Source of the DNA: Prochlorococcus sp. AG-418-I20
GTDB taxonomy: Bacteria > Cyanobacteriota > Cyanobacteriia > PCC-6307 > Cyanobiaceae
DNA length: 64,000 nucleotides
Reading direction: 5' to 3'
Assembly: GCA_003214175.1 (NCBI GenBank)
Contig: QCLZ01000001.1
Location: 248,001 to 312,000, forward strand
Shown here: positions 1 to 64,000 of the stretch, piece by piece
Layout of the letters: the number at the start of each line of letters is the position of its first letter
Numbering within the stretch: the stretch's first letter is position 1
Translations under genes and position numbers: made by a program
The notes under the pieces: model-generated
The model's database searches: none
Told to the model about the DNA's origin: nothing
What the model saw: the letters and a program-made list of their open reading frames with translations, nothing else

Positions 1-727
1 CTTCATGATTTCTTAATCCATATGTGGCCATCAAACCAAAAACAAATTTCCAAGATTTGTTTGGTATCTTCGCCCAAAGTTTCTCTATGACCTCGTCTGT
101 TGGAAGATTCCTAAATCCTGCTTTATTGAGTCCATATCCTTTAGACTTTGATTTCCAATCTTCTGGAAGTTTAATCTCCATAAATTTAGCTAAAACACTT
201 AGAGAAGTGGCACATTGTTTCCTACTTCTGCTCCCTTCCTTATAGCTTTCAAGTGTTTTTTGAAATATTTTTTCTAACTCTTCACTGTCATATTCATTAT
301 AAATATTGAGTACTCTTTTCAAATAGGGTTTGTAAGAACTTCTCCAAGTGGTTTTTCTAGTGCTGCTTAAATATTCACTTTTGCTTTCCTTAAAAAAATA
401 TTCCTCAAATTGATTTAATCTATTTTGAAATTCAAAGTCATTTTTTATTTCTTTTTTATTAGAGTTAGCTAACCAATGAATCCAGTTAAATTGATTTAGT
501 TCCAGTTGCAAATTGATTAATTGTAATTTTTTCTTAGCTTCCTCTAATCCAGAAATGTCAGCCTTTAAACCAAGAGATATTCTTTGAATTTTAAAATTGT
601 TTTTATCTTCTTTTGAAGGAAGTGAACCTCTTATATTTAATTTCTCCCCCCTCTTTTCAATTCTTAGTTTACTGCCTTGAGTAGCAAATGCATCATTGAT
701 ATTATTGATTTCCTGAATTACGTTCAT
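1..727 (-). CDS. tyrosine recombinase (phage integrase family), C-terminus cut off by window edge
   Basis: Reading the minus strand from an ATG at 727-725 gives an open frame of 242 codons that runs off the left edge. The product starts MNVIQEINNINDAF. It has a charged N-terminal region, then a SAM-like core-binding stretch (about residues 100-190), and ends in KFVFGLMATYGLRNHEV. That last segment matches the first catalytic block of tyrosine recombinases: the Arg of the (T/Y)GLRxxE motif. The His-x-x-Arg and Tyr blocks would lie outside the window. It is divergent from hemH with a 65-bp gap. Family assignment is an inference from the single catalytic block and the fold order; substrate sites are unknown. 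Confidence 0.8.
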   Translation of the reverse strand, partial: MNVIQEINNINDAFATQGSKLRIEKRGEKLNIRGSLPSKEDKNNFKIQRISLGLKADISGLEEAKKKLQLINLQLELNQFNWIHWLANSNKKEIKNDFEFQNRLNQFEEYFFKESKSEYLSSTRKTTWRSSYKPYLKRVLNIYNEYDSEELEKIFQKTLESYKEGSRSRKQCATSLSVLAKFMEIKLPEDWKSKSKGYGLNKAGFRNLPTDEVIEKLWAKIPNKSWKFVFGLMATYGLRNHE

Positions 728-792
728 TAACTTATATAATTATCCATATGATGACGTTTTTAATGTTGATTTTCAATCTTCATAAATTTTAA

Positions 793-1968
793 ATGGATAA
801 AGTAGGCGTCTTACTAATGAATTTAGGAGGGCCTGAACGCATTAATGACGTAGGGCCATTCTTATATAATCTTTTTTCTGATCCAGAGATAATCAGGACA
901 CCTTTCCCTGTTTTTCAAAAACCTTTAGCTTGGTTAATTAGTACGCTTAGAAGTACTACTTCGCAGCAGGCTTATCTCTCCATAGGAGGGGGATCACCAA
1001 TAAGAAGGATAACTGAACAACAGGCTAGAGAACTGCAAACTAAATTAAGGGATAAAGGGTTAAATGCTACTACCTATATCGCTATGAGATACTGGCATCC
1101 TTTTACAGAATCAGCAATAGCTGATATGAAAGCAGATGGTATAGATCAAATTGTTGTACTACCTCTTTATCCACATTTTTCAATAAGTACAAGTGGTTCA
1201 AGCTTCAGGGAATTAAAAAAATTAAGAGATTCTGATATTGATTTCAAGAAAATTCCGATGAGATGTATAAGAAGTTGGTTCAGCCAATCAGGTTATTTGA
1301 AGTCAATGGTTGAATTAATTTCAGAACAAATTTCACTTTGTGAATCACCTTCTGACGCGCATATATTTTTTACTGCTCATGGAGTTCCCAAAAGTTATGT
1401 AGAGGAAGCTGGAGACCCGTATAAACAACAAATTGAAGATTGCTCTTTACTGATAATAAATGAGCTGGAAAAATATTTAGGGCACAGTAACTCTCATACA
1501 CTTTCTTATCAAAGTAGAGTTGGCCCAGTTGAATGGTTGAAGCCTTACACAGAAGAAGTATTAGAAGATCTTGGGAAGTCTAATGTTAATGATTTGATTG
1601 TCGTTCCAATAAGTTTTGTCGGTGAGCATATTGAAACATTGCAGGAAATTGATATTGAATATAAAGAAATTGCTGAAAAGGCTGGTATTAAAAATTTTCG
1701 AAGGGTTAGGGCGCTAAATACTCATCCTACTTTTATTGAGGGACTTAGTGATCTAGTAGTTTCTTGTTTGGAAGGCCCTCTGATTAATATTGAAGAGGCT
1801 TCTCAGTTGCCTGAAAAAGTTAAATTATATCCCCAAGAGAAATGGCAATGGGGTTGGAATAATAGTTCTGAAGTCTGGAATGGAAGGGTTGCCATGATTG
1901 TTTTTTTGGTTCTTTTTATTGAACTTATTTCAGGATCTGGACCCTTGCATAGGCTGGGAGTTTTATAA
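793..1968 (+). CDS. hemH: ferrochelatase with C-terminal chlorophyll-binding-like tail
   Basis: Inserts Fe2+ into protoporphyrin IX, the last step of protoheme synthesis. The 391-residue product opens with the family signature [11 protein letters not shown] and carries FTAHGVP near residue 195, which contains the catalytic His, and [17 protein letters not shown] near residue 275. It is longer than bacterial ferrochelatases (about 320). The last 45 residues contain EVWNGRVAM followed by a hydrophobic helix. This matches the chlorophyll a/b-binding (Hlip-like) motif found on cyanobacterial and plastid ferrochelatases, where it anchors the enzyme at the thylakoid. ATG start; no clear partner in an operon. 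Confidence 0.97.
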
Positions 1969-2104
1969 AGATTAATTCATAAACTACTATAGAAATTTGA
2001 ATCATCTTAAAAATTTTTTGAATACTTTTCTGACATTACATTTCTAAATGAGGCAAAAGTTTTTAATTAAGCTTAATATTTATATTAAATATTGAATTTC
2101 TTTA

Positions 2105-3868
2105 GTGACTCTTACTTCGAGATCTTTTTCAAAGGATAGTTCAAAAAATAAAAAACCAGTTTGGATTAATGGTGCTGATGCACTAATGGATTCTCTAAAA
2201 ATTCATGGGGTAAAGGTTATATTTGGATATCCTGGAGGAGCAATACTTCCAATATATGACGCAGTTCATAAGGCAGAACAAGATGGTTGGGTTAAGCACT
2301 ATATGGTGAGACATGAGCAAGGAGGTTCTCATGCGGCCGATGGATATGCAAGATCTACAGGTGAAGTAGGAGTATGTTTTGGGACCTCAGGCCCAGGGGC
2401 AACAAATTTGGTTACTGGAATTGCAACTGCTCAAATGGATTCAGTCCCTCTCGTAGTCGTTACAGGGCAAGTTCCAAGACCTGCTATTGGGACTGATGCC
2501 TTCCAAGAAACTGATATTTTTGGGATAACCCTCCCAATAGTTAAACACTCATGGGTAATAAGAGATCCTTCAGACATCGCGAAGGTAGTTTCAGAAGCTT
2601 TTTTTATTGCATCTTCTGGTAGACCTGGCCCTGTTTTAATTGATATACCCAAGGATGTAGGTCAAGAATACTTTAATTACCAAAGAGTTTTGCCCGGTGA
2701 GATTATTCCTAAAGGATTTAAAAGAAATGGAGACATAAATGATTGTGATATCAAAAGAGCCATTAAATTAATAGAGGAGTCTGAAAGACCTCTTCTTTAT
2801 GTTGGCGGTGGTGCAATATCTTCAGGAGCTCATGATGAAATAAGAACTTTTGCGAATAATTATCAAATACCGGTAACTACTACTTTAATGGGGAAGGGCG
2901 CTTTTGATGAAAAAGACAAATTATCAGTTGGGATGTTAGGTATGCACGGAACTGCATACGCAAACTTTGCAGTTACAGAATGTGATCTTTTAGTCGCTAT
3001 TGGAGCTAGATTTGATGATAGAGTGACAGGAAAATTAGATACTTTTGCTCCCAAGGCAAAGGTCATTCATATAGATATTGATCCAGCAGAAGTTAATAAA
3101 AATAGACGTGTAGATGTTGCAATTGTCTCTGACGTTTCAAATGCTGTTCGCAAAATTAATGAAAAATCGCTCAATAATAGGTTTGCTTTTAAGACGAAGA
3201 ACTGGTTAGAAAAAATAGATGCTTGGAAAAATAAACACCCCTTGTATGAACCTCCTGAAGAAGGAGAAATTTATCCTCAGGAAGTTCTTTTGAAAGTTAG
3301 GAAACTTTTACCTGATGCTTATGTAACTACAGATGTTGGACAGCATCAGATGTGGGCTGCTCAATATCTTAGGAATTCTCCAAGAAAATGGATTAGTAGT
3401 GCAGGCTTAGGAACTATGGGTTTTGGATTGCCAGCGGCAATTGGAGTCAAGGCGGCTCTACCTAATTCAGATGTAATTTGTATAGCAGGAGATGCAAGCG
3501 TTTTAATGAATATTCAAGAATTAGGTACTTTGTCTCAATATGGTTTAAATGTAAAGTTGATCATCATTAATAATCGCTGGCAAGGGATGGTAAGGCAATG
3601 GCAAGAAAGTTTCTATAATGAACGTTATTCCTCCTCGGACATGAGTTGTGGTGAACCTGATTTTGTAAAACTTGCTGAGTCTTTCGGAGTTAAAGGATAC
3701 CTTATTTCTGATAGAAAACAGTTACATAATGAATTGCAACATGCGTTTGATCATAATGGCCCTGCCTTGATTAATATTCTCGTTAGAAGAGGTGAAAATT
3801 GTTATCCAATGGTACCTCCCGGGAAAAGTAATGCCCAAATGGTTGGCTATGTTAATAGTGAAGACTAA
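2105..3868 (+). CDS. ilvB: acetolactate synthase large (catalytic) subunit
   Basis: ThDP enzyme that condenses two pyruvates to acetolactate, or pyruvate and 2-oxobutyrate to acetohydroxybutyrate, the first common step of branched-chain amino acid synthesis. The 587-residue product shows the three expected domains: N-terminal Pyr domain ([16 protein letters not shown] and the catalytic Glu in VRHEQGG), central FAD/NAD-like domain, and C-terminal PP domain with the ThDP/Mg motif GDASVLMN followed by NNRWQGM. The regulatory small subunit (ilvN/ilvH) is not in this window. The start is GTG at 2105, chosen because nothing usable lies between it and the upstream stop in frame. Confidence 0.97.
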
Positions 3869-3897
3869 TTTTTTTAAATCGTTATTTTAAAAAATTA
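3866..3897 (+). terminator. AT-only inverted repeat at the ilvB stop
   Basis: The ilvB stop overlaps an inverted repeat made only of A/T in its arms (TAATTTTTTTAAA and TTTTAAAAAATTA, about 5-nt loop). It could slow or end transcription of ilvB, but it lacks G/C pairs and a U tract after the stem, so this is weak. Confidence 0.3.
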
Positions 3898-3932
3898 ACT
3901 TTAAGATGATTTAAAACTTAGTATTTTCTGAA

Positions 3933-4283
3933 TTGAAAAATTTATACAAATTTTTAATTATAGTATGCTTGATTGTTCTTAATCCATTAATAGTTAACTC
4001 GGCTGAAATTCTTCAAATAAATAGTTCTAATACTATTTTGGTGGGAGATCAAAATAGGAATTTAACTATTAGATTATTTTGTGTAGATGTAAATGAAAAT
4101 GATGAGATCGAAGCAACTAATTTACTTAAGAGCGAATTTCCAAGGGGAAGCAAAGTAAAAATAAAACCTTTTGGTTTTAAAGAGAATTTATTGTTAGCCA
4201 AAGTTTTTAATATTAAAGGTACTAAGGGTATGACCGAATTATTAGTGGCTAAAGATTTAACTAGTGACATTTGTTCAAGTTAA
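3933..4283 (+). CDS. small secreted protein, degenerate staphylococcal-nuclease-like fold
   Basis: A 116-residue product with a clear signal peptide (KNLYKFLIIVCLIVLNPLIVNSA, cleavage likely after NSA). The mature part resembles a shortened SNase (thermonuclease) domain: an ILVGDQNRNLTIRLFCVDV strand pair, an EAT..LL helix and an ELLVAKDLT end. Of the three SNase catalytic residues only the Arg in IRLFCVD is visible; the Glu and the second Arg are not, so nuclease activity is doubtful. The start is TTG at 3933. Its 3' end overlaps the convergent yfiH-like gene by 9 bp. Function unknown; exported or periplasmic location is inferred. Confidence 0.65.
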   Translation: MKNLYKFLIIVCLIVLNPLIVNSAEILQINSSNTILVGDQNRNLTIRLFCVDVNENDEIEATNLLKSEFPRGSKVKIKPFGFKENLLLAKVFNIKGTKGMTELLVAKDLTSDICSS

Positions 4284-5072
4284 TGATCTCTGAGAGCAAA
4301 TAAAATTCCATTGTCTAGAGATTGTTTTGCTCCTTCTCCAGGAATTAAATTCATTTTCTAATTTGTATGTGCATAGATTTGAGATGTCTATATTTGAATT
4401 AGGGATGTTCTCATTTAAAAGTTGTCTAAAGGCAGATCTTTTGAGATCAAGTTGATTTAAGTTTTGCTCTTTCAAGTGATTTGAATCATTAAAACAAAGA
4501 TCTTTTTCAGTTTTATTCAAATTGACCGTTATTTTCTTGTTTTCGGCTGTTCTATAAAATTCTTTGAGTGTCATTTTATCAACTAGATAATGTTCTACCG
4601 ATATCGATGGCCCTATTGCAACAAGTAAGTCATCTCTAGATGTCCCTAAATTATCGAAAATTTTAACAAGATTTTTTATTATTTTATTTTCTAAACCTTT
4701 TCTTCCACAATGTAAGGCTGCGACATTTCTTGTCCTTTTATCTGCAAAAAATATTGGCATGCAATCAGCTGTGTAAACCCATAAATTTTGATTGCATTTA
4801 TTGCCAACTAGACCATCTGCATCAGTCTTACTCGACTCTTGCGAGTGTGATCCAAAAACTACCACATTACTGTGAATTTGATTAGAAACACAATTTATGT
4901 AATTTTGATTAAAGTGATTTCCTAATAATTTAAGAAATTTCTTAGAGCTTGACTTCGTAAAGTATGCATGTTTGAAATTATATTGACTAAGGATAGGTGA
5001 TGAATAATACTCAAATTTTTTGTTTTGAATAAAAATTTCAGCTTTCGAAAAATATATTTCTTTGTAGTAAAT
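4275..5072 (-). CDS. pgeF: YfiH/PgeF-type laccase-domain protein (DUF152), probable ATT start
   Basis: Member of the multicopper-oxidase-like YfiH/YlmD family, for which purine nucleoside phosphorylase/adenosine deaminase activity and a peptidoglycan-editing role have been reported. Zinc-ligand motifs are visible: His in QIHSN, Cys in ADCMPIFFADK, His in ALHCGRKG; the C-terminus has SWRRSKTISRQ. No ATG, GTG or TTG exists in frame before a GTG at 4865, yet 69 homologous-looking codons precede it, including the QIHS ligand. I therefore place the start at ATT (5072-5070), which has AGGAG (5084-5080) 7 nt upstream. That gives 265 residues, a normal family length. It lies 22 bp after the Tab2-like gene and is probably cotranscribed. 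Confidence 0.75.
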   Translation of the reverse strand: MYYKEIYFSKAEIFIQNKKFEYYSSPILSQYNFKHAYFTKSSSKKFLKLLGNHFNQNYINCVSNQIHSNVVVFGSHSQESSKTDADGLVGNKCNQNLWVYTADCMPIFFADKRTRNVAALHCGRKGLENKIIKNLVKIFDNLGTSRDDLLVAIGPSISVEHYLVDKMTLKEFYRTAENKKITVNLNKTEKDLCFNDSNHLKEQNLNQLDLKRSAFRQLLNENIPNSNIDISNLCTYKLENEFNSWRRSKTISRQWNFICSQRSLT

Positions 5073-5094
5073 AGTTCCTGCTCCTGAGCTGAAT

Positions 5095-6000
5095 TTATGA
5101 AATTAATTCAATATCTCTCAATATCCAGAATCCTGCAAACTTTTCGATGTATGGCGTTGACTGTATTGAAATAAATTGATAACCAAAAGAATTTTTTTTA
5201 TTATCTAAAAACTTTGTACTTAAGATATTTGCATCTTTCTCTGGTAAATCTGTTACCAGCCACTTATCGTCTTCTGAAGCTTCGAGGATGAGTTGGTTCT
5301 TACGTATAGTTAATTTAATTGGTTCTAAACAACTGAACCATGCAGAAAGTGCTAGGGATCTATCTTTGCTAAAAAGTCTTAATCCTGGGACTAAGTTATT
5401 ATCATTTAAATTTTGGTGAATTGGGAAAATATCTCCAAATTCCATAGGCCAATTTTCTGCTGATTTTAATTCGCCAATTGATATTTCAGATATAGTTAAA
5501 GCGTCACCTCTAACTGCTTCTGGTAAAGGTTGAGGGGAGTTTTCCATTTTGGAAGTAAAAGTAGGAGCTAGAACTCCTCTTACATAACCTTTTTCCTTTG
5601 GATAAATCTCTTTTTCAAGAAATTCAATTCTATCGAATAAAGCATAAGTTCTTCTACTAATAAGAGCTTCAATACTTGTCGCCTCAAGTGATTTCTTAAT
5701 GATCGATTTCATTGACGATCTCCAAAATCTAACTATTGAGGGCTTTGCCCAGCCATCTTTTTTAGCATCATTAATTGCTTCATTTAGTGCTTTTGTAAGC
5801 CAAGCTGAATTAACTTCATTGGCAGGACATTTTTTATTCCAAAGAAAAACATCTTCTGTCTTATAACTTCTTGTGGAGCATATAATTAACTCCCACCTTT
5901 TTTTTCCATTTGATTCAATAATGGGTCTTGAGTAAAAGTCTAATTCCCAATTTGAAATTTTTAATTCAAGACTTGGTTCTGTTTTATTATTAATGTTCAT
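5095..6000 (-). CDS. Tab2/Atab2-like RNA-binding protein (DUF1092)
   Basis: A 301-residue homologue of Chlamydomonas Tab2/Arabidopsis Atab2, proteins needed for translation or assembly of photosystem reaction-centre subunits. The N-terminus has the family block NWELDFYSRPI followed by KRWELIICST; the middle has RFWRSSM and SRRTYALFDRIEFLE; the C-terminal half has PEAVRGDALT and FLDNKKNSFGYQF. The ATG at 6000 overlaps the end of the S1-domain gene by 4 bp (ATGA-type coupling), so translation is probably coupled. The role in cyanobacteria is inferred from plastid homologues. Confidence 0.85.
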   Translation of the reverse strand: MNINNKTEPSLELKISNWELDFYSRPIIESNGKKRWELIICSTRSYKTEDVFLWNKKCPANEVNSAWLTKALNEAINDAKKDGWAKPSIVRFWRSSMKSIIKKSLEATSIEALISRRTYALFDRIEFLEKEIYPKEKGYVRGVLAPTFTSKMENSPQPLPEAVRGDALTISEISIGELKSAENWPMEFGDIFPIHQNLNDNNLVPGLRLFSKDRSLALSAWFSCLEPIKLTIRKNQLILEASEDDKWLVTDLPEKDANILSTKFLDNKKNSFGYQFISIQSTPYIEKFAGFWILRDIELIS

Positions 6001-7211
6001 TTATCTTGTTCTTTTTTATCGAAGAGTGCTTTAGTTTTTAGTGCTCTCTCTGGGGCTTCTTGCATGACTTTTTGCTTATCAATGATTAATTCTCCAGCAG
6101 AGTTCTCTAATAGTGCTGTATTTAGACCAATGCGCCCTTTTTCAAGATCAATTTCAGATATTAAAGCTTTTATAATTTCCCCTTCTCTAAAAATCTCTCG
6201 TAAAGAACGAATGGATCCATTTGTTAGTGATGATTGATGAAGGAGTCCACTAGCTCCTCCTAAATCAATAAAGAAACCATATGGTTTTACTGCTAAAACT
6301 TCTCCTTCAATTAATTGACCCAATTTTAAACTGGTCAGTTTGGAGACTAATGATGCTTTCTTTTCAGAGAGGACTAATTTTCTGGATTCTGGATTCACCT
6401 CAAGAAAAGCTACTTTTAAAGTTTTGCCAACTAAAGATTGATGATCTTGACCATCTTCAAGTTGGGATCTTGGGATGAATCCTCTCAATCCATCTACATC
6501 GCACGTGAGACCACCTCTATTAAATCCATTAATTAAAACGTTAATTAATTCTCCATTTTTTGCCGAACTTGATACTTTCTCCCAACTTTGCCTAAGAATT
6601 AATGCCCTTGCACTAACTGTTACCATCCCATCAGCATTTTGTTCTTTGATAACCAAAACTTCCATTTCAAGTCCTATAGAAAATTTTTCTTTAAAATTAG
6701 TTATAACTCCTAAACAACATTCTTTCTTTGGCATAAAACCAGGTGCTTTTCCACCAATGTCAATATATAGACCATCACTTTCGACTGCTATAACTTTACC
6801 TGAAATTGTTTCTCCAGTAGCCCCAATTGGCTCATTTGCATTTAAAGCCTCCAAAAAAGCACTTTCATCAAAATCGAATTCGTCTACTGTTCTTTCTAAT
6901 TGAAAATCTGTGTTTTGCTCAGAAAAATTAAAGGGTCTATTTAAGTCTTTCTGAGAACTATCAAAAGTTTTATTATTTTCATTATTTTCCTCAATGTCTT
7001 TTGTTGGTTCGTCTTTGATTATATGAGGTTTGATTGCGATATTTTCGTTTTTAATTTCTTCTTTCGGTTTAGTTTTCTCATTCTGTATTTCTTGAGATTC
7101 TTTTTGAGTATCTTTCTTGCTTATATGAAGAACCTGAAGAGGTTTCTTCAAATCACCTTTATTGCCCTTTTGTTGGATGTTATTTTGGGCATTTTTATCA
7201 CTGACTCCCAT
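5997..7211 (-). CDS. rps1b: S1 RNA-binding domain protein (ribosomal protein S1 homologue B)
   Basis: A 404-residue protein with a long charged, low-complexity N-terminus (about residues 1-125, rich in K, E and N), followed by three S1 OB-folds: GETISGKVIAVESDGLYIDIG (about 132-200), INVLINGFNRGGLTCDVDG (about 215-285) and IEGEVLAVKPYGFFIDLGG (about 297-365). Cyanobacteria typically carry a second S1 paralogue, Rps1b/Nbp1, described as binding ssDNA/RNA; this fits that class better than the main RpsA because of its size and long acidic-basic N-terminus. It heads a minus-strand unit with the Tab2-like gene and pgeF. Confidence 0.85.
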   Translation of the reverse strand: MGVSDKNAQNNIQQKGNKGDLKKPLQVLHISKKDTQKESQEIQNEKTKPKEEIKNENIAIKPHIIKDEPTKDIEENNENNKTFDSSQKDLNRPFNFSEQNTDFQLERTVDEFDFDESAFLEALNANEPIGATGETISGKVIAVESDGLYIDIGGKAPGFMPKKECCLGVITNFKEKFSIGLEMEVLVIKEQNADGMVTVSARALILRQSWEKVSSSAKNGELINVLINGFNRGGLTCDVDGLRGFIPRSQLEDGQDHQSLVGKTLKVAFLEVNPESRKLVLSEKKASLVSKLTSLKLGQLIEGEVLAVKPYGFFIDLGGASGLLHQSSLTNGSIRSLREIFREGEIIKALISEIDLEKGRIGLNTALLENSAGELIIDKQKVMQEAPERALKTKALFDKKEQDK

Positions 7212-7277
7212 CGTAGGTAAAATAAGAATAATTAATTATTAACATACTCTAAATCTTAGTACTCAAAATTTAAATTA

Positions 7278-8072
7278 ATGAACTTTAAACCAATACCTAA
7301 TAAATTTGAATATTTAAATTGGCAAGAAATTGAGAATATTGCAAAAGATAAAAGATCAACAATAATTTGGCCTTTCGGTGCTGTTGAGCAACATGGACCG
7401 CATTTGCCTCTTGCTACAGATAGTATTTTTGTTGATGAAATAATTAGCGAAGTTTTTAAATTAATCTCTTCCGATATTCCAATAAAAAAACTTCCTACGC
7501 AATATATTGGGTTTTCTCCAGAACATAAGGGTTTTGCTGGGACAATTTCCCTTTCTTCAAATTTAATAACCTCAATGATAAAGGAAGTTGGAGGTCAATT
7601 GTCTGATATGGGTTTTAAAAGACTGATATTGATTAATGGACATGGAGGTCAAATCGCACTACTCAACACAGCGGCAAGAGAGCTAAGGAGTTCCGCTCCT
7701 GGTATGGCAGTTTTTCCTTGCTTCTTGTGGAGTGGAGTTAAAGGATTAAATGAATTGTTAACGAAAACTGAGATCGAGGATGGGCTTCATGCTTCTTTAG
7801 CTGAAACAAGTTTAATGCTCGCTTTAAAACCTGAATTAGTGGGAGATGAACGTCCATATGAGGGAGTTAAAGGACAGATCCCAGAAGGTTGGAGTCTAGA
7901 GGGAAATGCACCTACTGCTTGGCTTACTGAAGACTTAAGTAAATCAGGTGTTATAGGGGATAGCAGAGGAGCAAATGAGTCTTTAGGAGAAAAATTAAAG
8001 GAATTATTGATTAATCATTGGTTCAAATTGATAATGAATCTGATGCAATCGGATTGGCCAAATAAACCTTAA
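7278..8072 (+). CDS. creatininase family amidohydrolase
   Basis: A 264-residue member of the creatininase/formamide hydrolase family. The metal-binding signature is intact: WPFGAVEQHGPHLPLATD (Glu, His and Asp ligands) near residues 34-51, LINGHGGQ near 119-126, and a Glu ligand in ASLAETS. Related proteins act on creatinine, on formamides in riboflavin/F420 or mycofactocin pathways, and on other cyclic amides. The substrate here cannot be told from sequence, and the cyanobacterial member has no creatine-related neighbours. Divergent from rps1b by 66 bp. Confidence 0.88.
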   Translation: MNFKPIPNKFEYLNWQEIENIAKDKRSTIIWPFGAVEQHGPHLPLATDSIFVDEIISEVFKLISSDIPIKKLPTQYIGFSPEHKGFAGTISLSSNLITSMIKEVGGQLSDMGFKRLILINGHGGQIALLNTAARELRSSAPGMAVFPCFLWSGVKGLNELLTKTEIEDGLHASLAETSLMLALKPELVGDERPYEGVKGQIPEGWSLEGNAPTAWLTEDLSKSGVIGDSRGANESLGEKLKELLINHWFKLIMNLMQSDWPNKP

Positions 8073-8156
8073 ATAAAGTTAGGTAAAAAATGTGACTTAA
8101 CAATTGATACTATTTTCATGATATTTAAATAAATTCACTATAATAATGTAATATTC

Positions 8157-8912
8157 ATGCATAATGAACTAAAGATTACTGACATGCAAACACTAGAATC
8201 AAATAAAAAAACTACTGAGGAATCCATTAATACGAATCCCTTGAATTTGCCAGACTTTACTACAGATTCTTATAAAGATGCATACAGCAGAATAAACGCC
8301 ATTGTTATTGAGGGTGAACAAGAAGCTCATGACAATTACATTTCAATCGCAACGTTAATACCAGATGAGTTAGAAGAGTTAACTAAATTGGCAAGAATGG
8401 AAATGAAGCATAAAAAAGGTTTTACTGCCTGTGGAAGAAATTTGGGTGTAGTAGCTGATATGGAATTTGCTAAGAAATTCTTTTCTGAGTTACACGGTAA
8501 TTTTCAAATTGCTTTGGAAAAAGGAAATTTAACAACATGTCTCTTAATACAAGCTATTTTAATCGAAGCATTTGCGATCTCTGCTTATAACGTTTATATA
8601 AGAGTTGCCGATCCTTTTGCAAAAAAAATAACTGAGGGAGTAGTCAAAGATGAATATCTTCATTTAAATTACGGTCAAGAATGGCTTAAAGAGAATTTAT
8701 CTACTTGTAAAGAGGAATTAATGGAAGCAAATAAGGTTAATCTTCCTTTAATTAAAAAGATGTTGGATCAAGTAGCAGATGACGCATCAGTTTTAGCTAT
8801 GGACAGGGAAGAATTAATGGAAGAATTTATGATTGCTTATCAAGATACATTGATGGAAATAGGTCTCGACAATAGAGAGATAGCCAGAATGGCGATGGCT
8901 GCAATTGTTTGA
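8157..8912 (+). CDS. ado: aldehyde-deformylating oxygenase (alkane synthesis)
   Basis: Ferritin-like di-iron oxygenase that converts fatty aldehydes to alka(e)nes plus formate, using O2 and reductant. Iron ligands are in place: Glu in EGEQEAHD, ExxH in EMKHKKGF, Glu in LIEAFAISAY and ExxH in KDEYLHLNYG. It is 251 residues from the ATG at 8157; a second ATG at 8184 (MQTLESN) gives 242 residues, closer to other cyanobacterial ADOs, so the first nine residues are uncertain. It stands 108 bp before aar, its substrate supplier, an order typical for cyanobacteria. Confidence 0.97.
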   Translation: MHNELKITDMQTLESNKKTTEESINTNPLNLPDFTTDSYKDAYSRINAIVIEGEQEAHDNYISIATLIPDELEELTKLARMEMKHKKGFTACGRNLGVVADMEFAKKFFSELHGNFQIALEKGNLTTCLLIQAILIEAFAISAYNVYIRVADPFAKKITEGVVKDEYLHLNYGQEWLKENLSTCKEELMEANKVNLPLIKKMLDQVADDASVLAMDREELMEEFMIAYQDTLMEIGLDNREIARMAMAAIV

Positions 8913-9020
8913 TTTTATTTCTACTTAATTAGGAATTTTAATAATTAATTATTCCTATTGAAATAGGTACCTCTGTGCTATTGTTCATAAGATCATATAG
9001 AAACCATTTATAAATTTTAA

Positions 9021-10061
9021 ATGTTTGGGTTAATTGGCCACTCAACCAGTTTTGAAGATGCGAAAAGAAAAGCTTCGATGCTAGGCTTTGATCATATTGC
9101 AGATGGTGACTTGGATGTTTGGTGCACAGCACCTCCACAGTTGGTTGAAAATGTTGAAGTAAAGAGTGCTACTGGAATATCTATTGAAGGTTCTTATATA
9201 GATTCTTGCTTCGTTCCTGAAATGCTTTCTAGATTTAAAACGGCAAGAAGAAAAGTACTAAATGCTATGGAACTAGCTCAGAAAAAAGGGATTAACATTA
9301 CTGCTCTAGGGGGATTTACTTCTATTATTTTCGAGAATTTTAATCTTCTACAGCATAAACAGATAAGAAATACTTCATTAGAGTGGGAAAGGTTTACTAC
9401 TGGCAATACTCATACCGCCTGGGTTATTTGTAAGCAACTAGAAGTAAATGCTCCTCGAATTGGAATAGACCTTAACAAAGCTACTGTTGCTGTAATTGGT
9501 GCCACTGGTGATATTGGTAGTGCTGTTTGTAGATGGCTTATCAATAAAACTGGGATTTCAGAACTTCTTATGGTAGCAAGACAACAAGAACCACTAGCTC
9601 TACTACAAAAAGAATTAGATGGTGGAACCATAACAACTTTAGATGAAGCATTACCTCAAGCCGATATTGTTGTATGGGTTGCAAGTATGCCTAAAACTAT
9701 TGATATTGATGCTGATAATTTAAAAAAACCATGTTTAATGATTGATGGTGGATACCCCAAGAATCTTGATGAGAAATTTCAAGGTGAAAATGTTCATGTT
9801 TTAAAAGGAGGTATAGTAGAGTTTTTTAATGATATTGGTTGGAATATGATGGAACTTGCAGAAATGCAAAATCCTCAGAGAGAAATGTTTGCTTGCTTCG
9901 CAGAAGCTATGATTTTAGAATTTGAAAAGTGTCATACCAACTTTAGTTGGGGAAGAAATAATATTTCCCTTGAAAAGATGGAATTTATTGGAGCAGCTTC
10001 TCTAAAACATGGGTTTTCTGCAATTGGACTTGATAAGCAGCCTAAAATATTAACTGTCTAA
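9021..10061 (+). CDS. aar: long-chain acyl-[ACP] reductase (aldehyde-forming)
   Basis: Reduces acyl-ACP to fatty aldehyde with NADPH, feeding ADO. The 346-residue protein starts [11 protein letters not shown], has a Rossmann motif [16 protein letters not shown] near residue 158, and an [10 protein letters not shown] segment near residue 293 that holds the Cys that forms the acyl-thioester in characterised homologues. It is followed after 3 bp by accA, linking alkane formation to fatty-acid supply in one transcription unit (inferred from spacing). Confidence 0.97.
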
Positions 10062-10064
10062 ATT

Positions 10065-11072
10065 ATGGCTAAACGTTACCTCCTTGATTTTGAAAAGCCT
10101 CTTGTTGAACTTGAGAAACAGATAGAGCAAATTAAAGAATTAGCTCGTGATTCAGAAGTTGATGTTAGTCAACAGCTTCTGCAGCTTGAAACCCTAGCTG
10201 CCAGGAGAAGAGAAGAAATATTTAAATCTCTCACTCCTGCTCAAAAGATTCAGGTAGCTAGGCATCCTCAAAGACCAAGCACTTTGGACTTTGTTCAAAT
10301 GTTTTGTGATGATTGGATCGAATTACATGGAGACAGAAATGGTGGCGATGATATGGCACTAATTGGGGGGATAGGTTCGATAAATAATAGACCAGTGTTA
10401 ATGTTAGGGCATCAGAAAGGCAGAGATACAAAAGAAAATGTAGTAAGAAACTTTGGGATGGCAAAGCCAGGAGGTTACAGAAAAGCTCTTAGATTAATGC
10501 AGCATGCAAATAGATTCTCTTTGCCAATTCTTACATTTATTGATACTCCTGGAGCTTATGCTGGTTTAAAAGCTGAAGAACAGGGCCAAGGGGAAGCGAT
10601 TGCAAGAAACCTTCGAGAGATGTTTGGATTAAAAGTTCCAATAGTGGCTACTGTTATTGGAGAAGGAGGTTCAGGAGGTGCACTTGGAATAGGTGTTGCC
10701 GATAGGTTGCTAATGTTTGAACACAGTGTTTACACAGTTGCTAGCCCGGAAGCATGTGCCTCAATTTTGTGGAGAGATGCTGCGAAAGCACCAGAAGCCG
10801 CTTCAGCACTTAAAATTACGGGTAAAGATTTACTTAAATTGGGGATAATAGATGAGGTATTGCCAGAACCTTCTGGTGGGAATAATTGGGCTCCTTTAGA
10901 TGCTGGTAATACACTAAAAGAGGCTATTGAGAAACACCTTAATTCTTTACTGCAAATGCCTGAAGATGAATTAATTGAGGAAAGATACAAAAAATTTAGG
11001 GTTTTAGGTAAATTTATCGAAGCAAATAATATTGAAGAGATTTATAGTGAAATCCCCTCAAAGACTGAATAA
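10065..11072 (+). CDS. accA: acetyl-CoA carboxylase carboxyltransferase subunit alpha
   Basis: Alpha half of the carboxyltransferase that makes malonyl-CoA for fatty-acid synthesis. The 335-residue length is normal. Characteristic blocks: helical N-terminus with [26 protein letters not shown] near residue 85, and the oxyanion/CoA region [22 protein letters not shown] followed by [12 protein letters not shown]. Partners accB, accC and accD are elsewhere. Located in the ado-aar-accA-SDR run, with gaps of 3 bp before and 1 bp after. Confidence 0.98.
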
Positions 11073-11073
11073 A

Positions 11074-11781
11074 TTGAAACTAGCTTTTATAACAGGTGCT
11101 ACGAAAGGTATTGGTAGATCTACCGCAATTACTTTTGCTCATGCTGGCTGGGATTTAATTTTGCTCTCCAGGAATTTGGATTTGATGGAGAAACTAAAGA
11201 GCAAACTTTTGACTACTAAATCAAAAATTAGCCTTATTAAATGTGACTTATCAAATCCTCTAGAAATTGAGCATTGTGTTAAGGAAGCAATTGAGAAGTA
11301 TGGGTGCCCTTCAGTATTAATCAATAATGCCGGTTGTGCATTTAATGGGCCTTTAGTTGAAATGGATTTAGGCCAATGGGAACAAACTATTCAAATAAAC
11401 CTCACAAGTGTTTTTCAAATTTGCAGTTCAATAATTCCTCAAATGAGAAAAAATGGTGGTTTAGTTATTAATGTTAGTAGTCATGCTTCCTATAATGCAT
11501 TCCCTCAATGGGGAGCTTATTGTGTTTCAAAATCTGCACTAGCTATGTTTACTAAATGCTTGAGGGAGGAGGAGAGATCTAATTCAATAAGAGCGTGCAC
11601 AATAACCTTAGGTTCAGTAAATACTCCTCTTTGGGACTCAGAATCTATCAATGCTGATTTTGATAGAACTTCTATGCTCTCTTCAAGCGAAGTATCAGAT
11701 ACTATTCTTTATATAGCTCAACAACCTGAATCACAACTGATTGAAGACTTAATTTTAATGCCCTCTGGAGGATCTTTTTAA
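11074..11781 (+). CDS. short-chain dehydrogenase/reductase
   Basis: Classical SDR of about 235 residues. NADP-binding TGATKGIG lies within the first 20 residues, NNAG near residue 85, and the catalytic Ser (NVSSH) and YxxxK (YCVSK) near 150. The start is set at TTG 11074, one base past the accA stop, because it puts the first beta strand (KLAFITGATKGIG) right at the N-terminus. A TTG at 11032 in frame would add 14 residues and overlap accA by 41 bp. It resembles 3-oxoacyl-ACP reductase-type enzymes, and its place after accA fits lipid metabolism, but the substrate is unknown. Confidence 0.85.
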   Translation: MKLAFITGATKGIGRSTAITFAHAGWDLILLSRNLDLMEKLKSKLLTTKSKISLIKCDLSNPLEIEHCVKEAIEKYGCPSVLINNAGCAFNGPLVEMDLGQWEQTIQINLTSVFQICSSIIPQMRKNGGLVINVSSHASYNAFPQWGAYCVSKSALAMFTKCLREEERSNSIRACTITLGSVNTPLWDSESINADFDRTSMLSSSEVSDTILYIAQQPESQLIEDLILMPSGGSF

Positions 11782-11934
11782 ACATTCTTTTTCTCATCTT
11801 AATCCTTAAAAAGTGATTTTTTTCAGGGCTAAGCGAACCCGATTAAACAAGAGAATGTGATATAGTATATTAGCAATTAAGCTTTAGAAAAATACAGTTA
11901 ATTAAGTTGCGTACAATTTTCTGTCAAGAATTTT

Positions 11935-12675
11935 ATGACCTCCACATTACCCAACGATAATATTAGAAACTTTGACGACCAGATTACTAATAAATTAATC
12001 TCCGAAATTATAAGAGACAGAATCAAGAATTCTGGAACGAGATTTAGCGCCAACGATAATATTGCAGATTTTATAAATCCTGGAGAATTAGAGATTTTAG
12101 AAAGAGAAGTTGCCTCAAGAGTCAAGGACTTACTAAAGTCTCTAATTATAGATGTTGAAAATGATCATAATACTCAAGAAACTGCTGAAAGAGTTTCAAA
12201 AATGTATTTAAATGAAGTTTTTAAAGGTAGATATCATCAACAACCTAAAGTTACAAGTTTCCCAAATGACAAAAATCTTGATGAGATTTATACAGTCGGC
12301 CCAATTTCTGTCAGATCTGCATGCTCACATCACTTAGTTCCAATTCTAGGAGAGTGTTGGATAGGTATTAAACCTGGGAATAAAGTTATAGGACTTTCAA
12401 AATTTGCGAGAGTTGCTGATTGGGTTTTCTCAAGACCTCATATACAGGAAGAAGCTGTAATGATTCTTGCAGATGAAATCGAAAAACTGTGTGAACCTAA
12501 AGGTTTAGGAATTATTGTAAAGGCCCAACATTATTGTATGAAGTGGAGGGGAGTCAAAGAACCAAATACAAGTATGATTAATTCTGTGGTTAGAGGCGAT
12601 TTTAGGCACGATTTAAGTTTAAAACAAGAATTTTTTGAACTTGTAAAACAGCAGTCAGCTACTAATAATTACTAA
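11935..12675 (+). CDS. folE: GTP cyclohydrolase I
   Basis: Converts GTP to 7,8-dihydroneopterin triphosphate for folate and pterin synthesis. The 246-residue protein has a variable N-terminus and a conserved catalytic core: SACSHHLVPILG (zinc Cys and His), GIKPGNKVIGLSKFARV, RPHIQEE, and KAQHYCMKWRGV (zinc Cys). The N-terminal half reads DTPKRV-like as NTQETAERVSKMY. Its last 4 bp overlap the convergent trpF. The gap upstream (153 bp) should hold its promoter; no operator recognised. Confidence 0.97.
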   Translation: MTSTLPNDNIRNFDDQITNKLISEIIRDRIKNSGTRFSANDNIADFINPGELEILEREVASRVKDLLKSLIIDVENDHNTQETAERVSKMYLNEVFKGRYHQQPKVTSFPNDKNLDEIYTVGPISVRSACSHHLVPILGECWIGIKPGNKVIGLSKFARVADWVFSRPHIQEEAVMILADEIEKLCEPKGLGIIVKAQHYCMKWRGVKEPNTSMINSVVRGDFRHDLSLKQEFFELVKQQSATNNY

Positions 12676-13328
12676 TCCTTTTTTAAAAACTTAAAAAGTT
12701 CTTGTGTCTTTTTTATATTTTTTAAACCCGGAGAAATCTCAATACTACTAGAAATATCTAGCCCATTAGGTTTGATATCTGTAAGGATTTCATCAAGCCA
12801 TTCAATTGATATTCCACCTGCCAACCACCAAGGTTTACTAAATTGCAGATTCTTTAAATACATAGACTTTATTTTTTTACCTGAGCCCCCATATGTTTCT
12901 TTATTCCAAGAATCGAGTAGAACAGCATCAACAAAATCTTCAAAAGGTTTTATTTTATCCAAATCCTTTGCCGTTTTAATTCTGAAAGCTTTCCATATGC
13001 CAATATTTGGAATTCTTTTCCTTATTTTTTTACAATAATCAATATCTTCATCTCCATGTAATTGAATTATAGTCTCACCAGGTTTTCCTAAGAAATTTTC
13101 AATAATTAAATCTATAGGACAATTTTTTACAACAGATACCCGCTCTACATTTGGATAAAAACTTTCTAAAGAATTAAAGATTTTTTTCTTAATTTCAGCT
13201 GAGATATATCTTGGAGATTCTTCAACAGAAATAATGCCAATAGCATTTGCTCCTAATTTAGCTACTTGAAGAGCTTGTTCTTCTGAGGTTAGGCCACAAA
13301 TTTTAATCAAAGTATTAGTCTTGGGCAT
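12672..13328 (-). CDS. trpF: phosphoribosylanthranilate isomerase
   Basis: Isomerises PRA to CdRP in tryptophan synthesis. TIM-barrel protein of 218 residues with KICGLTSEEQA at the N-terminus (the catalytic Cys in KICG), IIQLHGDE near residue 90, a catalytic Asp region AVLLDS, and the phosphate-binding end WLAGGISIEWL and GLDISSSIE. Standalone, tail to tail with folE; trpA lies elsewhere in this window at 45 kb, so the trp genes are dispersed. Confidence 0.97.
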   Translation of the reverse strand: MPKTNTLIKICGLTSEEQALQVAKLGANAIGIISVEESPRYISAEIKKKIFNSLESFYPNVERVSVVKNCPIDLIIENFLGKPGETIIQLHGDEDIDYCKKIRKRIPNIGIWKAFRIKTAKDLDKIKPFEDFVDAVLLDSWNKETYGGSGKKIKSMYLKNLQFSKPWWLAGGISIEWLDEILTDIKPNGLDISSSIEISPGLKNIKKTQELFKFLKKD

Positions 13329-13383
13329 ATGATTCTCTATTATGTAAGATTAATATTATTGCTAAATATAGCGGAGATTATTT

Positions 13384-14607
13384 TTGAGAAGTTGGCAAAT
13401 TTTTAAAATATGGGGAATTCCCTTCAAAATTCACCCTTATTGGTTTGCGATTCTTTTTTTATTCTCATGGACTATAAGTAATCAAGTTAATTTAACCTCA
13501 GGTGATGTATATGATACTAAGGAAGCTTGGATTATAGGATTTTTAACTTCTTTTTTCCTATTATCTTCAATTATTTCTCATGAGATCTTACATACCTTAG
13601 TTTCTCTAAATCAGGGTGTAAAAATAAAAAAAATTACTTTTTATTTCCTTGGAGCAATATTACAAATAGATAAGTATTGTCAAACTGCTTTAGGGAATAT
13701 AAAAATTGCCATTGTTAGACCTATATTATGTTTTGCTACAGCATCTATTCTACTCTTTATCAGTAGTTACAGTGCATCTCAAGAACCAGTGGTTATCAAT
13801 ATAGTTTCAAGAGTAGGTTTATTGAATTTATTTTTAGGCTTTTTAAATCTAATTCCAGTTGGTTCTTTAGATGGAGGAAATTTATTAAAAAGTGTTATTT
13901 GGTATTTCTCAGGGAGTAAAAACAAAGGAAGAAACTTTCTCAATAAAGTAAATTTAACTTTATCTTTTTTAGTTCTGATATTTGGGATGATTTGTTTGTT
14001 TAGATTTAATTTTTACTACGGTTTTATTCTCTCCTTTTTTGGTTTATTTGGCGTTAATTCTTCAAAGTCAGAAAGTCAATTTTTTAAAATCGAAAACTTG
14101 CTCAAATTTACTAAAGTTTCTGAGCTTAAATTAAAGCCATTGAGAAGAATTGAATTTGATACTAATTTCTCAGAATTTAATATATTAATAAAAAATAAAA
14201 AGGATGCATCATATAAGTATTTTTTTGTCACGAATAATGGCAGATGGACTGGTGTTGTTGATGAGAATATTTTAAAAACTGTCTCAATAAAGAAATGGGA
14301 ACGGAACTTTGTTGGGGATTTTAAGAAACCAATCGATAGTTTTGCGAGTGTATCTTGTAATGATAAATTATGGGAAACTATAGAAATACTTGAAGAAAAA
14401 AGTGAAGGTTTTTTATTGGTTTTCAATGCTGCAGATATACCTTTGGGGATAATTGATAGGTCAAAAATTGGAAACTTTGTATTGAATAAATTAGGGTTTA
14501 AGTTGCCTTCAGAGATAATTAACAAATTTAATTATAAAAATCAGTATCCCTTAGGAATTGAATTGCCAAAAATAATAACTTTAATGAAGCAGAAAGGAGA
14601 TCTTTAA
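13384..14607 (+). CDS. site-2-protease-type zinc metalloprotease (M50) with C-terminal CBS-like region
   Basis: Membrane protease of 407 residues. It has several hydrophobic segments, the zinc motif HEILH (in SHEILHTLVSL, near residue 62) and the third ligand in NLIPVGSLDGGNLLK near residue 155, both typical of the M50B group that cuts within membranes. The C-terminal 190 residues are soluble and resemble CBS-pair proteins (about 230-370), suggesting ligand control. The start is TTG at 13384. Likely role is regulated intramembrane proteolysis or processing; the substrate is unknown. Confidence 0.85.
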   Translation: MRSWQIFKIWGIPFKIHPYWFAILFLFSWTISNQVNLTSGDVYDTKEAWIIGFLTSFFLLSSIISHEILHTLVSLNQGVKIKKITFYFLGAILQIDKYCQTALGNIKIAIVRPILCFATASILLFISSYSASQEPVVINIVSRVGLLNLFLGFLNLIPVGSLDGGNLLKSVIWYFSGSKNKGRNFLNKVNLTLSFLVLIFGMICLFRFNFYYGFILSFFGLFGVNSSKSESQFFKIENLLKFTKVSELKLKPLRRIEFDTNFSEFNILIKNKKDASYKYFFVTNNGRWTGVVDENILKTVSIKKWERNFVGDFKKPIDSFASVSCNDKLWETIEILEEKSEGFLLVFNAADIPLGIIDRSKIGNFVLNKLGFKLPSEIINKFNYKNQYPLGIELPKIITLMKQKGDL

Positions 14608-14616
14608 CAATTCGTG

Positions 14617-15324
14617 TCATGAAAATTTTCTAATATCTTTATTATCTATTGCAATAGTTTTGAAATTCATATCTGATTTATCCTTTAGAAATGAATTTCT
14701 TAAATGTTTAACTATTTCATCATTTGTTAGGCCTAGATTTACTTTTGGTGGCGCTTCCTCTCTAAATAATTTGAACCACAAATTTTTTGAGGGATTTGTT
14801 TGAATCTCTCCATGTTGTAGGAATGCACCTTTTTTACGATATTGGGCACTTCCTATTCTTTTAAAACCATCTTGATCAATTAAATCAGAAATTAACGAAG
14901 TCCCAAAACAATTTGTATTAATGAGTGATTTCCTAAAAGTACCATTTTGTAAATTTAGACCTAATTCTCTAAAACTTTTAATTAACCAATTATTAACCAT
15001 TTTATAACTTAAGACTTGATAGTAAGTTTTTTTAAATGTTAATGCATATGTTATGCCTCCTGAATGCAAAACTGCTCCCCCTCCAGAGGGACGTCTAACA
15101 ATGTTAATTTCCCCATTTGATAATAATTTTTCCCAATGAAGAGGAATTTCCTTTTGGTGATAACCAATTGAAAGCCAATCCCCAGTCCAATAATAGAATC
15201 TCAATGTGAGCATTATTTCAGGATTCGAAATTGTCTGATCTAAAGAATTTAAATCTAAAGCCATTTGATCAAATCCGGATAAATTATTTGTCGAAAAAAT
15301 TAAAGCTTGATTTCCTATTTCCAA
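14617..15324 (-). CDS. lipoate-protein ligase A / biotin-lipoyl transferase family protein
   Basis: A 235-residue member of the LplA/LipM/BPL fold. The family signature is plain: RRPSGGGAVLHSGGITYAL near residue 78, preceded by WLSIGYHQ. A later stretch CFGTSLISDLI and KRIGSAQYRKKGAFLQHGEI matches the substrate-binding loop with its conserved Lys. It could transfer lipoyl or octanoyl groups to the E2 or GcvH proteins. Ligase or amidotransferase use cannot be settled by sequence. Convergent with the M50 gene (9-bp gap). Confidence 0.82.
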   Translation of the reverse strand: MEIGNQALIFSTNNLSGFDQMALDLNSLDQTISNPEIMLTLRFYYWTGDWLSIGYHQKEIPLHWEKLLSNGEINIVRRPSGGGAVLHSGGITYALTFKKTYYQVLSYKMVNNWLIKSFRELGLNLQNGTFRKSLINTNCFGTSLISDLIDQDGFKRIGSAQYRKKGAFLQHGEIQTNPSKNLWFKLFREEAPPKVNLGLTNDEIVKHLRNSFLKDKSDMNFKTIAIDNKDIRKFS

Positions 15325-15461
15325 AACTAACTTTGTAGGTTAATTTATAATAATTTTCAATAAATTTTTTCTTTCAATTTATTAATTTCGTAACATCATT
15401 TTGTAATAGTGTGTCAAATCCCCCTTTTTGGGTAGAGAATATAGGAAACATTTTTTTTAAC

Positions 15462-15566
15462 ATGGAGCCAACCCAAACAATAAATTTAATTGCACTTAGC
15501 CTAATAGTAGTTATGCATGCTGGAGTTTTAGCTCTTAGGTTAGGCATCAGTTTAGGAAGAAACTAA
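15462..15566 (+). CDS. psaM: photosystem I subunit XII (PsaM)
   Basis: A 34-codon gene. The product starts [16 protein letters not shown], is a single membrane helix and ends with RLGISLGRN, matching PsaM (about 30 residues), whose C-terminus usually reads AVRLG.LY. PsaM sits at the trimer-facing side of photosystem I near PsaB and helps stabilise it. ATG at 15462 with an AT-rich leader; the gap upstream to the lipoate-ligase gene is 137 bp. Confidence 0.9.
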
Positions 15567-15651
15567 AAATTTATTAGAAAATATATATTTTTACTGTAAT
15601 AATATACTAAGACTGAATTGACTTATTCAGTAAAAACTCTATTAACTAAAT

Positions 15652-15999
15652 TTGTCAAAATCTTCTTATAAAAATATTTATTTTTACAAAAAATATCTTG
15701 GTCCTACATTTGAAAAAAATCAACTGAAACAGGAAAATTTTGTATATTCAGTATTTTTAGTTGTAAAAATTTGCTTTTCTCTTTTGGCCATAATAAGTTT
15801 GATTAAACTTGGTTATAGTTCCAAGGTCAGATTGACCAGATTAAGAGAGATTCAAGATTCATTTTCATATGAGAAAGCCCGATTTAATGTTTTGACAAGT
15901 AGGTTTGATGATTTATTTTCTTCTGAAGGTGAGCAAAGATTTATGAAGGATCAGGATCAAATAATTTCTAGGGACATTATCAGAGTAATATGGCGTTGA
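15652..15999 (+). CDS. conserved membrane protein of unknown function
   Basis: A 115-residue product with one predicted membrane helix (about residues 31-54, YSVFLVVKICFSLLAIISLIKL) followed by a charged helical region (SSKVRLTRLREIQDSFSYEKARF) that could form a coiled coil. It has short basic N-terminal residues, so the helix is probably a signal anchor. The topology (short tail, one helix, coiled coil) is generic. TTG start at 15652. Lies between psaM and por; no recognised domain. Confidence 0.6.
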   Translation: MSKSSYKNIYFYKKYLGPTFEKNQLKQENFVYSVFLVVKICFSLLAIISLIKLGYSSKVRLTRLREIQDSFSYEKARFNVLTSRFDDLFSSEGEQRFMKDQDQIISRDIIRVIWR

Positions 16000-16046
16000 T
16001 AAGGATGATTTAAGATCATTTTACTTATCATTTTTCTATTAACTTT

Positions 16047-17057
16047 GTGCTAGTGAGTAAGAACATTAAAGGTTTAGTCCTAATAACAGGAACAACGTCA
16101 GGAGTTGGATTAAATACTCTAAGACCCCTTCTACGATTTGGGTGGGAAGTTATAGCTGTTAATCGATCAAATAAAAGAGCCATAACAATGGCTGAGGAAG
16201 TCTTGACAAAAGAGGAGATTAAAAATGTTCACTTTATAGAAATAGACCTCTCTAACTTGGATGATGTGAGAAAAGGTTGCGATGAAATATTGGAAAGATT
16301 TAAAAAACCAATTAATTCCCTTATTTGTAATGCAGCGGTTTATAAGCCAAGACTAAAGAGACCTGAAAGATCTCCTCAGGGTTTTGAAAACTCTATGGCA
16401 GTAAATCATTTTGGACATTTTCTTATGATAAACCTTCTTATAGAAAATATTTTATCTTCAGAAAGAGAAATTGTTTTAAATGGTAAATCTACTGTATTCA
16501 AACCAAGAATCACAGTATTAGGAACTGTCACAGCTAACTATTCAGAACTTGGAGGGAGGATTCCGATCCCTGCCCCAGCTGATCTGGGAGATTTATCTGG
16601 ATTTAAAAATGGTTTTTTATCTCCAATAAGTATGGCAAATGGAAAGAAATTCAAACCTGGGAAGGCTTATAAGGATAGTAAACTTTGTAATATGGTAACT
16701 GTTCAGGAATTATCAAAAAGATATTCTAAAGAGAAAATTATTGTTAATTCTCTATATCCTGGATGTGTTGCTGATACAAAACTTTTTAGAGATACACCTT
16801 GGTTATTTAGAGTTCTTTTCCCAATCTTTCAAAAATTCATAACAAAAGGATATGTATCACAGAGATTGGCAGGGGAGCGGGTCGCTCAGGTAGCAACCTA
16901 TAAAGAATTTGCTAAACCATCAGTCCATTGGAGCTGGGGAAATCGTCAGAAAACTGGCAGAAAAGCTTTTTCTCAAAAGTTGTCAAAACGAATAATTGAT
17001 ACTAAGACCTCTAAACAAACTTATGATCTAACAAAACAATTGGTCGGATTAGATTGA
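16047..17057 (+). CDS. por: light-dependent protochlorophyllide oxidoreductase
   Basis: SDR enzyme that reduces ring D of protochlorophyllide using NADPH and light. The 336-residue length is normal. Motifs: NADPH-binding TGTTSGVG near residue 14, ICNAAVYKP near 95, catalytic Tyr-Lys in AYKDSKLCN near 210, and the C-terminal WSWGNRQ.....FSQKLS seen in POR. GTG start at 16047 (a second GTG lies 6 nt later). It faces chlL tail to tail with only 6 bp between, beside the oxygen-sensitive route to the same product. Confidence 0.97.
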   Translation: MLVSKNIKGLVLITGTTSGVGLNTLRPLLRFGWEVIAVNRSNKRAITMAEEVLTKEEIKNVHFIEIDLSNLDDVRKGCDEILERFKKPINSLICNAAVYKPRLKRPERSPQGFENSMAVNHFGHFLMINLLIENILSSEREIVLNGKSTVFKPRITVLGTVTANYSELGGRIPIPAPADLGDLSGFKNGFLSPISMANGKKFKPGKAYKDSKLCNMVTVQELSKRYSKEKIIVNSLYPGCVADTKLFRDTPWLFRVLFPIFQKFITKGYVSQRLAGERVAQVATYKEFAKPSVHWSWGNRQKTGRKAFSQKLSKRIIDTKTSKQTYDLTKQLVGLD

Positions 17058-17063
17058 TTAAGA

Positions 17064-17951
<888 letters not shown>

Positions 17952-18142
17952 TTAAAGCTGGAATTTACACGTTAATAATTATATTCTTGCAGGTATATGC
18001 CTCCTAGAATGTATTTCTCAACAAATAGTTATTTATTAAGATTAAAGATACAAGATATATGTTTATAACTAAATATTCTAGACTTTTTATTTGCTTCATG
18101 AGTGAAAATACTCATGCTTAAATAATATTTTATTTGTAAGAA

Positions 18143-19723
18143 TCAACTAAAAAAAGCTTTTGCGTCGTAGAGGGTCTCATCATTAATTTCAGGAAGACCT
18201 TTTGATAGAGCATATTTTTCTGTATTTGATTTAACTTTACCTCTCACAAAAAATGGTACTTTTGTAAGTTCTGCTTTTCCAGATTCTGTCCAAAGAATAG
18301 TTTTTTCTTCTTTAATACTTATATTACTTTGCTCGTGCTTAGTTTCTTTATTATCAGGAGCATTTGTCGCAGTATGTCCTAGATGACTTTGATGACCGTC
18401 AACAAACTCAAAATCATGTTTGAACATATCAATAAGATGCTCTTCTAATCCCATCATTAGAGGATGAACCCAGTCGTCAAAGATCACATTTGCTCCTTCC
18501 CATCCCATTTGAGGACTATATCTGGCTGGAACATCCTGGACATGCATTGGGGTACTTATCACTGCACATGGAATACCAAGTCTTTTTGCGCTATGCCTTT
18601 CCATTTGAGTCCCTAAAACCAATTCAGGGGATGCTTTTTTCATGGCATCTTCAACTTCTAGGTAGCTATTAGTTATTAGTGCTTCTATATTTAAATCCTT
18701 AGCTGCAGCTCTTACTTGTCTTGCCATTTCTCTACTGTAGGTTCCTAGGCCTACGACTTCAAAGCCTAATTCATCTTTGGCAATTTTGGCAGCTGCGATC
18801 GCATGAGTACCGTCACCAAATATAAAAACCCTTTTCCCCGTCAAATAATTAGAATCAACTGACTTTGAATACCATGGGAGCTTTGACTTGTGCTCTAGTT
18901 CTCCTTTATTCGTTAAAGGGAGGTCAAGCTTTTCATGTACTTCATGAATAAAATTAATTGTATTTTTTATACCAATTGGAATAGTAGTGGTATATTCCAT
19001 TCCGCAATTACGCTTAAGCCATTCACAAGAAATCTCAGCAATCTCATGATATAGGCAAACATTAATATCAGCATCAGTTAATCTCTCAATATCTTCTGGG
19101 CTTGAACCGATTGGTGCAACAACATTAGTATCAATACCTTGCTCTGAAAGTATACGTTGAATCTCGATTACATCATCTCTGCATCTAAATCCTAATAATG
19201 TAGGGCCTAATATATTAACTTTAGGTCTTCGACCTAAAGACTTCCATCTTTGAGGGTTGATTTTATCAATTTCATTTACCTTATCTTTTAATAGAGTTCT
19301 AATTATTTGATAAAAGGTTTCTGAAGCCCCCCAGTTTTCTTTTTTGCTGTAAGCAGGAAGTTCAAGGTTAACAATTGGAATATCAAAACCCATACCCTTA
19401 GCAAGAGCACCTGGCTGATCTTGTATTAGTTCAGCAGTACAACTTTCTCCTACTAAAAGGGTTTTTGGTTTAAATCTTTCAACTGCCTCAGTAATATTCC
19501 TTTTAACTAATTCGGCTGTATCTCCTCCTAGATCTCTAGCTTGAAACGTTGTATAAGTTACAGGAGGTCTCTGACCTCTTCGCTCAATCATTGTAAAAAG
19601 GAGATCTGCATAAGTATCTCCTTGAGGAGCATGAAGTACGTAATGAATGTCTTTCATGGATGAAGCCACTCTCATTGCACCTACATGAGGAGGGCCTTCA
19701 TATGTCCAAAGAGTTAATTCCAT
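18143..19723 (-). CDS. chlB: dark-operative protochlorophyllide reductase subunit ChlB
   Basis: NifK-like catalytic subunit of 526 residues. The N-terminus [18 protein letters not shown] is diagnostic, and includes the region whose Asp serves as an unusual Fe4S4 ligand in the NB protein. [13 protein letters not shown] carries a conserved Cys, and [12 protein letters not shown] lies near residue 330. The last about 50 residues ([14 protein letters not shown]) form the substrate-capping C-terminal domain. Starts 3 bp after chlN, so chlN and chlB are surely one unit. Confidence 0.98.
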
Positions 19724-19726
19724 AAT

Positions 19727-20992
<1,266 letters not shown>

Positions 20993-21140
20993 TTAGAGCT
21001 TATCCTTTAAGCTTGCATAAACTTTTTAATTTAAGAAAGTAATTAATAAGTTCTCTTACAAAATGCACACATTTAAAAAACTTATATGAATGTTTAAATA
21101 CTTAAATGAAAATTATTAAATAGATTTTTTACAAGTGTTG

Positions 21141-21509
21141 TTAATTTCTGTGGAAGGAATTCCCTTGACTTGTTTTTGAAATCTTCCATACATTTCTAGC
21201 TATTTTCGTAGCTAATAATCCAGCTCTTTCTAACTTAGATTTCCCGGGCTTTGCCCCAATTAAAGCTGTAACTTCTGAAGTCGTTAAAGGTGCTCCAGTA
21301 TTAATAGCTAATTGCGTTAACTCCAATCTATCTCTAAGCTTCTTAAGATTTACTTTCTCATTGTTATCTTCTTCTAACCAACTAAAAGTTGGGTCTTTCT
21401 GAGATAATTTTTGCATCAAGCTTAGGCTAACTAATCCAAGAGTTTGATCAGGAGTTAATTCTTTTTCAGTACCAGAAACATTTGGTTCTTTATTTTGAGA
21501 AGTTCCCAT
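21141..21509 (-). CDS. conserved cyanobacterial protein of unknown function
   Basis: A 122-residue soluble protein. The first 25 residues are polar and probably disordered; the rest looks helical (LGLVSLSLMQKLSQ, LKKLRDRLELTQLAI) and ends in a small block, TTSEVTALIGAKPG....RAGLLATKIARNVWKI, that could be a winged-helix-like fold. I do not recognise a named family. Sits upstream of chlN on the same strand (157-bp gap), so a role near chlorophyll synthesis is possible but unproven. Confidence 0.65.
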   Translation of the reverse strand: MGTSQNKEPNVSGTEKELTPDQTLGLVSLSLMQKLSQKDPTFSWLEEDNNEKVNLKKLRDRLELTQLAINTGAPLTTSEVTALIGAKPGKSKLERAGLLATKIARNVWKISKTSQGNSFHRN

Positions 21510-21606
21510 AGAAATGCATATCTTTTACTTGAAGTTATCGTTTTGTGGGAAGCATGCAAGTAAATTTAATAGAAAATATGAACCATTATCCGTTATAGTC
21601 GCGTGA

Positions 21607-22377
21607 ATGGAACCAACTTCTAGTTTAAACAGAGGGGAACGAAAAAAAGGTAGTTCTCTTATCACAGGATCTGAGGTGCAATCTCAGGCCAGTGGCGCGA
21701 GCTGTTTTATTACTACTGATTCAGAAAAGTCTTTGGTATCCAGACAAGCAAGTCAGGTTGAGCAAATTGAGTTAAGAACATATGTTTTTTTAGATTCTCT
21801 GCAACCTCAATTAGCTGCATACATGGGAACTGTTAGTAGAGGTTTTTTACCTATTCCAGGTGATTCATGTCTTTGGATGGAAGTTTCTCCTGGGATGGCC
21901 GTTCATAGAGTCACTGATATTGCATTAAAAGCAAGTAATGTAAGACTTGGTCAGATGATTGTTGAAAGAGCATTTGGATCTCTTGCTCTTTACCATAAAG
22001 ATCAAAGCACAGTTTTACATTCTGGAGATGTTGTTCTAGATGCTATTGGGAGTGAAGTTCGAAAAAGAACAAAACCTTCAACGAGTTGGACTGAAGTTAT
22101 TCGAGCTATTACTCCAGATCATGCCGTTTTAATAAATAGACAAAACAGAAGTGGATCAATGATTCAATCTGGAATGAGCATGTTCATATTAGAAACCGAA
22201 CCAGCTGGCTATGTTTTAAAAGCAGCAAATGAAGCTGAAAAAGCATCTAATATAACCGTTGTTGATGTTAAAGCAGTTGGAGCTTTTGGTAGGTTAACTC
22301 TTGCTGGGAAAGAAGGGGATGTAGAAGAAGCCGCAGCTGCTGCTATAAGAGCAATTGAAGAAATTTCAAATTATTGA
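21607..22377 (+). CDS. csoS1D: alpha-carboxysome tandem-BMC shell protein CsoS1D
   Basis: BMC-T protein that forms trimeric pseudohexamers which can stack and open or close a large pore in the carboxysome shell. The 256-residue length matches. A disordered N-terminus (about 1-50) is followed by two BMC repeats (about 51-150 and 155-256; the second ends [24 protein letters not shown]). Glu120-Arg121, the gate residues described in the structure of this protein, fall at exactly these positions here (IVERAF). It is separated from csoS1 by the opposite-strand rdgB. Confidence 0.96.
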
Positions 22378-22384
22378 AAATTTT

Positions 22385-22969
22385 TTAATTTAAACCAATT
22401 TCTTTTTTTAAAAAAGGCGACATCATTTTTGCAGCTTTACCCCGACTACCTAATTTACTTAGTTGTGATTGTGAAAGATCTCCATAAACACAGTTAGCTT
22501 CTTTAACCCAAAAAATAGATTCGAATTCCCCATTTGGGTATTTTGGATTTTTAAGAATTTCTCCCCAGCATATTCCAGTTGTATCCTTAACTAAGTTTCC
22601 TGAGGGATCGCACAAAACCATACAACTTATAAATCTTGCGCTTCTATAAGGACTATCAGAAAGTTCCTTAATCAATTTTTTAATTTTTTCAGCGTTGTTT
22701 TTGGCATACCTAGCAGAATATATCCCTGGTCGACCATCTAAAATATCTACTTCAAGACCAGAGTCATCAGCTAATGCCCATGTTTTTGTCTCTAAGGAAG
22801 CTGCCTTGGCTTTTAGTAGTGCATTCTCAAAATATGTGTTTCCAGTCTCTTCGACATTTAAATATTCTGGTTGCTTATTTACTTTTAAAGACAGGACGTC
22901 TAGCATTTCCGAAATTTCAGAAACCTTTTTTTGGTTGCCACTTGCAATGGTGAGAACTGGAAGGTTCAA
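22385..22969 (-). CDS. rdgB: non-canonical purine NTP pyrophosphatase (Ham1/RdgB)
   Basis: Removes ITP, dITP and XTP from the nucleotide pool. The 194-residue product starts with TIASGNQKKVSEI, the substrate-binding block, then WALADDSGLEVDILDGRPGI (metal and catalytic Asp) near residue 65, and SKLGSRGKAAKMM near the end, where most homologues have SHRGKA. Only 7 bp separate its stop from csoS1D's. Upstream is the 325-bp carboxysome promoter region. Confidence 0.95.
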   Translation of the reverse strand: MNLPVLTIASGNQKKVSEISEMLDVLSLKVNKQPEYLNVEETGNTYFENALLKAKAASLETKTWALADDSGLEVDILDGRPGIYSARYAKNNAEKIKKLIKELSDSPYRSARFISCMVLCDPSGNLVKDTTGICWGEILKNPKYPNGEFESIFWVKEANCVYGDLSQSQLSKLGSRGKAAKMMSPFLKKEIGLN

Positions 22970-23014
22970 AACAGAATAAATTTATTGTGAATATTATCTT
23001 ACTTCAAAGGTTGA

Positions 23015-23071
23015 TACGGAGACAGGAAAGGTTGAACATTCCACACCTGTGTAGACAGGGCCCGTCTCGTA
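23015..23071 (+). other. foldable element upstream of csoS1
   Basis: The ends pair as TAC(G)GAGAC (23015-23023) with GTCTCGTA (23064-23071), and inside lies a hairpin CCTGT-gtag-ACAGG (23046-23059). The segment between carries the first TTGAACATTCCACA box. It could be a leader RNA, a small RNA or a DNA cruciform; nothing in the sequence decides which, and I cannot match it to a known RNA family. Confidence 0.4.
23032..23045 (+). repeat. TTGAACATTCCACA box, copy 1
   Basis: Exact 14-nt direct repeat of 23263-23276, lying in the foldable segment far upstream of csoS1 and close to the rdgB start. Confidence 0.6.
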
Positions 23072-23142
23072 CGGAAATAACATAATGTAAATTTTTTATT
23101 AACACAACAGTATGTTTTGATGTACTAACTAATTTCTATAAG

Positions 23143-23158
23143 TATTGATATATCAATA
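23143..23158. promoter_or_regulatory. perfect 16-bp palindrome, candidate operator
   Basis: TATTGATATATCAATA is an uninterrupted dyad 137 bp before the csoS1 ATG. Its T-N11-A spacing fits LysR-type regulators such as CbbR/RbcR, which commonly control RuBisCO genes, but an AT-rich genome gives such palindromes by chance now and then. Confidence 0.4.
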
Positions 23159-23262
23159 GTACCAAGGGTCATAAGTTTATCTTATGAATGATAGAAAAAA
23201 CATTAATGGAGATTTTATCGAAAATGCTTGACTTATAAGTACTTAATGGAGCATTGTTCGGA

Positions 23263-23276
23263 TTGAACATTCCACA
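23263..23276 (+). repeat. TTGAACATTCCACA box, copy 2
   Basis: Second copy, 18 nt before the csoS1 ATG. It overlaps a small hairpin, TGTTC-ggatt-GAACA (23255-23269), that would sit in the csoS1 leader if transcription starts upstream of it. Confidence 0.6.
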
Positions 23277-23294
23277 TTTAGTAATTAGTAGGCA

Positions 23295-23606
23295 ATGGCT
23301 ACAGAAACAATGGGTATCGCTCTCGGCATGATCGAGACACGCGGACTTGTACCTGCAATCGAAGCAGCAGACGCAATGACCAAGGCAGCAGAAGTTCGCC
23401 TTATTGGTCGTGAATTCGTTGGTGGCGGTTATGTCACTGTATTAGTTAGAGGCGAAACAGGCGCAGTTAACGCAGCTGTTAGAGCTGGTGCTGATGCTTG
23501 TGAAAGAGTTGGTGACGGTTTAGTCGCAGCTCACATTATTGCTCGTCCTCATAGAGAAGTTGAACCTGCTCTTGGTAATGGTGAATTCCTTGGTCAAAAG
23601 GACTAA
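23295..23606 (+). CDS. csoS1: carboxysome shell hexamer protein CsoS1
   Basis: BMC-H protein of 103 residues that tiles the flat facets of the alpha-carboxysome. The sequence ALGMIETRGLVPAIEAADAM and VRAGADACERVGDGLVAAHII are hallmark BMC-domain segments; the pore loop is in GGGYVTV. High-light Prochlorococcus usually has a single csoS1 in the operon, as here. The gene is visibly richer in G and C at third positions than its neighbours, as expected of a very highly expressed gene. First gene of the operon, 69 bp before rbcL. Confidence 0.98.
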   Translation: MATETMGIALGMIETRGLVPAIEAADAMTKAAEVRLIGREFVGGGYVTVLVRGETGAVNAAVRAGADACERVGDGLVAAHIIARPHREVEPALGNGEFLGQKD

Positions 23607-23675
23607 TTAAGTAAAGCAAGATTTATGAATTTTGCACAATAATTATTTTCCCTACACAGACCTAAATTTATCCTT

Positions 23676-25091
23676 ATGAGTAAGAAGTATGATGCAGGGG
23701 TAAAGGAGTACAGAGATACCTACTGGACTCCTGAGTATGTACCCCTAGACACCGATTTACTAGCCTGTTTCAAATGTACAGGCCAAGAAGGTGTTCCAAG
23801 AGAAGAAGTTGCAGCGGCTGTTGCGGCTGAATCTTCAACAGGTACTTGGTCAACAGTTTGGTCCGAGTTACTTACAGACTTAGAATTTTATAAAGGACGT
23901 TGTTATCGAATAGAAGACGTTCCTGGAGATCCTGAAGCTTTTTATGCTTTTATTGCATATCCTTTAGATCTTTTTGAAGAAGGTTCTATCACAAACGTAT
24001 TAACATCTCTAGTTGGAAACGTTTTTGGATTTAAAGCTTTAAGACATTTACGTCTAGAAGATATTAGATTCCCAATCGCTTTCATTAAGACTTGCGGTGG
24101 TCCACCAAATGGAATCGTAGTTGAGAGAGATCGTTTAAACAAATACGGAAGACCTCTTCTTGGTTGTACCATTAAACCTAAATTAGGATTATCTGGTAAA
24201 AACTATGGTCGAGTTGTATATGAGTGTCTTAGAGGCGGTCTTGATTTAACGAAGGATGATGAGAATATTAATTCTCAACCATTCCAGCGTTGGAGAGAAA
24301 GATTTGAGTTTGTTGCAGAGGCGGTTAAGCTTGCTCAGCAAGAAACTGGAGAAGTTAAAGGTCACTATTTAAACTGTACTGCTAACACTCCTGAAGAACT
24401 CTATGAAAGAGCCGAATTTGCAAAAGAACTAGATATGCCAATCATCATGCATGATTACATAACTGGTGGTTTTACTGCAAATACTGGATTAGCAAACTGG
24501 TGTCGTAAAAATGGCATGCTTCTGCATATTCACAGAGCTATGCATGCTGTTATAGATAGACATCCAAAGCATGGTATCCACTTCAGAGTTCTAGCAAAAT
24601 GTTTGAGACTCTCCGGAGGAGATCAATTACATACTGGAACTGTTGTTGGAAAACTAGAAGGTGATCGTCAAACAACTCTTGGTTACATCGATAACTTAAG
24701 AGAGTCATTTGTTCCTGAAGATAGATCAAGAGGTAACTTCTTTGATCAAGATTGGGGTTCAATGCCTGGAGTGTTTGCCGTCGCATCAGGTGGTATTCAC
24801 GTTTGGCATATGCCTGCACTTTTAGCGATTTTTGGAGATGATTCTTGTCTTCAGTTTGGTGGAGGAACACATGGTCATCCATGGGGTTCAGCTGCTGGAG
24901 CTGCAGCTAACAGAGTCGCTTTAGAAGCTTGTGTTAAAGCACGTAATGCAGGTCGCGAAATTGAAAAAGAGAGTAGAGACATTCTTATGGAAGCTGCTAA
25001 GCATAGTCCTGAATTAGCTATTGCTCTTGAAACTTGGAAGGAAATCAAGTTTGAGTTTGATACCGTCGACAAGCTTGACGTTCAAGGTTAA
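23676..25091 (+). CDS. rbcL: RuBisCO large subunit, form IA
   Basis: Fixes CO2 onto ribulose-1,5-bisphosphate inside the carboxysome. The 471-residue protein has [34 protein letters not shown] (carbamylated Lys and Mg ligands), HIHRAMHAV, and [17 protein letters not shown] (loop 6 Lys). It follows csoS1 directly, which marks the proteobacterial-like form IA/alpha-carboxysome type rather than the form IB of most freshwater cyanobacteria. Confidence 0.99.
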
Positions 25092-25105
25092 ACCAAATTT
25101 CAAAA

Positions 25106-25130
25106 TTGAGGAGATTCTTTTTCTCCTCAA
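25106..25130 (+). promoter_or_regulatory. rbcL-rbcS intercistronic hairpin
   Basis: TTGAGGAG pairs with CTCCTCAA across a 9-nt U-rich loop. No U tract follows, so it is more likely an RNA processing or stability element than a terminator. Confidence 0.55.
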
Positions 25131-25185
25131 ACTTCTATAAATCTCGTACTATTTCGAGTAATTTTCATTCACATTTAGATTAATT

Positions 25186-25527
25186 ATGCCTTTCCAGAGC
25201 ACAGTAGGCGACTATCAAACAGTTGCAACCCTGGAAACATTCGGTTTCTTACCACCGATGACCCAGGAAGAAATATATGATCAAATTGCATACATAATTG
25301 CTCAAGGTTGGAGTCCTGTCATTGAGCATGTTCACCCTAGTGGAAGTATGCAAACTTATTGGTCTTATTGGAAACTCCCATTCTTTGGGGAAAAAGATCT
25401 TAACTTGGTTGTAAGTGAATTGGAGGCATGTCATAGAGCATACCCTGATCATCACGTGAGAATCATCGGCTACGATGCTTATACTCAAAGCCAAGGAACA
25501 GCTTTTGTCGTTTTCCAAGGACGCTAA
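25186..25527 (+). CDS. rbcS: RuBisCO small subunit
   Basis: 113-residue small subunit that caps the L8 core. Recognised by TFGFLPPMTQEEIYDQIAYII, the signature WSPVIEHVHPSG, YWSYWKLPFFGE and the C-terminal YDAYTQSQGTAFVVFQGR. It lacks the long N-terminal extensions of other forms. 94 bp after rbcL, with a hairpin in the gap, and followed by a terminator-like hairpin. Confidence 0.99.
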   Translation: MPFQSTVGDYQTVATLETFGFLPPMTQEEIYDQIAYIIAQGWSPVIEHVHPSGSMQTYWSYWKLPFFGEKDLNLVVSELEACHRAYPDHHVRIIGYDAYTQSQGTAFVVFQGR

Positions 25528-25549
25528 ATCTACTTAATGTAGTAAATAT

Positions 25550-25584
25550 CTTTCTCCAAAAAATTTTTTGGAGAAAGTTTTTTT
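25550..25584 (+). terminator. strong intra-operon terminator-like hairpin after rbcS
   Basis: CTTTCTCCAAAAAA pairs perfectly with TTTTTTGGAGAAAG (25550-25577), followed by seven T. This has the form of an intrinsic terminator but lies between rbcS and csoS2, so it probably lets part of the transcripts continue and lowers csoS2 output relative to rbcLS. Confidence 0.8.
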
Positions 25585-25621
25585 AAAAGAGTTTTTTTAA
25601 AGAGTTTTAAATTTGAAGATT

Positions 25622-27922
25622 ATGTCAAAAAAAACCAGTAGAGAGATTGCACTAGAAAGAAGAAAGGCGATGAGTGATAGCGGTAAAAAAGCTGCTGCTT
25701 ATTCTTCGACTACTCAAGATAGAGTTAGATCTTCTCAAGATATACAGATTTCTGGTACTCAGTCTTCTTCTAATGATCAAAATATTATTAAACCCGCTAC
25801 AAAACATATTCCAAAAACTAAGGTAAATAGAAAGTCTTCTTCAACAACTTTATCTGCTAAAGAGTTAGTTATAGAGAGAAGAAAAGCAATGTCTACTCAT
25901 GGGAAATCAGCCATAGCTTCATCAGATAGAACTCGTACTGATTTTAAAAAAGAAATTTCTGTAAACGAAGTCAAACCAACTGTTGTTGAAAATCAAGAAA
26001 TTAAAAACTCAAATAATACAGAAACTAAAACACTAAAAACAAACGTTAAAAGAAGAATTAATCAAAAGAGAAAGCCTATTGCTAATACAAGTAGAGATAT
26101 TGTTTTAGCCAGAAGAGAAGCTCAATCTAAACATGGTAAATCAGCATCTAAACAAAATACTAGTGCAGCTTCTCTAGCTAGAAGGGGAGATCCAGATTTA
26201 AGTAGTAGAGAAATTTCTCAGAGAGTAAGAGAACTAAGAAGTAAAACTGGTGCTACAGGTAGTAATAAAGGTAATGGTAAATGTAGACCATGTGGTCCAA
26301 ATAAAAATGGAGCCAAACAAAATATTGCTGATGCAAGTTGGAAAGTTGGCAAAAGTGAAACTGATTCAGGTCAAATAGTTACTGGAACACAAGCCAATAG
26401 ATCTATAAAAACTACAGGTAATGAAGCAAGTACATGTAGAACAGTTACTGGTACTCAATATATGGGAGCAGATGTGATTGATCAATTTTGTCAAGATAGA
26501 CCAAGTTATAAACAACCACTAAGATCTACTGTTACCTCAACAACATCAGGTAATAAAGTAACTGGGAATGAAGTTGGTAGATCTGAGAGGGTCACGGGGG
26601 ATGAGCCAGGAACTTGTAAAAACCTAACAGGTACAGAATATGTATCTGCTAATCAATCGAAGAAGTATTGTGGTGAAGTTCCAAAAAATCCTTCAAAGGT
26701 TAAACATAGTACTACAACTGATGGATTAAAAGTTTCTGGATCGCTTCCTGGTAGATCAACCCTAGTAACTGGAGATGAATCAGGTTCTGGACATCAATTA
26801 ACTGGAGATCAATATCTTGGCTCTGAGCCAAATCCAAAAGGTAAAGCATTTGAAAAAGTAGGCATTTACAACACTCTAAATGGCAATAATGTAACTGGTA
26901 CAGGGGTAGGAAGATCAGACCATATGACAGGTAATGAACATGGGAGTTGCAAGAATGTAACTGGTGATGAGTACATAGGATCTCAGCAATATGAGAAGTT
27001 TTGCGGTTCAAAACCAAAACCAGAAGCTAGGAAAGTAGGTTTAAGCCTTTCTTCAAAGTCTAATTTGATAAGTGGGACTATGACAGGAAGATCAAAAACA
27101 GTAACTGGAGATGAACCAGGTTCTTGCAAAGTGTTAACAGGAACACCATACGCAGGCTTAGATCAGATTAATGAGAATTGTAGTACTGAAACTTCTGAAG
27201 ATGTGAAATCACGAGCAACAGTTAATTCTGGAAATAATTCAAATGCCAGACTTACTGGACAGCAACCAGGAATTGGCGGAGTAATGACAGGTGCTAAGAA
27301 AGGCGCTTGTAAGAATCTAACAGGAACTCCCTATATTGGTGGAGATCAGTTCTCAAAAGCTTGTGATAAGCCTCCACATGATACTGAGTATGCGAATCCG
27401 GAAAAGTCAGCAGGTAATTCTTGGAACGAATTTTCTGTTAACTCTCCATCAAGAGAAAAATATTCCGAAAAAAATACTCAAGGCGTTACCGGTAATGAAT
27501 ATGAAAATGGTTCAAAGATAACAGGACCTTTTGATATGGCTATAGATAAAGTTACTGGAACTGAAAAATTTAGATTCGAACCGAATAAAAATATTACTTA
27601 TAAACAAAAAATGCAAATTGAAGAAGCAGATCGTGCTGCAAAGAAACCAGAAAAAAGAGTTGCATCAAGGATTACTGGTGAAGGACAATCAGTGGGAAAC
27701 GTAACTGGGGATGATTGGGATCGCGGTGATAAGGTAACAGGAACAGAGGGAGCTTCTTCTAGAAAGAGAAATCCATCAAGAGCAGGAAATATGAGTGCAA
27801 TGCCCCCTTTAGAAGTTAAAAGAAATGAGGAAACAGAAAAACCAGATTTCTTGATAACTGGATCTAGTGGTAATACTCGTGATGGACAACTTGTTACCTT
27901 TTCAGGTGGTGCAAGAGGTTAA
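25622..27922 (+). CDS. csoS2: carboxysome assembly scaffold CsoS2
   Basis: Disordered scaffold that binds RuBisCO and links it to the shell. With ATG 25622 the product is 766 residues (a TTG at 25613 would add three). N-terminal region: four basic repeats (REIALERRKAMS, KELVIERRKAMS, RDIVLARREAQS, REISQRVRELRS), the RuBisCO-binding elements. Middle region: six repeats with [VIL][TS]G...GR, TG and TGxxY, most with paired Cys (for example TCRTVTG and QFC). C-terminal region: VTGNEYENG and ITGEGQSVGNVTG blocks and the conserved tail ending LVTFSGGARG. The repeat around 26728-26830 lacks its Cys residues. The frame is continuous; I saw no sign of the ribosomal frameshift reported for the Halothiobacillus gene. 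Confidence 0.96.
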   Translation: MSKKTSREIALERRKAMSDSGKKAAAYSSTTQDRVRSSQDIQISGTQSSSNDQNIIKPATKHIPKTKVNRKSSSTTLSAKELVIERRKAMSTHGKSAIASSDRTRTDFKKEISVNEVKPTVVENQEIKNSNNTETKTLKTNVKRRINQKRKPIANTSRDIVLARREAQSKHGKSASKQNTSAASLARRGDPDLSSREISQRVRELRSKTGATGSNKGNGKCRPCGPNKNGAKQNIADASWKVGKSETDSGQIVTGTQANRSIKTTGNEASTCRTVTGTQYMGADVIDQFCQDRPSYKQPLRSTVTSTTSGNKVTGNEVGRSERVTGDEPGTCKNLTGTEYVSANQSKKYCGEVPKNPSKVKHSTTTDGLKVSGSLPGRSTLVTGDESGSGHQLTGDQYLGSEPNPKGKAFEKVGIYNTLNGNNVTGTGVGRSDHMTGNEHGSCKNVTGDEYIGSQQYEKFCGSKPKPEARKVGLSLSSKSNLISGTMTGRSKTVTGDEPGSCKVLTGTPYAGLDQINENCSTETSEDVKSRATVNSGNNSNARLTGQQPGIGGVMTGAKKGACKNLTGTPYIGGDQFSKACDKPPHDTEYANPEKSAGNSWNEFSVNSPSREKYSEKNTQGVTGNEYENGSKITGPFDMAIDKVTGTEKFRFEPNKNITYKQKMQIEEADRAAKKPEKRVASRITGEGQSVGNVTGDDWDRGDKVTGTEGASSRKRNPSRAGNMSAMPPLEVKRNEETEKPDFLITGSSGNTRDGQLVTFSGGARG

Positions 27923-27929
27923 GTAAATA

Positions 27930-29459
27930 ATGCCTTTAAGAGGACTGGCCAAAGCCAAGAACTTCACATTGGGCCCAACTGCTCCAATGAAAACTTTTAC
28001 GGAAAATATTCATGTACAAACTAAAGAATCAAATAATTTTACAAATTCCGGAAGGTCTCATAAATTAACTAATAATATTCAAAATGAAAATCTATTTAAG
28101 TATGAAAGCAAAATAAAAAGTGATTTTGATGAAATTGTTCCAACTCTCAAGGAAATCGCCCGAATACAACATCATGAAGATTTTATAAAAAAGGCTCAGA
28201 CAATATCTAGAAAAAATTTGGGAATAGATTTACCCCTTCATGTATTAGATAAATCTTGGGTTAAACCTCTTGATATGAGAGCTTTATATGCATGGTGCGC
28301 TTTTAAACAGCATGAGAAACTTAGTGACAATTTTTTTAACAATGATCCACTTGAAGGTGCTGCCGGAAGTAGGGATGCGGAAGACTTTGAAAAATTTCTT
28401 TTAGATTGTGGAATACATTTACTTGATATAACTCCTTGTTCAGATGGGAGGTTAGCTCATTCAGTTGCTTATGTTATGAGAATACCTTTTAGTTCAGTAA
28501 GAAGAAGATCCCATGCAGGAGCACTGTTTGATATTGAAAATACAGTAAATCGATGGGTAAAAACTGAACATAAAAGATATAGAGAGAATGTTCCTAATGA
28601 AGCTCATAAAGATACCAGATACTTAAAAGTTGTAACTTATCATTTTAGTTCAGTAGATCCTTTGCATCAGGGTTGCGCAGCTCATGGTAGTAATGATGAA
28701 TTAGCTGCAGGAGAAGGTAGAAATAAATTATATGCTTTCAAAGAGGCTGTAGAGAATAGCTTTTGCTGCGGTGCATCTGTGGATTTAATGTTGATTGGAC
28801 TTGATACAGACACTGATTCATTGAAAATTCATTTATCTACTAGCGATGGCAATATAGATTTAGAAAAAACTATTTCTACCTTAGATATTTATAATTCAAC
28901 AATAAATTTTTCTAAAGAGGATGCAGAGAGAGAAATTTGTCAAATAATTTCTAAGCATTCTTCAAAAGATAAACTCCAGGGTCTGGAAAAATTTATGTAT
29001 AAATTAATTGTCAATAATATTTCTCAAATTGACTATGTTAGGAGTTTTTATAATGGTTCTTATGAAGATATTGGTCATGCAGAGAGGTTTATTGGAGTTG
29101 GTATTGGTTTTAAAGAAGTTCATCTTAGAAATTTAACTTATTTTGCTCATTTAGATACAGTTGAAGAAGGGGCGCCAGATTTAGATGTAGGAGTGAAGAT
29201 TTTTACTGGATTAAATGTTTCTCAAGATCTACCTATTCCAGTAGTTATAAGATTTGATTACTCTGGCAAAGTACCTGGTGCAAAAGAGAGAGCAATAAAA
29301 GATTGTAAAAGAGTTAATAATGCGATATCAATTAGATATCAAGATTTAGTTAATCAGGGTTTGTTACATACTTGCTCTACTATTAGAGATAGGGACAACA
29401 TTCATTCCGCCCAAATTATTGGAATGTCTTTAGATAAAAAATCAGAGGAGGCTCACTAG
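27930..29459 (+). CDS. csoS3: carboxysomal carbonic anhydrase CsoSCA (CsoS3)
   Basis: Zinc carbonic anhydrase that turns bicarbonate into CO2 inside the carboxysome. 509 residues in three parts: N-terminal helical domain with a disordered tail, a catalytic domain with DITPCSDGRLAHS (Cys ligand plus the Asp-Arg dyad) and VTYHFSSVDPLHQGCAAHGSND (His and Cys ligands), and a C-terminal domain that is a degenerate copy of the catalytic one. 7 bp after csoS2, so translation is likely linked. Confidence 0.97.
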   Translation: MPLRGLAKAKNFTLGPTAPMKTFTENIHVQTKESNNFTNSGRSHKLTNNIQNENLFKYESKIKSDFDEIVPTLKEIARIQHHEDFIKKAQTISRKNLGIDLPLHVLDKSWVKPLDMRALYAWCAFKQHEKLSDNFFNNDPLEGAAGSRDAEDFEKFLLDCGIHLLDITPCSDGRLAHSVAYVMRIPFSSVRRRSHAGALFDIENTVNRWVKTEHKRYRENVPNEAHKDTRYLKVVTYHFSSVDPLHQGCAAHGSNDELAAGEGRNKLYAFKEAVENSFCCGASVDLMLIGLDTDTDSLKIHLSTSDGNIDLEKTISTLDIYNSTINFSKEDAEREICQIISKHSSKDKLQGLEKFMYKLIVNNISQIDYVRSFYNGSYEDIGHAERFIGVGIGFKEVHLRNLTYFAHLDTVEEGAPDLDVGVKIFTGLNVSQDLPIPVVIRFDYSGKVPGAKERAIKDCKRVNNAISIRYQDLVNQGLLHTCSTIRDRDNIHSAQIIGMSLDKKSEEAH

Positions 29460-29461
29460 TT

Positions 29462-29713
29462 ATGTTAATTTGCAAGGTTTTAAAACCACTTGTTTCTACT
29501 AATAGGATTCCCGGTTTTGAACATAAACACCTACAAGTTGTTTTGGATGGTTCTTCAAGCAAGGTTGCAGTAGATGCCGTTGGCTGTAAGCCAGGAGATT
29601 GGGTTATTTGTGTTGGAAGTTCTGCTGCCAGGGAAGCTGCAGGAAGCAAATCTTATCCAAGCGATTTAACGATTGTTGGAATAATTGATCACTGGGATCC
29701 TGACAAAGCATAA
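29462..29713 (+). CDS. csoS4A: carboxysome vertex pentamer protein CsoS4A
   Basis: 83-residue BMC-P (EutN/CcmL family) protein that closes the vertices of the shell. Motifs: KVLKPLVSTNRIPGFEHKHLQVV, VDAVGCKPGDWVICVGSSAAR, and the C-terminal DLTIVGIIDHWD. Starts 2 bp after the csoS3 stop. Confidence 0.97.
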   Translation: MLICKVLKPLVSTNRIPGFEHKHLQVVLDGSSSKVAVDAVGCKPGDWVICVGSSAAREAAGSKSYPSDLTIVGIIDHWDPDKA

Positions 29714-29733
29714 AAAATAGGAGGATAGAAATA

Positions 29734-29982
29734 GTGGAAATTATGAAGGTATTAGGAAGAATGGTATGCACTCAAAGAGTCGCTGGCTTAGGCCACATGA
29801 ATTTAAGAATTTTAGAAAATAATAAAGGAAAGAAATTAGTTGCTGTTGATCCTGTTGGCGCTAGAGAAGGTAACTGGGTTTTTACTGCTAGTGGCTCTGC
29901 TGCGAGATTTGCTTGCCCTAATCCAGAAGTTCAAACAGATTTAACTATTGGCGGTATTATTGATTATTGGGAGAATGAATAA
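29734..29982 (+). CDS. csoS4B: carboxysome vertex pentamer protein CsoS4B
   Basis: 82-residue paralogue of CsoS4A: GRMVCTQRVAGLGHMNLRIL, VDPVGAREGNWVFTASGSAAR and DLTIGGIIDYW. The GTG at 29734 is preferred because AGGAGG (29719-29724) lies 9 nt before it; an ATG at 29743 would sit too far from that site. 20-bp gap from csoS4A. Confidence 0.95.
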   Translation: MEIMKVLGRMVCTQRVAGLGHMNLRILENNKGKKLVAVDPVGAREGNWVFTASGSAARFACPNPEVQTDLTIGGIIDYWENE

Positions 29983-30043
29983 ATACTTCAAATAAAAATC
30001 TTATTTAGAAACTTTGTTGACTGTATAGTGTAATTAATCCTGA

Positions 30044-30295
30044 ATGGAGAATTTAATGTGGAATAAAAGAGAATCACCCTTAAGGATTGAAAAAAGATTT
30101 GAATTTGATGAATATTCAAAAATAAGCAAATTCATGGAGAAAATCGAGAAATTATGTAAAGGAAAGAATATATATCCCAATATCAGTTTTGGGAAGAGTT
30201 TTGTGAGTCTTTCAATATTTTTAAATAACCAAGAAATATCTAGTGAGGAAAAAGACTTTTCAGAGGATATTGATAAATTTTATTTAGAGGATTAA
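30044..30295 (+). CDS. acRAF: alpha-carboxysome RuBisCO assembly factor (PCD-like)
   Basis: 83-residue protein of the pterin-4a-carbinolamine dehydratase fold that, in alpha-carboxysome operons, acts as a RuBisCO chaperone. Seen: LRIEKRFEFDEYSKISKFMEKI and YPNISFGKSFVSLSIF. The His-His-Pro catalytic motif of true PCDs is replaced by Ile-Tyr-Pro (NIYPN), so dehydratase activity is not expected. Placed 61 bp after csoS4B; expression with the operon is inferred. An in-frame ATG at 30056 is an alternative start. Confidence 0.85.
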   Translation: MENLMWNKRESPLRIEKRFEFDEYSKISKFMEKIEKLCKGKNIYPNISFGKSFVSLSIFLNNQEISSEEKDFSEDIDKFYLED

Positions 30296-30301
30296 CCCCT
30301 T

Positions 30302-30529
30302 TTAATAATTATCAGGCTTGGCAATATCTCTTTTAATTAATGCCATTAAATATGTGGGAGCTTTATATCTTCCTGGGAGACATCTATTTAAAGTTTCTAG
30401 ATGTCCCCAACAAACTGTCTTTTCTATATCTTTAACTGAGTTACCTTTTAAAATTAATAATCTAAGAGCTTTACAAAATAAGGGATAGCCTGCTTCTAAT
30501 TCATCTATATTAAGCTTTGCTGCTGACAT
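30302..30529 (-). CDS. small conserved protein of unknown function next to carboxysome operon
   Basis: 75 residues, mostly helical, with three Cys (FCKAL, TVCWG, RCLPG) and an end YKAPTYLMALIKRDIAKPDNY. I do not recognise a domain. It is convergent with acRAF (6 bp apart); I recall similar small genes beside alpha-carboxysome operons in marine cyanobacteria, but a carboxysome role is only association. Confidence 0.6.
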   Translation of the reverse strand: MSAAKLNIDELEAGYPLFCKALRLLILKGNSVKDIEKTVCWGHLETLNRCLPGRYKAPTYLMALIKRDIAKPDNY

Positions 30530-30614
30530 AGATTAAGGAGGAATTATCATCTATTAATCTATACAAATATGGTGCAGATTTGGATCATATTTCAAATTTC
30601 TAAATAATTAGAAA

Positions 30615-31007
30615 TTAATCTAAAAATGCTACGCAATCGATCTCAACTAAAACTCCTTTAGGTAGAGATGAAACTTCCACACAGGCCCTTGCTGGAGGAT
30701 TATCTACATTGAAAAAATCACTATATATTTTATTGACAATTTGAAAATTACTTAGGTCGGTTAAGTAAATAGTTGTTTTTATTACATCATCTATTTTTGC
30801 CCCACCGGCTTTAAGAACTGCTTTAAGATTTTTTAAAACTTGAATAGTTTCCTTCTCTATATCACCCAAACTTGTTATTTCATTTAAAGCTGGGTCTATA
30901 GCAATTTGACCAGAACAATAGATAAAATCCCCAGCTTTTATAGCTTGATTATAAGGTCCGACTGGATCTGGAGCATTTGATGTTTTAATTACTTGTTTGG
31001 GGGACAT
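30615..31007 (-). CDS. ridA: RidA/YjgF/UK114 family enamine deaminase
   Basis: Hydrolyses reactive 2-aminoacrylate and related imines released by PLP enzymes such as threonine dehydratase. 130 residues, with GPYNQAIKAGDFIYCSGQ and the signature PPARACVEVSSLPKGVLVEIDCVAFL, including the Arg that binds the carboxylate and the Glu near the C-terminus. It lies 24 bp after gloB on the same strand. Confidence 0.95.
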   Translation of the reverse strand: MSPKQVIKTSNAPDPVGPYNQAIKAGDFIYCSGQIAIDPALNEITSLGDIEKETIQVLKNLKAVLKAGGAKIDDVIKTTIYLTDLSNFQIVNKIYSDFFNVDNPPARACVEVSSLPKGVLVEIDCVAFLD

Positions 31008-31031
31008 TTGTTTGAGAAGATACCTATCTAT

Positions 31032-31772
31032 TTAAACCCATAAATCTTTATTTGCTCTTAAAAAAGTAAATTCTTCTAAATTTTTTGCTCTTAAGAAAAG
31101 GTTTATTTTCATCTCTTCATCGAGTAAAAATGGAATTGTCAATTCATTAAGAGAAAGTTTTTTTTCAACTTCCGAAAGTTTATTTTTTATTTCTGGATCT
31201 TTAGGCTTGAGATTCAATGCCCACAAAATATTTGCCTTAGTATATTCATGTGCACAATATATCAGAGTATTTTTTGGTAGAGATTTGATTCTTTCTAATG
31301 AAGAATACATTTGTTGATAAGTTCCTTCAAAAATTCTTCCACAGCCTCCAGAGAATAATGTATCACCTATAAAAAGAACAGGATTTATCCCATCCAAAAA
31401 GAAGGCAATATGTGAGTTTGTGTGCCCTAATACCTCAATTATTTTTACTTCTTCACCAATAATATTCAAAGTTTCTCCATCCCTTACTGATACATTTTGA
31501 AAAGGTATTCGCTTCTTTTCTTTTGAGGAAGCAATTACCTTTACATTTGGCCATCTTTCAATAAGAGACTTCGTCCCTCCAATATGGTCTGAATGATGAT
31601 GAGTTTGCAAAATAGCTTTTAAGTGCAAATTGTTTTCATCTATATATCTAATTACTGGTTCATGAACAGATGGATCTATAACTACAACAGATTTGTCTTT
31701 TACCCACAACCAAATGATATTATCAATTAAAACTCTGAGTCCTATTATATTTGGAGCTTTATTAAATTCCAT
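31032..31772 (-). CDS. gloB: hydroxyacylglutathione hydrolase (glyoxalase II)
   Basis: Metallo-beta-lactamase-fold hydrolase that finishes methylglyoxal detoxification. Metal motif [38 protein letters not shown] and the Cys-Ala-His of YCAHEYT are all present. The open frame extends to 31943, but that part lies over hisG on the other strand; ATG at 31772 (MEFNKAPN) gives 246 residues, the normal length, and leaves a 40-bp divergent promoter gap to hisG. Confidence 0.95.
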
Positions 31773-31812
31773 TGTTAAATTAGAATGAAGAATCCTTGGA
31801 AGAAATTGATCT

Positions 31813-32463
31813 ATGTTTACTATAGCTTTACCAAAAGGAGCTCTGTTAAAAGATTCAATTTCAACTTTTAAAAAAGCTGGATTAGATTTCTCTGATGCGT
31901 TGGACGAAAATAATAGATCATTAACCTTTGAATCAAATTGCAAACGTGCTAAAGCTTTATTAGTAAGAAATGGAGATGTTCCTGTTTATGTAAGTTATGG
32001 TCAGGCTGATTTGGGTATCGTTGGGTATGACGTTTTACGAGAATCTGAATTAAAAGTCGCAAAGTTATTGGATTTAGGCTTTGGGGGTTGTCATATGTCA
32101 TTGGCGGTCAAGAAAAATAGTAATTATTCAAAACCAACTGATCTTCCAGCGAATTGTAAAGTAGCAAGTAAATTTATAAAAACAGCAAGATCTTATTTTG
32201 AAGAATTAAATATTCCTGCAGAAATAGTTCATTTGACCGGATCAGTTGAGCTTGGTCCTATTACAGGTATGGCAGAGGCAATAGTTGATTTGGTGGCAAC
32301 TGGAAAAACTCTTAAAGAGAATGGTTTAATTAAAATAGATGATCTTTTCTACTCAACGGCAAGATTAATTGGAAATCCTTTATCTATGAGGTTAGATGAT
32401 AATCATCTCAAAGATACGATTTTATCAATAGAATCATCAAATGCTCTAGAGAAGATTAGCTAA
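31813..32463 (+). CDS. hisG: ATP phosphoribosyltransferase, short form
   Basis: First step of histidine synthesis. 216 residues: [10 protein letters not shown] at the N-terminus, [32 protein letters not shown] (PRPP-binding). It lacks the C-terminal regulatory domain of long HisG, so it should need a HisZ partner, which is not in this window. The start ATG is 40 bp from gloB on the other strand; it is directly joined to the ABC exporter gene. Confidence 0.96.
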
Positions 32464-34260
32464 ATGTTCTTAAATGATTTTAGAAGGATTAAAAAGTTAG
32501 GTAGATTTTTAACTAAAGATAAAAAAACAATCTATTTGATACTGATAGTTTTGTTACCTGTCTCTTTCTCTGGAGCTATTCAACCACTATTAGTGGGTCA
32601 GGCAATTACTATTCTTAAAAACGAAAGTACAGATGTTTGGCTTAGTAAAACTTTCTTTGGGCAATCAATTAACACCATAATTATTACTTTATTCATTACT
32701 GTTGTATTTAGACTAGTTTTGCAAGGTTATCAAACTTATAATATTCAAGCGGTGGGGCAAAGATTAACAGCAAGGATAAGAAAAGAGCTTTTTGATCATT
32801 CGATATCTTTGTCTCTTAAATATCACGATAAAATGCCCGTTGGCAAATTATTAACGAGATTAACAAATGATGTTGACGCTTTAGCTGAGGTTTTTGGGAG
32901 CGGGGCAGTTGGAGTTATTGCTGACTTTGTAAGTCTAATAGTTATTTCTTTGACAATGCTCTCAATTGATAGAGGACTTGCAATCTTATTACTTTTAACT
33001 CAAATCCCAGTTTCATATTTCATTATTTGGCTTCAGAAACGTTATAGAAGGGCTAATTATCAAGTAAGGGAGGAATTATCTCAACTCAACTCTGATTTTC
33101 AAGAGAACCTTCAAGGTCTTGAAGTTGTTCAGATGTTTAGAAGAGAGGCTTTTAATAGTAAGAAGTTTTCTAATACTGGTTTAGCTTACAAGAAAGCAGT
33201 AAATGGAACGATATTTTATGACAGTAGTATTTCGGCATTTATTGAGTGGATTTCTCTTGCCGCAGTTTCCTTGGTTTTAGCAGTTGGAGGGTATCTTGTT
33301 ACCTCTGGAAATATTGGTTTAGGAACATTAACAACTTTTATTTTATATTCACAAAGACTTTTTGAACCCTTAAGACAGCTTGCAGAACGATTTACTCAGA
33401 TTCAAGGAGGTCTAACGGCTGTTGAGAGAATCAATGAATTATTAGATGAAGAAATTCAGATTAAAGACACAATTCCCGCAAAGCATTTTTTAGAAGATGA
33501 TAAAAATGTAAATAAGCAATTTATAGGCAAAATTGAATTTAAAAATGTATGTTTTTACTATAAAGAGGGAGAATACATCTTAGAGAATTTATCTTTTTTG
33601 ATTAATCCAGGGGAACATGTAGCTTTCGTAGGCCCAACTGGTTCAGGTAAAACAACCATAATTAGATTGTTATGTAGATTGTATGAACCTCAATCGGGCC
33701 AAATTTTAATCGACGATATTGATATAAAAGATATCCCTATCGCAACTCTCAGAAATATGTTGGGGGTAGTTTTACAAGATACCTTTATTTTTAGTGGTAA
33801 TGTTGCAGATAATTTGAAACTAAGTTCAAAAATAGAGAATATTGACTTAGAAAAAATTTGCGAAGAATTAGGATTAAATAATTTGCTAAAAAAATTACCT
33901 GAAGGTTTGAATACTTTTCTTAGAGAAAGAGGTGGAAACCTTTCTTCTGGTGAAAGACAACTTCTTTCAGTAGCACGAGTAGCCATTAGAAATCCTGTAG
34001 TCTTGATAATGGATGAAGCTACGGCTTTTATGGATCCTTCCACAGAGGCTACACTACAGAGGGATCTTGAAAGAATACTAAAAAAAAGAACAGCATTAGT
34101 AATAGCTCACAGACTAGCAACTATTGAAAATTCTGATAAGATCTTAGTCTTAAAAGGAGGGGAATTAATTGAAGAGGGAACACATAGTGAATTGAGATTG
34201 AAAAAGGGTTTATATTTTCAGCTTTCTGAGCTTCAACAAAAAGGATTTGCTAATTTTTAA
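32464..34260 (+). CDS. ABC transporter, fused membrane and ATPase domains (multidrug/lipid exporter type)
   Basis: 598-residue half-transporter that acts as a dimer. N-terminal six-helix membrane domain (about 20-320), then an ATPase domain: Walker A GPTGSGKTT near residue 394, Q-loop VLQDTFIF, signature LSSGERQLL near 495, Walker B VLIMDEA and H-loop AHRLA. Starts at the base after the hisG stop and overlaps the GNAT gene by 1 bp, so the three form an operon. Substrate unknown; MdlB/MsbA-like proteins export lipids or drugs. Confidence 0.93.
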   Translation: MFLNDFRRIKKLGRFLTKDKKTIYLILIVLLPVSFSGAIQPLLVGQAITILKNESTDVWLSKTFFGQSINTIIITLFITVVFRLVLQGYQTYNIQAVGQRLTARIRKELFDHSISLSLKYHDKMPVGKLLTRLTNDVDALAEVFGSGAVGVIADFVSLIVISLTMLSIDRGLAILLLLTQIPVSYFIIWLQKRYRRANYQVREELSQLNSDFQENLQGLEVVQMFRREAFNSKKFSNTGLAYKKAVNGTIFYDSSISAFIEWISLAAVSLVLAVGGYLVTSGNIGLGTLTTFILYSQRLFEPLRQLAERFTQIQGGLTAVERINELLDEEIQIKDTIPAKHFLEDDKNVNKQFIGKIEFKNVCFYYKEGEYILENLSFLINPGEHVAFVGPTGSGKTTIIRLLCRLYEPQSGQILIDDIDIKDIPIATLRNMLGVVLQDTFIFSGNVADNLKLSSKIENIDLEKICEELGLNNLLKKLPEGLNTFLRERGGNLSSGERQLLSVARVAIRNPVVLIMDEATAFMDPSTEATLQRDLERILKKRTALVIAHRLATIENSDKILVLKGGELIEEGTHSELRLKKGLYFQLSELQQKGFANF

Positions 34261-34790
34261 TGATTTTTAGAAACCAAGGGTCATCAATAAAACAATCCAG
34301 CACGCTTTCGAGAGATGAACTTGTAGATATCTATGGCTCAAATTCTTATGAATTTACTCAAAAACAAAGTGAAGAAATTTTTGTATGTAGTAAAAGTAAA
34401 GAGTTAGATCTAATAGAGCTAGATCAACTTTTGCAAACTGTTGGTTGGAGCAGACGACCAATAAGAAGAGTTAAAAGAGCTTTGGATTTTAGTATTTTGG
34501 TGGTTGGTTTATGGCGTCATGATGATAAATTTCCAAGGCTAGTAGGATTTGCAAGATGTACTGGTGATGGGATTTTAGAAGCAACAGTGTGGGATGTTGC
34601 TGTTAACCCTGTCTATCAAGGATTAGGACTAGGAAAAGAAATAATGAAATATATCCTAAAAGAATTAAAAAGTAGTGGCATTTTTAAAGTCACTCTTTTT
34701 GCTGATGCAGAAGTGATTTCATTTTACAAGAGACAAGGTTGGATACTAGAACCAAGAGGCTCTAAATGTGCTTTTTGGTATGCAAATTAA
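34260..34790 (+). CDS. GNAT-family N-acetyltransferase
   Basis: 176 residues. The acetyl-CoA-binding motif is VAVNPVYQGLGLGKEIMKYI near residue 117, followed by VTLFADAEVISFYKRQGW, the beta-5/alpha-4 segment. It resembles plastid and cyanobacterial GNATs. The acceptor is unknown. Last gene of the hisG-ABC-GNAT unit, ending 1 bp before the convergent glycosyltransferase gene. Confidence 0.88.
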   Translation: MIFRNQGSSIKQSSTLSRDELVDIYGSNSYEFTQKQSEEIFVCSKSKELDLIELDQLLQTVGWSRRPIRRVKRALDFSILVVGLWRHDDKFPRLVGFARCTGDGILEATVWDVAVNPVYQGLGLGKEIMKYILKELKSSGIFKVTLFADAEVISFYKRQGWILEPRGSKCAFWYAN

Positions 34791-35474
34791 TCATTTTTTG
34801 TAGTAGTCAGAATATATAGATTTTAAGGATTCGCCTTTTAACCATTTTCTCCTCAAGCGCCAGTTCTTTATTGCTTGGAGAAAAATATTAGTTTTTTCCC
34901 ATTTCCTAGAACTTATAAAAATAGGTAAATTTAATTGTTTTAAATCTCTTTTATTTTTTAATCTCCTTAAAAAATCTACATCTTCCATTAATGGTATTTT
35001 TCTAAAACCATTATTCTTAAAATAAATATTTCTATGAATTATTAAACCTTGATCACCATACGGTTGTTTTAAATATTTACTTCTAATATTTACAAGAATT
35101 TCGAGGACTCTATAAATTATTTTTTTGTTATTAATTTTAAATTTAAAATAGTAAATACTATTCTTGCTTCCCTTTAAAAATGTATTTATTTTTTTAAACC
35201 AATCATGAGTTAATCTTGTGTCGGCATGTAAAAATATGAGCCAGTCTCCTTTTGAATTCTTGGCTCCAATATCTAATTGTAAACCTCGATTCTTTTCTTT
35301 GGATATACATACTTTAGCTCCATAAATATTTGCTATATCAATAGTTTTATCTTCACTTCCACAATCAATAATTATAATTTCTCCCTTTTTCTGAATACTT
35401 GATAAGTCTGAAAGCAATAATGGCAAATTATTAGCTTCATTAATAGTTGGAATTATAATTGAGATTTTAGACAA
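34791..35474 (-). CDS. family 2 glycosyltransferase (TIGR04283-type)
   Basis: 227 residues with a GT-A fold: SIIIPTINEANNLP at the start, EIIIIDCGSEDKT, and the metal motif WLIFLHADTRL near residue 80. This small GT2 class is paired across many bacteria with the DUF2064-type protein encoded just upstream, as here (5 bp apart). Database naming links the pair to arsenosugar synthesis, but no arsenic gene is near, so the product is unknown. Confidence 0.85.
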   Translation of the reverse strand: MSKISIIIPTINEANNLPLLLSDLSSIQKKGEIIIIDCGSEDKTIDIANIYGAKVCISKEKNRGLQLDIGAKNSKGDWLIFLHADTRLTHDWFKKINTFLKGSKNSIYYFKFKINNKKIIYRVLEILVNIRSKYLKQPYGDQGLIIHRNIYFKNNGFRKIPLMEDVDFLRRLKNKRDLKQLNLPIFISSRKWEKTNIFLQAIKNWRLRRKWLKGESLKSIYSDYYKK

Positions 35475-35479
35475 GTCGA

Positions 35480-36115
35480 TTACTTTCTACTTTCAATATC
35501 AATTATTGTATCTATATCTATTTTTTTATCTAAAAACTTATATCTAAATTTTGTAGAAGCAAAATTATTAATTGTATTTCTGAGAACATTTTCTGTCCCC
35601 CACTTAATGTTGATGAAAGGTAGATAAATATGCGATGAGATTATTTTTTCTGATAAACCAATGAGCCAATATCCTCCATCATTAGATGGTCCTAAAATAA
35701 GATCATTTTGTTGAAGCTCTTTAAGACTATTCAATAAATCTTGATGACATAAATCTGGAAGGTCCGTACCAATAAAAATTATATTTTTGATCTTATGTTT
35801 AGCACAAAATTTTTTGTTGAGAATTATTTGCCTTTTCATTTTTTCTCCCAAGCAACCTTTCCCCTGTAAATGAAATTTTTTGATACCTAATTCTCTAGAC
35901 CATCTTCTACAATTCCCTATCCCCAATCCAGATATAGCAATAGAAATATCAATTAGTTTATTTTCTTGGAGAAATTTTGCGACTGAAATAGTGTGTTTGG
36001 TCATCACACTTTGTACTTTTGCAGAATTACTTTTACCTATATCTTTTGATAATCTTGTTTTGCATCTTCCAAAACCATGCCATTTTGCCATGATAACTAG
36101 TAATGCTTTGTCCAA
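35480..36115 (-). CDS. DUF2064 nucleotidyl/glycosyltransferase-like protein (TIGR04282-type)
   Basis: 211 residues. Begins LLVIMAKWHGFGRCKTRLSKDIG, the nucleotide-sugar-binding loop of this family, followed by IIFIGTDLPDLCHQDL and GPSNDGGYWLIGL. Related in fold to cofactor guanylyltransferases. First gene of a two-gene unit with the GT2 gene; its start is 171 bp from dnaA on the opposite strand. Confidence 0.85.
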   Translation of the reverse strand: MDKALLVIMAKWHGFGRCKTRLSKDIGKSNSAKVQSVMTKHTISVAKFLQENKLIDISIAISGLGIGNCRRWSRELGIKKFHLQGKGCLGEKMKRQIILNKKFCAKHKIKNIIFIGTDLPDLCHQDLLNSLKELQQNDLILGPSNDGGYWLIGLSEKIISSHIYLPFINIKWGTENVLRNTINNFASTKFRYKFLDKKIDIDTIIDIESRK

Positions 36116-36217
36116 TACTTTTAGTGAGATTTAAAATAATTATATGCTTATAAAAAAAATATAAAATTCATCTTTATAAATTTATTTGATGCTTTGTTAA
36201 ATAATTTTAAATTTGTC

Positions 36218-36275
36218 GTGATCTTGTGATCTGATCATGGCCAATTATTAAATTCCAACTAGATTAATAATCTAG
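36218..36275. promoter_or_regulatory. repeat and palindrome upstream of dnaA
   Basis: GTGATCT occurs twice 8 nt apart (36218-36224, 36226-36232), followed by TGATCA. A perfect stem CTAGATT-aat-AATCTAG spans 36259-36275, 11 nt before the dnaA start, where it would overlap the ribosome landing area. Candidate control elements of dnaA; no protein partner is implied by the sequence. Confidence 0.4.
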
Positions 36276-36286
36276 ATAATAAAACT

Positions 36287-37681
36287 TTGCAAGCAACTAA
36301 TCCTATTTGGGCGGAAGTTCAACAATTACTCCAAAAAAAATTAAGTAAGCCTTCATTTGAGACATGGATAAGGCCTGCTAAATTTAATTGTTTTGAGAAT
36401 GGCCTATTGACCTTAATCGCTCCAAATACATTTTCCAGTGATTGGTTAAGAAAGAATTATTGTGAAACTATTGAAAAAGCTGCAAAAGAAATCTGTGGCC
36501 ATGATGTAAAAGTTGTTTTTAAATCTGAAACAAATACAAGAAGCGATTTAACAAATGAGGAGAGACCTAACGAACCAGACGTTAATCATAAAACAAAATC
36601 TTTTTCTAGTAACAACCAAAATAATTCTTCAAAAAATCAATTCAAAAATCCTAATGGTTTAAATTTACGCTACGTATTTAAAAGATTTGTTGTAGGTCCA
36701 AATAGCAGATTGGCTCATGCCGCAGCTTTAGCCGTTGCCGAATCTCCTGGGAGAGAATTTAATCCATTATTTATTTGTGGAGGAGTAGGTCTTGGTAAGA
36801 CTCATTTAATGCAAGCAATAGGTCATTATCGAGTAGAAATAGATCCAGAAGCAAAAGTCAAATATGTATCCACAGAGACTTTTACTAACGATGTTATTAG
36901 CGGTATTCGGAGAGATGGAATGACAGCTATTCGAGATAAATATAGAAATGTAGATTTGATTTTAATAGACGATATACAGTTCTTAGAAGGCAAAGAGTAT
37001 ACACAGGAAGAATTTTTTCATACTTTTAACGCCCTTCACGAATCAGGAAGTCAAATAGTTATTGCAAGTGATAGACCCCCAAATCAACTTTCGGGAATTC
37101 AAGAGAGATTAATTTCTAGATTCTCAATGGGTATGACTGCAGATATTCAGACGCCTGACCTTGAGACGCGGACAGCAATCCTTCAAAAAAAAGCAGAGCA
37201 AGAGAGGATGAGTCTTCCAAGAGATTTAATTCAATTTATAGCAGGAAGATTCACTTCGAATATTCGAGAATTGGAAGGAGCATTTACTAGAGCTGTTGCA
37301 TTTGCATCAATAACAGGCTTGCCAATGACAGTCCAATCAATTGCTCCAATGCTTGATCCTAATAGTGTTGGAGTAGTTGTTACGCCAAAACAGGTTATTA
37401 ATAAAGTGGCAGATTTCTTTAAAGTTTCTACTGATGAATTGATTAGTTCAAGTAGGAGAAAACCAGTAAGTCAAGCTAGACAAATAGGCATGTACCTTAT
37501 GCGGCATGGAACGGATCTAAGCCTACCTAGAATCGGAGATGAGTTTGGGGGGAAAGACCATACAACAGTTATGTATGCTATCGAACAAGTTGAAAAAAAA
37601 TTATCTATTGATCCTAATATTGCAAGTCAAGTACAAAAAATAAGGGATTTACTTCAAATAGATTCAAGAAAAAATCTATAA
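36287..37681 (+). CDS. dnaA: chromosomal replication initiator DnaA
   Basis: 464 residues in four domains: I (1-about 85, [23 protein letters not shown]), a polar linker II, AAA+ domain III with Walker [13 protein letters not shown] near residue 168 and Walker [14 protein letters not shown], and DNA-binding domain IV with [22 protein letters not shown] start at 36287. The 171 bp upstream have no cluster of TTATCCACA boxes, so the origin does not appear to be here, as is common in cyanobacteria. Confidence 0.98.
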
Positions 37682-37689
37682 TTTTACTG

Positions 37690-38943
37690 TTAAATAGAAA
37701 TAAAATTTCTAGGATCTTGATCATATCTATGTGTGAAAGGTATCTTATCTATTTCATCGATATCACTGAGCGATTCAATTTTATTTAATGATTGTCTTAA
37801 TAACCTTGCTGAAATAATTGGCATATCTCTTGGAACTGAGATTCTATTTTTTAAGTATCTTAGAGAAATTCCTGAAAGTTTTTTAGGGATTACTACTTCA
37901 CCTGTGATCATATGGGTCAACGCTGATCTCAATGATTCCTCAAAGGATTCTTTGTTGTATGGGTTTACTTTTAGTAAATTGTCTTTATGCTTTATTACTC
38001 TTTTAAGAGCAACTTTAGCGAAATATTTTGAATCATAATTTTTATTTAATTCATAATTACCTAGACCCTTTCCATTATCTATTAGCTCAGAAAAAGTAAT
38101 CTGTTGATCATTGCGTTCTTTATAACATCCACCCATTTGTGGTGGTAAATCATGAGAGTGAGTATGAAAATCTCCTTGAGTACCTCTATAAGCACTTGTC
38201 CCTTCAAAAAGGGTAAGCCACTTATCTACATAACGGTAATTAGATCTTAAATTAAACCCTTTGTAGTAACTCAGGGAAGCATTAATTCTTTCCATATAGG
38301 GAATAAAAATTATATCTCCAACACCAGGCTCTATTTCACCCGTATTAGATAAAGATGGATCAAGAAACCCTGATTTTGATCTACTTAAGATTTCATTGAG
38401 TTTAAAAATGGATTCTTTAAATCTTTTTTTTCTAAAAGAGTTATCTACAAAATTAAAGCTTTCTCGGCAGAGCCAATTGCACCAGGATCTGAAAATTTCC
38501 CTTTCTAATTCTCGAATTTTAATAAGGTTACTGGATGTTATGAACGATCCAAGTGCTCCAAATGCATTTTCTAAAAAAGCTATGATATCGTCGCTTTCAG
38601 TTATAACTTTCCCTTTAAATTCAATTGCAGGTAATTTACCCGATCTGACTTTATCGAGGAACCAACTCTCTTTTTGACCGTAGCAAAACATGTTTATTTT
38701 TTTGACTCTGTATGGAATTCTTTTATATTCAAGCCATAACCATATTTTTTGACAGTAAGGACACCAAGAATGCCTATCCCTGTATAGGGTAACTATTACA
38801 TCATTTTCAGTATGCCCAAATAATCTTAAATTTGAGTAGGAATTATTTATTCCATTGACTCTATCAAGATCTTCAACTTCAAACTTATTTAAATTATCCC
38901 ATGTCAAAATACCATTCATTATTTGAGTTAAAACTATAAACAT
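37690..38943 (-). CDS. glutathione S-transferase-like protein with glutaredoxin-type N-terminus
   Basis: 417 residues. N-terminal thioredoxin fold with TLYRDRHSWCPYCQKIWLWLE (CxxC redox/GSH motif near residue 63), KLPAIEFKGKVITESDDI (cis-Pro and Glu-Ser for glutathione), then a long helical C-terminal domain to about residue 270 and an extra 150-residue tail. Much longer than usual GSTs (about 220). A second ATG at 38919 (MNGILTW) may be the true start. Divergent from gor by 28 bp, which supports a role in glutathione metabolism. Confidence 0.82.
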   Translation of the reverse strand: MFIVLTQIMNGILTWDNLNKFEVEDLDRVNGINNSYSNLRLFGHTENDVIVTLYRDRHSWCPYCQKIWLWLEYKRIPYRVKKINMFCYGQKESWFLDKVRSGKLPAIEFKGKVITESDDIIAFLENAFGALGSFITSSNLIKIRELEREIFRSWCNWLCRESFNFVDNSFRKKRFKESIFKLNEILSRSKSGFLDPSLSNTGEIEPGVGDIIFIPYMERINASLSYYKGFNLRSNYRYVDKWLTLFEGTSAYRGTQGDFHTHSHDLPPQMGGCYKERNDQQITFSELIDNGKGLGNYELNKNYDSKYFAKVALKRVIKHKDNLLKVNPYNKESFEESLRSALTHMITGEVVIPKKLSGISLRYLKNRISVPRDMPIISARLLRQSLNKIESLSDIDEIDKIPFTHRYDQDPRNFISI

Positions 38944-38971
38944 ACGCTATAATAATTGATTAAAAAAAGTC

Positions 38972-40336
38972 TTGGAATTTGAATTTGATTTAACTGTTGT
39001 TGGCGCTGGATCTGGAGGACTCGCGGCGGCTAAACGTGCGGCTAGTTATGGAGCAAAAGTTGCAATCATAGAAGTAAATCAAATAGGAGGAACTTGTGTA
39101 ATAAGGGGATGTGTTCCTAAAAAATTGATGGTATATGCAGCTAAAAGTAAAAAAAATATGGATTCTTCTGAAGGATATGGATTAAAAAATGAAGGTATTA
39201 ATTTTGAATCAAATATTTTATTGAATAATGTTAGAGAGGAGGTTTCCAGATTAAGTAATTTACATAAAAATTCTTTAAAAAAATTGAATGTAACCGTTTT
39301 TGAGGGCTTAGGAAGATTTAAGTCTCAAAATGAATTAGAAATTATTTGTCCAAAAACAAAGAAAATTAAAAATAAAATAAGTTCAAATAAAATTCTTATT
39401 TCAGTTGGAGGTAAACCAAAGAAATTGAATATTCCTGGGATAGATTTGGCATGGACTAGTAATGATATCTTTGAATTAAAGAACTTTCCCAAATCATTAT
39501 TAATAGTTGGAGGAGGATATATTGCTTGTGAATTTGCTTCTATTTTCAGGAATTTAGGTATTGAAGTAACTCAATTAATTAGAGGCAAACATTTACTTAA
39601 TGGTTTTGATGAGGACCTTTCTTTTTGCCTAGAGGAATCCCCCACGTTTACTGGCATAAGCATAATCTCCAATACTCAATTAAAGTCTATCAAGAGAGTA
39701 AATGGTAATCTGGAATCTACCTTAGACTCGGGTGATAAACTCTTAACTAAAAATATCCTTATTGCTACAGGTAGAGAACCAAATCTTTTGCCTTTGAATT
39801 TAGATTTTTTAAATCTAAAGATGGATAGCCAATATTTAGATGTTGATGAACTTAATCAAACAAGCAACCCAAATATTTTTGCAGTTGGTGATATTATCAA
39901 TAAACCAAACTTAACTCCAGTAGCAATAGAACAAGGGAGAGTTTTTGCAGATAATTTTTTTAATGACCAAAAAAGAAAAGTCAATTATGAAAATATCCCT
40001 AAGGCCGTTTTCACTATTCCAGAAATTTCAACTGTTGGCTTAAGTGAAAAGGATGCCATAAAGATTTACTCTGAAAAAAATATTAAAATTTTCAAATGTA
40101 AATTCACTCCTATGTCAAATACTTTTAAAGAGAATAAATCAAAATGTATGTTGAAGATTGTAGTTCATAAGCTAACTGATAAAGTCCTGGGATGCCATAT
40201 GTTTGGAGAAACAGCATCTGAGATTATTCAAATGGTATCGATTTCATTAAATGCAGGGATAACTAAAAAAGACTTTGATATTACTATGGCTTTGCACCCG
40301 ACTATCTCAGAAGAGTTTGTGACTATGTATGGCTAA
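38972..40336 (+). CDS. gor: glutathione reductase
   Basis: FAD/NADPH disulfide reductase of 454 residues. FAD motif VVGAGSGGLAAA, redox pair GGTCVIRGCVPKKL near residue 42, NAD(P)H motif IVGGGYIACEFA near 172, FAVGDI for FAD, and the C-terminal catalytic His region ALHPTISEEFV. TTG start. Some members reduce other thiols, but the VIRGCVPKKL context is typical of glutathione reductase. Next to the GST-like gene. Confidence 0.95.
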   Translation: MEFEFDLTVVGAGSGGLAAAKRAASYGAKVAIIEVNQIGGTCVIRGCVPKKLMVYAAKSKKNMDSSEGYGLKNEGINFESNILLNNVREEVSRLSNLHKNSLKKLNVTVFEGLGRFKSQNELEIICPKTKKIKNKISSNKILISVGGKPKKLNIPGIDLAWTSNDIFELKNFPKSLLIVGGGYIACEFASIFRNLGIEVTQLIRGKHLLNGFDEDLSFCLEESPTFTGISIISNTQLKSIKRVNGNLESTLDSGDKLLTKNILIATGREPNLLPLNLDFLNLKMDSQYLDVDELNQTSNPNIFAVGDIINKPNLTPVAIEQGRVFADNFFNDQKRKVNYENIPKAVFTIPEISTVGLSEKDAIKIYSEKNIKIFKCKFTPMSNTFKENKSKCMLKIVVHKLTDKVLGCHMFGETASEIIQMVSISLNAGITKKDFDITMALHPTISEEFVTMYG

Positions 40337-40338
40337 AA

Positions 40339-41418
40339 TTATGAATTAGAAAATTTTAATTTTTCTTGCGCAAATAGAATTACTATAAGTATCGAAAAGT
40401 AAATAAATAAACCTATCCTTAATTCAGAGAGATAATTAAATCCATTCAAAAAGAGTATCTTATCGAGAATGTAAAAAATATAAAAATTAATCAAAATAAA
40501 TCCTTCAATTCGAGTAATTTTCCCTTTACTCCAAAAAATTGGTAAGCATGCAAAGGTAGTTAAAACCATAAAAGGTAAGTCAACTTTTATTAGACTTTGT
40601 TCAATTATTAAACCTTTAAATCCTGAAAAAATACTACAACTTCCAAGGATTAGAAGCTGATTGAGCAAATTACTTCCTATTACATTCCCAATCGCAAGAT
40701 CTGTTTTGCCTTTAAATGCAGCAATTATTGAAGTTACTAATTCCGGTAAAGATGTCCCTGTCGCGACGATAGTTAAACCAATAACAATTTCATTTACACC
40801 CAAAAGGGTAGCAAGCCTTTGAGAACCACTTACTAAAATATTTGAACCAAAGCTTAAAAGAAAAATTCCTAATATTAACTTTAGTAAAATATTAAGCTTC
40901 CCTTTATAGTTATCTTTAAATTCTTCTATCTCTGGTTCAGCATCTTTTGTCTCCTCTCCTTTCTCATTAATGGTATTAATTTCCCATATTGTATTTAAGA
41001 TTAAACAAAATATTAGAAAGATCCCTGCCTGCAATGTTAATAAGCCGGTTGATGACATAGCCCAAACCGCACAGGAGATAGCCATTAATAGAGGTACATC
41101 CCTTCTGACTATTCTGCTTTTTACCTTAAGAGGTGTTATCAATGAGCTTATACCCAAAACAACGAGAACATTGAAAATATTGCTACCAATTACATTGCTT
41201 GCCGCAAGGGAATCACTGCCTTTTAAAATTGAACTTAAACTTACCAATAACTCCGGAGAACTTGTTCCAAGAGAAACAACTGTTAATCCAATTACTATTT
41301 GAGGTATTCCTAAAATTAAAGATAAAAAGATAGCTCCTTGAATAAAGAACTCTCCTCCAGCAAAAAGTAGAACTACTCCTAAAACTATTTCTATTATTGG
41401 AAATAAAAAATCACTCAT
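40339..41418 (-). CDS. calcium/sodium exchanger family (CaCA, YrbG-type) protein
   Basis: 359 residues with about ten membrane helices and the duplicated alpha repeats: GLTVVSLGTSSPELLVSL..VIGSNIFN near residue 43 and GLTIVATGTSLPELVTSI..VIGSNLLN near 207. These hold the acidic ion-binding residues. An acidic loop (about 150-170) separates the halves. Ion and direction cannot be told from sequence. Two bp after the gor stop, tail to tail. Confidence 0.92.
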   Translation of the reverse strand: MSDFLFPIIEIVLGVVLLFAGGEFFIQGAIFLSLILGIPQIVIGLTVVSLGTSSPELLVSLSSILKGSDSLAASNVIGSNIFNVLVVLGISSLITPLKVKSRIVRRDVPLLMAISCAVWAMSSTGLLTLQAGIFLIFCLILNTIWEINTINEKGEETKDAEPEIEEFKDNYKGKLNILLKLILGIFLLSFGSNILVSGSQRLATLLGVNEIVIGLTIVATGTSLPELVTSIIAAFKGKTDLAIGNVIGSNLLNQLLILGSCSIFSGFKGLIIEQSLIKVDLPFMVLTTFACLPIFWSKGKITRIEGFILINFYIFYILDKILFLNGFNYLSELRIGLFIYFSILIVILFAQEKLKFSNS

Positions 41419-41535
41419 ATTTAGGACTTTATTTAAATAATAAAAATTTCATAATTGGTTAATAACTATCCTCGAATATCTATAATTTATTGTCAATTTT
41501 AATTTGTTGTTAAAATTGATTAAATAGTAAAAATT

Positions 41536-42585
41536 TTGAAGACTTTAACCATAATAAAACCTGATGACTGGCATTTACATTTAAGAGAAGGTCTTGTATT
41601 AAAAAATATCATTCATTTTACTTCCGAATTTTTTGGAAGAGCTATCGTTATGCCAAATACTAAAACTCCCATTACATCTGTTGAAAGCGCTATCTCTTAC
41701 AAAAAATCTATTGTTGAAGCGTTACCAGAAAGTTCTAAGTTCGAACCACTCATGACAATGTATCTTACAGATGAGACTGATAAAGGAGAACTAATAAATG
41801 GGTTTAAAAATAATGTTTTTTTCGCAGCAAAATTATATCCTGCAAATGCTACAACAAATTCCATTCATGGAGTTAGGAAAATAGAAAATCTATATAAGAT
41901 CTTTGAATTAATGCAAGATTCTGGCATACCTCTTTTAATTCATGGGGAAGTGACTGATTCTGAAGTAGATGTATTCGATAGGGAAGAAGTTTTTATAGAT
42001 AGAGAACTTTCCCAAATAACAAAAAGATTTCCAAAATTAAAAATCGTTTTAGAACATATAACCACCTCTTATGCAGTAGATTTTGTTCAAGAAAATAATA
42101 TTGGAGCTACTATAACTCCACATCATTTGCATATTAATAGAAATGCAATGTTTTTTGGAGGCTTAAATAGTGATTTTTACTGCTTACCAGTTGCAAAGAG
42201 GGAAAAAAATAGAATAGCTTTAAGGAAAGCTGCAACAAGTGGTAAAGAATGTTTTTTCTTAGGAACTGATTCTGCTCCACACCTCAGAGAGTGGAAGGCT
42301 TTTTGTGGTTGTGCAGGTATTTTTAATTCGCCAGTTGCAATAGAAAGCTACTTAACAGTATTTGAAGAGGAAAATGCTCTAGATAATTTTGAGAAGTTTG
42401 CAAGTTTGAATGGCTCTAATTTTTATAATGTACCCCTAAATAGAGAAAAATTAAAATTAGTTTCTAAACCTAATAAAATTAGAGAATTTATTGATGTTAC
42501 TGACAAAAAAAATATTATCGGACAAATAAAACCATTTCATGCAGGTGAAACTTTAAAATGGAAAGTAGAAGGGATAGTAAATTGA
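41536..42585 (+). CDS. pyrC: dihydroorotase, class II
   Basis: Closes carbamoyl-aspartate to dihydroorotate in pyrimidine synthesis. 349 residues of the PyrC (E. coli-like) group: metal motif DDWHLHLREG at the N-terminus, AAKLYPANATTNS, LLIHGEVTD, LEHITTS, TPHHLHINRN, and FFLGTDSAPH with the catalytic Asp. TTG start at 41536. Confidence 0.97.
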   Translation: MKTLTIIKPDDWHLHLREGLVLKNIIHFTSEFFGRAIVMPNTKTPITSVESAISYKKSIVEALPESSKFEPLMTMYLTDETDKGELINGFKNNVFFAAKLYPANATTNSIHGVRKIENLYKIFELMQDSGIPLLIHGEVTDSEVDVFDREEVFIDRELSQITKRFPKLKIVLEHITTSYAVDFVQENNIGATITPHHLHINRNAMFFGGLNSDFYCLPVAKREKNRIALRKAATSGKECFFLGTDSAPHLREWKAFCGCAGIFNSPVAIESYLTVFEEENALDNFEKFASLNGSNFYNVPLNREKLKLVSKPNKIREFIDVTDKKNIIGQIKPFHAGETLKWKVEGIVN

Positions 42586-42624
42586 TAAATTAAATTCAAT
42601 CCAAGCATTTATTAAAAGGATAAA

Positions 42625-42662
42625 TTTCAGGATTTTTCTTGGTTAAATATGTTTTTTTAGCT
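42625..42662 (+). repeat. tRNA-Leu leader repeat, outer partial copy
   Basis: ATTTCAG..TTTTTCTTGGTTAAAT..TTTAGCT resembles the sequence before the intact tRNA-Leu; TTTTTCTTGGTTAAAT is identical at 42633-42648 and 44171-44186. No tRNA part here. Confidence 0.5.
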
Positions 42663-42696
42663 TTGATTTTCGTGAAATTTCAGGAATTAAGTAACT

Positions 42697-43071
42697 CTAA
42701 CTTACCTCATCACACATATTTTGCAGAAGGGCATTCTGCATAAATATATTTTGAGGTATTTCATTAATCTCAAACGCATTTACCTCAAAGCTATCGCTAT
42801 TTGTATCAACTTTAAATTGTAATAGCATATCTACAGGTTGTTCATAATATGTAATTTTACCTTCTATATTTACATAATCTTCACCATCTGTTGCTACAAA
42901 GGCTTCCCACTTAGGGCTTTGCACATAATTATTTACCATTTTTTTTACAGTTGCTTGTGGACAAAAGTTCATAACGCCATTTTGTACTAAAGAAAGTCTA
43001 GAGTCTGTTGAACTACATCCTACAAACAAAAAAGATGAAATAGTTAACAAGGCGGGCAGCTTTAATCTCAC
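42697..43071 (-). CDS. small lipoprotein
   Basis: 124 residues with a signal peptide and lipobox: LLTISSFLFVGCSS, Cys at about 19. The mature part is a small polar domain (residues 25-124) with no recognised family; it contains three more Cys. It is preceded and followed by repeats that also flank the next gene, so it may belong to an acquired segment. Confidence 0.7.
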   Translation of the reverse strand: MRLKLPALLTISSFLFVGCSSTDSRLSLVQNGVMNFCPQATVKKMVNNYVQSPKWEAFVATDGEDYVNIEGKITYYEQPVDMLLQFKVDTNSDSFEVNAFEINEIPQNIFMQNALLQNMCDEVS

Positions 43072-43136
43072 AATTTTACTTAAAAACCAATAAATAACTT
43101 ACCATTTAATACGGCACCTATTCATTAAAAGTTTAA

Positions 43137-43238
43137 ATATTCCAATTTTTTCTAAGTTAAGTGTTGCTTTAAGCTACCATTAAATTTCACAAATTCCTTT
43201 GGGAGCGTTTCGGAATTATAGACGTGCCGGACTTAAAA
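43137..43238 (+). pseudogene. truncated 5' half of tRNA-Leu with its leader (direct repeat, left copy)
   Basis: A degenerate copy of 44164-44265. The leader includes GCTACCAT and CAAATTCCTTT, and the tRNA part (43201-43238) runs GGGAGCG...GACGTGCCGGACTTAAAA. It matches the intact tRNA-Leu from acceptor stem to anticodon loop, then stops. Mismatches in the acceptor stem and D arm mean it cannot give a working tRNA. Confidence 0.8.
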
Positions 43239-43401
43239 ATTACCAAATAATAAATTTACCTGAGTAGAGTATATAAAAGCGATTAGTTAAAAGCTATTCG
43301 CTTTCTTAATTAATAACCTATCCAAATACGCAGGATTATCCAATATATATCTAGCGCACTTTTAAAACTCTAAAACGTGGTCTCTCTAGAGAAATTCCAT
43401 A
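43239..43401. other. non-coding stretch after the tRNA remnant
   Basis: Rest of the 330-bp gene-free interval 43072-43401 whose left part is the leader repeat. It contains one hairpin, AAAGCGA (43276-43282) with TCGCTTT (43298-43304), which may end a transcript; I see no gene here. Confidence 0.4.
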
Positions 43402-44001
43402 CTATGAAATAAGAAAAAGTATTATCCCAGCAACAAAACCTGAATTGTGACCAACTATGCTAACCCCTCCTGAAAAATTCCATATTTGTCCAATAATGGT
43501 TAAAACTATCATTGACTGCTGAACTTGATAATTCTTGTAAATATTTATGGGGATTCCAAAGAACCTGTTTTTGCCATAAATACCACACAATAGAAGAAAG
43601 GCGTCAATCCCATAGATAACTCCACTGAAGCCTAAAGCTGCACTATTGGGATTGGAAACAACTCTCTCCCAAATCCACATTAATAAAGTACTTGATGGTA
43701 TCAAAAATATTGTCAATAGGAGAAAAAGATAATTATTTCTCATCCCTAACCTTTTGAATATTGCTCTTGCGACTACAATTCCACCAAGATTGAGAAGTAG
43801 GTGTTCTGCATCAGCATGTATGATTGTGCTCGTAAAAAATCGGTGAGGTTCATATTGCATTATTTTTGACCAAAATACCCAGTTATTTTTTTCAATAAGG
43901 CCAAAAATATCAGTCATCAACCAAATAGCTATTAAAGCACTTGAGATAAGTAAGTATTGATAATCAATGAGGTCAATATTGTCTAAGTTTTTCTTCACCA
44001 T
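43402..44001 (-). CDS. rhomboid-family intramembrane serine protease
   Basis: 199 residues, five to six membrane helices. Family marks: RFFTSTIIHADAEHLLLNLGG (TM with conserved His/Asn), catalytic Ser in AALGFSGVIYG near residue 125, and GHNSGFVAG, which supplies the catalytic His near 187. Substrate unknown. It lies alone between the broken tRNA-Leu copy and the intact one, on the opposite strand, with leader repeats on both sides. Confidence 0.8.
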   Translation of the reverse strand: MVKKNLDNIDLIDYQYLLISSALIAIWLMTDIFGLIEKNNWVFWSKIMQYEPHRFFTSTIIHADAEHLLLNLGGIVVARAIFKRLGMRNNYLFLLLTIFLIPSSTLLMWIWERVVSNPNSAALGFSGVIYGIDAFLLLCGIYGKNRFFGIPINIYKNYQVQQSMIVLTIIGQIWNFSGGVSIVGHNSGFVAGIILFLIS

Positions 44002-44163
44002 GCGAAAAAATGAATATTTATATTAAAACTATTTTGTTAATTCTAAGCAATATTCTGTTTTCTCCGTTTTGACTTAAAAGACTATGTTTATTTATTGACA
44101 TGATTAAAATAAAGGTCATTACTAATTATCTAAGGCTTCTGTAGCTTCACGAAAAGTGTACAT

Positions 44164-44227
44164 ATTTCAATTTTTCTTGGTTAAATGGGTTGCTTTCAGC
44201 TACCATTAGATAGCGCAAATTCCTTTT
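44164..44227 (+). repeat. tRNA-Leu leader repeat, right copy
   Basis: Leader of the intact tRNA-Leu, containing TTTTTCTTGGTTAAAT and GCTACCAT, similar to 43137-43200. Probably includes the tRNA promoter. Confidence 0.65.
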
Positions 44228-44313
44228 GGGAGTGTGGCGGAATTGGTAGACGCGCCGGACTTAAAATCCGTCGAGCGATTTAGCTCGTGGGGGTTCAAGT
44301 CCCCCCACTCCCA
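44228..44313 (+). tRNA. trnL-TAA: tRNA-Leu (anticodon TAA)
   Basis: 86 nt. Acceptor stem GGGAGTG (44228-44234) pairs with CACTCCC (44306-44312), discriminator A at 44313. D-loop AATTGGTAGACGC, anticodon loop CTTAAAA with TAA, long variable arm GAGCGATTTAGCTC typical of Leu, and T arm GGGGGTTCAAGTCCCCC. CCA is not encoded. No intron is present. Confidence 0.97.
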
Positions 44314-44388
44314 TTATTTAATAATTTTTTAGTTATTACGATAACTTCCAATAATTGTTATGTTTTAACTAAGCAACAAGAAATCTAA

Positions 44389-44622
44389 ATGGAAAGTTTT
44401 TTTAATAATTCATTCGCTACTTTAATTGCTTATATTGGGATTATTTCTGTTTATTTATTGGTTATTCCATTAATACTTTTTTACTGGATGAATAATAGAT
44501 GGAATGTTATGGGCAAATTTGAAAGATTAGTAATTTATGGACTTGTATTTCTTTTCTTCCCAGGTTTAATTTTATTTTCTCCATTTTTAAATCTTAGATT
44601 AAAAGGAAGTGGTAAAGGGTAA
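44389..44622 (+). CDS. ndhL: NAD(P)H dehydrogenase (NDH-1) subunit L
   Basis: 77-residue membrane protein of cyanobacterial/plastid NDH-1, which drives cyclic electron flow and CO2 uptake. Two helices (about 12-32 and 47-65) with the conserved [14 protein letters not shown] loop between. Overlaps the next gene by 14 bp, so the two are co-translated. Confidence 0.92.
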
Positions 44623-44947
44623 AAAATTGACTAAAGGTAAAGTTATACAAGTAGGTATATTTGTTTCATTAATAGGACTAATAAGTTATAAATTTGCACC
44701 ACAAATTGGCATCGATAATTTTACTGCCTCTACTATTTCAAGCTGTATCTTAATTCTGATTGTTGTTACTTGGGTAACATCTTATGTTTATAGAGTTGTA
44801 AATGGGAAAATGACTTTTATGGAACAAAGGAAGCGTTATAGAAAAGAGTATGAAAAAGTTGTTAATGATAAACTAGAAACTAAGTTCAATTCATTGTCAA
44901 AGGAAGAGCAGGTAAAACTAATGGAAGATTTAGAAAAAAATTCATAA
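44609..44947 (+). CDS. DUF3007 conserved membrane protein
   Basis: 112 residues with two helices ([16 protein letters not shown] and [24 protein letters not shown]) followed by the family block [19 protein letters not shown]. Conserved in cyanobacteria and plastid-bearing plants directly after ndhL, which suggests a link to NDH-1 or thylakoid membranes. GTG start at 44609, inside ndhL. Confidence 0.82.
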
Positions 44948-44974
44948 ATTTTTATATAAAAAAATCTAAAACCT

Positions 44975-45817
44975 ATGAAATATAAAAAAAAGCAAATTAC
45001 TAAAAAAGAATTTTTATCAAAGGTAGATAATAAGTTTCATGATTTAAAAAAAAATAAAAAATTAGCTCTTATGCCCTTCATAATGGCTGGGGATCCCAAT
45101 ATTGAAACAACCTCTAAGATCTTATTAAAGTTACAAGAAAATGGGGCTGACCTTATTGAATTAGGTATCCCATACAGTGATCCCCTTGCAGACGGACCTG
45201 TTATTCAAGTTGCGGCCTCTCGCGCCTTAAAGTCTGGGACTACCCCAAGACAAGTAATTAAACTTTTAGAGTCTTTAAAAGGTGAATTAAATATTCCCAT
45301 CATACTTTTTTCTTACTTAAATCCTTTACTATGTTTTGGCTTTGAAAAGTTTTGTGAGATAGCATCTCATGCGGGCGTTTCAGGACTGATAATTCCTGAT
45401 CTCCCTTTAGAGGAAGCTTATAAATTTTCTAAAATAGTCAGTAACCATTCTATGGACATGATTTTATTGGTAGCCCCAACTACTCCTTTTGAAAGAATGA
45501 AACAAATATCAAATCATACAAAAGGCTTTACTTATTTAGTAAGTGTTACAGGTGTCACTGGCGAGAGAAATGAAATGGAAAATAGAGTAGAAAATCTTAT
45601 TGCTAAATTAAAAGAAGTAAATCCTAATCCAATTGCTGTTGGGTTTGGGATATCAACCCCTGAGCATGTTAATAAAGTTCGTGAGTGGGGAGCAGATGGA
45701 GTAATTATTGGTAGTGCATTTGTAAAACGAATTTCCAGTTCAAGTGAAAAAGATGTCGTTGATCATGTTGGTGAGTTTTGTAAAGAAATGCGTTTAGCGG
45801 CTGATCAAAAAAAATAA
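44975..45817 (+). CDS. trpA: tryptophan synthase alpha subunit
   Basis: Splits indole-3-glycerol phosphate and passes indole to TrpB. 280 residues with MPFIMAGDPN, DLIELGIPYSDPLADGPVIQ (catalytic Glu and Asp), GLIIPDLPLEEA and SVTGVTGER, then VGFGISTPEHV. A 20-residue basic N-terminal extension (KYKKKQITKKEFLSK) precedes the barrel. 27 bp after the DUF3007 gene, likely in the same unit. Confidence 0.97.
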   Translation: MKYKKKQITKKEFLSKVDNKFHDLKKNKKLALMPFIMAGDPNIETTSKILLKLQENGADLIELGIPYSDPLADGPVIQVAASRALKSGTTPRQVIKLLESLKGELNIPIILFSYLNPLLCFGFEKFCEIASHAGVSGLIIPDLPLEEAYKFSKIVSNHSMDMILLVAPTTPFERMKQISNHTKGFTYLVSVTGVTGERNEMENRVENLIAKLKEVNPNPIAVGFGISTPEHVNKVREWGADGVIIGSAFVKRISSSSEKDVVDHVGEFCKEMRLAADQKK

Positions 45818-45897
45818 AGACAAAGGTAATATATTGATTAAATAAATTACTAATGCTTTAAAGTTATGAATAAAGTATTCAATTTGTTTTTGTTATT

Positions 45898-46254
45898 TTA
45901 AGACTTTTTAGTAGGTAATAATCTGATTTGTTTTTTTCCAAGCTTAATTTCGAATTCATCACCTGCTTTTAAATCGAGAAGTGCTGTATATGCTTTCCCA
46001 ATTAAAAGATTTCCATTGCCCTGAACTGTAGCTATATGACTAAGTTTTCTTCCCCCTTTCCCAATACCTGCAACTCCAGAATCACCAAGGTTAACACCTT
46101 TTGCTTCTAAAAGTGCTTCATAAAATGCTGTAAAATTTAAGCGTTCACCTCCGTTTTTCTTAGTTGAAACATACCCACAGGCGCGAACTAGGTCAGATTT
46201 GCTAACATCACCAAGTTCTTTAACTTTTACAAGGAGATCGCTACCAGTTAGCAT
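45898..46254 (-). CDS. cyanobacterial AbrB-like transcriptional regulator (cyAbrB)
   Basis: 118 residues. cyAbrB proteins have an N-terminal region (here LTGSDLLVKVKELGDVSKSDLVRACGYV, then FYEALLEAKGV) and a C-terminal AbrB domain (GRKLSHIATVQGNGNLLIGKAYTALLDLKAGDEFEIKLGKKQIRL). They act as nucleoid-associated regulators tied to carbon and nitrogen status. The gene is preceded by a long dyad in the divergent gap to the YciI-like gene. Confidence 0.92.
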   Translation of the reverse strand: MLTGSDLLVKVKELGDVSKSDLVRACGYVSTKKNGGERLNFTAFYEALLEAKGVNLGDSGVAGIGKGGRKLSHIATVQGNGNLLIGKAYTALLDLKAGDEFEIKLGKKQIRLLPTKKS

Positions 46255-46304
46255 AATTTATCAAAAGAAAGTTGTATTAAATAAGATAGCAATTTGTGTG
46301 TGAT

Positions 46305-46327
46305 ATATGCAATTATTAATTGTATAT
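46305..46327. promoter_or_regulatory. 23-bp dyad in the cyAbrB / YciI-like divergent promoter
   Basis: Two 11-bp arms (ATATGCAATTA and TAATTGTATAT) around one base, with one mismatch. It lies 50 bp from the cyAbrB start and 24 bp from the YciI-like start, so it could be a shared operator, possibly for cyAbrB itself. Confidence 0.45.
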
Positions 46328-46351
46328 TTGTTCTATTAGTTATCTTTTAAA

Positions 46352-46621
46352 ATGGAAAAGTTTGTAGTATTTGGCGAATACTGTAAAGATGCAATCAATA
46401 AAAGGGAACCTTTTCGTGAGCAACATCTTAATAGACTTAAAAGCTTAAAAGATCGCAATGTACTTGTTACTTTAGGCCCAACTAAATGCACTAAATATTT
46501 GTTTGGGATTTTTAATGCTAATGATGAAAATGAATTAAAAGATATTATTGAGGAGGATATATATTGGGAAAATGGTATATGGATTAATTATGAAATTTAT
46601 CCTTGGATCCAGGCATTTTAA
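46352..46621 (+). CDS. YciI-like protein (YCII domain)
   Basis: 89 residues, a ferredoxin-like YCII fold: KFVVFGEYCKDA, REQHLNRLKSL with the conserved His, VTLGPTK, and YEIYPWIQAF. Members are small enzymes or protectors with a His-Asp pair; function here unknown. Confidence 0.82.
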   Translation: MEKFVVFGEYCKDAINKREPFREQHLNRLKSLKDRNVLVTLGPTKCTKYLFGIFNANDENELKDIIEEDIYWENGIWINYEIYPWIQAF

Positions 46622-46844
46622 ATATCATTTAAGAAAATATTTTAGTAATTATTAATTATTAATTAAAAAATTATTTAATTGAAAAAAGATAATATTTTTG
46701 TATTAATAATTAAACAATTTTTATATTTAGGAATTAAACAATATTTTTTTGAGGATTCATTTTTAAACAATTATTTTATATGTGAAATATCTTTGTTAAG
46801 AGAGAAGATTATTATTAACTGAAATATAACATTCTAAATTAAAT

Positions 46845-47165
46845 CTATTCACTAGTGTCTTGATTTATCTGATTTACTAGAGAGTCTATATCTAATTGAT
46901 TATATGGTAATCTTTTATCTGTTTCTGGAAAATTATTTTTAATATTGTTCAACAAATTTTGTTCGATCTTTATGAGATTTTTTGCAATGTTAAACATACC
47001 GCCCTTTTTATATAATTCTTTGATTTTTAGAATAATTTCAGAGGTTCTACTAGATTTGATTTTTAATTCATACGCTAAATCTTTTTGATTAAATCCATGC
47101 GATTTTAACCAATCCTTAATGTAGGAGACAAGCTCTTCTTCTTCCTGTTGAGATAATTTACTCAT
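46845..47165 (-). CDS. small helical protein with possible HTH
   Basis: 106 residues, highly charged. WLKSHGFNQKDLAYELKIKSSRTSEIILKI (about 19-48) has the spacing of a helix-turn-helix, in the style of Cro/C1 proteins. Nothing else recognised. Stops 1 bp before the DUF1232 gene start, so the two share a transcript. The 223 bp upstream of its stop (46622-46844) are almost only A and T and hold no gene. Confidence 0.6.
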   Translation of the reverse strand: MSKLSQQEEEELVSYIKDWLKSHGFNQKDLAYELKIKSSRTSEIILKIKELYKKGGMFNIAKNLIKIEQNLLNNIKNNFPETDKRLPYNQLDIDSLVNQINQDTSE

Positions 47166-47166
47166 T

Positions 47167-47535
47167 CTAATAAAAAGGGAATAACTTATTAAGCTTGCTT
47201 TCTGCTCTTGCTCTTATTGAAGGAGACATGTATTTGCTCCATATACTGAGTACTGCCGTGAGAGCTACAAAATCATCACTAAAACCAACTAAAGGCATAA
47301 AGTCAGGGAAAAGATCAAATGGCATAAGTAAATAGGCTAGCGCAGCCATTAATGAAACTCTTACTTTTGCGGGAGTATAAGGATCTAGAGCCATCTCCAA
47401 AACTTCTAATGCAGGCTTGGCAATTGTTCTTCCTGCTCTTATAAGAATCTTGATAATGATATTTTCATCAAATGTTGAACTCTCTAAAACTTCAGTATCA
47501 TAGATTTTTTCTTGAGTTTTGTAATTCTCTTTCAT
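47167..47535 (-). CDS. DUF1232 (YkvA-type) membrane-associated protein
   Basis: 122 residues. The family block is LAYLLMPFDLFPDFMPLVGFSDDFVALTAVLSIW (about 67-100), shortened here to its key residues D-x-x-P-D and DD. Preceded by PYTPAKVRVSLMAAL. Function is not known for the family; one unit with the HTH-like gene downstream and the sigma gene upstream (37-bp gap). Confidence 0.85.
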   Translation of the reverse strand: MKENYKTQEKIYDTEVLESSTFDENIIIKILIRAGRTIAKPALEVLEMALDPYTPAKVRVSLMAALAYLLMPFDLFPDFMPLVGFSDDFVALTAVLSIWSKYMSPSIRARAESKLNKLFPFY

Positions 47536-47572
47536 CCTTATAAATAAAACTTAAATATTTTTAATGGAATTT

Positions 47573-48496
47573 TTAGCTAATACTATCAACTAATCCATTC
47601 TGTATTCCGGCTTTTCTAAGTTTTCTTAAAGCACGTTGAACAACCTGACGGCAATATTCCCTGCTACAGCTCATATGTCTTGCAACTTCAGCTAAGGTTC
47701 TCCATTCATTTGAGCCGTCCAAACCAAATCTTAGGCTTACTATCTTTCTTTCTTTTTCAGTTAAGTTTGCTTTATCTAATAACTTCCAAGCCGAGGCTGT
47801 CCTTTCGGCTAATTCCGCTAATTCCATTGGAGCAACCTGATCGCTCGGAAGGATGTCAACCAACTCAGAAGGATCTGATTTTGATTTGACAGTGCCTTGG
47901 AGACTAACAGTGATGCTTCTCAATTCACAGGAAAGGAGTTCGTCAATTTCCTCTTTGGTTATTTTCATTTCTTTAGCTAGCTCATCACTACTGGGTGGAA
48001 TACCCTTAAGTTGCATGAGCTTTGATTTTGCTGATCTTAGTTTTGTCAGTTTTTCATTAATGTTAACAGGAATCCTAATCGTTCTACTTTGAGTTGACAA
48101 TGCTCTATTTAAACCTTGCCTAATCCACCAATAAGCATAGGTAGAAAATCTATGTCCTCTAGACGGATCATATTTTTCTACTGCCCTTGTAAGACCTAAC
48201 GTCCCCTCTTGAATTAAGTCCAGTAATTCTAATCCTTTACCTTGGTATCTTTTGGCAAGATTGACAACTAGTCTTAGGTTGGCTGTTATCATCTCGTTTT
48301 TAGCTTTTTCACCAATTTTGATCTTTTTTCTTTCGGCTTCGGAATATTCACAAGCAGGACCTTTACCACCTGCGTCTTGACATCTGTTAACAAGCAAAAC
48401 CATTTCCTGGACTTTTCTGCCCATAGTGAGTTCTCTTTCGGGAGTCAAAAGTTGATGACGACCTATTTCACCAAGAAAATCGCTTAATGAACTCAC
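47573..48496 (-). CDS. RNA polymerase sigma factor, group 2 (RpoD-like)
   Basis: 307 residues. Regions: 1.2 (LLTPERELTMGRKVQ), 2 (ANLRLVVNLAKRYQGKGLELLDLIQEG.LGL..AVEKYDP..G.RFSTYAYWWIRQ), 3 (LTKLRSAKSKLMQLKG) and 4 with the HTH RTLAEVARHMSCSREYCRQVVQRALRKLR. Lacks the long 1.1 region of the primary sigma, so it is a non-essential group 2 factor for stress or diurnal control. An insert DAGGKGPACEYSEAERK splits region 1.2-2. Confidence 0.95.
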   Translation of the reverse strand: MSSLSDFLGEIGRHQLLTPERELTMGRKVQEMVLLVNRCQDAGGKGPACEYSEAERKKIKIGEKAKNEMITANLRLVVNLAKRYQGKGLELLDLIQEGTLGLTRAVEKYDPSRGHRFSTYAYWWIRQGLNRALSTQSRTIRIPVNINEKLTKLRSAKSKLMQLKGIPPSSDELAKEMKITKEEIDELLSCELRSITVSLQGTVKSKSDPSELVDILPSDQVAPMELAELAERTASAWKLLDKANLTEKERKIVSLRFGLDGSNEWRTLAEVARHMSCSREYCRQVVQRALRKLRKAGIQNGLVDSIS

Positions 48497-48558
48497 GATT
48501 TACCTCTTTGTTAATATATTTAACTTAGAGTCAATTCAGTAATAAGCCATACATGTAA

Positions 48559-48598
48559 TAATTAATTAATAATTAATTAATAATTAATTAATAATTAT
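48559..48598. repeat. 11-bp tandem repeat upstream of the sigma gene
   Basis: The unit TAATTAATTAA occurs three times without error at 48559-48591, then decays. It lies 63 bp upstream of the sigma start codon. Simple AT repeats can arise by slippage; whether it affects expression is unknown. Confidence 0.8.
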
Positions 48599-48673
48599 TA
48601 GTAAATTAATGATCATTGCTTTTTCAGGTTTTTAGGTAAAAATTATAAATTCTAAATTCTAAATTTAAATTAT

Positions 48674-49333
48674 TTAATTTTTTCTTCTTGATTCTAGAAC
48701 AGCAAGTACATCTCTCCACTCAACACCTTTATGCATTAGTGCTACTTGCATATGATAAATTAAATCAGCAGCCTCATTTGAGATTGAATATTTGTCATTA
48801 TCTTTGCAAGCCATTATAAATTCTGCGGATTCCTCTCCAATTTTTTTTAAAATAGTATTACTGCCTTTTGTTAATAAATGATTCGTGTAACTTTTTTTTG
48901 ATGGATTTATCGCCCTTTCGTTAATTGTATTGAATAATTCAGAGCAAATATTTGAGAAGGGAGTTGTTTTTTTCTCTTTTTTATCATTTTGATTAATTTG
49001 AATTTCGTTGAAAAAACAACTTTTTTCCCCAGTGTGACATGCTCCTGAACCATTTTGTTCAATCAGAAGGATGAGTGCATCATTATCGCAGTCGAATCTT
49101 ATCTCCTTAAGTATTTGAGTACTTCCACTTGTAGCTCCTTTTCTCCAAATTTCTGATCTTGATCTACTCCAGTAATGAACGTTTTTGGTTTCAAGTGTTA
49201 TTGTTAATGATTCTTTGTTCATCCAAGCAAGCATAAGAATTGATCCGTCAAGCCAATCTTGTGCTATCGCAGGGATTAATCCATAATTATCAAAGCGTAG
49301 ATCTTCTATCGAAAAATTAGTTGAATTAGTCAT
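48674..49333 (-). CDS. hisI: histidine synthesis bifunctional HisI/HisE
   Basis: Fused PR-AMP cyclohydrolase (about 1-115) and PR-ATP pyrophosphatase (about 125-219). HisI marks: YWSRSRSEIWRKGATSG and DCDNDALILLIEQNG followed by ACHTG with zinc Cys residues. HisE marks: KKIGEESAEFIMACKD and ISNEAADLIYH. The fusion is normal for cyanobacteria. It faces the PTPS-like gene with a 64-bp gap. Confidence 0.96.
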   Translation of the reverse strand: MTNSTNFSIEDLRFDNYGLIPAIAQDWLDGSILMLAWMNKESLTITLETKNVHYWSRSRSEIWRKGATSGSTQILKEIRFDCDNDALILLIEQNGSGACHTGEKSCFFNEIQINQNDKKEKKTTPFSNICSELFNTINERAINPSKKSYTNHLLTKGSNTILKKIGEESAEFIMACKDNDKYSISNEAADLIYHMQVALMHKGVEWRDVLAVLESRRKN

Positions 49334-49397
49334 TATGTTCTTTATGTTAAATCCTTCTAAAATGTATTTTATAAAAAAATATCCTAACAGTTAATTG

Positions 49398-49868
49398 ATG
49401 TATATTCATTCGTTGAAATTTTCATGCAGTAAAAGTTACGAGGATTTCCCCTGTTCACATAGGCAATGGCGTCATAAAGGCCATTGTAGATTTGTGCATG
49501 GATATTCAAGATCATTCACATTTTGGTTTACTGCAAAAAAATTAGACCTAAATGGTTTTGTTGTGGATTTTTCAAGTCTAAAGCCCCTAGAAAATAGACT
49601 AAAAGAGCAATTTGACCATACTTTTTTAGTAAATAAAGATGACCCTTTGTTGGATTACTGGGAAAAATTATATGACTTAGATGCTTTAGATCTGAGAATT
49701 ATGGATAATGTGGGAATGGAGTTTACTTCTGAATTAATTTGGAGATGGGCTAATGAATACTTGAAGGACAAGGATAAGGGCAGAACATGTTGTTGGAAAA
49801 CAGAATCAAAAGAAAATAAATCTAATAAAGCAAGTTATGAGGAAATTCCTGATTGGTTCAAATCTTAG
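49398..49868 (+). CDS. 6-pyruvoyl-tetrahydropterin synthase / QueD family protein
   Basis: 156 residues, T-fold. FPCSHRQWRHKGHCRFVHGYSRSF carries the catalytic Cys and two of the three zinc His; the third place reads Tyr (HGY instead of HGH). FDHTFLVNKDDPLL and VGMEFTSELIW follow. The whole block (RQWRHKGHCRFVHGYSR) resembles a subfamily common in marine alphaproteobacteria. It could make a tetrahydropterin or the queuosine intermediate. A TTG at 49395 precedes the ATG used here. Confidence 0.82.
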   Translation: MYIHSLKFSCSKSYEDFPCSHRQWRHKGHCRFVHGYSRSFTFWFTAKKLDLNGFVVDFSSLKPLENRLKEQFDHTFLVNKDDPLLDYWEKLYDLDALDLRIMDNVGMEFTSELIWRWANEYLKDKDKGRTCCWKTESKENKSNKASYEEIPDWFKS

Positions 49869-49917
49869 ATTAAGGTTGTTAAATTTCAAGTCATATAGCA
49901 TTCTTTAATTTAGATCT

Positions 49918-52500
49918 TTAATCAACAATTATCTCACCATTTGTAAGACAAATATTAATCTCTTCTTGATTAAGGTAATGATTGTTCAATATATTATTTG
50001 AAATTTTTGTCTCAATTTGTTTTTGAATAATTCTTTTTAAAGGCCTTGCTCCATAGGCATTATCGAAACTATTTTCGACAAGTTGGTTAATTACCTCATC
50101 CGTAATTTTGAATTTTAAGTTTTTTTTGTTAAGTCTTTTTTCTAAATTTTGAAGCTGGATTTTTGCAATTTCTTTTAAATCATTTAATTCTAAATTATTA
50201 AAAATAACTATTTCATCAAGTCGATTTAAAAACTCAGGCTTAAAAAATTTTTTAAGTTCATTATCTACAACTTTTTTAATTTCATCTCTATCTTCTTTCC
50301 TAACTGATAAATCATTTATTGATTGACTTCCTAAATTACTTGTGAGAACAATGATTGAATTTTTGAAATTTATGGTACGACCTTGACCATCGGTAATGAT
50401 TCCATCATCAAGAACCTGTAAAAGAATATCTAAGATATCTTTATGAGCTTTCTCTATTTCATCAAGAAGTATCAATGAATAAGGATTTTTTCGTACAGCT
50501 TCAGTTAGTTGACCGCCTGATTCGAAACCTAAATATCCAGGAGGCGCACCTATGATTTTACTAACTGAATGTTTTTCCATATATTCAGACATATCCAGTC
50601 TTGTAATTGAAGAATTTGAATCGAATATAACTTTTGCTACAACTTTACTTAGCTCTGTTTTTCCAACGCCAGTTGGACCTAAAAAGAGAAAACTGGCTAA
50701 TGGCTTGCTGGGATCATTTAAACCAGTCCTAGATCTCTTGATGGAATCTGCAACAGCTCTAATAGCACTATCTTGCCCAATAATTTTTTCTTTAAGGATC
50801 GACTCGAGGCTTAAAAGCTTATCTTTTTCTGACTGGTTTAAGTTCTGTACTGGAATTGACGTCCATTTTGAAACAACTTCTGCAATATCATCGAATGTTA
50901 CCTCTTGCCTTAAAAGACTAGTCTCTCCATTTTTGTAAGAATTAACTAGACATTCATTTTTTTCTTTCAATTTTTTTTGTAAAGAATTTAAAGTTCCAAA
51001 TTCTAATTCTGCTGCTTTGTTGAGGTCAAAACTTCTTTTGGCTTGATCTATTTTTAATTGTATTGATTCAATTTCCTCTTTTATGGTGCTAATCTCATTA
51101 ATTTCATCTTTTTCTTTTTTCCATTTAGCGCCTAATTCTTCCTGTCTTTCTTTAAGTGATAAAAGTTCATTATTGATTTTTTTTAATCTTTCTATAGAAA
51201 AATCATCTGTTTCTCTCTTTAAAGATAATTTTTCCATCTCAAACTGTAGAACTTTTCGATCGATTTCATCAATTTCTTCAGGTTTGGAAGTTATGATCAT
51301 ATTTAATCTTGAGGCTGCCTCATCGATTAGATCTATTGCTTTGTCAGGAAGAAATCTATCGTTAATATATCTTTCACTTAGGGTGGCAGCTGCAACCAAA
51401 GCATTGTCAGAAATTCTTACACTATGATGAACCTCGTATCTTTCTCTCAATCCTCTTAAAATTGATACAGTATCATCTATTGAAGGTGCATGAATTTTTA
51501 TTTTCTGAAATCTTCGTTCTAGAGCAGGATCTTTTTCTATATTTCGTTTATGTTCACTAATAGTCGTAGCACCAATACATCTAAGTTCTCCTCTCGCAAG
51601 CATTGGTTTTAATAGGTTACTTGCATCTAAAGAACCTCCACTGGCACCTGCCCCAACAACTGTATGAATTTCATCAATAAAAAGAATGACCTTACCGTCT
51701 GATTCCTTTACTTTCTTTAGGACATTTTTTATTCTTTCTTCAAAATCTCCACGATATTTTGCCCCAGCCAAGAGTGAACCCATATCTAATGAAATTAGTT
51801 GCCTATTTTGTAGTGCAGAAGGTACATCGCCATTAATAATTCTTTGAGCCAACCCTTCCACTATGGCTGTTTTACCAACCCCAGGTTCTCCAATAAGAAC
51901 AGGATTATTTTTTGTTCTTCTACTCAATATTTGAATTGTTCTTCTGATTTCTTCATCTCTACCAATAACTGGATCTAAGATTCCATCCCTTGCTGATTGA
52001 GTTAGGTCAATACCATATTTATCTAAAGACTCATTAAAAGTATCAAAGTCATTTTTTGTTTCTGGATCTGACTTCATTTTCTTTATAGTTTCAAGGAATT
52101 CTGGAATACTTTTGTGATTTAAAATTTGAAATCTGTAGCTAACATCATAAGTGAAACAGTAAAGTAAGTGTTCTGTTGATATCACTACATCATCTAAATT
52201 ATTTTTAAAATCATTTGCTTTTGAAAATATCTCATAAAGAGTATTACCAATATATAAATTATTTTGTTTATTTTTCATTTTTGCCTTCGAATTTAATGAA
52301 GACATAATTTCTTTTTCAATTTCTTTGATATTTACATTATTTTCTTTTAAGATCTTCTTTGTAAGGCTGTCTTTTTTTATAAGAGCTAATAATAAATTGT
52401 CAGAATCCACGTCTTGTTGATAATTTGTATAAGCAATTTCTTTAGCAAAAATAAAACAGTCCCAAGCAGAATTTGAAAATTCGCTTGGAACTATTTTCAT
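49918..52500 (-). CDS. clpB: ATP-dependent protein disaggregase ClpB
   Basis: 860-residue Hsp100 ring protein that rescues aggregated proteins with DnaK. Layout: N domain (1-about 145), first ATPase with [18 protein letters not shown], a coiled-coil middle domain (about 400-525: [20 protein letters not shown]), second ATPase with [13 protein letters not shown], and [22 protein letters not shown]. The middle domain and lack of a ClpP-docking loop mark it as ClpB rather than ClpC. Confidence 0.95.
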
Positions 52501-52563
52501 TAATCAAAATGTAGGTATGACTTTAATAAGTATTAAATAAAAAGTTTTTAACTGTAAGAAGAA

Positions 52564-52914
52564 TTATTCAACAATGACTTTACCTACCATTCCAGCACCT
52601 CTATGTGGCTCGCAATAGTAGTCATAGGTCCCTGCAGTATTAAATGTTTCTTCCCAAGACTCTCCTGGAGCAAAAGCTAGATCTGCATGACTTAATTCCT
52701 CATGCCCATCGAAAACAGCATTATGAGGAGCAAGTTTATTATTGATGAATTTAACTGTATCACCAGCACTAATGGTTACTGTACTTGGTTCAAATGCAAG
52801 CATTCCAGCATCAGTTCCAAGTTTTACTTCAACAGTCTTAGCTGAAACAGATGAAATACCTAGACCAAGAGTTAAAACTATTGCGAATAACCCTGCAAAG
52901 ATTGAACGTAACAT
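52564..52914 (-). CDS. petE: plastocyanin
   Basis: Lumenal copper protein that carries electrons from cytochrome b6f to photosystem I. 116 residues: signal peptide ending GISSVSA, then [19 protein letters not shown]. Copper ligands are His in APHNAVFD, and Cys, His and Met in [15 protein letters not shown]. Single gene with upstream SDR gene on the same strand. Confidence 0.97.
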
Positions 52915-52973
52915 AATTGAAATTTACTTATTTATATATATTACAAGGCTTTGGGAACCTAACCGTGAGAATT

Positions 52974-53957
52974 TTAATTGTTATTACAGCTTGGTAACTT
53001 AGATAACCTTAAAACATCACTCATTGACTTGGCATAACTTGTAAGTTTGAAAGTCTCAGGATTAGTGATGGGGACATGATTGAAGTCATATTTTTTGATA
53101 CTGAAGCTATCCCAAGGTGTTGTTTGGATAGGAAGAATTCTTAATAATAATTTTAGAATTTTTTTTGTAAGAGGTATCGCAAAATATCTCCTCATATTAT
53201 TTCTTTTTAAAAGTGTAATTATGGCTTGATCAACTGAAATAAATTTTTGACCTAGCACAAATTTTCTAAAGCCTTTGTATTTTTCTTCTCTATGATTTTT
53301 AATTAGAAACCCGCAAATTTGAGCAATATCATTTGCGTGAATAAAGTGAAATTTAGAATCGAGTTTTAAGAATCTTGCTAACCAAAGCCATTTACCAATC
53401 TCTTGTAATCCACTAGTTAAATAACTCACAGGATATTTACTTTTTTTGCCAAGAGTTCCTCCGAAAACCAAGGTAGGGAAAACAGCGAATGTTTTTTCTG
53501 CATATGAGCTTTCTCTCAGTTTCTCGAAACATTCATATTTTGTTTGTATGTACTCTGTTCCATAAATCAATGATTCCCTCATTAATTCTGTTTGTGTGTC
53601 AAGAATGCTAGCTGTTGAAAAATAAATAATCTTTTCTAACTTTTTAATATCAAGCATTTTAAGTAATTCTTCAAAAGCTTTGATATTTACTTCATATGCT
53701 CTTCTTGGATCTCCCCAAGCTGTAGCAGTATGTATTAGGTAACTAACTTGACTAATTTCCTTTTTATATTTATTTGATTGCCTGATATCGCACACCATTA
53801 ACTTTACTTTTTTATTTTCTTGAATAGAAATTGGTAACTTACTTTTATCTCGCACCATGAGATAAAGCCTGAATTTTGTGTTTTTTAAAAACCAATCTAC
53901 TAAATATTGGCCAACACACCCATTAGCACCTGTTATTAATAAGTTTTTATATGCCAA
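52974..53957 (-). CDS. NAD-dependent epimerase/dehydratase (extended SDR)
   Basis: 327 residues. NAD(P)-binding ITGANGCVGQYLVDWF at the N-terminus, VSYLIHTATAWGDP and the Tyr-Lys pair YIQTKYE near residue 135. The substrate cannot be told; neighbours are hemE and petE. Begins 8 bp after hemE, so they form a unit. Confidence 0.85.
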   Translation of the reverse strand: MAYKNLLITGANGCVGQYLVDWFLKNTKFRLYLMVRDKSKLPISIQENKKVKLMVCDIRQSNKYKKEISQVSYLIHTATAWGDPRRAYEVNIKAFEELLKMLDIKKLEKIIYFSTASILDTQTELMRESLIYGTEYIQTKYECFEKLRESSYAEKTFAVFPTLVFGGTLGKKSKYPVSYLTSGLQEIGKWLWLARFLKLDSKFHFIHANDIAQICGFLIKNHREEKYKGFRKFVLGQKFISVDQAIITLLKRNNMRRYFAIPLTKKILKLLLRILPIQTTPWDSFSIKKYDFNHVPITNPETFKLTSYAKSMSDVLRLSKLPSCNNN

Positions 53958-53965
53958 GTTTTTAA

Positions 53966-55006
53966 CTAGTAAGTGAGTTTTTTTCCATGTTCAAAAAATG
54001 TTTGAGCATTTTCTTCTGGAGTCCCAGGTAAAATCCCATGACCTAAATTAAGAATATATTTCCGGTCTTTAATTTTATTAAAAGTATTATCTATCCTTTC
54101 TTTAATTGATTCTTTGTTCCCGAATAAAATACCGGGGTCAATATTACCTTGAATGCCTATCCCACTAGGGATTCTTTTACAAGCCTCTTCAATGTCTACT
54201 GTCCAGTCTAATGAAATTATATCTACGCCTGTTTTTGCCATTCTTTCTATTACGCCAGCACTTCCTGAAATGTAAAGAATTACTGGTGTTTCAGGGTATT
54301 CCGCTTTTACAATATCAACAACTTTTTTTTGATATGGCCCAGCAAAGATATCGTAATCTTGTGGGCTTAGTTGGCCTGCCCATGAATCAAAAATTTGTAC
54401 TACTTGCGCTCCAGATTTTATTTGATATTTAAGATATTCACCAATAGATTTTGCAAAATGATCAAGCAGTTTATGAAGTAAATCTGGTTCTTTAAAAGCC
54501 ATTGATTTTATTAAAGAATAATTTTTACTGCTTTTACCTTCAACTACATAAGCAGCGAGAGTCCAAGGTGCGCCAACGAAACCTAAAACCGTTGCCTCAT
54601 TATTCACATCTTTTTTTAGTGAAGAAAGAACTTGCCCAACAAAACTTAAACTCTCACTTGGATTTAATTCTTTTAAATTCTCTATCTGGCTAAGAGTTCT
54701 TATTGGGTCTTCAATTATTGGACCTTTACTTTCTATTATTTCAAAATTTATGCCCATTCCTGGAAGAGGTGTGAGAATATCTGAAAAAAGGATCACACCA
54801 TCTGGTTTGAAAGCATGAAAAGGCTGCATTGAAATCTCATATGATAGTTCTGGATTCTCAGACCTTTCTCTAAAACTTGGGTAACGCTCCCTTAAATCTC
54901 TATAGATTTTCATATATCTTCCTGCTTGCCTCATCATCCATACTGGAGGTCTATTTACTTTTTTACCTAATGCGGCAGAAAGTAGTAGCGGTAAATTTTC
55001 ACCCAT
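53966..55006 (-). CDS. hemE: uroporphyrinogen decarboxylase
   Basis: Removes four carboxyl groups from uroporphyrinogen III to give coproporphyrinogen III, on the way to heme and chlorophyll. 346 residues with [20 protein letters not shown] near the N-terminus, [14 protein letters not shown] (catalytic Asp), [13 protein letters not shown] and the C-terminal [15 protein letters not shown]. Length is normal. Confidence 0.98.
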
Positions 55007-55129
55007 TTTTCAATTCGATATGTTTTTTAAAAAAAATTTTTAAATTCCAACTTAGAAATCTTACAATGCAAAGCATATCAAAAGCGTTATATGAACATTT
55101 ATATGAAGTACTAAGTTAAATAGGCCTTA

Positions 55130-57394
55130 TTATTTTTCTGATTGATGTTTGAAGATACTTACGCTTAATGGGGGTAAAGCAAGTTCTAGAGCATTTTGAT
55201 AATCATGAATATTGTAATTTATAGTTTCTATACCTCCCATATTTCCTTTATTACTACCCCCATATCTTGATCCATCTGAATTAAATATCTCCTTGTAGAA
55301 TCCTTTTACAGGAACGCCTACTTTATATGAACCATGGGTATTAGGTGTAAAGTTGGCAACAACAACAAGCCATTCATTGGTATCATTTTCTCTTCTCATA
55401 AAACTTATTACCGAATTAGATTTGTCATTACAATCAATCCATTGGAATCCATAAGGATCAAAGTCGTTTTTCCATAACGCAGGTTCATTTTTATATAGTT
55501 TATTCAAGTCATCAATCAAGTTTCTGATACCTTTATGAGGCTCAAATTCTAGTAATTCCCATTGCAGATCATCCCAAACATTCCATTCTTGTCTTTGTCC
55601 AAATTCCATTCCCATAAATATCGTTTTTTTACCAGGGTGGGTCCACATATAAGTAAGTAAAGCTCGAGTATTTGCATATTTCTTCCAGTCATCGCCAGGC
55701 ATTTTATGCAAAAGATGACTTTTTCCGTGAACAACCTCATCATGACTAAGAGCAAGCATAAAGTTCTCTGTATAGTTATATGTTATTGAGAAAGTTACAC
55801 TATTTTGATGGAATTGCCTAAACCAAGGATCTATCTCAAAATAATCGAGCATATCGTGCATCCATCCCATATTCCATTTCAAATTAAACCCCAAACCTCC
55901 CATGTCAGTTGGTTTGGTTACCATTGGCCAAGTTGTTGATTCTTCAGCGATAGAAAGTGCGCCTGGGAAATGTTGGAAGAGTACATGATTAGCCTGTTGA
56001 AGAAATTTAACGGCTTCTATATTTTCATTACCACCATTTTCATTGGGTATCCATTCTCCATCTGGGCGTAAATAATCTCTATATAACATTGAAGCTACAG
56101 CATCTACTCTTATGCCATCAATATGAAACTCTTCAAACCAATAAACTAGATTGGCGACTAAGAAATTTCTTACTTCGTTTCTGCTGTAATTAAAGATTAA
56201 AGTTCCCCATTCTTTGTGTTCACCTATGCGTGAATCTCCATGTTCGTAAAGATGACATCCATCAAAAAAGGCTAAACCATGCTTATCTTTTGGGAAATGA
56301 CCAGGTACCCAATCAAGAATTACACCTATGCCCTCTTCATGACATTTATTAACAAACTCTCTAAATTCATTTGGGGTGCCAAATCTACTTGTTGGTGCAT
56401 ACCATCCTGTAACCTGGTATCCCCATGAACCATCGAAAGGATGTTCAGATATTGGCATTAGTTCAATATGAGTGAATCCTCTCTCTTTTACATAAGGGAT
56501 AAGTTTTTTGGTTAATTCTGGATAAGTTAATAATCTTGTTCCAGGTTTTAAATCGGCTGCAGGCACAGGCTCTCTTGGTTCACCATTGTCTTCAAGATAT
56601 TTCTTATCTGTTGATTCATGTAGCCAGCTTCCTAAATGCATTTCATAAACTGAAATTGGCTTGTTAATTTGACTAGAAGAATCTCTATTTGAAATCCAAG
56701 AACTATCATTCCAATTAAAGTTTTTCAATTTTGAAACTATTGAACCATTTTGAGGTCTCACTTCATGTGAGAATCCATATGGGTCGGCCTTTTCATAAAT
56801 ATGACCTTGTTGTGTTCTTATTTCATATTTATATGTGTCTCCTTCTTTCATCATTGGCATGAATAGTTCCCAAAGCCCCCCTAATCTTTTTTGCATTGGA
56901 TGATGTCTTCCATCCCAAGAATTTATATCTCCAATTATCGAGATTGATTTTGCATTTGGAGCCCAAATACAGAACATGACTCCTTTTTTATTTTTGTCCT
57001 CTATTAGATGTGCTCCCATCTTTTCCCAAATATGATGGTGATTACCTTCTGCAAACAGATGCCTATCAACTTCTCCCATCCACTCTTCTCTATATGACCA
57101 GGGGTCATGTTGTGTATGTGTGACCCCTCCTCGTGAAATATTTATTTCGTAATTAGAGTTTGGATTCTCAGGCAGGATTGCTTCAAAAAGCCATTTATGA
57201 TTTATGCTTTCTGCTTTGTAGATTTTATTTTTAAAATTTATTTTAACTTCGTCCGCTTCAGGCATCCACACCCTTATTACCCATTTCTCTTCATAAAAAT
57301 GAGGACCTAATATTTTTAATGGATTATCATTGCAACAATTTTCTAGGTTGATCGCTTCTGATTTAATCCAGTCTGCTTGAATTGTCTCGATCAT
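55130..57394 (-). CDS. glgB: 1,4-alpha-glucan branching enzyme (GH13)
   Basis: Makes alpha-1,6 branches in glycogen. 754 residues: N-terminal carbohydrate-binding domains (about 25-230, [14 protein letters not shown] and [15 protein letters not shown]), then the GH13 barrel with [29 protein letters not shown] (nucleophile Asp), ALSIAEEST (acid Glu) and [12 protein letters not shown]-terminal beta domain ends with [14 protein letters not shown]. Confidence 0.97.
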
Positions 57395-57450
57395 GACTGG
57401 TAGATGTTAAGGATTAATAATATCAAAAGATTAACCAAAAAAATAACTAT

Positions 57451-59031
57451 TTATAAAAAAAAAGGGGTCATTTTCATAAATGTTTTATTAAGGCTAAAAC
57501 TTAGAGTAATAATTCTATGATTTGCGGAAGGCGCCCCTATATTTTCCTCGCCAAATCCAGGATTAACTCCAATAGCGGGATAAGCTGTTGCAGATATAGA
57601 TAAGCGAAGCTTACTACCTTTAATTAAACAAGTATTTGTTGGCTGCATTGTTATTTGATAGATGCATTCTTCATTTATTTTGGAATTTTTAACTCTTAAG
57701 AATCCAGTTGAAAATTGATTCACCTTATCATCACCTTCTTCAACTAGAGATAAAGCTAGGCAGATATCGAAATTGGTCTGATCACTTTTTACTGTGATTT
57801 CTAATGTAGGAAATCCTTTTAAGTGTTGATCTTCTTCAAAAGAATTGGTTTGAAAAACACCTACATCAAGACGTTTATCAATAATATTTCTATTAAACTT
57901 TCCCGGATTTGGACCTAAATGACCACCGTCAGATGGTGTAGGTCTCCATGGGTCATTAACAATTGTGAACCATCCTGATCCTTTTGAATTTATGGTCAGA
58001 CTTCCATCTTCAACATTTACATTTGCTGTACCATCACTTTTGAGCCCAAAAATAAATTCAGGGTGGAATTTATTATCTAATTCTTCCCATTTATTTAATG
58101 AAATATTCCATATTTTTTTTTCGCCTTTTGAATTCTTAGAATTAAAATTTTCATCTGATTTTAAGTGTTTATTAAAGAATTTTAATAAAGATTCTTGTGA
58201 TCCCTCCCACCAATTTAGATGTGTCGCATTCCCAATAATTATCTCTGGATTGCCACCAGCTTCTTTAGATATTTTATAAAGATCAAAAGCACCTTTTAAA
58301 TGTGGATCCCATAGTCCTCCAATAATTAACATGGGTTGTTTAATCCATGTTGAAATTGGCTTAAATTCTTTAAAAGGGCGACCATTATTTAAATTTTTAA
58401 GCCATTCCAAAACAAAGCTATTAGGATCATATTTTTTTAAAATATCAATTCCTTCCCTTAAATAACTTTTATTTTCTAAGGCTAATCTAATTTTTCCCCA
58501 CTCAAACAATTTATTTTCTCTTTTCATTTTTAGTGCTGCGATTTGAAGTCCCCATGCAATATTGTTATGCCACCAATATGCTCCTCCATCCGAGCACCAA
58601 TGATCCTTAATATTCATACCAGTCATTGCTGGAGATAAACAATCGGGTGGCTTTGAATTTAATTCACTAGTTAGTTGAGTAAATCCTTGATATGAAAAAC
58701 CATATAAGCCAAGTTTTCCATTACATTTTTTTAGAGACCTTACCCATTCATGTGTTTCTGAAGTATCGCTAGCTTCTTGAGAAAAACCATCAAAAACCCC
58801 TTCAGAAGAACCCATACCTCTGACATCTTGAATTATTACCATATATCCTTGGGAAGCCCACCATTCAGGGTGAGAATAGGTTATTGTTGAAGCTATTTCT
58901 CTGCCATAAGGTTGTCTCATTAATAATGCAGGCCATGGCCCATCATTACTATTAGGTACCCAAATTCTTGATATGAGTCTCACTCCATCTCTAAGTACTA
59001 GAGATTCATCAAACCATCTTGAACCATACAT
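57451..59031 (-). CDS. CocE/NonD-family hydrolase (X-Pro dipeptidyl-peptidase-like)
   Basis: 526 residues. N-terminal alpha/beta hydrolase domain with MRQPYGREIA, nucleophile Ser in GLYGFSYQGFTQLTS near residue 112, GGLWDPH near 234 and a His in NATHLNWWEG near 265. A C-terminal jelly-roll domain (about 300-526) with DKRLDVGVFQT and GSKLRLSISATAYPAIG follows, as in cocaine esterase and PepX. Substrate unknown. 56 bp before glgB on the same strand. Confidence 0.9.
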   Translation of the reverse strand: MYGSRWFDESLVLRDGVRLISRIWVPNSNDGPWPALLMRQPYGREIASTITYSHPEWWASQGYMVIIQDVRGMGSSEGVFDGFSQEASDTSETHEWVRSLKKCNGKLGLYGFSYQGFTQLTSELNSKPPDCLSPAMTGMNIKDHWCSDGGAYWWHNNIAWGLQIAALKMKRENKLFEWGKIRLALENKSYLREGIDILKKYDPNSFVLEWLKNLNNGRPFKEFKPISTWIKQPMLIIGGLWDPHLKGAFDLYKISKEAGGNPEIIIGNATHLNWWEGSQESLLKFFNKHLKSDENFNSKNSKGEKKIWNISLNKWEELDNKFHPEFIFGLKSDGTANVNVEDGSLTINSKGSGWFTIVNDPWRPTPSDGGHLGPNPGKFNRNIIDKRLDVGVFQTNSFEEDQHLKGFPTLEITVKSDQTNFDICLALSLVEEGDDKVNQFSTGFLRVKNSKINEECIYQITMQPTNTCLIKGSKLRLSISATAYPAIGVNPGFGEENIGAPSANHRIITLSFSLNKTFMKMTPFFL

Positions 59032-59038
59032 TTAGGCT

Positions 59039-59311
59039 TTAGATAATGTCTGGACAGTGCAGCCCAATGACGTAAATAGAAAAGATCTCTGCGTTAACGG
59101 GGGTTAACTTTTTTTTGTTTGATACATACTCTATAGCTTTATCTGAATTAGCTGAAATACCTTTTGAATTAAACTCTCTAAACTTATTACAAAACTTCCT
59201 AGCTTCGTTTGGATTCTTTTTTACACTTTCCAATAGGTTAGATTGGCTAAAAACAGGGTATAAAGAGTTGGAAAACAAAAATAACAAAAATAACAAAGGT
59301 TTCATTATCAC
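59039..59311 (-). CDS. small secreted protein of unknown function
   Basis: 90 residues. Signal peptide FLLFLFSNSLYPVFSQS, then NLLESVKKNPNEARKFCNKFREFNSKGIS..DKAIEYV. Two Cys in the mature part (KFCNKF and GLHCPDI) may form a disulphide. I do not recognise the family. ATG at 59311 is preceded by no strong ribosome site. Confidence 0.6.
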   Translation of the reverse strand: MIMKPLLFLLFLFSNSLYPVFSQSNLLESVKKNPNEARKFCNKFREFNSKGISANSDKAIEYVSNKKKLTPVNAEIFSIYVIGLHCPDII

Positions 59312-59357
59312 TGACTTTTTCTAAATTCTACATTAAAAAAATTTTTTATCCAAGATT

Positions 59358-59765
59358 TCAAATATATTTGTCTATTTGACTAGCTTTTTTAATCCATTCT
59401 TTTAAGAGAGTGAAAGTTGTATCCGTTTTGGTTTTTATCCTAAGATTTCTTTCTAATCTTCCAATTTTGCGTTCTAATTCGTAAGGAGTGGATAGTGATA
59501 ATGATTTGAGAGAAGAAATACCGCAATGTAAAAGTAGATATGCTTGCGGTGGAGAAATTCCAATTTCTTTCTTAAAAATAGCTATAGCTCTAATTTTCTT
59601 TAGATTATTCAATGTACACAGTGAAGATTTTCTTTGAATCTCATTTATATCTAAGTCCGTAAGATTACTTAACTTTTCAAAGTCAGTTAGATTATTTTCA
59701 ACAAAAAAAGATTTTTCATGTCTAAAGTTAGTTGGCAAAAAATCTAAAAATGTTTTAGTTTCCAT
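59358..59765 (-). CDS. DUF4332 protein (helix-hairpin-helix type)
   Basis: 135 residues, all helical, with short repeated segments of the HhH style: NNLTDFEKLSNLTDLDINEI, ISPPQAYLLLHCGISSLKSLSLSTPYEL. Members are thought to bind nucleic acid or proteins, without proof. 11 bp after the Ycf51-like gene; likely same transcript. Confidence 0.75.
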   Translation of the reverse strand: METKTFLDFLPTNFRHEKSFFVENNLTDFEKLSNLTDLDINEIQRKSSLCTLNNLKKIRAIAIFKKEIGISPPQAYLLLHCGISSLKSLSLSTPYELERKIGRLERNLRIKTKTDTTFTLLKEWIKKASQIDKYI

Positions 59766-59776
59766 TTTTTAACAGA

Positions 59777-60220
59777 CTAATTCATTTGGACATTTTTCTG
59801 AATTTCTCCTATAACAACTGGTTTACTTATACCAGCGGATATTTTTTCAAGTTTTCTTATCTTTATTTTTACGTTCGCACCCGACCTGCTACCTTTCCTA
59901 AGATTTTCCGATAATTGTTCTAAAGTTGGCTTAATAGATTCTTCTGGGAAGTTATCCTCTGCTTTAGCAATAATCAAATCAAAACCGTTGTCATAAACTA
60001 TTGGGAGATATTTTGCGTCTTCTATTACTACTCGTTCATTATAACTTTGTATAAATGCCCAGCTACTTAAAGATAGTAATAATGAGAAAATGGTTGCTCC
60101 TATTATTCGAAATTTAAAGCCAAAATTAAATATAAAAGCCGCTACAGTGCAAATAAAAAGGAATATTCCAAAGAATCCAAAAATTTTTGGTGTATTCTCT
60201 AATAGTTCAAAAAAAGACAT
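59777..60220 (-). CDS. ycf51: Ycf51-like protein (DUF2518)
   Basis: 147 residues with two hydrophobic helices near the N-terminus (GFFGIFLFICTVAAFIFNFG and IGATIFSLLLSLSSWAF), then a soluble domain with VYDNGFDLIIAKAED and a basic stretch. Conserved in cyanobacteria and some plastids; function unknown. Divergent from the TamB-like gene (64 bp). Confidence 0.78.
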   Translation of the reverse strand: MSFFELLENTPKIFGFFGIFLFICTVAAFIFNFGFKFRIIGATIFSLLLSLSSWAFIQSYNERVVIEDAKYLPIVYDNGFDLIIAKAEDNFPEESIKPTLEQLSENLRKGSRSGANVKIKIRKLEKISAGISKPVVIGEIQKNVQMN

Positions 60221-60284
60221 TTACTGGCTTTGACCTAATTAATTTCTTATATTTTGTAAGCCTACTCTATTTTTGGGCTCTAAC

Positions 60285-63200
60285 TTGAAAAAAATTAGAA
60301 CTCTAAATCTAAATACAAAAATCCTTTTAGTAGGTATGTTTTTGTCCTTAGGATTTCTGGGTTCTTATACATTAAATAATTTTCTAAGAGAAAGCTATAA
60401 TTCTAGGAAATTAGAATTTGAAGATAGTGTTGAGAAATTTTTAAATAAAAAGGTTACTTTAGGCGATTATTCTGGGATTAGATTTCTAGGATTTTCCCTA
60501 GGGAATTCAAAAATTATTGATAAAGAAAATATAGATTCTGAGATTACAGCTGAAAATGTTTATATAGGAATCATGCCTTTTAGATCCTTTTTAAAACAAA
60601 AATGGATATTAAAAATAACACCAAAGCAAACTGAATTTAAAATAGATAAAGATTTTTTTAAAAGGTATGAATCTTTTAAAAAAGTACAAAGTATAAATAA
60701 ATCAAAACCAAAGTATGAATTCAATTTTAACTTAAATAAATATTCACTTTTAGATCTAAAAGATTCAGGATTAAAAACAAAAGTAAAAGGTTATATTGTA
60801 TATAAAACCAATAATAGACAAATAATTGCCGATTTAAAATCTAAATTTGATGGAAAAGGTTTTTTAAAATTAAAATTAAATACAAAGTTAAATCAAGATT
60901 TTTTAAGGATTGAATTATTTTCTAGGGGATTAAATCTTCAAGACTCTGAATATTTTCTTGGGAATAGAAAAATTAGCTTTGAAGAAGGAAATTTTAAATC
61001 TGATTTTAAATTTACTAAATCATCAACTAAAGTATTATGTAAAGGAAGATTTTCTTTAAGTAATTTAAAAATCAAATCCGAAGCTTTTTCGCAGAATATA
61101 AATTCCGATAACAATAGTTTTTTTTGTGAAGATACTAATTTAGTAGGAATTTCAGAAAATTTAAATTACGGAACTTTAACTTCAAATTTTATTCTTAATG
61201 TTCCACTAAGCAATAATATAAATAATGTTGATTTAAAAGGAAGTATTGGATACATTAATAGTCTAAATCCAGATATTAAATTAACAGGAAATATTCCTTA
61301 TTGGTTTGATAAAAAAGGTATTAATTTTGGGGATTTAGATTCTAGTTTCGAGATAAATAGAACTCAATTATCTAATTTAAATATTTTCAGAAAGAATGAT
61401 ATAAGGGGTTTTATTACTGCTAAAGGAGTATTTAAAGGAAAAATTAGCGATCCTGATATTTCGATTAATTTTAATATCGATTATCCGCATTATAAAGGCA
61501 TTCGTATAAGAGAAATATGGGAGGGAGAAATTATAAACGATAATAAAGAATTTCTTTTAAATATGAAAAATAGATATTCAGCAATCCCTTCATTTCTCTC
61601 AATCAAGTTTGATCCTAAGCTTAAAGTTGATAATTTAACTTTTAGTAGAGTTTATAACTCTACTAAAGGGACTCTAGAAATAGTTAAAGAGAATGATAAT
61701 TATATTTGGAGCGCTGATAATTTCCCCATTGATGAACTTGAATTATCTTTAAGCAAAAATCAATTCGATAAGATTAATGGAATTATTAATGGTGGAGGAT
61801 CAATTTCCTATGATCAGGCTAATATTGAAGGGCGACTGGCTTGGAGTTTAGGTAAATATAGAAATATAAAGTTAGCTAATTCATTATTTGATTTTAGATT
61901 AAAAGATAATTCTTTATACGTAAACTCATCAATTTATCCAATTGATGGTGGAATAATTGAAGTTGAATATAATCCAAATAAAAATAATTTAATTAATTTA
62001 AACTTCAATAATATAAGCACCAGTTGGACAATCCTGACCGCTATTGATATTTTTAATTTTGATGATGAGAAAGTGATACCAACAAGTAAAACTAATATCT
62101 TGGATGATCTGGAAATAAATAAAGATAAGTTTTCTTATAAAGAGAGGATTGACTTTATAAATAACTTTCTTGAAAATAGTAATTCCTTAGATGACAAATT
62201 TAACCTGAAAAAATATTTAAATAAATTTAGCAGTAGATATAATGCACAAATAACTATTGAGGGAGATAGACCAAGAAACTACAATTTAAATGCAAAATTG
62301 AATGGCTATCTTGATGTATCTAGAGATGAAAATAAAAATAAAAAGGAGGAATTTTCTATTGATTTGGAAGGGGGATTATTAAAAGGAAACGGTTTTTTAA
62401 AAATTAAAAAATTACCGTTAAGTGTTGCGAATATCTTTTTAGACAGACCAAGAGATTTTCTTGGAGGGATAGATATAAATTTATTGTACGATTTAGATAC
62501 AAAATCTTTCTCAAGTGAAATTTCTTCCAATAATTCATCAATAAAAAATAATAAAATATTACTTGAAAAAGGATTTATTGAATTTAATAACTCTAATTTT
62601 GATATTGATTTTTCATTGCTGATAAATGATTCAGTAATCCCCATCTCTATTAAAGGATTAATACCTATAAAAACCTCTGATGAATTAGATTTAAGGTTGA
62701 TTGGTAACGGAAAATTTATTGAGTTAATAGATGTTTTCTCAGATGATTACTTTACTTTTAAAGAAGGTGAAATGAATCTTAGAATGATAATAAAGGGTAC
62801 TATTGATAAACCTGTATTGAATGGATTTATAGTAATTAAGGATTCTGAAATTGATTTGTATAACAATATAGTAAAAGATATTAATAGTTTGATGATTTTT
62901 GATTTTGATTCTTTGGAGATCAAAAGTTTAAAAGCAAAAGGCGAGGATTCTGGAAATATTTTCATTAGAGGTTTTTTGCCTTTTTATAAAAAGAATGAAT
63001 CAGGGGAGTCATTTATTAATTTGATTGCAAATGAATTTACTATTAAGACAGAGAATTTCAATTTTTTATTAGATTCAAATATAAATTTAACTGGATCATT
63101 TGAGAATCCAGTGTTGGGAGGTAATTTGTCCCTTAACAATGGATTCATAAATTTCAAAAGAACCAGTGAAAATAATAAGATAGATAAAAAAATTAATCGA

Positions 63201-64000
63201 GAAGAATCTAAAAAGGATTGGCCAGAATTATATTGGAATAAGAATAAGAATATTGAAATAATTTCAAATGAAACAATTTTGAATTCTGTTCTTTTGGGAG
63301 AAACTTTGCCAGATTATTTCAATAATTTGAGTTTTAATAATCTCAAATTAAAACTTGGACCAGATTTTAAACTTCAATATTCAGAAATAGTTCAAGCATA
63401 TTTAGATACTAAATTAGACCTCGAAATCAACGGACGCATAGGAAAAGATTTGAATGCTAGGGGTCTTATTTACCTTAAAAAAGGTAGGGCTAATTTATAT
63501 ACTACCCCTTTTAAGCTTGATAAGAATAAAGACAACTATATCTTATTTGCATCAAGAAGTGGTGTGGTTCCATTTATAAATTTTTCTCTTGTTAGTAAAG
63601 TTCCAGATTCTATAATTCCTATAAGTGAAAATAATCAAGATTCAAATATCTCGGGTGATGTTGATGCAGATGTCACTTCAAGTGGTTTTGGAGCATTTGG
63701 AATTGGTAATTCAAGGCTTATCAAAATTGAAGCTTCTTATGAAGGTTTTTTAGATCAATTATCCTTTGAAGATGAAAATCAAAGAATCCAATTAAGAAGT
63801 ACTCCAAGTTATAGCAGATCACAAATAATTGGTTTGATTGGAGGTAACTCTGCAAATTTAATAAATAGAGCATTTATTTCTCAACTTAATAATGCGGATG
63901 CTTTTAGTGAAAGGTTTCAGTTGTCTTTATATCCAGCCTTAATAGAAAATAATGATTCATTAAATAACATTTTTTCCAATGAGAAATTAGATATAGAAAA
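60285..64000 (+). CDS. tamB: TamB-like translocation/assembly protein (DUF490), 3' end outside window
   Basis: From TTG 60285 the frame stays open for 1238 codons to the window end. It starts MKKIRTLNLNTKILLVGMF, a signal anchor, then long, repetitive beta-rich sequence (F..K.D..I.GS...N...) typical of AsmA/TamB and of plant TIC236. The part near the end (RSTPSYSRSQIIGLIGG) resembles the start of the DUF490 domain, whose C-terminus contacts the outer-membrane Omp85 protein. Expected role: bridge across the periplasm for outer-membrane assembly or lipid transport. Confidence 0.85.
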   Translation, partial: MKKIRTLNLNTKILLVGMFLSLGFLGSYTLNNFLRESYNSRKLEFEDSVEKFLNKKVTLGDYSGIRFLGFSLGNSKIIDKENIDSEITAENVYIGIMPFRSFLKQKWILKITPKQTEFKIDKDFFKRYESFKKVQSINKSKPKYEFNFNLNKYSLLDLKDSGLKTKVKGYIVYKTNNRQIIADLKSKFDGKGFLKLKLNTKLNQDFLRIELFSRGLNLQDSEYFLGNRKISFEEGNFKSDFKFTKSSTKVLCKGRFSLSNLKIKSEAFSQNINSDNNSFFCEDTNLVGISENLNYGTLTSNFILNVPLSNNINNVDLKGSIGYINSLNPDIKLTGNIPYWFDKKGINFGDLDSSFEINRTQLSNLNIFRKNDIRGFITAKGVFKGKISDPDISINFNIDYPHYKGIRIREIWEGEIINDNKEFLLNMKNRYSAIPSFLSIKFDPKLKVDNLTFSRVYNSTKGTLEIVKENDNYIWSADNFPIDELELSLSKNQFDKINGIINGGGSISYDQANIEGRLAWSLGKYRNIKLANSLFDFRLKDNSLYVNSSIYPIDGGIIEVEYNPNKNNLINLNFNNISTSWTILTAIDIFNFDDEKVIPTSKTNILDDLEINKDKFSYKERIDFINNFLENSNSLDDKFNLKKYLNKFSSRYNAQITIEGDRPRNYNLNAKLNGYLDVSRDENKNKKEEFSIDLEGGLLKGNGFLKIKKLPLSVANIFLDRPRDFLGGIDINLLYDLDTKSFSSEISSNNSSIKNNKILLEKGFIEFNNSNFDIDFSLLINDSVIPISIKGLIPIKTSDELDLRLIGNGKFIELIDVFSDDYFTFKEGEMNLRMIIKGTIDKPVLNGFIVIKDSEIDLYNNIVKDINSLMIFDFDSLEIKSLKAKGEDSGNIFIRGFLPFYKKNESGESFINLIANEFTIKTENFNFLLDSNINLTGSFENPVLGGNLSLNNGFINFKRTSENNKIDKKINREESKKDWPELYWNKNKNIEIISNETILNSVLLGETLPDYFNNLSFNNLKLKLGPDFKLQYSEIVQAYLDTKLDLEINGRIGKDLNARGLIYLKKGRANLYTTPFKLDKNKDNYILFASRSGVVPFINFSLVSKVPDSIIPISENNQDSNISGDVDADVTSSGFGAFGIGNSRLIKIEASYEGFLDQLSFEDENQRIQLRSTPSYSRSQIIGLIGGNSANLINRAFISQLNNADAFSERFQLSLYPALIENNDSLNNIFSNEKLDIE

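Follow-up and report, generated by a model that had tools for sequence, protein, structure and literature searches.

Why should a decayed copy of the leader and first half of a tRNA-Leu gene stand ahead of the intact tRNA-Leu(TAA) gene in the genome of Prochlorococcus sp. AG-418-I20, with a rhomboid protease gene between the two? The window (the whole stretch of 64,000 nucleotides that was analysed) carries the following features at this site, given as positions within it and worded according to the reading developed below:

41536..42585, plus strand: pyrC, left flank of the attachment site (ORF and PF01979); anchor of the comparison with relatives
42586..42668, plus strand: decayed ancestral leader, apparently the oldest remnant of the left junction, its tRNA half lost; begins at the pyrC stop, like empty sites (77-81% over 62-84 nt, E 1.5e-13)
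42697..43071, minus strand: lipoprotein gene (ORF), 124 aa, cargo of the older insert
43121..43199, plus strand: degenerate leader that came with the older insert, 84.6% over 78 nt to leaders of host type (E 5e-19)
about 43200..43238, plus strand: nt 1-40 of a broken tRNA-Leu, its 5' half, 85% identical to the intact gene; bounds the newer insertion on the left
43239..43372, plus strand: left arm of a T7-like cyanophage attachment site, stopping at the point where a phage would start its RNA polymerase gene (matches P-SSP7 and an IMG/VR contig)
43402..44001, minus strand: rhomboid protease gene, 199 aa, cargo of the newer insert (PF01694, E 1.5e-11)
44125..44149, plus strand: degenerate right-arm box with 3/10 mismatches to ATCTAGCGCG, at the box position of relatives (alignment)
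44150..44226, plus strand: host-type tRNA leader, probably brought by the newer insert (94.7% over 75 nt to empty-site leaders, E 2e-30)
44227..44314, plus strand: intact tRNA-Leu(TAA) (ARAGORN; Rfam RF00005, E 6.4e-12)
44389..44622, plus strand: ndhL, right flank of the attachment site (PF10716)

A preliminary description of this DNA had noticed a degenerate leader and tRNA-Leu 5' half ending in the anticodon loop, the same leader again before the intact tRNA, and the rhomboid gene on the opposite strand between the copies; all of this is borne out. The left copy (about 43121-43238) aligns with the intact one at 81% over 118 bp (E 1.3e-23), its tRNA part stopping at the end of the anticodon loop (nt 40), and the remaining three matches to the leader/tRNA region in the 1.5-Mb genome are of 22-45 bp each. 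A third leader fragment, said to precede the lipoprotein gene, is likewise real and is longer than reported (42586..42668); the gene, however, is on the minus strand, so that its 3' end faces the fragment. This stretch matches the relatives’ pyrC-to-tRNA spacer with 63.5 bits, against 38.3 bits for the best of 200 shuffles, and does so from the pyrC stop onward, thus occupying the place that the ancestral leader holds in empty sites; judged by its sequence, it is the ancestral leader in place and no chance 16-mer. The outer tRNA half is missing in the window and its leader alone remains. The window holds two stacked inserts, an older one with the lipoprotein gene and a newer one with the rhomboid gene, which narrows the ‘one or two insertions’ first envisaged to two. 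The intact tRNA-Leu(TAA) would then be composite, with a 5' part from the insert and a native 3' part.

The same site was compared across the genus, with ndhL (matched in 204 of 266 genus genomes) as the anchor. Loci were the regions upstream of the ndhL matches listed, together with 80 named records titled Prochlorococcus or uncultured Synechococcaceae. The fetched ndhL matches, a subset of the 204 genomes with identical sequences counted once, make up a sample of 144 loci chosen without regard to occupancy; 18 further occupied loci (one of them also an ndhL match) were fetched through arm-model matches (see below), and since these were chosen by that match, frequencies are taken from the 144-locus sample only. 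We left out L023, which duplicates L107; L021 and L088, both from a single record; L332 and L313, whose stretches lack an intact tRNA (the provirus discussed below is L313); and L118 and L146, in which pyrC is out of reach.

The majority state is the empty one, with pyrC beside a single tRNA-Leu, as the preliminary description had anticipated for strains lacking the insertion: in 116 empty loci the pyrC-to-tRNA gap is bimodal, at 96-103 bp (n=110) or 176-180 bp (n=6), against 348-3552 bp in the occupied loci (n=46). About a fifth of the sample (28/144 loci) is occupied. The expectation that an insertion brings a new tRNA 5' half and cargo while the old half decays also fits the relatives, 23 of these 28 loci keeping the old tRNA 5' half, followed by varied cargo, a fresh leader and the intact tRNA. 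In other strains, repeats of this kind enclose different cargo, and a gene order and pair of repeats shared by all strains, which would have spoken against an insertion, was not found. On a pyrC/ndhL tree of 161 loci (L014 was too short) occupancy switches state no fewer than 31 times, 14 of the switches being forced by starred branches, compared with a mean of 39.6 for shuffled labels on the same tree; occupancy is thus more clustered than shuffled labels, and the loci are not all independent events. The window’s five nearest rows on this tree are all empty.

The leftover at these loci is the 5' half, as had been pointed out for the window, and its end is sharply placed: 37 of 40 tRNA halves end at nt 40-45, at the anticodon loop or shortly beyond it, and the other three at nt 55. 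Stacking recurs, with two recognisable tRNA halves in each of three further loci (L259, L315 and L327). Five of the 46 occupied loci showed no tRNA half and no phage left arm.

What lies immediately after the half points to the source of the inserts. The window’s tRNA half and the arm that follows it align with positions 5862-6032 of the T7-like cyanophage P-SSP7 (76.6% over 169 bp, E 6e-26), where the phage attachment site sits between int (4896-5768) and the gp1 RNA polymerase gene (6039-8375), and the arm matches an IMG/VR contig still better (80.5% over 133 bp, E 2e-31). The earlier suspicion that the site holds a remnant of a tRNA-targeting element was sound, then, and the identification of the left end of the newer insert as that of a T7-like cyanophage is new here. 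Of the 46 occupied loci, 41 carry a phage left arm, and an arm of at least 60 bp after tRNA nt 40 was seen in none of the 116 empty sites (0/116). The left arm has a phage as its best match in 15 of 40 cases, and the inserts may form a lineage of their own. Models of two arm types matched at least 26 and at least 18 of the 266 genus genomes, and at least 42 genomes together; the matches number at least 47, at no fewer than 45 places, every one of which is at pyrC and a tRNA-Leu half (from coordinates and from the loci read). These searches score the best 13-17 candidates per genome, so that weak ones can escape; within that limit, the left-arm model found the window’s own genome alone among 201 genomes of 59 genera in the wider family. 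On the viral side, a pattern that joined the tRNA half to the hairpin arm matched 22 viral contigs and a scan with the tRNA half alone returned 102 stretches, the two scans together giving 88 viral loci, of which 77 were attachment sites by reading.

The arms themselves vary. Common to the inserts is a hairpin after the tRNA half, the window’s type also having TATCCA repeats. In 24 sequences of the hairpin stem, the cells changed on both sides (21), the paired cells and a covariation score were each equalled in 0/500 shuffles, whereas two other covariation measures were equalled in 205/500 and 146/500. A terminator scanner run over the window called no terminator. With two of five covariation measures unsupportive and no call by the scanner, the idea that the hairpin is a terminator was dropped, and we claim no such function for it. 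Many phage attachment regions (among L383-L470) read as a promoter-like stretch, the tRNA half, the hairpin and then the RNA polymerase gene, an arrangement from which a short tRNA-half RNA could be made.

Right ends are of two kinds: 16 of the 46 occupied loci have a phage-type right end, of up to about 220 nt, and the other 30, the window included, have a host-type leader. In the window the end is host-like leader with no phage promoter, and two patterns for this end matched no viral contig, nor did exact patterns of the insert ends. A control for right arms failed, all 116 of 116 empty leaders matching a ‘phage right arm’; we blame L401, a host-phage junction that contains host leader, and the left-arm control alone is therefore used. 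No phage arm was recognised in the older window insert. These ends also bear on the simplest account, that the tRNA leader was duplicated segmentally and then decayed, with no mobile element involved. Such a duplication would indeed yield degenerate leader copies, but the clustering of half ends at the anticodon loop, the strain-specific cargo and the presence of phage arms, with their P-SSP7 match, make it improbable in the extreme.

Traces of phage genes accompany the arms in some relatives. N-terminal stumps of the RNA polymerase gene occur in 10 of the 46 inserts (one weak, E 0.03) and C-terminal integrase stumps in 6; five inserts have both, with bacterial genes between them, and stumps of either kind occur in none of the 116 empty sites. 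The window has no integrase or RNA polymerase stump; its insert lacks the integrase and lytic genes, and is for that reason a remnant and not a provirus. By contrast, host contig L313 (G034:C40:14500-25258) runs from host genes through pyrC, which is read in two frames, then past the tRNA half and the arm into 8.6 kb that reach the contig end. Of seven P-SSP7 proteins tried, five have matches of 82-91% within the first 5.6 kb of this: the RNA polymerase, SSB, endonuclease, primase and exonuclease. Neither int nor gp0.7 was found on the stretch. From its sequence, L313 is an apparent T7-like provirus at tRNA-Leu in one Prochlorococcus genome. The predicted proteins of IMG/VR contig L401 are the same, judged by eye, and the two are thus probably the same DNA. 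Malmstrom and colleagues are reported to have described, in 2013, a single Prochlorococcus cell that carried part of a prophage.

Between these ends the genes vary by strain. PspC occurs in 8 loci. Six proteins form a family named TPR-like by eye, six are surface proteins akin to a YadA-like one, and five are outer-membrane barrels; DUF3721 occurs five times, and there are also MORN, DUF805 and 2OG-Fe(II) oxygenase families. Each Pfam name comes from a single member. The Pfam scan covered the window’s two cargo proteins and eight others (PspC, DUF3721, outer-membrane barrel, MORN, DUF805, 2OG-Fe(II) oxygenase, a YadA-like anchor and one without a family). The window’s own cargo has few kin. 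Homologs of its rhomboid in other genus genomes are at most 47% identical, and in the 29 homolog loci read tRNA-Ser(CGA) is nearby in 23 and tRNA-Leu adjoins in none; a rhombosortase model scored the protein below the model’s cut-off. Across 101 genus genomes, its own included, the lipoprotein has two other matches only, both at 26%. Near-copies of ATCTAGCGCG bracket the cargo, one on each side, in many of the inserts whose right end is of the host type. Four cargo proteins had no match in 50,697 phage records, and insert ORFs matched the 88 viral loci solely where the ORFs read the attachment region itself.

Cargo at a tRNA gene in this genus brings to mind the tycheposons, which Hackl and colleagues reportedly presented in 2023 as Prochlorococcus transposons that sit at tRNA genes and carry cargo. 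Could the inserts be cargo-only relics of that family? Genus, tRNA target and cargo agree, and 5' halves (nt 1-41 and 1-45) are left behind as well by an element at tRNA-Ser(TGA) that we take to be a tycheposon. However, the hallmark tyrosine recombinase was not found in the inserts. In 30 loci read for the family of the element’s 404-aa recombinase, tRNA-Ser(TGA) adjoins in 26, there is no tRNA in 4, and tRNA-Leu adjoins in none. The left ends of the inserts match cyanophages, their comparison with the tRNA-Ser(TGA) element being by eye only. The same family’s pattern matched 8 times in viral contigs, with no relative among the matches. Since both the target tRNA and the ends differ from those of the tRNA-Ser(TGA) element, we rejected the link to tycheposons, which we regard as very unlikely.

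Several other elements of the genus may be recorded here. The tRNA-Ser(TGA) element at L340:5480-13945 (G232) encodes a 190-aa PF00589 recombinase, primase-polymerase and VapE-like proteins, and the 404-aa protein, which has no Pfam match and is taken for a second recombinase; it has left two 5' tRNA pieces. Islands at tRNA-Pro(TGG) (L338, L339, L350 and L351) have small tyrosine recombinases and both 5' and 3' tRNA halves, as if elements inserted on either side. The window’s genome has one PF00589 match. A recombinase-like gene at positions 2-727 of the window, on the minus strand and running off it, lies about 43 kb from the ndhL/tRNA-Leu site; genes of this kind (389 aa in L347:9482-10651) occur in many genus genomes and are about 24% identical to the 404-aa protein, a distant relationship.

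Taken together, we hold it highly probable that the window inserts are gutted integrations of T7-like cyanophages at tRNA-Leu(TAA). The direct support lies in the site, the crossover region, the stacking, the newer insert’s phage arm, the gene stumps in relatives, and the empty and differently filled sites. The tRNA-Leu(TAA) gene between pyrC and ndhL is the attachment site, and we propose crossover in the anticodon loop by a phage-type tyrosine integrase that presumably comes from the phage. Incoming DNA would supply its own leader and tRNA 5' half, so that the tRNA gene stays whole, and the old leader and 5' half would be displaced outward and then decay. This genome would have gone through two rounds, the lipoprotein-holding insert first and the rhomboid-holding insert second. 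The phage interior was probably lost rather than never there, integrants may survive only after loss of the lytic genes, and cargo may arrive either with the inserts or into them.

A reading that overlaps with this one would have the inserts be active cassettes without an integrase (satellites). These would bear a copy of the T7-like cyanophage attP, depend for movement on a phage integrase acting in trans or, once inserted in tandem, in cis, and so spread their cargo from cell to cell. Several inserts are more alike than their hosts’ pyrC genes (L324/L329, 92.4% over 1256 bp vs 79.4%; L249/L328, 93.6% over 1341 bp vs 87.6%; L242/L323, 94.8% over 386 bp vs 87.5%), yet many other insert pairs are less alike than their hosts. 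The inserts are small (248-2649 bp in the 34 one-half loci), and one of them, L114 of AG-424-P23, upstream of tRNA-Leu, is free of cargo, its left and right arms joining at a single ATCTAGCGCG. PspC-type cargo occurs with both kinds of right end; it has a match in 10 of 101 genomes, and all six with at least 75% identity carry the PspC gene at the tRNA-Leu site. Against such cassettes, a profile of 59 phage integrases finds only C-terminal stumps in the inserts (in 3 of 46), and a search of the viral contigs for a phage genome whose two tRNA halves enclose a cassette came up empty: of 66 with integrase and RNA polymerase on the two sides, none holds one, and the distances from these genes to the tRNA half are 94-132 and 24-149 bp. 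One contig with neither gene, L435, has a second tRNA copy (81%) 10.7 kb away. Active cassettes thus strike us as a live possibility, albeit one that we would not favour over gutted integration.

Integration of the kind that we propose has an experimental precedent. According to Shitrit et al. 2021 (PMC8776855), tRNA-Leu is where both P-SSP7 and S-TIP37 integrate. Mutants of S-TIP37 showed that int and attP are required, attP matching the first half of the tRNA; integration is transient, and stable lysogens were not found. The same authors mention remnants of phage integration, call the benefit of the integrase in T7-like cyanophages uncertain, and put integration from metagenome junction reads at 1.6% for one main group (PMC8776855). 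The window shares with that process the target gene, the first-half-of-tRNA attachment sequence and the left arm to just before gp1. It differs in that integration is transient there, while the ends seen here are passed on by inheritance and enclose bacterial genes in place of those of the phage; the integrase-side right end of the phage is also absent, with host-type leader in its place.

Having att-type ends but no phage interior, both window inserts are CIME-like. As defined in PMC5704250, CIMEs are att-flanked, lack integrase and transfer genes, accrete in tandem and derive from ICEs or IMEs. The inserts resemble them, on that description, in their att flanks (a tRNA half on the left, the intact tRNA on the right), in having no integrase or transfer genes (the latter judged from ORF lists) and in tandem accretion; they differ in parentage, a T7-like phage instead of an ICE or IME, and in the replacement of the tRNA 5' part; their mobilisation would be hypothetical. 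Tycheposons share genus, tRNA target and cargo with the inserts, in which, by contrast, no recombinase was found, the tRNA is another one and the left end is that of a cyanophage. Flexible islands of Methylophilaceae (PMC10872708) have repeats of part of a tRNA at the island edge, as here, but the repeat is of the last 20 bases of tRNA-Lys and the islands reach 42 kb. In titles and abstract openings of the literature on tycheposons, Prochlorococcus islands, P-SSP7 integration, cyanophage prophages, CIMEs and attP satellites we found no description of such inserts; an earlier mention in Hackl et al. 2023 is possible.

Phage left ends are inherited at 23 of the 144 Prochlorococcus loci, about one in six, mostly with bacterial cargo. 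Such inherited ends would mean that integration leaves a lasting change in the host, and would offer a direct way to test the purpose of the integrase. Estimates of integration from metagenomes may include remnants, as reads across the junction of host, tRNA half and arm would come from these as well as from true proviruses. More tentatively still, and with the odds in our view rather against it, we speculate that the integrase of these ‘lytic’ T7-like cyanophages might keep open a port for gene exchange at tRNA-Leu(TAA). Small phage-ended cassettes without an integrase could go in there, pile up and travel with these phages from one Prochlorococcus cell to another, so that single genes would reach a host for which few other means of gene transfer are known.
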